A stretch of 20,807 nt of DNA from Bacteroidales bacterium (GTDB lineage: Bacteria > Bacteroidota > Bacteroidia > Bacteroidales > UBA932). Below the pieces are notes generated by a model. The model did no database searches. It was not told the origin of the DNA and saw only the letters and a program-made list of their open reading frames with translations. Below are positions 1-20,807 of the stretch, one piece after another. Each line of letters opens with the position of its first letter. Position 1 is the stretch's first letter. Both the position numbers and the translations under genes were made by a program. Where the stretch lies: the NCBI GenBank assembly GCA_004555145.1, contig SFJB01000015.1, forward strand, positions 1 through 20,807. The letters run 5' to 3'.

Positions 1-71
1 CACAGAACCGGGACCAACTGCTGCTGGCCCTGCTGCTGATTCTGCTGCTGATTGTTCCTGATCGGAAGCAT
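1..71 (-). CDS. N-terminal fragment of a Gln-rich protein, runs off the left edge
   Basis: The minus strand opens with ATG at 71 and stays open to the edge for 23 codons. It reads MLPIRNNQQQ, then NQQQGQQQLVPVL. The Gln codons are mostly CAG in short tandem blocks. A well-formed Bacteroidota promoter lies 29 nt upstream, which supports a real gene start. The product cannot be named from 23 residues. The opening MLPIR... loosely recalls small heat-shock (Hsp20) proteins of this phylum, but that is a weak resemblance only. The gene lies downstream of trpB2 in the same direction but has its own promoter. Confidence 0.55.
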   Translation of the reverse strand, partial: MLPIRNNQQQNQQQGQQQLVPVL

Positions 72-99
72 TATATAATTACTACTAACTAACCGAAGG

Positions 100-129
100 C
101 AAAGTTAAGAAAAATTTTTAATTTACAAA
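100..129 (-). promoter_or_regulatory. Bacteroidota-type promoter for the left-edge gene
   Basis: On the minus strand the -7 box TAACTTTG (107 to 100) matches TAnnTTTG exactly. A -33 TTTG lies at 129 to 126, with an 18-nt spacer that is AT-rich. The predicted transcript starts near 95, about 25 nt before the ATG at 71. The rest of the 114-nt gap up to the trpB2 stop is AT-rich. It holds only a weak A/T hairpin and no convincing GC-rich terminator. Confidence 0.65.
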
Positions 130-185
130 TATGTAAACTACAAATTTTCCATTATTCCTTAATAAAAATATTTATTATCCCATTA

Positions 186-1553
186 TCATATCTTCGGAAG
201 CTTTGACAGGCTCTCTGCGATTTCTGCATCAGTCGGAATTACGTCTGACATAGTTCCGTCGTTGTAGCTTTCGTAAGCCTTGAGGTCGAAATAGCCCGTA
301 CCTGTCAAACCGAAGAGTATGGTTTTCTCTTCGCCTGTCTCCTTGCATTTCAATGCTTCGTCTATGGCTGCACGTATGGCGTGGCTGCTCTCCGGTGCAG
401 GCAAAGTGCCTTCCACGCGCGCAAACATCTCCGCCGCCTCGAACACCGAGGTCTGTTCCACGGCACGCGCTTCAATATAGCCGTCGTGGTATAACTGGGA
501 AAGTATAGTGCTCATTCCGTGGAAGCGCAATCCTCCGGAGTGGTTCGCAGACGGTATGAACTGGCTTCCTAGAGTGTACATCTTCGCAAGCGGACAAATC
601 ATTCCCGTATCGCAGAAGTCGTATGCAAACTTACCCCTGGTAAAACTTGGACAGGATGCCGGCTCCACGGCTATGATGCGATAGTCAGCCTCTCCCCTGA
701 GCATCTCGCCCACGAACGGGCTAACAAGTCCGCCGAGGTTGGATCCGCCGCCTGCGCAACCTATGATGATGTCCGGCTTGATGCCGTATTTTTCAAGTGC
801 CGTCTTCGCTTCCAGACCTATCACCGTCTGATGCAGCAGCACCTGGTTGAGCACGGATCCGAGCACGTACCTGTAGCCAGGGTTGGATACTGCCGCCTCC
901 ACTGCTTCGGAAATGGCGCAGCCAAGGCTTCCGGTAGTGTCAGGATACTCTTCGAGAAGCTTGCGTCCCACATTGGTGGTCATACTTGGAGATGGGGTCA
1001 CCTGTGCGCCATAGGTTCGCATCACCTCGCGACGGAAAGGTTTCTGCTCATAGGAACACTTCACCATAAACACCTTGCAGTCAAGGCCGAAATATGCACA
1101 GGCCATACTCATTGCCGTGCCCCACTGACCTGCCCCGGTCTCGGTGGTGACACCCTTCAGCCCCTGCTGTTTGGCATAATAGGCCTGGGCGATGGCTGAG
1201 TTCAGCTTATGGCTGCCCGAGGTGTTGTTGCCCTCGAACTTATAATATATCTTGGCAGGGGTATCCAGAGCCTTTTCCAGAAAGTAAGCCCTTACCAGAG
1301 GAGATGGCCTGTACATCCTGTAGAAATCCTGGATCTCACGGGGGATCTCGAAGAAACGGGTGTCGTTATCCAACTCCTGGCGGCAAAGTTCCTCGCAGAA
1401 AATCGGGCTGAGTTCATCCAGGGTCAGAGCTTTGCCTGTTCCGGGATTGAGCAGAGGCGCCGGCTTGTTCTTCATATCAGCGCGTACGTTATACCATTGG
1501 GTAGGTATCTCGCTCTCTGCAAGATAGATTTTGTAAGGAATTTTCTCTTTCAT
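186..1553 (-). CDS. trpB: Tryptophan synthase beta chain, TrpB2 type (455 aa)
   Basis: A PLP enzyme that condenses indole with L-serine to give tryptophan in the cytosol. The PLP-binding lysine is K116 in NTSGSHKLNSA. The catalytic glutamate is E138 in TETGAGQWG. The glycine-rich phosphate loop GCAGGGSNLGG is at 265-275. The longer N-terminus (about 455 aa against about 400 in TrpB1) and the SYEQKPFRREVM and FIPSANHSGGLRFHG segments fit the TrpB2 subfamily. TrpB2 proteins often lack the contacts for TrpA and may work with free indole. No trpA or other trp gene is nearby, so indole salvage is as likely as a step in full synthesis. The upstream leader has a Trp-codon attenuator, which ties expression to tryptophan shortage and argues against a purely serine-deaminating role. 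The ATG at 1553 is the only good start and lies 39 nt after the terminator U-run. Confidence 0.93.
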   Translation of the reverse strand: MKEKIPYKIYLAESEIPTQWYNVRADMKNKPAPLLNPGTGKALTLDELSPIFCEELCRQELDNDTRFFEIPREIQDFYRMYRPSPLVRAYFLEKALDTPAKIYYKFEGNNTSGSHKLNSAIAQAYYAKQQGLKGVTTETGAGQWGTAMSMACAYFGLDCKVFMVKCSYEQKPFRREVMRTYGAQVTPSPSMTTNVGRKLLEEYPDTTGSLGCAISEAVEAAVSNPGYRYVLGSVLNQVLLHQTVIGLEAKTALEKYGIKPDIIIGCAGGGSNLGGLVSPFVGEMLRGEADYRIIAVEPASCPSFTRGKFAYDFCDTGMICPLAKMYTLGSQFIPSANHSGGLRFHGMSTILSQLYHDGYIEARAVEQTSVFEAAEMFARVEGTLPAPESSHAIRAAIDEALKCKETGEEKTILFGLTGTGYFDLKAYESYNDGTMSDVIPTDAEIAESLSKLPKI

Positions 1554-1592
1554 GGCAATAAATATTTAACTGTTGAAATTTGTTTGACTTGC

Positions 1593-1623
1593 AAAAAAAA
1601 TCCCGTCGCAGTCGCGGCAGGAT
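1593..1623 (-). terminator. Attenuator terminator in the trpB2 leader
   Basis: On the minus strand, bases 1623 to 1614 pair with 1609 to 1600 around the loop GACT. There is one C-A mismatch and one G-U pair, and the core is GC-rich. A run of eight T (1600 to 1593) follows directly. This is a rho-independent terminator placed before, not after, a gene, as expected for attenuation. It is the 3:4 hairpin of the leader described in the neighbouring entries. Confidence 0.85.
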
Positions 1624-1690
1624 GTATGGGCAGAATGGAATATATGCACACAAGGATGAAACCTACTACGACTTTGGAAGTTGTAATAAG
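1602..1690 (-). promoter_or_regulatory. Tryptophan attenuator: alternative pairings 1:2, 2:3 and 3:4
   Basis: Segment 1 is 1690-1678 (CTTATTACAACTT), segment 2 is 1674-1662 (AAGTCGTAGTAGG), segment 3 is 1621-1610 (CCTGCCGCGACT) and segment 4 is 1609-1602. By hand, 1:2 forms 12 of 13 pairs, two of them G-U, around a CCA loop. The 2:3 antiterminator forms 11 of 12 pairs, two of them G-U. The 3:4 pairing is the U8 terminator. The three Trp codons end 2 nt before segment 1, and the leader stop codon lies inside segment 2. A ribosome stalled on Trp codons would cover segment 1 and free 2:3. A ribosome reaching the stop would cover segment 2 and allow 3:4. The pairing is seen in the sequence; the mechanism is inferred from the classic enterobacterial trp leader. 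Confidence 0.85.
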
Positions 1691-1722
1691 CGCCACCACC
1701 AGATGTTGCAATTATATCTCAT
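1666..1722 (-). CDS. trpL: trp leader peptide, 18 aa with WWW
   Basis: ATG at 1722 opens a short frame that reads MRYNCNIWWWRLLQLPKS and stops at TAG (1668-1666). Three consecutive TGG codons (1701-1693) in 18 codons are very unlikely by chance. Its position between a promoter-like box and an intrinsic terminator upstream of a tryptophan synthase gene identifies it as a regulatory leader peptide. It is too short to appear in normal gene calls. The start follows an A-rich stretch (GAAAAAGAAATAGAA), as is common for Bacteroidota translation starts. Confidence 0.87.
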   Translation of the reverse strand: MRYNCNIWWWRLLQLPKS

Positions 1723-1741
1723 TTCTATTTCTTTTTCGTGT

Positions 1742-1772
1742 GCAAGGTAGAAAATGTTTTTCTAAAGTCCAA
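1742..1772 (-). promoter_or_regulatory. Probable promoter of the trpB2 leader transcript
   Basis: On the minus strand TACCTTGCA (1749-1741) is one T short of the common Bacteroidota -7 sequence TACCTTTGCA. A TTGG (1772-1769) stands 19 nt upstream as a -33 candidate. The predicted transcript starts about 15 nt before the leader peptide ATG. The match is imperfect, but the spacing and position are right. It begins just after the stop of the beta-propeller gene at 1790, so trpB2 is probably not only a read-through product of the glycoside hydrolase operon. Confidence 0.5.
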
Positions 1773-1789
1773 GCATTATTCGAAGAAAT

Positions 1790-2584
1790 TCAATAAATTC
1801 CTTCCCCGACCGCTATGTAAGTCTCTCCGTTGAAAGCAATGCCACGCACGTCCCCGGACCGTGTATACTCGGGGTAATTGCAATGCGAGCAGGCGGGCAA
1901 ATAGAAGATTACGCCGCCCGAGCATCCGAGCACAAAGGCATTCCGGGCAGTGCTATAGCAAGCCGAAAGCACTTGGTTCTCAAGCACATACCTGCTACCA
2001 TCCAGAGTATAATCCAATTCGCGACGACTCCACACCGAGCCCTTTTCGGAGACGAAAGCTACAGCCCGACCGCTTCCCTCCTCCACCCCGGCGACGCACA
2101 CGGCATCAGGCGACACTGCAAGTGCGGTGAGTTGCACGGGACCGTAGTATGCGGAATACAGTTCATTGAAATCCAGAATCTCTGCGCGGAACTCATCGTC
2201 AAGACGCAGGATGCGGGAAGACGAATCCAGGGCATAGCAGCGCTCGCCAAGGCAGGCAAAATCAATGTAGTCAAAAGATTTGGGCAAATCTAGATCCACC
2301 TCTTCCCAGGAGCCTGAGGAAGTCTCAAGCAAGCCCACGAGCCTATCTGAATACAGCGCGCAAAGCACTCCGTCCAATATGCTCAGCCTGACAGCGTCAT
2401 CCGGAGAGACAAGCTTATATTCGGAGTGTTTCACGGCAGCGGAGTCAAGGAACTCCACAGTTCCGCAATCCGTCAGAGCGGCAAAACCGTCCCTGTACTC
2501 AACGGCATCTACATAGAAAATCTCCGACCGGGGGATAAGCCCGGCCAGAGATACTAGAATCCAATACAGAAGTTTACTTGCCAA
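1790..2584 (-). CDS. Hypothetical beta-propeller-like (BNR-like) protein, 264 aa
   Basis: Not a family I can name. The sequence is a run of beta-rich, hydrophobic-then-turn units, about 40-50 residues each. The final unit, with GDVRGIAFNGETYIAVGEG, resembles the 'ITYGNGRFVAVG' repeats of BNR/photosystem-II-like propellers. An N-terminal hydrophobic stretch (residues 4-17) may be a signal peptide or anchor, with no lipobox cysteine. No ATG is available: the first usable start is TTG at 2584, which overlaps the last 11 nt of the GH3 gene, so translation is probably coupled. As third gene of the GH51-GH3 operon it may be secreted and have a glycan-related role, but this is a guess from context. 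It ends within an apparent blade, so the propeller may be incomplete or close across its termini. Confidence 0.65.
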   Translation of the reverse strand: MASKLLYWILVSLAGLIPRSEIFYVDAVEYRDGFAALTDCGTVEFLDSAAVKHSEYKLVSPDDAVRLSILDGVLCALYSDRLVGLLETSSGSWEEVDLDLPKSFDYIDFACLGERCYALDSSSRILRLDDEFRAEILDFNELYSAYYGPVQLTALAVSPDAVCVAGVEEGSGRAVAFVSEKGSVWSRRELDYTLDGSRYVLENQVLSACYSTARNAFVLGCSGGVIFYLPACSHCNYPEYTRSGDVRGIAFNGETYIAVGEGIY

Positions 2585-5500
2585 TTCTGAAGAAATCGAA
2601 TGACACTTCGAAAGGAGTATTGTCCGTCTGAGCCTGCATTCCTCTCAAGAAAGAAGCATATCGGGCAGGAATGACTCCGTTGCATGCAATCAGGCCGGCA
2701 TTGATATCCTTGAGGATAATATCCACCTTGCCTGCCTCCACATATTTCTTTCCGTCCACAGAATAATATGCAGTGTAGCTGGAGCCCCTTTTCACCAGAC
2801 GGAGCCAAAGGGTATTCCCGGACAGCTCGACATCATTGAGGCTGACGCTGACGTTGGCCTTGCTGTTGCCGTCCGACTCGCAGCTGAGCTGCAGAGAACC
2901 GGCTCCGGACTGCTCTCTTCTGAAGCCCGGTGCGGCATAGACAAACTTCACGAAATTGTCATCATCCTGATATGCCAGCAGACCGGCATTCTGGGAAGGT
3001 AATCCCGGAGTTCTGGAGCAGCTGATCTTCGTGGTGACTGTCCAGTCGCTGTTGGCGCTCTGTAGGAATATGTTCCCAGCTCCGTCATTCGACTCGGAGA
3101 TATCCCCCTCTGAAGCCTTGATTTTCAATGCAGTTCCATCCAGGCTCCAGGCTGAAGCATCTTCTCTGAGTATGCTCCAGGCAGAAGAAAGCTTCCCTGA
3201 ATTGAATTCGTCGGAAACGCCTTTCACTCCAAAGTTGACATAATACAATGACTCGTCAGCCGTCATGTCGTCAATCAGCTTCACGACAGCGGTTCCAGGC
3301 ACAGACTCAGCCTGCCGTATCTCCACGCGCAGCTCAGGGTCGGCGGCCTTTGCGCTGAGCTGAGGAGCAACGGAAGAAGCCTTGCGTGCGAAGGAGTACT
3401 GTTTCACTCCTGCCTTGAGTATGTTTTTGCCGTCAAGTCTGAGTTCCGCAAGCGAGAGATCCGGCATAACCTTCAACACATATGAAGAACTTACGTATTT
3501 TCCTTCGTAGCTGACAGTTGCCGTAATGGTGGCAACGCCCTGGGACTTTGCGAAGATTCTGCCCTCAGCATCCACCGACACCACAGCCGGATTGTTGCTG
3601 AGATAACGGACATCCTTTGCTTCCACGAAGGAATCATCGCTGAGGCAGGCCGTATAGCTGGTAAGGGCGCTTTCCCCTACCTTCAGCACTGACACTCCGC
3701 AGTCCGCAACCACAGTCTTGAGATAAGGAACATAGCTGCTGTCATTCATCCTGGCATATACCCTGCCTGATATATTCTTGGAAGAAGAACCTATTTCGAA
3801 TGCGTACAAGCCCTTGTCCCAAATCATACGGTCGGCTTCCATATCCCAGAACCACAGATCCTCACAGTCTATTTCAAAGCAGACCGTCTTGGTCTGACCC
3901 TTAGGGATGGTTACCCTTCTGAAGGCCTTGAGCCTCTTGATAGGTCGCTGCGCTTCCACCGGACTTTCCGGAGTGCTCACATAGACCTGCACCACCTCAT
4001 CTCCGTCATAATCGCCGACATTGGTCACATCCACACTGATGCGGACCTTACCAGCAGGCCTGATTTCATCGCGGTCTATGCGGAAATTAGAGTAACTGAA
4101 TTCGGTATATGAAAGTCCGTATCCGAATTCATAGGATACAGGCTTGTCAAAGTACCAGAGGGTGCGTCCGTTCTTGCCTTCAGCTCCGCGAAGGGTATAG
4201 TCGGTGATGGCAGGAAGGTCCTTTACGCTCCTGTACCAGGTGGCATTGAGTTTTCCTCCCGGATTCACATCTCCGAAGAGAACCTTGGATATGGCTGCAC
4301 CCTGGGCTTGACCGTTATAACCGGTCCAAAGTATGCCGGGGATGTTTTCAAGGTTCTTGAACTCCTCGACCTCCACGCATCCAAGGGTCTGCATAACCAC
4401 GATTGTATTCCTGTTCACGGAAGCTACGGCTTTGATGAGATTGAGCTGGTTGCCCGGGAGCTGCAGGGTGAGGCGGTCAGCTTCCTCGGTGGCTGTATTC
4501 TCATCAGTACCCACAAAAACTATAGCCACGTCCGAGGTCCTTGCCATTTCCAGGGTTGCCGGGTCGATTTCCTCGTCTTCGGCTGCCTTGTACACCAGGT
4601 ACAGGGTCTGAGGTCCGTTGTATCCGAGCCTGTTGACCTTGGCTTCCATTGGGGTGCTGGCGCCGTACACTCCGCCGACGCGCTTGCCCGATGCCTTGGT
4701 AGCCTCGAGCGTACTGATGAGATTGCCGTCAGGGGAACCTACGTGCACCTCGATGATACCTCCCTCGGTAGGGATGTTCACGCCAATGGTAATTTTGTCC
4801 ACATTGATGAGATCGATATTCTCGTATGCAGTCCAGGACCCGTCATCTATGGAGCGTACCTGCTCCTCCGTACCCATACCTGAGCCGACGGTGATGCCCT
4901 CGGATGAGGCGGAGTAACGTGTGGCGTCGTGCCTGCTCACGCTTCCGTCCGCCTTTGTCAGCTCGAAGTATGCCACATAGAGGAGGTTGCTCTTGCTCTT
5001 CGTGCTTCCGCCGGATGCGAGCCTGACTTCAACTTCAGGATTGCGGGCGGCAAGATATGAGCTGATTCCCTGATATGGACTTATGCGGCTGCTTTCCTCC
5101 GGACGGCCGGAATAAGGGCCCAGCTCCACCTTGTCGGCCTGAGGACCGATAAGGGCTACGCTCTTGAGTCCTCTTGCATCTAGAGGGAGGGCCCGGGAAC
5201 TTGTACCGGCTACGGTTTCATTTTTCAGCAGCACCGCAGTGCGGGTGGCAACTTCCTCAGCCAGAGCCTGGTAGCGCTTCTCGTTCACCATAGTCACAGG
5301 GTAGAGTGCATACGGCACCATAGGATCGGGGTCGAACTCACCGGTACGCATACGTATGGTAAACACGTTCACGAGCGCCCTGTCGATGTCTGCCATAGTG
5401 ATGAGGCCCTGCTCCAATGCGCTGATGGCGTACCTTTGATATACGCTGCCGCAATCGGAATCCACTCCGGCCTTCAGTCCGGCCGCAGTGGCCTGCTCGG

Positions 5501-6338
5501 CTGTCTGCACATAGTAGTGGCCTGTATATATGTCTTCTATGGCGGCGCAGTCACCTGTCACGTAACCCTTCAGTCCGTAGGTACGGCGGGCTATGGTGTC
5601 CAGATAGAAAGTGCTGGCGGAGGTTGGCACCCCGTTCACCGCATTATAGGAGGACATTATCGATGGAAGATTGTCATTTTCAATGAGTTCCTTGTAAGGA
5701 TAGAGGTAGAATTCCCTCATGTCCCTGCTATCCATGTCGGAACTGCCCACGTGGCGGTTGAACTCACTGTTGTTTGCGAAATAGTGCTTCGCGCATGGGA
5801 CAGCCTTCATATAATCCGGATCGTCGCCCATAAGTCCGCGGACATAGGCACCGGACATCACAGCAGAAAGGAAAGGATCCTCCCCGTAGGACTCTCCGGT
5901 TCTTCCCCACCTTGGGTCACGGATCGGTTCCACTACCGGAGACCAGAAGGTAAGGCCCTTGGTTCCGGTTTGGAAGATTGCACGGGCCTCGTCTGCGATG
6001 GCAGAAGCCATCCTTTCAAGAAGCTGGGGATCCCAGGAAGAACCGATTGCCACACTGTTAGGATAAGAGGTCGGGCCCTGCTGCCCCACTTCAGGGTTTG
6101 CACCCGTAAGGACTCCGTGCAGAGCCTCGCTCCATACATTGTACTGTCTTACTCCCAGCCTAGGCACAGGAGCCATATTGTTGCCAAGCAGACTCTCCTT
6201 CTCCTCAAGGGTGAGTCTGGACACCAGATCCACAGCCCTTTCTTCAAAGCTGTAATTTGTGTTCTGATAGATAGGCAGATTGTTCTGGGCAGCTGCTGCA
6301 GCGCCCACAAACAGGAATAATGATGCTAAAAATCTCAT
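2574..6338 (-). CDS. Secreted multidomain GH3 beta-xylosidase/beta-glucosidase, 1254 aa
   Basis: An exo-acting glycosidase that likely removes terminal xylose (or glucose) from plant oligosaccharides in the periplasm or at the surface. Residues 1-17 are a signal peptide ending AAAA before AQNN. The GH3 N-terminal barrel covers about 30-340, with the nucleophile D263 in KGYVTGDCAA and the KHYFANN motif at 184-190. The GH3 C-terminal domain (about 365-700) is split by a CBM6-like insert (about 440-585). The acid/base is probably one of the glutamates in ENTATEEADRLTLQLPG (E613-E619). A fibronectin-III-like domain follows at about 755-860. Beyond the usual GH3 end come a Big2 Ig-like domain (about 875-957), a linker domain and a concanavalin-like domain (about 1042-1254, starting DEFNSGKLSSAW) of the type at the C-terminus of GH43 xylosidases. 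The start lies 11 nt after the GH51 stop. The exact sugar cannot be fixed, but the GH51 partner favours xylosidase action on arabinoxylan. Confidence 0.92.
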   Translation of the reverse strand: MRFLASLFLFVGAAAAAQNNLPIYQNTNYSFEERAVDLVSRLTLEEKESLLGNNMAPVPRLGVRQYNVWSEALHGVLTGANPEVGQQGPTSYPNSVAIGSSWDPQLLERMASAIADEARAIFQTGTKGLTFWSPVVEPIRDPRWGRTGESYGEDPFLSAVMSGAYVRGLMGDDPDYMKAVPCAKHYFANNSEFNRHVGSSDMDSRDMREFYLYPYKELIENDNLPSIMSSYNAVNGVPTSASTFYLDTIARRTYGLKGYVTGDCAAIEDIYTGHYYVQTAEQATAAGLKAGVDSDCGSVYQRYAISALEQGLITMADIDRALVNVFTIRMRTGEFDPDPMVPYALYPVTMVNEKRYQALAEEVATRTAVLLKNETVAGTSSRALPLDARGLKSVALIGPQADKVELGPYSGRPEESSRISPYQGISSYLAARNPEVEVRLASGGSTKSKSNLLYVAYFELTKADGSVSRHDATRYSASSEGITVGSGMGTEEQVRSIDDGSWTAYENIDLINVDKITIGVNIPTEGGIIEVHVGSPDGNLISTLEATKASGKRVGGVYGASTPMEAKVNRLGYNGPQTLYLVYKAAEDEEIDPATLEMARTSDVAIVFVGTDENTATEEADRLTLQLPGNQLNLIKAVASVNRNTIVVMQTLGCVEVEEFKNLENIPGILWTGYNGQAQGAAISKVLFGDVNPGGKLNATWYRSVKDLPAITDYTLRGAEGKNGRTLWYFDKPVSYEFGYGLSYTEFSYSNFRIDRDEIRPAGKVRISVDVTNVGDYDGDEVVQVYVSTPESPVEAQRPIKRLKAFRRVTIPKGQTKTVCFEIDCEDLWFWDMEADRMIWDKGLYAFEIGSSSKNISGRVYARMNDSSYVPYLKTVVADCGVSVLKVGESALTSYTACLSDDSFVEAKDVRYLSNNPAVVSVDAEGRIFAKSQGVATITATVSYEGKYVSSSYVLKVMPDLSLAELRLDGKNILKAGVKQYSFARKASSVAPQLSAKAADPELRVEIRQAESVPGTAVVKLIDDMTADESLYYVNFGVKGVSDEFNSGKLSSAWSILREDASAWSLDGTALKIKASEGDISESNDGAGNIFLQSANSDWTVTTKISCSRTPGLPSQNAGLLAYQDDDNFVKFVYAAPGFRREQSGAGSLQLSCESDGNSKANVSVSLNDVELSGNTLWLRLVKRGSSYTAYYSVDGKKYVEAGKVDIILKDINAGLIACNGVIPARYASFLRGMQAQTDNTPFEVSFDFFRIGK

Positions 6339-6349
6339 AACCTTTAATC

Positions 6350-8341
6350 TTATCTACTACCAGTTTTACTGAAAATGTATACTGCAAATGTTTTAGGTGC
6401 AATGGTAAGTTCGAAACTTTGCCCTTCAGCTGATACTTCCTTCTTCTGAGGGACAATCTTTTCTGCTTCGTCGAGTGTGTTCTCAGCATCAGGGTCGTCA
6501 CTGTGGTATGTAACGACGGCAAGCTGCCTGACGGTCTGTTTCTTCTTCAGGCCGTCGAAAACAAGATTAATGTCCTGAGGAACGTCAGAAACGTTGGCCA
6601 CCTTGACATATATGCTGTTGCTGTCGGCATCGAGCACGGAGCTGGCAAACAGGCCGTTCTGGTCTTCCGCGCCGCTAACCGCACGTCCGTCCATAGTCAG
6701 GCTGAGCACGTTGGTCCCCTTGTAGGTGGTGTACAGCTGCTGGACATAATAGCTGCAGGAACGCATGCTGCGGAGGTTGTCGAACCATATCAGATCCGGC
6801 CTCCACTGCCATCCTTCGACGTGGGCGAAGAGAGGAGCATAAGTTGCCATATATACGACGTCGGCGTTCCTTTCAAGTCCGGTCATAAAGGCAGCCTCAA
6901 GCAGGGATGCCTCGAAATGGTTCCATTTCTTGCCTTTTCCGTGGCAGGCATACTCCCCGGCGAACACCTTGGGACCCTTGCGATCATAATTGTCATATCT
7001 GGCGCCCTGGGAAAGGAACCATTTTTCAGGACGGTAGAAATGCTCGTCCACGAGGTCTGCTCCAAGTTTCTTCATCTCCGGCCAGAGGAAGTCAAATTGC
7101 TTTCCTTCAGAATTAGGTCCTGAGGAACCTACTATCTTGATTTCAGGGTAAGCCTTGCGTATTGCGGCGACGAAAGGCTCGAGGTGATCGACATAGGTCT
7201 GGTCCCACTGCTCATTTCCTATGGCTATATACTTGAGATCGAATGGATCGGGATGGCCCATAGAGGCACGTACGGAGCCCCATTTGCTATCGGCGGGGCC
7301 ATTTGCAAATTCTATCAGGTCAAGCGCATCCTGAATATATTCATCAAGCTGATCGACAGGACAGTGCGCATCCTCCGTGTCATTCTGGAACTGGCAGGCA
7401 AGTCCGCAGCTGAGTACAGGAAGCGGTTCTGCACCTATATCCTCTGAGAGGAGGAAATACTCATAAAAACCGAGGCCGTATGACTGGTAGTAGTCAGGAT
7501 AGAAACGGTAGTCGAAGCAGTACTGCCACCTGTTCAGATTGAGAGGGCGGTTCTCCACAGGTCCGACGGTATTCTTCCACTGGTAGCGGGTTTCAAGGTC
7601 CGTACCTTCCACGATACATCCTCCCGGGAAACGGAACAAGCCCGGGTGCAGGTCATACAGGGCCTGGGCAAGATCCTTGCGCAAACCGTTCTTCCTGCCC
7701 TTCCAGGTATCCACCGGGAAAAGGGACACGTGCTCCAGATCCACAGCGTTGTTTCCGCGAAGGAAAATGCGCAGCGCCGCCTTGGGGTCGGTCACAGCAG
7801 AAGTCAGCTCAAGTTCGTACTTCTTCCATTCGGCAGAGCTAATCTTCAATTCTGAGGAAACGCTGGCCTGCCTGTCGTTCATCGAAGACCTGTCGAAGAA
7901 CTCTACGCGTATGGAAGCATCTTTTCCCTCTTCCACGCAGCGGGCCCAGACACTGAAACGGTACTTCTCCCCGGCCTTCAATCCGATTCCGAAGAAACCT
8001 TCATTCTCCAGAGCCGTATGCTTATGCGGATGCCCGGCACTGCTCAGCCGCACATAATACGGGTTGCGCTCGAAAGGTCCGTCATTGCGAAGCTCAACAT
8101 TTCCGGCCACGCTCCAACCCTGTAAGTGATTTGAAGGAAACTCGAAGGAACGGTTCTTGACAAGTTCCGCATAGAGTCCACCATCCGCAGCGAAGTTGAT
8201 GTCTTCGAAGAAAATACCGTACATGGTCGGCTGAATAGGAGCTCCTGTCTTATTGGTTCTCACGTGGAAAGTGTTGACCTGCGCAGACATCGAAATCGCC
8301 GATGCGGCAGCCATTGCAGATAATAAAATAGTTCTATACAT
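6350..8341 (-). CDS. Secreted GH51 alpha-L-arabinofuranosidase, 663 aa
   Basis: Releases alpha-L-arabinofuranose side chains from arabinoxylan or arabinan. A signal peptide (MYRTILLSAMAAASAISMSA, then Q) begins at ATG 8341. An in-frame TTG at 8362 is rejected because the promoter -7 box at 8366 puts the transcript start near 8360. The mature protein opens with the GH51 N-terminal signature MYGIFFEDINFAADGG. A CBM4/9-like beta-sandwich insert follows (about 70-210). The barrel has FRFPGGCIVEG, the acid/base E377 in IAIGNEQWD and the nucleophile E463 in FAGEY. A C-terminal beta-sandwich (about 530-663) is typical. It is the first gene of an operon with the GH3 enzyme, a pairing that fits stepwise removal of arabinose and then xylose. 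No susCD pair or regulator lies in the window. Confidence 0.93.
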   Translation of the reverse strand: MYRTILLSAMAAASAISMSAQVNTFHVRTNKTGAPIQPTMYGIFFEDINFAADGGLYAELVKNRSFEFPSNHLQGWSVAGNVELRNDGPFERNPYYVRLSSAGHPHKHTALENEGFFGIGLKAGEKYRFSVWARCVEEGKDASIRVEFFDRSSMNDRQASVSSELKISSAEWKKYELELTSAVTDPKAALRIFLRGNNAVDLEHVSLFPVDTWKGRKNGLRKDLAQALYDLHPGLFRFPGGCIVEGTDLETRYQWKNTVGPVENRPLNLNRWQYCFDYRFYPDYYQSYGLGFYEYFLLSEDIGAEPLPVLSCGLACQFQNDTEDAHCPVDQLDEYIQDALDLIEFANGPADSKWGSVRASMGHPDPFDLKYIAIGNEQWDQTYVDHLEPFVAAIRKAYPEIKIVGSSGPNSEGKQFDFLWPEMKKLGADLVDEHFYRPEKWFLSQGARYDNYDRKGPKVFAGEYACHGKGKKWNHFEASLLEAAFMTGLERNADVVYMATYAPLFAHVEGWQWRPDLIWFDNLRSMRSCSYYVQQLYTTYKGTNVLSLTMDGRAVSGAEDQNGLFASSVLDADSNSIYVKVANVSDVPQDINLVFDGLKKKQTVRQLAVVTYHSDDPDAENTLDEAEKIVPQKKEVSAEGQSFELTIAPKTFAVYIFSKTGSR

Positions 8342-8365
8342 AAGATATGGTATGTGGTTCAATTA

Positions 8366-8373
8366 CAAATATA
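8366..8373 (-). promoter_or_regulatory. -7 box of the GH51-GH3-propeller operon promoter
   Basis: TATATTTG on the minus strand matches TAnnTTTG exactly. The only upstream TTGT candidate is about 22 nt away, so the -33 part is weak and may depend on an activator. The implied 5' leader before ATG 8341 is about 20 nt. With the terminator at 8403-8448 this accounts for the 146-nt gap between the GH51 and phosphofructokinase genes. Confidence 0.5.
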
Positions 8374-8402
8374 GCAATTATTTGTCTATATAGCGACAAT
8401 GC

Positions 8403-8448
8403 AAAAACAAACAGGCCGGTTCCCAGTCTGAACTGGTTCCCGGCCTGT
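8403..8448 (-). terminator. Rho-independent terminator of the phosphofructokinase gene
   Basis: ACAGGCCGG (8411-8419) and CCGGCCTGT (8440-8448) are perfect inverted repeats. A second inner stem, CCAGT/ACTGG, sits around a CTGA loop. On the minus strand the hairpin is followed by TTTGTTTTTG, so it ends transcripts that leave the phosphofructokinase gene. The plus side has no T-run, so it acts in one direction. Confidence 0.85.
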
Positions 8449-8487
8449 ATTGCGCATAGTCATTTCACAGGGAAATGACAAAGCCAA

Positions 8488-9723
8488 TTACCATTCAAGA
8501 ATCTTCTTGAAGTCGTATGCCTCAGGGTTCGCGATTCCGAGTGCCTTGACTGCCTCGTAATCCTCCGGAGTTACGTAATGTGCGATATACTCGTAGTAAT
8601 TCTGGGCGGTACCGCAGTTGATGTCAACTACGCGAGGAGGAATCTTTCCGGTCTCAGGGTCCTGAAGATCGGCAAGATAAAGAGGAGAGACATTGCCGTA
8701 GGAGTCAACGTATACCATACAGCCTGTCTTGCCTTCGCGGAAGAGCTGGTAAACACCCATTGCGAGTTCGGTGCAGTAGGTCAGGTCGTATGCAATAGGA
8801 TCCTGGCAGCGTACGTCATATCCGATTTCGAGCGGACGGCTCTTGACCTTCAGACCGAGAGCCTTGAACTCCTTGTCGAGAAGGTCGTTGAAAAGCACTG
8901 CCTTGGATAGTTTGCCGAGTTCAGGGTGACCGTGGTCATCGTAGGTGAAATGTACTCCGGCATCCTCGAGCTCCTTGATGTCGAGGTTGTGGAAAAGTCC
9001 TTCCGCAGTGATGATGCTGCCATAGTCTACACCCATGATCTTCCTCTTGATGATGGCGGAGAGGGAGAGCTTGATGATCTTGTCAAGGCTGATTCTGGTC
9101 TTGTTGAACATCTCAGGGATGATGGTCATAGGGCAGTGGGTAGCCTCACCGATACCGAGCGCAAGGCTTCCGCAGGTACGGCCCATGGCGCAGAGAACGA
9201 ACCAGTTGCCTGAGGTGCGGGCATCCTCATAAGCGGTCCTGGCGATGTGAGCGCCCTCGTTCTTGGCGGAATTGTAGCCGAAGGTAGGAGCGTTGGCAGG
9301 AAGAGGAAGGTCGTTGTCGATAGTCTTAGGGCAGTGGATGTTTGCGATAGGATAACCCTTGGCGGTAAGGAACTTTGAAATTCTGTTTGCCGTGGAAGCG
9401 GTGTCATCTCCTCCGATGGTGACAAGCAGCTTGATGTTGTTGTCCTTGAAGAGGTCAAGGTTGAAGTTCTCCTCGAAGTCCTTGTCAGTCGGCTTGAAAC
9501 GGCTCATCTGCAGATAAGAACCTCCCCTGTTGAAATAACGGTCAGCAGTCTGGAAGTTGAGATCCTCGGTACGGGCGTTCTTGCTGAAAAGACCGGAATA
9601 TCCGCCGTGAAGTCCTATAACTCTGAAACCTTTTGAGAGGAAAGTTTTAGCAACACTCATAGAAACGGAGTTCATACCAGGTGCGGGACCACCGCCGCAC
9701 AGAATAATAACAGAATCTTTCAT
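8488..9723 (-). CDS. pfp: 6-phosphofructokinase, pyrophosphate-dependent type, 411 aa
   Basis: Interconverts fructose 6-phosphate and fructose 1,6-bisphosphate in glycolysis. The phosphoryl donor is predicted from two family markers. GGDD at 104-107 (ATP enzymes have GGDG) and K in PKTIDND at 132-138 (ATP enzymes usually have G) are the signature of PPi-dependent enzymes, so the reaction should be reversible. The catalytic Asp lies in TIDND. MGRT (180-183) and the N-terminal GGGPAPGMN phosphate loop are intact. Length and start are normal. The gene stands alone between its own promoter and a strong terminator, divergent from ligA. PPi use is common in anaerobic Bacteroidales. Confidence 0.93.
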   Translation of the reverse strand: MKDSVIILCGGGPAPGMNSVSMSVAKTFLSKGFRVIGLHGGYSGLFSKNARTEDLNFQTADRYFNRGGSYLQMSRFKPTDKDFEENFNLDLFKDNNIKLLVTIGGDDTASTANRISKFLTAKGYPIANIHCPKTIDNDLPLPANAPTFGYNSAKNEGAHIARTAYEDARTSGNWFVLCAMGRTCGSLALGIGEATHCPMTIIPEMFNKTRISLDKIIKLSLSAIIKRKIMGVDYGSIITAEGLFHNLDIKELEDAGVHFTYDDHGHPELGKLSKAVLFNDLLDKEFKALGLKVKSRPLEIGYDVRCQDPIAYDLTYCTELAMGVYQLFREGKTGCMVYVDSYGNVSPLYLADLQDPETGKIPPRVVDINCGTAQNYYEYIAHYVTPEDYEAVKALGIANPEAYDFKKILEW

Positions 9724-9768
9724 TTTTTATTCGATAATTTTGAAGAATTTTCGATTAATTAAATCCCG

Positions 9769-9800
9769 CAAATTTACTCATTATCCGCATAAATCACAAA
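9769..9800 (-). promoter_or_regulatory. Promoter of the phosphofructokinase gene
   Basis: The minus strand has a -7 box TAAATTTG (9776-9769) and a -33 TTTG (9800-9797), separated by 20 nt. The leader to the ATG at 9723 is about 40 nt and A/T-rich. It lies in the 130-nt divergent region shared with ligA. Confidence 0.65.
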
Positions 9801-9812
9801 CATAAATTTTTA

Positions 9813-9843
9813 TTTCATAAATCTCCCATTTTCATTAAATTTG
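9813..9843 (+). promoter_or_regulatory. Promoter of the ligA operon, nearly leaderless
   Basis: The plus strand has TAAATTTG at 9836-9843, an exact TAnnTTTG, with TTTC at 9813-9816 as a weak -33, 19 nt upstream. The ATG of ligA is at 9854, only 10 nt after the -7 box. The predicted 5' leader is therefore only about 4-7 nt. Confidence 0.6.
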
Positions 9844-9853
9844 TAATTTATAT

Positions 9854-11917
9854 ATGGAAAAGAACGAAGCCCAAAATAGAATCAGCGTCCTGAGGGATCT
9901 GCTTGCAGAATACAACCGGCGTTACTACGTGGAAAACGACCCGCTTGTCTCGGATTTCGAGTTCGATTCCCTGATGCGGGAACTGGAAGATCTGGAGAAG
10001 CAGTACCCCGAATTTGACAGCCCCGACTCCCCAACCCACCGCGTAGGGTCCGATCTGGAGGAGAACGGCAAGCTGCGCCAGGGTTTCGTGCAGCGCCCAC
10101 ACCGTTACCCTATGCTGTCTCTGGGCAACACTTATTCCATTGCGGAGATTGAAGATTTCACAGCCCGCGCGGACAGGACACTTGGAGGCGAAAAATTCTC
10201 CTACAGCTGCGAGCTCAAGTTCGACGGCACTGCAATCTGTCTCACCTACAGGGACGGAATGCTCGTTCAGGCCCTCACCCGTGGAGACGGAGTCAAGGGC
10301 GACGACGTCACGCGCAATGCCCGTATGATATCCAACCTCCCCACCAGGCTCAAGGGCGACTTTCCCCCGGAATTCGAGATCCGCGGCGAAGTGCTGATGC
10401 CGTACGAGGCCTTTGACAAACTGAACCGCGAGCGTGCGGAGCAGGAAGAGGAGCCTTTCGCCAATCCGCGCAACGCCGCTTCCGGCTCGCTGAAGCTTGC
10501 CGATCCCGAAGAAGTGAGGCTCCGGGGTCTGTGGTGCACACTCTACCACATCCCGGCAGAATCACTGGACATGTTCAGCTCGCACAGCGAAGCTCTCGAC
10601 GCAGCCGCTTCCTGGGGACTTCCAATCTCTGAAGACAGGCGCATCTGTCACAATATCAGCGAAATCAAGGCATACATAGACCATTGGGAAGTGCAGCGCA
10701 AGTTCCTGCCGTACGCCACAGACGGAATCGTTATCAAGATCAACGAATTCTCCAGCCAGCGTTCACTCGGATACACTGCCAAATCCCCCCGTTGGGCAGT
10801 GGCATTCAAATTCAAGGCGGAGCAGGCATGCACTCCGGTGCTGAGCATAGACTACCAGGTGGGCAGGACGGGAGCTGTGACCCCTGTCGCGAACCTCGCC
10901 CCAGTGCAGCTAAGCGGCACAGTCGTCAAGCGCGCAACCCTCAACAACGCCGGCCTGATGAAGGAGATGGACATACGCATCGGGGATTGGGTATATGTTG
11001 AAAAGGGTGGCGAAATCATCCCGAAAATCACCGGAGTAGAACTGGAAAAACGCCCAGTGGACAGCACCGAGCCGCAATTCCCTGGCACTTGTCCGGTATG
11101 CGGTACGCCGCTTGTCAAGTCCGGAGACGAAGCTAAGTGGTTCTGCCCCAACAGCGACGGCTGCCCGCCTCAGATCAAGGGACGTATGCTGCACTTCATC
11201 TCACGCAAGGCTATGGACATACTGGCCGGAGAGATGACGGTGGAGCAGTTCTACGACAGTGGCATAGCCCGCAAGCCTTCGGAGCTATACCACATCAGCC
11301 GCTATTCCCTTATGGGTCTGGAAGGCTGGCAGGACAGATCCGTCACGAATTTTCTCCAAAGTCTCGAGAATTCCAAGAAGGTACCTTTCGAGAGAGTGTT
11401 GTTCGCTCTCGGCATCAGGTACGTAGGAGAGGCCACCGCCAAGTCCCTGGCACGCCACTTCAAGAACATCGATGCCTTAATTGCCGCCGGCAAGGAGGAA
11501 CTTCTTGCAGTCAATGACGTGGGCGAAGTCATCGCCAGCAGCATATACGAGTTCATGAGGAACGAAGATCATCTCAAGGAGATTGCAAGTCTCAGGGCAT
11601 CGGGACTGCAGTTCAGCAGGACGGAAGACGGGAAGACGGAGTCCGAGGCTCTCAAGGGGCTCAGTATAGTGATTTCGGGAAATTTCTCCGTCAGCAGGGA
11701 TGCCATCAAGGAACTGATACTCGCCAACGGAGGCAAGAACGTCTCTTCCGTCAGCTCCAGAACTTCCTTCCTCCTGGCCGGCTCGAAGGCCGGTCCCGAG
11801 AAGCTCAAGAAGTGCGAGCAGCTTGGAATCAAGGTAATAGGCGAAGAGGAATTCAGGGCCATGCTCCCCCAGGAGTCCAGAAAAAAGGAAACAGTAGAAG
11901 AATTGACATTGTTTTGA
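9854..11917 (+). CDS. ligA: NAD+-dependent DNA ligase LigA, 687 aa
   Basis: Seals nicks in replication and repair, using NAD+. Domain Ia (1-65, with YYVEND and SDFEFDSLMREL) binds NMN. The adenylated lysine is K122 in CELKFDGTA. GDGVKGDDVTRN, DGIVIKIN and FKFKAEQ complete the nucleotidyltransferase motifs, and an OB fold follows at about 330-400. A four-cysteine zinc finger uses C413, C416, C431 and C437. The helix-hairpin-helix region spans about 450-600. A BRCT domain (about 605-680, ALKGLSIVISGNF) ends the protein. Length is normal. It is the first gene of the plus-strand operon. Its stop TGA overlaps the proposed TTG start of the next gene by 4 nt. Confidence 0.97.
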   Translation: MEKNEAQNRISVLRDLLAEYNRRYYVENDPLVSDFEFDSLMRELEDLEKQYPEFDSPDSPTHRVGSDLEENGKLRQGFVQRPHRYPMLSLGNTYSIAEIEDFTARADRTLGGEKFSYSCELKFDGTAICLTYRDGMLVQALTRGDGVKGDDVTRNARMISNLPTRLKGDFPPEFEIRGEVLMPYEAFDKLNRERAEQEEEPFANPRNAASGSLKLADPEEVRLRGLWCTLYHIPAESLDMFSSHSEALDAAASWGLPISEDRRICHNISEIKAYIDHWEVQRKFLPYATDGIVIKINEFSSQRSLGYTAKSPRWAVAFKFKAEQACTPVLSIDYQVGRTGAVTPVANLAPVQLSGTVVKRATLNNAGLMKEMDIRIGDWVYVEKGGEIIPKITGVELEKRPVDSTEPQFPGTCPVCGTPLVKSGDEAKWFCPNSDGCPPQIKGRMLHFISRKAMDILAGEMTVEQFYDSGIARKPSELYHISRYSLMGLEGWQDRSVTNFLQSLENSKKVPFERVLFALGIRYVGEATAKSLARHFKNIDALIAAGKEELLAVNDVGEVIASSIYEFMRNEDHLKEIASLRASGLQFSRTEDGKTESEALKGLSIVISGNFSVSRDAIKELILANGGKNVSSVSSRTSFLLAGSKAGPEKLKKCEQLGIKVIGEEEFRAMLPQESRKKETVEELTLF

Positions 11918-12879
11918 AAAGAGATAGGATAAATAGATTCAGACCCGGCAAAAAACTTACGGACCTCTTCACCGAGGAACTCTGGAAGATCGACACCGCG
12001 AAATGCTCCCGAGGCTACAGGAACCTTGTGAGCACCGTTCGCGTGGTCAGAGTGACCATAGACGAGTTCTTCAGCAACAAGATGGGCTTCCAGTGCGTGG
12101 CTCTGAGCTATTTTACCCTCCTTGCACTGGTGCCTCTGCTCGGACTCATCTTTGCCGTATGCATAGGTTTGGGTATGCCTGACAATATCAGCGCCCTGAT
12201 ATTCAAGATGTTCCCTGCAAACGTCGGTTTCGCCGAACTGATTATCCAGAAGGCATCCGAATTCCTGGACAACATCAAGGGTGGAGGCACGGGCATGGTA
12301 TCCGCCTTCCTCTTCCTCTGGGCTGTAATCTGGCTTATGTTCCAGGTGGAGCGGGTCTTCAACAACGTATGGGGTATCAGCCGCATACCGAGGAAAATAT
12401 ACAAGCGCTTCGGCTACTATCTCATCATCCTGCTTCTGATTCCTTTCATCGTGATCATCTTCGGTACAGGAATTGCCTTCTACACCAACCTGCCTAATCT
12501 CTTCGGTCTGGATGTGTCCGACCTGAGGCTGATTACGGTTATACTGGGTTACCTTGTATTCTACGTCATCACCGCCTTCACCATATCCGCAATGTACACC
12601 TTCATCCCTGCGACGAGGGTGCGCTACCGCCACGCGCTGAAGGCCTCCCTGATTGCCGCCATTCCTTTCGTGGCATTCCAGTACTTGTACCTCGAGGCCC
12701 AGCTCTGGGTCGGCAGGCTCAACAATGTCTACGGGGTCATCGCCGCGCTGCCTTTCTTCCTGATATGGATGAACATAAGTTGGCAGATAATTATATATGG
12801 AGCCTCGCTTACCTACGGCTTCCAGTATGTTGACGAAAACGTAAAGTCCCACGAATGGGAAAGTGACAGTACTATATGA
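11914..12879 (+). CDS. yihY: YihY/BrkB family inner membrane protein, 321 aa
   Basis: A polytopic membrane protein of the YihY (UPF0761) family; its function is not established, and it was once mislabelled RNase BN. About six membrane segments are visible: 64-86, 126-148, 166-192, 205-230, 240-262 and 272-302. The family motif GVIAALPFFLIWMNISWQ is at 274-291. An N-terminal cytosolic arm of about 60 residues precedes them. No ATG exists before residue 57. I chose TTG at 11914, which makes a TTGA overlap with the ligA stop and gives MKRDRINRF. The in-frame GTG at 11812 would put over 100 nt inside ligA and is less likely. The 3' end overlaps the next gene by ATGA. Role in this operon is unknown. 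Confidence 0.88.
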   Translation: MKRDRINRFRPGKKLTDLFTEELWKIDTAKCSRGYRNLVSTVRVVRVTIDEFFSNKMGFQCVALSYFTLLALVPLLGLIFAVCIGLGMPDNISALIFKMFPANVGFAELIIQKASEFLDNIKGGGTGMVSAFLFLWAVIWLMFQVERVFNNVWGISRIPRKIYKRFGYYLIILLLIPFIVIIFGTGIAFYTNLPNLFGLDVSDLRLITVILGYLVFYVITAFTISAMYTFIPATRVRYRHALKASLIAAIPFVAFQYLYLEAQLWVGRLNNVYGVIAALPFFLIWMNISWQIIIYGASLTYGFQYVDENVKSHEWESDSTI

Positions 12880-15071
12880 GTTTCTCGGAGTTCACAAAAG
12901 AGGATTACAGGCTTATTGAAAAGGAGTTCAGAAATCTCCTTGAAATAGCCCGTACCAGATGCCGAAACGAGCAGGAAGTCCAGATGGTCATCAAGTCCTG
13001 CGAATTTGCAAATCAGGCCCACAAAAACGTCAGGAGGCGTTCCGGGGAGCCGTACATACTTCATCCCATCGAAGTCGCCAAGATCGTCGTCTCCGAGATC
13101 GGTCTGGGCTACAAGTCCATCTGCGCCGCCATGTTGCACGACGTGGTGGAGGACACGGGTTATACCGTAGAAGACATACGCAGCCTCTTCGGGGACAAGA
13201 TAGCCTCGCTCGTGGACGGGCTCACCAAGATCAAGACGGTTCTGGACAATGAGGACAGGAAGGGCTCGACCATGAGCAGCGAAAGCCTCCAGGCAGAGAA
13301 CTTCAAGCGCATCCTGCTCACTATGGGCGACGATGTCAGGGTGGTGCTCATCAAACTGGCAGACCGTCTCCACAACTGCCGCACCATCGAATATATGCCC
13401 GAGCACAAAAGGGACAAGATACTCTCCGAGACGATGTTCATCTTCATCCCGCTCGCGCACAGGCTGGGCCTATACAGTGTCAAGTCGGAGATGGAGAACA
13501 TCTGGCTTATGCACAAGGAGCCGGACACGTACAGGGAAATTTACGAGCGCATCAACCGCGACGCAGCCACCAGGGCAAAGGACATAGACAGTTTCATAGC
13601 CCCGATCGAGGAGGCACTGAGCAAGGCGGGCTTCAAATTCAAGATCAAGAAGAGAATCAAGACCCCATACTCGATATGGTACAAGATGCACACCAAGCAC
13701 GTACCTTTCGAGCAGATTTACGACCTTTACGCGGTGCGCATCATCTTCGATCCCGGGGACGAGCTGCCGCAGACCGAGAGAAGTCAGGCATACCTCATAT
13801 TCGCAGCGATCACCAGCCTTTACAGCGAAAACGTAAACCGCAGGCGCGATTGGATTGCACACCCTAAGAACAACGGCTACGAAGCCCTGCACTGCACCCT
13901 CATGAGCCACGCCGGCGTATGGGTGGAAGTGCAGATACGTTCTCGAAGGATGGACGACATCGCGGAAAAGGGCATTGCAGCCCACTGGGCCTACAAGAAC
14001 GACGGCTACATATCCGAGAACGACTCCGAGATGGACAAGTGGCTGGGACAGGTCCAGGACATACTCTTCAGCAAGGATGTGAGCGCACTGGAGCTCCTGG
14101 ACATCATTCACCAGGACCTCGTGAGCAGCGAGATAGTGGTGTTCACCCCACGCGGCGAACAGAAGTCCATACTCAACGGTGCCACCGCTCTGGACTTCGC
14201 ATACCTGATCCACACCCACATAGGCAACAGCGCCATCGCGGCCAAGGTGAATATGAAACTCGTGCCCCTCTCCCAGGTGCTCAAGGCCGGTGACCAGGTG
14301 GAAATCATCACAGCCGCAAGCGCCCACCCGAAAATGGAATGGCTGCAATTCGCCCAGACCCGCAGCGCCAGGGTTCATATCATCGAATACTTCCGCAGCC
14401 GCAAGGACGAGATTGCTACGCGCGGCGAACAGATTTACGATGAGCGCATACGCCTTATGGGACTCACCCCGGACAACAAGCTCACCCGCAAATTCATGGA
14501 ATACTGCCACCTCCGTGACGTGGACGAACTCTTCTTCAGGGTAGGTCTGGGCTTGCTCGGGCCTGAGCAGTTCCACTCCATCATCAACGAAGACAAACTC
14601 ACGCGCAAGAGCGGACCTGACGGGCGTTTCGTCATCGAGGGCATAGATTCCGGCAAATTCAAGTACAGGATGGCGGATTGCTGCAAGCCTATCCCGGGCG
14701 ACTCCGTCATTGGCTTCTTCATCTCTGCGGACACGATAGAAGTGCATAAGAAGACCTGCGAGGAAGCTGAGCGCCTCGCAAGCAAGTATGGCAACAGGAT
14801 GGTTGTTCCCCAATGGCTTGCCACGGAGCAGGACTACCCTATCCGCATCTCCCTGAAGGGAATAGACAGACTTGGCCTGCTCAGCGAGATATCCAGCTTC
14901 ATCTCCAAGACCCTGGGCATCAATATGCGGAAACTGAACCTCAGCACGGAAAACGGGGTCTTCGAGGGTTTCATAGAACTGCTGGTAAAGGACAAAAGCC
15001 TGCTCGACAATATGGTTGCAGGACTCAAGAGCATAGAAGGCATAGAAGACATAGTAAGAACTGACATTTAG
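12876..15071 (+). CDS. rsh: Bifunctional (p)ppGpp synthetase/hydrolase (RelA/SpoT family), 731 aa
   Basis: Makes and degrades the alarmone (p)ppGpp in the stringent response. The hydrolase (HD) domain at about 35-200 keeps its metal-site residues H63, H88, D89 (HDVVEDT) and D163 (KLADRLHN). The synthetase domain (about 245-375) has R260-I-K262 before TPYSIWYKM, D283 in IYDLYAVRII, PKNNGYEALH and E351 in VEVQIRS. The basic RxK pattern, not the acidic ExDD of monofunctional RelA, together with the intact HD site, predicts both activities. The TGS domain is at about 420-480, a Cys-Cys/zinc-finger-like segment at 601-628 (ADCCKPIPGD) and an ACT domain at 654-731. The start codon overlaps the yihY stop (ATGA), which indicates coupling. 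The next gene starts 2 nt after its stop. Confidence 0.96.
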   Translation: MSFSEFTKEDYRLIEKEFRNLLEIARTRCRNEQEVQMVIKSCEFANQAHKNVRRRSGEPYILHPIEVAKIVVSEIGLGYKSICAAMLHDVVEDTGYTVEDIRSLFGDKIASLVDGLTKIKTVLDNEDRKGSTMSSESLQAENFKRILLTMGDDVRVVLIKLADRLHNCRTIEYMPEHKRDKILSETMFIFIPLAHRLGLYSVKSEMENIWLMHKEPDTYREIYERINRDAATRAKDIDSFIAPIEEALSKAGFKFKIKKRIKTPYSIWYKMHTKHVPFEQIYDLYAVRIIFDPGDELPQTERSQAYLIFAAITSLYSENVNRRRDWIAHPKNNGYEALHCTLMSHAGVWVEVQIRSRRMDDIAEKGIAAHWAYKNDGYISENDSEMDKWLGQVQDILFSKDVSALELLDIIHQDLVSSEIVVFTPRGEQKSILNGATALDFAYLIHTHIGNSAIAAKVNMKLVPLSQVLKAGDQVEIITAASAHPKMEWLQFAQTRSARVHIIEYFRSRKDEIATRGEQIYDERIRLMGLTPDNKLTRKFMEYCHLRDVDELFFRVGLGLLGPEQFHSIINEDKLTRKSGPDGRFVIEGIDSGKFKYRMADCCKPIPGDSVIGFFISADTIEVHKKTCEEAERLASKYGNRMVVPQWLATEQDYPIRISLKGIDRLGLLSEISSFISKTLGINMRKLNLSTENGVFEGFIELLVKDKSLLDNMVAGLKSIEGIEDIVRTDI

Positions 15072-15073
15072 AT

Positions 15074-16861
15074 ATGAAGAAATATATACCGCTTATACTG
15101 GGCATACTGATAATGGCCCTCCCGATGATGTTCTCGCACTCCTGCGCGAACACCACCGAGTCGCCTTCAGGAGGAGACAAGGATACCATCCCTCCATACA
15201 TCGTGGACATAAAGCCCCTTCCCGGCACCATAAATGTGCCTCTGGAGGGCTGCAAGTTCGAATTCAAGTTCAACGAATATGTCTCCGTCAAGAAGAGCAG
15301 CAACATCTTCCTGTCACCTCCCCTGAAAAAGGCGCCGAAATCCAAGATTCGCGGCAAGAGTCTGATAGTCAGCTTCGAGGAGCCGCTCGAGCCGAACACC
15401 ACCTATACCATCAGTTTCACCGACGCCATCGCAGACGTGAACGAAAACAATATGTTCGCCGGCTACACCTACGTGTTCTCCACCGGCTCGCGCATCGACT
15501 CAATGATGATTACCGGCACCGTGATGGACTGCGGCACCATGACACCCGTGAAAGGTGCCACCGTGCTACTCCACAAGAGCCAGCGCGACTCCGCCGTCTT
15601 CGACACGCGCCCCGTAGCCGCCGTAAAGACCGACGACTGGGGCTTCTTTGCCCTTCCGTACATAAAGGACACCGTCTATCGCCTCTACGCAATCAAGGAT
15701 GCGAACAACGACAACCTGCTCGACCCGGAAACTGAGACTGTCGCATTCATCGACAGCCTCGTGCGCCCTGTGATGACCGCCCACGACACCGTGCGCGAAA
15801 TGCTGAAGTACGATATGCTTGACACACTCTCCTGCCTCGCCAGGACCAGTGAGTACGAGCTGCGGCTCTTCACCCAGCGTTCCGGACGGCAGTTCCTCCG
15901 CAACAAGGACAGGACAGCCGAGCGCTCCGCCTACATCACCTTTATGGCACCGGATGCCATAATCGACTCCATCTCTGTCGAAGGCTTCCGCGCTTCCCAA
16001 CTAATAAGCCAGTTCAACATCGAGATGGACAGCCTGGAGTTGTGGATCAACAGCCGTCAGCCTGCCCCGGACACGATGAAAATCGAGGTAAAATACATGA
16101 AGACGGACTCCACCGGCACACTCTCCCCTGTCAGCGAGAGCATCAAGCTGCCTTTGGCAAAAGAAAAGCGCACCTATTCCAAGACTCCGCGCCGCAACCT
16201 TACCAAGGATGACACCACCTGCGTGTTCAAGCTGAACGCCGACTCCAAGACCGTGGAGCAGTACGGTTTCGTCTTTGAGTTCAAGTACCCGATCATTTAC
16301 GAGAAGTTCGACTCCATACGCTTCACTTCCATCAATCCGCACCAGGTGGAGACCGAAGAGGGTTTCGTTGTGGAAAGGGACAGCCTCAACCTGCGCCGTT
16401 ACATTCTCACCCCGACGAACAAACTGCGCCAGGGTTACGACTACAAAATCAAGGTTCCGCACCACGCCTTCCGCGACATCAACGGATACTGGTCGGACAG
16501 CCTCGAGACCAAGTGCACCCTTCCTAAGGACGAGTCCCTGAGCACATTGCACACCGTAATCAGCGGAGTCAACAACAAATATATCGTGGAACTGCTCAAC
16601 GAAAAGCGCAATACCGTCCTTCGCTCATACGTGATTTCATCGGACTGCACCCTGGATTTCCCTTACCTGAGCAAGGGCCAATATTGCCTGCGCATCACTG
16701 AAGATGCCAACCGCAACTCCATCACGGATACAGGATCGCTATTCGAACACAGGCAGCCGGAAAAGGTGAAGTTCTACGAGATGGACGGCAAACAGTTCAT
16801 CAGCATACCCGAATCAGTTGAAATCAGCCAGAACATAGACCTGAGCGGAATGTTCAAATAA
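15074..16861 (+). CDS. Ig-like domain (Big_5 type) lipoprotein, 595 aa
   Basis: An exported lipoprotein of unknown function that is widespread in Bacteroidota. The signal sequence (1-23) ends in a lipobox-like FSHSC with C24 as the lipid site. It is followed by the hallmark SPSGGDKDTIPP (about 30-41), which precedes a Big_5/SbsA-like Ig domain (about 42-137). A second beta-sandwich, resembling carboxypeptidase-regulatory folds, follows (about 145-235: ITGTVMDCGTMTPVKGATVLL). The rest is beta-rich and unclassified, with a late DANRNSITDTGS motif. The length fits this family. It lies between the stringent-response gene and a small beta-barrel protein, 2 nt and 12 nt apart. A surface or periplasmic role in envelope building is plausible, but it is inferred from location only. 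Confidence 0.85.
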   Translation: MKKYIPLILGILIMALPMMFSHSCANTTESPSGGDKDTIPPYIVDIKPLPGTINVPLEGCKFEFKFNEYVSVKKSSNIFLSPPLKKAPKSKIRGKSLIVSFEEPLEPNTTYTISFTDAIADVNENNMFAGYTYVFSTGSRIDSMMITGTVMDCGTMTPVKGATVLLHKSQRDSAVFDTRPVAAVKTDDWGFFALPYIKDTVYRLYAIKDANNDNLLDPETETVAFIDSLVRPVMTAHDTVREMLKYDMLDTLSCLARTSEYELRLFTQRSGRQFLRNKDRTAERSAYITFMAPDAIIDSISVEGFRASQLISQFNIEMDSLELWINSRQPAPDTMKIEVKYMKTDSTGTLSPVSESIKLPLAKEKRTYSKTPRRNLTKDDTTCVFKLNADSKTVEQYGFVFEFKYPIIYEKFDSIRFTSINPHQVETEEGFVVERDSLNLRRYILTPTNKLRQGYDYKIKVPHHAFRDINGYWSDSLETKCTLPKDESLSTLHTVISGVNNKYIVELLNEKRNTVLRSYVISSDCTLDFPYLSKGQYCLRITEDANRNSITDTGSLFEHRQPEKVKFYEMDGKQFISIPESVEISQNIDLSGMFK

Positions 16862-16873
16862 AACTAATTGTAA

Positions 16874-17665
16874 ATGAAGAGATTACTCATATTGGCAGCA
16901 ATCCTGGCGGGCAGCATCTCCGCATACGCCCAAAGCGACTCCCTCGCCCTCTATGAGAGCAGGGCGAAGAAGAAGCTCATAAACGACTATTCCCTGATAG
17001 GCGTCAACTACGGCGTGACCTTCTCGAACTTCATTTTTAATCCGAGCAAGTACAATATGAAGCCGGTCTTCGCTCCAAACTATGTCTCCATCACCTACAC
17101 CAAGCACAGCAAGATGTTCGGGAGCATACCTTTCTTCGCCCTGGTGGTGGGAGTGGCCACGGGTACGGAAGGCTTCGAGTTCACACCCAACAAGGAGACC
17201 GGATACATAGAGGACGCGGACGGAGCACAGCTGTGCACCATGAGGGTTATCGAGGCGCCGGCCATGATGCAGATTCATTTTGACGCCGACCCGTTCAAGC
17301 TTATGGCGAACGTGGGAGTGTACGGAGGCTGGAGGTACAACATAAGCCGCAGCGGCGAGGGAATGGATTCGGCATACGAAAACAGCTTCCGCGACTACGA
17401 GAACCGTCTGGACTACGGTCTGCAGGGAGGCATAGGTTTCGCGCTGATGTTCGACCCCGTGGAGCTGCACTTCAACTGCAATGTGCGCTGGTCCTGGTCC
17501 AGCCTCTATGAACCGGACTACAACAGCAAATACTACTTCAAATACGCCTACCCGCTTGACATCTATGCCAGTGTAGGCCTGCATTTCCAGATTACCCGCA
17601 GACGCGGAAAAACCATCAAGGACATAAAGAAAGAAGCTTACGACATAGTCTATGGAACGAATTGA
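16874..17665 (+). CDS. Small outer-membrane beta-barrel protein (PorT-like), 263 aa
   Basis: Predicted outer-membrane protein. A signal peptide (1-19, ending AYA before QSDS) is followed by alternating-residue, aromatic-rich strands typical of eight-stranded barrels, for example NYVSITYTKHSKMFG, FKLMANVGVYGGWRYNI, LDYGLQGGIGFALMF and VELHFNCNVRWSW. It resembles the PorT/OmpA-like barrel domain common in Bacteroidota. The closing strand GLHFQI is followed by a basic tail (residues 242-263), which is unusual for a barrel and may face the periplasm. The start is 12 nt after the lipoprotein stop, and the 3' end overlaps ispG by 14 nt. The exact role is unknown. Confidence 0.78.
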   Translation: MKRLLILAAILAGSISAYAQSDSLALYESRAKKKLINDYSLIGVNYGVTFSNFIFNPSKYNMKPVFAPNYVSITYTKHSKMFGSIPFFALVVGVATGTEGFEFTPNKETGYIEDADGAQLCTMRVIEAPAMMQIHFDADPFKLMANVGVYGGWRYNISRSGEGMDSAYENSFRDYENRLDYGLQGGIGFALMFDPVELHFNCNVRWSWSSLYEPDYNSKYYFKYAYPLDIYASVGLHFQITRRRGKTIKDIKKEAYDIVYGTN

Positions 17666-18890
17666 AACCCTCCCGGTGAGGATAGGCAAAAAACTGGTGA
17701 TAGGAGGCAATGCCCCGATAGTGGTGCAGACAATGTGCAACACCCACACCTCTGACGTGGAAGCGAGCGTTGAGCAGTGCCTCGAACTTGCTGCGGCAGG
17801 AGCTCAGATGATACGTCTGACCGTGCCCGGCCTGCAGGACGTGGAGCCGATGAGGCAGATCAAGGAGCGCCTCCGCGCACAGGGCTGCGATATTCCTTTG
17901 GTCGCAGACATACACTTCTCATCCAAGACAGCGTTGGCAGTGGCTCCGATCGTGGAGAAGGTACGCATCAACCCGGGCAATTTCCATCCCGATCATGGGC
18001 AGGCAAGGGAGGAGTTCCGCAGGCTCATAGGAGTATGCCGCGAACACGGCACGGCAATAAGGATAGGCCTCAACCACGGCTCTCTGGGCGCATACATCAC
18101 CAATCTGTACGGCAACACCCCGCACGCGATGGCTATGGCGGCAATGGAATGGGTGAGGATGTGCAAGGAGGAGGATTTCTACAACGTGGTCGTTTCCCTG
18201 AAGGCGAGCAATACTGTAGTTATGACCGAAGCATACAGGGAACTTGTGGCAATGATGCAGGCCGAGGGTGCGGTTTTCCCTCTGCATCTGGGAGTGACCG
18301 AATCCGGGAACGGAGACAGCGGGCGCATCAAGTCCTGCGTAGGTATCGCGACCTTGCTCCAGGAGGGCATAGGCGACACGATAAGGGTGTCTCTCACCGA
18401 GCCGCCTGTGGCTGAACTGCCGGTAGCACGCTATCTCGCCGAGCACGGCGCGCTCGCCGACGGCAGTTCGGAGCCTATGCTGGATGCAGCAATCAAATGG
18501 GGACCGAAGCTGCTGAAAAGGGAGATTGATGAAATCCCTGCATCAGCGGGAATAGACGAATACCTCAGCGACGAAATAATGCAGGCATCAAGGCGCCGTT
18601 TCTACAAGGCGGAGTACATCGCCTGCCCGGGCTGTGGCCGCACTATGTATGACCTCCAGGGCACCTTCGAGCAGGTGAAGTCACGCACCTCCCATCTCAA
18701 GGGGGTGGTCATAGCGGTAATGGGATGCATAGTCAACGGTCCGGGAGAGATGGCCGATGCCGATTGGGGCTATGTAGGAGAAGGCGGAGGAAAGGTATCC
18801 ATATACAAAAAGGGACAGCCTGTGCTCAAGCATATCCCCGATTATGAAGCCATCGACAAACTAGTCGAGCTTATTTCCCAGTCCGAGTGA
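17652..18890 (+). CDS. ispG: 4-hydroxy-3-methylbut-2-enyl diphosphate synthase IspG (GcpE), short form, 412 aa
   Basis: Converts MEcPP to HMBPP in the MEP isoprenoid pathway, using a [4Fe-4S] cluster. The TIM-barrel domain spans about 1-260 (QTMCNTHTSDVEAS, ADIHFSS, KVRINPGN, GLNHGSLG, ESGNGDSGRIKS). The cluster domain carries C325 and C328 (CPGCGRT), C359 (GCIVNGPGE) and E366. Sequence details such as NGPGEMADADWGYVGEG and EPPVAELPVAR follow the Bacteroidota/plant three-domain type. However, only about 60 residues lie between barrel and cluster domain, where that type normally has a much larger A* domain, and total length is nearer the two-domain form. All catalytic ligands are present, so it should be active. 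It overlaps the upstream gene by 14 nt and ends 1 nt from the convergent methyltransferase gene. Confidence 0.93.
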   Translation: MERIETLPVRIGKKLVIGGNAPIVVQTMCNTHTSDVEASVEQCLELAAAGAQMIRLTVPGLQDVEPMRQIKERLRAQGCDIPLVADIHFSSKTALAVAPIVEKVRINPGNFHPDHGQAREEFRRLIGVCREHGTAIRIGLNHGSLGAYITNLYGNTPHAMAMAAMEWVRMCKEEDFYNVVVSLKASNTVVMTEAYRELVAMMQAEGAVFPLHLGVTESGNGDSGRIKSCVGIATLLQEGIGDTIRVSLTEPPVAELPVARYLAEHGALADGSSEPMLDAAIKWGPKLLKREIDEIPASAGIDEYLSDEIMQASRRRFYKAEYIACPGCGRTMYDLQGTFEQVKSRTSHLKGVVIAVMGCIVNGPGEMADADWGYVGEGGGKVSIYKKGQPVLKHIPDYEAIDKLVELISQSE

Positions 18891-18891
18891 G

Positions 18892-20091
18892 CTACTCCAC
18901 GTAGAGCAGCAAGCCTTTGAGGTACTCCCCCTCCGGATGATATATATTCACTGGATGGTCAGCGCCCTGGCAGAATCTGTCTAGTATTCTCACCCTGCGT
19001 CCAGTCTGGGCAGCAGCAGAGAAGACGGTGTTTGCGAAGCTGATCTTATCCACCACCTGAGAGCAGCTGAAAGTAAATATCAGACCTCCCGGGGCAACTT
19101 TTGATATCGCTGCCGCATTAAGCCTCTGATAAGCTCTAAGAGCATTTTTCAGCGCTCCCCTGTGCTTGGCGAATGCGGGCGGGTCCACAATCATCAGGTC
19201 ATAAGCTCCCTCCTTGCAGGCTGCAAGGAAATCGATTGCATCCGTGCAGTAATTTACATAATTGCCGGCATCCGGGCAGTTGAGTTTGAGGTTCTCACCT
19301 GCAAGCCTTATTGCCTTGGATGAGGAGTCCACGGAATGTACAAGTTCTGCGCCTGCGCTCAGGGCATACACACTGAACCCGCCCGTGTAGCAGAAAAGGT
19401 TCAGCACCCTGCGTCCTGCCGCATACCTGCCCACGAGGGCCCTGTTGTCCCTCTGGTCGAGGAAAAAGCCTGTCTTCTGACCTTCCTCCCAGTTCACTAT
19501 GAATTTTCTGGAATTCTCGCTGACCGTAAGACATGGGCTGTCGAAGCCTTCCTGTCTGTAAAGATATCCGTCCACCAATTCAAGTCCGGCCTTGAAAGGA
19601 GCCGTTCCGGAGCTCTTGTCGTAGACGGCCTTGAGCGTGTCGCCTACGAGTTCGCGCAGGGCCTCGCAAATCTTGGATTTGGCGCGGAACATCCCCACGG
19701 AATGAGCCTGAAGAACGCATACGCCGTCATACCAGTCCATGATAAGTCCCGGGAGACCATCACCTTCTCCGTGAACCAGTCTGAAGCAGTTGGTCTCGCC
19801 GTCACCGTCAAGTCTCAGACCAACAGCCGCCCTGGCATCTATCGCCCGTTTCAGGGATATCTTCCAGAAATCCCTGTCACTAGGATCGGCATCAAAGGAA
19901 AGCACCCTCACTGCTATGGAACCTATCTGGTAATGCCCGGCAGCGAGATACTCCCCTTCCGAGCTGTATACCGCCACAAGATCCCCTTCTGACGGCGTGC
20001 CCTGAATCTGGGCTATCGCCCCGCTGAACACCCAGGGGTGGAAGCGTCTTAGGCTTTCGTCACGGTTTTTTTTGAGTACTATTCTGATCAT
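18892..20091 (-). CDS. rlmI: Class I SAM-dependent rRNA methyltransferase, RlmI family, 399 aa
   Basis: Predicted 23S rRNA 5-methylcytosine methyltransferase (E. coli RlmI acts at C1962). An N-terminal PUA domain (1-75, HPWVFSGAI, GDLVAVYSSEG) binds RNA. A central domain (about 80-190, DGLPGLIMDWYDG) is followed by the GQKTGFFLDQRDNR motif (204-217). The SAM-binding loop is VLNLFCYTGGFS (229-240). DPPAFAK (303-309) and the TFSCS catalytic cysteine (C343) complete the fold. Length is normal. The start overlaps the exonuclease gene by 32 nt. The end is 1 nt from the ispG stop in convergent orientation, with no terminator between. The exact rRNA target in this organism is not proven by sequence. 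Confidence 0.9.
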   Translation of the reverse strand: MIRIVLKKNRDESLRRFHPWVFSGAIAQIQGTPSEGDLVAVYSSEGEYLAAGHYQIGSIAVRVLSFDADPSDRDFWKISLKRAIDARAAVGLRLDGDGETNCFRLVHGEGDGLPGLIMDWYDGVCVLQAHSVGMFRAKSKICEALRELVGDTLKAVYDKSSGTAPFKAGLELVDGYLYRQEGFDSPCLTVSENSRKFIVNWEEGQKTGFFLDQRDNRALVGRYAAGRRVLNLFCYTGGFSVYALSAGAELVHSVDSSSKAIRLAGENLKLNCPDAGNYVNYCTDAIDFLAACKEGAYDLMIVDPPAFAKHRGALKNALRAYQRLNAAAISKVAPGGLIFTFSCSQVVDKISFANTVFSAAAQTGRRVRILDRFCQGADHPVNIYHPEGEYLKGLLLYVE

Positions 20092-20719
20092 TTTGATTCT
20101 GCTGGTTTGGATTCATCTCTTCAGGGCTGAGAGGATGCTTTTCAGACTTCTGAAGTTTCAGATACATCTCCCTGCATATCCAGGCATCTGTGGCAGCGTA
20201 CATCTTCTGTGCCTGGCTGAATTCCTCAGCTTCCCAGTTGGACAACTGCTGGCTCTTGGAAATCTTGCATCCCAGAATGATTGCAGCCATCTTTTTCACG
20301 CTCTTGTCCCTTATACCCCACTCGCAGCCAATTTTCTGCAGATCCACGAAGGACTTCGCCTCAAACGGATGATAGTATTGCAATCCCCTCACGTCATCGT
20401 GAACTGCCGCCCCGACTTTGATGATTCTTTCGTTGGAAAGCACGGAACACATCAGTTTGCGCATACCGAGCTGGTTAACTCTGAAAAGGAAAGCCTTGTC
20501 AGCACCGGACAACTGCAAGAGGGCGACGTGGTTATGATGCTGTCCCGGCGAGAAGACAGGCCGCGTCTCAGTATCAAAGCCTATGACTTTCTGGGTCATA
20601 AGATATGCAATCGCCTTGGCATACTCCAAGCCCGGCTTGTCTATCACGTGAATTTTTCCGGGAAAGGATCCCAGAGGCATTTTTTCTATTTCGTCGGCTT
20701 GTATGCTAATTTTGAACAT
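20060..20719 (-). CDS. DEDDy-type 3'-5' exonuclease (RNase D/WRN-like domain), 219 aa
   Basis: A single-domain nuclease that trims RNA or DNA 3' ends with two metal ions. Acidic residues are D49 and E51 (IGFDTETRP), D108 or D109 (GAAVHDDVRGL) and D178 with Y174 (MYAATDAW), which gives the Y-x3-D form of motif III. No HRDC domain follows, so it is not a full RNase D. The C-terminus (about 204-219) is a low-complexity Asn/Gln tail (NPNQQNQNDQN) that overlaps the start of rlmI. Its own start overlaps the stop of the gene entering from the right edge by 14 nt. A role in RNA maturation with the rRNA methyltransferase is an inference from the shared operon. Confidence 0.88.
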   Translation of the reverse strand: MFKISIQADEIEKMPLGSFPGKIHVIDKPGLEYAKAIAYLMTQKVIGFDTETRPVFSPGQHHNHVALLQLSGADKAFLFRVNQLGMRKLMCSVLSNERIIKVGAAVHDDVRGLQYYHPFEAKSFVDLQKIGCEWGIRDKSVKKMAAIILGCKISKSQQLSNWEAEEFSQAQKMYAATDAWICREMYLKLQKSEKHPLSPEEMNPNQQNQNDQNSTQKKP

Positions 20720-20807
20720 AAGAAGATGGTATCAATATTATCGAGCCGTCTTCGGTCTCGGGTTTTGGTATCGGAAGATAGGTAACTACCTGAGGTTTGG
20801 ATATGTT
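20706..20807 (-). CDS. C-terminal fragment of an unidentified protein entering from the right edge
   Basis: On the minus strand the frame from the edge is open for 33 codons, then stops at TAG (20708-20706). It ends PKPETEDGSIILIPSSYVQN and is rich in Pro, Ile and Val. The stop overlaps the exonuclease start by 14 nt, the same tight overlap seen between exonuclease and rlmI, which supports one operon. The fragment is too short to name. Confidence 0.6.
   Translation of the reverse strand, partial: NISKPQVVTYLPIPKPETEDGSIILIPSSYVQN

Follow-up and report, generated by a model that had tools for sequence, protein, structure and literature searches.

Tryptophan attenuators in bacteria

The trpL leader of the Enterobacteriaceae is a ribosome-mediated trp attenuator, and in the textbook case, that of E. 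coli trp, segment 2 is complementary to the terminator's 5′ arm. In Bacillota, T-boxes and TRAP are known regulators that respond to tryptophan. Passages of Naville and Gautheret (2010; PMC2965389) state that leader-peptide systems were known only in Proteobacteria and Actinobacteria before their own his case from Bacilli. The actinobacterial trp attenuators are described, in passages of Seliverstov et al. (2005; PMC1262725), as having a leader peptide with two or three UGG codons, a terminator and alternative hairpins, and in C. diphtheriae attenuators precede both trpB1EDGC and trpB2A. Small open reading frames (ORFs) of B. thetaiotaomicron have been called ‘reminiscent of leader peptides’ in a passage of PMC7366714.

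In the open literature, mostly without subscription papers, no trp leader of Bacteroidota and no leader of a stand-alone trpB2 was found described. The original prediction for the locus analysed here knew of no case for a stand-alone trpB2 in this phylum, which agrees with that literature, although leader-peptide attenuation as such has been hinted at for Flavobacterium psychrophilum, where passages of PMC9723704 call leader peptides before amino-acid operons ‘strong clues’. The class of mechanism proposed below is classical; a trp leader in Bacteroidota and a leader for a lone trpB2 are apparently undescribed in the open literature.

The leader in the window

The window is the whole stretch of DNA analysed (20,807 nt), and coordinates throughout its leader–trpB2 region refer to the minus strand. 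The stop of the upstream gene (1790) and the ATG of trpB2 (1553) are separated by a gap of 236 nt. The features of the gap and of the gene behind it are as follows, with their basis in brackets.

1772–1769, minus strand: −33-like TTGG (sequence)
1742–1749, minus strand: promoter-like −7 box TACCTTGC (sequence)
1666–1722, minus strand: leader peptide ORF of 18 aa, MRYNCNIWWWRLLQLPKS and stop (sequence; similar leaders in relatives)
1722–1720 and 1668–1666, minus strand: leader ATG and stop codon TAG (sequence)
1693–1701, minus strand: three tandem Trp (UGG) codons, the putative control codons (sequence; tandem UGG in relatives)
1692–1690, minus strand: Arg codon after the Trp run (sequence)
1678–1690, minus strand: segment 1, in the peptide ORF right after the Trp codons (folding; alignment of relatives)
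1662–1674, minus strand: segment 2, containing the leader stop codon, with segment 1 or the terminator as predicted partner (folding; comparison)
1610–1621, minus strand: segment 3 (5′ arm and loop), the alternative predicted antiterminator partner (folding; comparison)
1605–1612, minus strand: terminator loop and upper 3′ arm, the predicted antiterminator partner of segment 2, pairing with 1672–1665 (folding; comparison)
1593–1623, minus strand: intrinsic terminator, hairpin 1623–1600 and U8 1600–1593 (sequence; folding)
186–1553, minus strand: trpB2, the presumably regulated gene, encoding a TrpB-like PLP-dependent enzyme of 455 aa (profile searches; tree)

On re-reading of the sequence, the 236-nt gap, the 18-residue peptide and its three tandem Trp codons are all present as originally proposed. 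The control codons lie directly 5′ of segment 1 and the stop codon lies within segment 2, an arrangement that had also been claimed and with which the coordinates agree. An intrinsic terminator, recognised by sequence, stands between the leader and trpB2, with about 40 nt from the U run to the start of the gene. The predicted 1:2 pairing (1690–1678 with 1674–1662) was recovered as 9 + 4 bp with a 1 × 1 A·C mismatch (−10.2 kcal/mol), and likewise the 3:4 hairpin, with one C·A mismatch (−11.0 kcal/mol) and U8 next to it. The predicted 2:3 register (1673–1662 with 1621–1610) exists too, with 11 of 12 positions paired, and a second register joins 1672–1665 to 1612–1605 in eight continuous pairs that involve the terminator loop and 3′ arm. 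The comparison of folds that had been suggested as a check gives −17.3 kcal/mol over 1675–1601 with either antiterminator register imposed. The leader as a whole (1740–1580) is more stable than shuffled versions of itself (z −2.66; 2 of 200 equally good), and no Rfam family, trp leader and T-box included, matches the window at gathering score.

The consensus of the −7 element in Bacteroidota is TAnnTTTG. The promoter-like box of the original prediction is there, but TACCTTGC (1749–1742) is not an exact TAnnTTTG. Without the window and L001, 35 leaders were scored, and in 27 of them the 100 nt ahead of the UGG run contain an exact TAnnTTTG, against 8.7% of Markov-shuffled sequences; of the trpB2 leaders, L016 and L118 have it, and L002 and L005 do not.

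Leaders in related genomes

A scan of species genomes for close relatives of the window's TrpB2 gave at least 80 loci, and 12 of the 80 listed carry Bacteroidota-type names. Among these listed matches, a leader of the window type precedes four of the 12 genes (L001, L002, L005 and L016, with peptides listed respectively as MGFTCNNTWWWRLLQLNES, MITRRNNWWWRNGQLTES, MFTSNAYWWWRLLQLQES and MKQYSTFWWWRSLQLKQS); all four carry AGUCGUA at their stop codon and possess a terminator. The other eight listed genes lack a leader of this type within 400–450 nt. R1, a covariance model made from 11 aligned leaders (A1), scores at least 70 bits only in the window and these four loci, among the window and the 80 loci listed. 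The original prediction was staked on conservation in close relatives, and where the leader occurs the Trp codons, the terminator and the paired segments are indeed kept. Short WW ORFs were sought in 30 of the 80 listed loci, and L011 has one of another kind. Rfam searches at gathering score in 20 of the 80 gave no leader match and one tRNA only. The R1 match at L077 (24.4 bits), some 860 nt ahead of where trpB2 begins and with no leader-like ORF seen before the gene, was excluded from A3, an alignment of 37 leaders fitted to the 1:2 and 3:4 pairings.

Short sequence patterns led to the same leader ahead of canonical trpB in other genomes. One short pattern matched 8 of 199 genomes, four of which have leaders, and the matches in G037, G178, G124 and G008 are coding coincidences. 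In a bacterial order, R1 matches 81 of 247 genomes at E ≤ 0.01 and, by hand count, 44 of the 247 at 35 bits or more; among these 44, G001, G364 and G428 contain training leaders and G282 has a false match (L126). Control genomes behind non-Bacteroidota trpB2 loci (names mostly Clostridia) also match at E ≤ 0.01 in 7 of 32 cases, with a best score of 32.4 bits, in a comparison where laxer filters apply to the smaller searches; weak R1 matches were therefore not counted as leaders on score alone. Reading of 30 R1-matched loci found a tandem-Trp leader ORF in 28, W-Q-G-W in L118 and none in L126 (40.6 bits), which has no Trp leader and was excluded from A3. Antisense matches arise from the symmetrical terminator and were kept out of A3 by the threshold.

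By HMM, the genes downstream of these leaders are trpB2 (L118), trpD (L107, L112) and trpB (L102, and also L083 from the short-pattern search), and those downstream of L119 and L122 are trpE, their best family being TIGR00564, yet below its cut-off. Most other downstream genes were named trpB from their N-termini, L120 and L123 trpE in the same way, and L124 is without assignment. The leader element is not special to trpB2, as it also stands ahead of trpB, trpE and trpD. One trpB leader (L101, 1501–1624, minus strand) has one base fewer after WWWR than its kin, so that its frame passes segment 2 and ends further downstream; segment 2 and the terminator are intact, and the leader may be decayed or the difference a sequencing error.

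Across the phylum, R1 matches 18 of 247 genomes at E ≤ 0.001, G001 and G364 being already known. Nine of the 19 new loci (L127, L130, L131, L133–L136, L139 and L140) have a Trp-run leader and a terminator, with MKTILNNTWWWNNLRQSS as an example of the peptide, and six of the nine precede a trpE-like start as judged by the N-terminus. L132, L142 and L145 have just other short WW ORFs, L142 also with a UGG run at the edge of the stretch, and the remaining seven of the 19 have no Trp-run leader. A plasmid collection gave no match.

Searches starting from the gene gave a complementary count. In one bacterial family trpB2 is present in 98 of 199 genomes, and among the best 30 of these 98 loci a tandem-Trp ORF (8–40 aa, within 400 nt) precedes the gene in 15 and WWW in 11, against 42 and 1 of 1500 Markov shuffles of those loci, respectively. 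The leader is not universal before trpB2, 15 of the best 30 loci being without a tandem-Trp ORF. Only 4 of the best 30 reach 64 bits with R1, so most of the gene-derived trpB2 leaders are divergent. A second class of trpB2 leader (L153, L155, L161, L163, L173) has WWW[RH]SR.SVV..ALFM-like and WWWRNGN.VVN peptides that extend past a GUUGUG segment. Canonical trpB is over its cut-off in 53 of 119 genomes of the bacterial order; among the best 30 of these loci, 10 have tandem-Trp ORFs (1.7% of shuffles), that of L193 looking like chance, and six have WWW (0 of 1500 shuffles). In 9 of the 30 canonical loci a long ORF ends within 120 nt upstream of trpB, which therefore need not be the first gene of its operon there.

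The trpB2 gene and its surroundings

The identification of the downstream gene as trpB2 stands, with 684.8 bits to NF009057 and 596.8 bits to TIGR01415; the canonical trpB family TIGR00263 gives 151.1 bits against a cut-off of 392.45. In a tree of TrpB2 (58 of 110 rows, midpoint root, bootstrap not settled), the window groups with 12 Bacteroidota-named rows (100/97), within a group otherwise mostly of Clostridia names and far from the other trpB2 type of the bacterial family (14 rows, 100/100). The simplest reading of these sequences would be a transfer of trpB2 between the two phyla, in either direction. The five leader-bearing rows of the window's clade require three changes on the tree, so that the leader has been acquired or lost repeatedly. 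A single in-frame stop interrupts several of the trpB2 matches in the bacterial family (G168, G066, G006, G049 and others), for which decay, an alignment that runs beyond the gene or recoding might account.

Upstream of trpB2, window positions 2574–8362 encode a GH3 enzyme of 1254 aa that also has CBM6 and GH43_C2-type domains, and an arabinofuranosidase-like enzyme of 670 aa; together they resemble a set for breaking down plant fibre. Between trpB2 and the GH3 gene, a frame of 264 aa (1790–2584) matches nothing in Pfam or NCBIfam at E 0.001.

In five genomes with a trpB2 leader (G001–G004 and G268; completeness not stated), trpA, the TrpE/PabB N-domain and canonical trpB over its cut-off were each found in none, and in 14 control genomes all three were detected, trpB above its cut-off in 13. 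With no trpA, trpE or canonical trpB detected in these five genomes, trpB2 is probably their lone tryptophan-making enzyme and would use indole from neighbours. In the bacterial family, trpA is over its cut-off in 17 of the 98 trpB2 genomes (completeness not stated), and among the 30 trpB2 loci read its genome has trpA for 1 of the 15 that carry a leader and for 3 of the 15 that lack one. Gut Bifidobacterium is reported to salvage exogenous indole by way of tryptophan (PMC11085991).

Pairing partners of segment 2

On A3, 93.1% of the cells of the 1:2 and 3:4 pairings are paired (shuffles 80.7%, slid 28–51%), and 16 of their 19 pairs show changes on both sides. When growing transcripts were folded with segment 1 blocked, to mimic a ribosome stalled at the final UGG, segment 2 paired with the terminator in every one of 11 leaders; the best fold changes to the terminator 0–12 nt before the end of the hairpin in 10 of the 11, and no switch occurs in the window.

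The part of the terminator that segment 2 takes is where the original prediction and the comparison of leaders diverge. The 2:3 register that had been proposed exists in the window, but across the leader family the loop and 3′ arm is the better partner in 33 of 37 leaders (mean −10.4 versus −6.1 kcal/mol for the 5′ arm). The exceptions that favour the 5′ arm are L117, L119 and, slightly, the window's closest kin L001 and L002. For the 5′ arm and the loop with 3′ arm, respectively, the energies are −11.3 and −12.7 kcal/mol in the window, −11.4 and −11.3 in L001, and −11.8 and −11.4 in L002. As the 5′ arm pairing is good in the window and its closest kin (−11.3 to −11.8 kcal/mol), the 2:3 register may be used there, and since the 3′ arm emerges last, its capture would have to compete with the nearer 5′ arm. 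The loop and 3′ arm would thus be the favoured antiterminator partner family-wide, and the window could use both registers. On this pattern, segment 2 would be similar to the 5′ arm of the terminator, and the two would compete for the 3′ arm.

Segment 2 pairs better with its own loop and 3′ arm than with those of other leaders, with means of −10.4 and −8.7 kcal/mol against −6.0 for shuffled segment 2, and a leader's own segment 2 is better than 95% of its shuffles in just 22 of 37. The second base of the stop codon and its loop partner form A-U in 14 leaders, G-C in 14, G-U in 4 and other combinations in 5 (n = 37; Fisher p 6 × 10−5, kinship ignored), so that the leader stop codon appears to covary with the terminator loop. 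In a fixed register of segment 2 with the loop and 3′ arm, 86.5% of cells are paired versus 81.0% with re-dealt partners (highest of 2000: 83.8%), and L103, L117, L118, L119, L123 and L125 are weak in it (2–6 of 10 positions pair). Seven pairs of this kind on A3 have 89.9% of cells paired (shuffles 87.1%, slid 17–68%), with 13 double-change cells versus 5.7 in shuffles (0 of 500 as high) and five pairs with double changes versus 2.5 (4 of 500 as high), in shuffle statistics that ignore kinship, segment 2 being near-invariant in close kin. Further pair types in this pairing were not above shuffles (11 versus 9.5; 78 of 500 as high). In the leaders, the conserved AGUCGUAAGG (1673–1661 in the window) resembles AGUCGUAACAAGG, a conserved sequence close to the 3′ end of 16S rRNA; this may be a coincidence.

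A divergent set of 13 further trpB2 leaders was treated separately by pairing the entire stretch from the UGG run to the hairpin with the loop and 3′ arm or with the 5′ arm. A terminator-like hairpin is found in 12 of them (L149 has none in the stretch tested); the loop and 3′ arm is the better partner in 8 of the 12 and the 5′ arm in L161, L163, L173 and L174. Against 200 shuffles, ten or fewer are as good in L154, L155, L157, L166 and L167, which thereby beat 95%, 13 are as good in L153, 17 in L168 and 33–151 in the other five. Eight to nine continuous pairs with the loop and 3′ arm are kept in L153, L154, L157, L166 and L168 despite quite different letters, for example CUGUAAGUC with GGCUUACAG in L157 and GCGCACUGC with GCAGUGCGC in L154.

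Proposed mechanism and alternative explanations

The element is very probably a ribosome-mediated leader-peptide transcription attenuator through which trpB2 responds to charged tRNA-Trp. Its parts, their conservation and their covariation come from sequence and comparison, and from these we infer stalling, termination and induction. Transcription would start about 10–20 nt upstream of the leader ATG, as judged from the −7 box. With plentiful Trp-tRNA the ribosome would reach the stop codon in segment 2 and occupy both segment 1 and segment 2, and the terminator hairpin could then form ahead of trpB2. Under a shortage of Trp-tRNA it would instead stall at the three UGG codons and cover segment 1, leaving segment 2 free to capture the terminator loop and 3′ arm (in the window perhaps the 5′ arm first); the terminator would be unable to close and RNA polymerase would continue into trpB2. 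If the leader is not translated, segment 1 would keep segment 2 and termination would be the default. TrpB2 probably makes tryptophan from salvaged indole, presumably its substrate here.

On balance, we lean towards a wider reading in which Bacteroidota have their own class of Trp attenuator. Its stop-codon segment would copy the 5′ arm of the terminator and take the loop and 3′ arm, inverting the textbook arrangement. Lineages losing the pathway would have placed this switch before trpB2, once before a trpB2 that gut and rumen Clostridia also have, and a shortage of tRNA-Trp would thereby turn on indole salvage. Our confidence in this reading is reduced by L001, L002 and four of the 12 divergent leaders, which favour the 5′ arm. 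The same leaders speak for an E. coli-like topology, in which the antiterminator would be segment 2 with the terminator 5′ arm and the match to the loop and 3′ arm a by-product of the likeness of segment 2 to the 5′ arm. The 5′ arm pairing is about equal or slightly better in the window and its closest kin, and it forms first in the window's growing transcript. We consider this topology unlikely but worth serious weight: the loop and 3′ arm is stronger in the large majority of the 37 leaders, loop bases covary with the stop codon, and the five divergent leaders named above keep their continuous loop and 3′ arm pairs with other letters in segment 2.

The remaining explanations dispense with attenuation by a leader peptide. 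The hairpin might be no more than a terminator or a spacer, and the ORF rich in Trp a chance occurrence, with the trpB2 promoter downstream of the hairpin; the roughly 40 nt behind the U run leave room for one, and eight of the 12 Bacteroidota-named relatives among the matches listed have a leaderless trpB2. Tandem-Trp ORFs ahead of trpB2 and trpB nevertheless far exceed shuffles, the pairings are conserved, and Trp genes lie downstream of the leaders wherever these genes were identified (that of L124 excepted), all of which makes this account very improbable. Another sensor of tryptophan, such as a T-box or a leader-binding protein, has its precedents in the T-boxes and TRAP of Bacillota, but we regard it as extremely improbable here, given an anatomy that is that of a leader peptide and the lack of an Rfam leader at gathering score in the window or in the 20 of 80 trpB2 loci searched.

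Comparison with known systems

A Trp attenuator conserved in a major phylum of the gut and unmatched by Rfam would supply an RNA model for annotation. It would also connect TrpB2, which is poorly characterised, with the supply of tryptophan and open indole cross-feeding in gut and rumen to direct tests, and capture of the loop and 3′ arm would depart from the standard antiterminator in a way that can be tested.

With regard to the enzyme, the window gene is above the cut-offs of both families of TrpB2/TrpB-like enzymes (TIGR01415 and NF009057); TIGR01415 is listed as a hypothetical equivalog, whereas here a Trp-specific leader would link the gene to tryptophan supply. Flavobacterium psychrophilum belongs to the same phylum as the window, but ‘trp’ and ‘tryptophan’ are absent from the main text of PMC9723704. 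The actinobacterial attenuators have a complementary triple gGCC-rGCy-GGCC, in which, from passages of PMC1262725, segment 2 seems to resemble segment 4, whereas here it resembles segment 3; according to the same passages, their trpB2 heads a trpB2A operon, and that of the window appears to stand alone. The likeness to trpL of the Enterobacteriaceae lies in the order of parts, with tandem Trp codons, then segment 1, a stop codon in segment 2, and a terminator and U run before a trp gene. The leaders described here differ from it in having no Rfam match, in the favoured antiterminator partner, which would be the loop and 3′ arm, and in the genes that they would control, namely trpB2, trpB, trpD or trpE.
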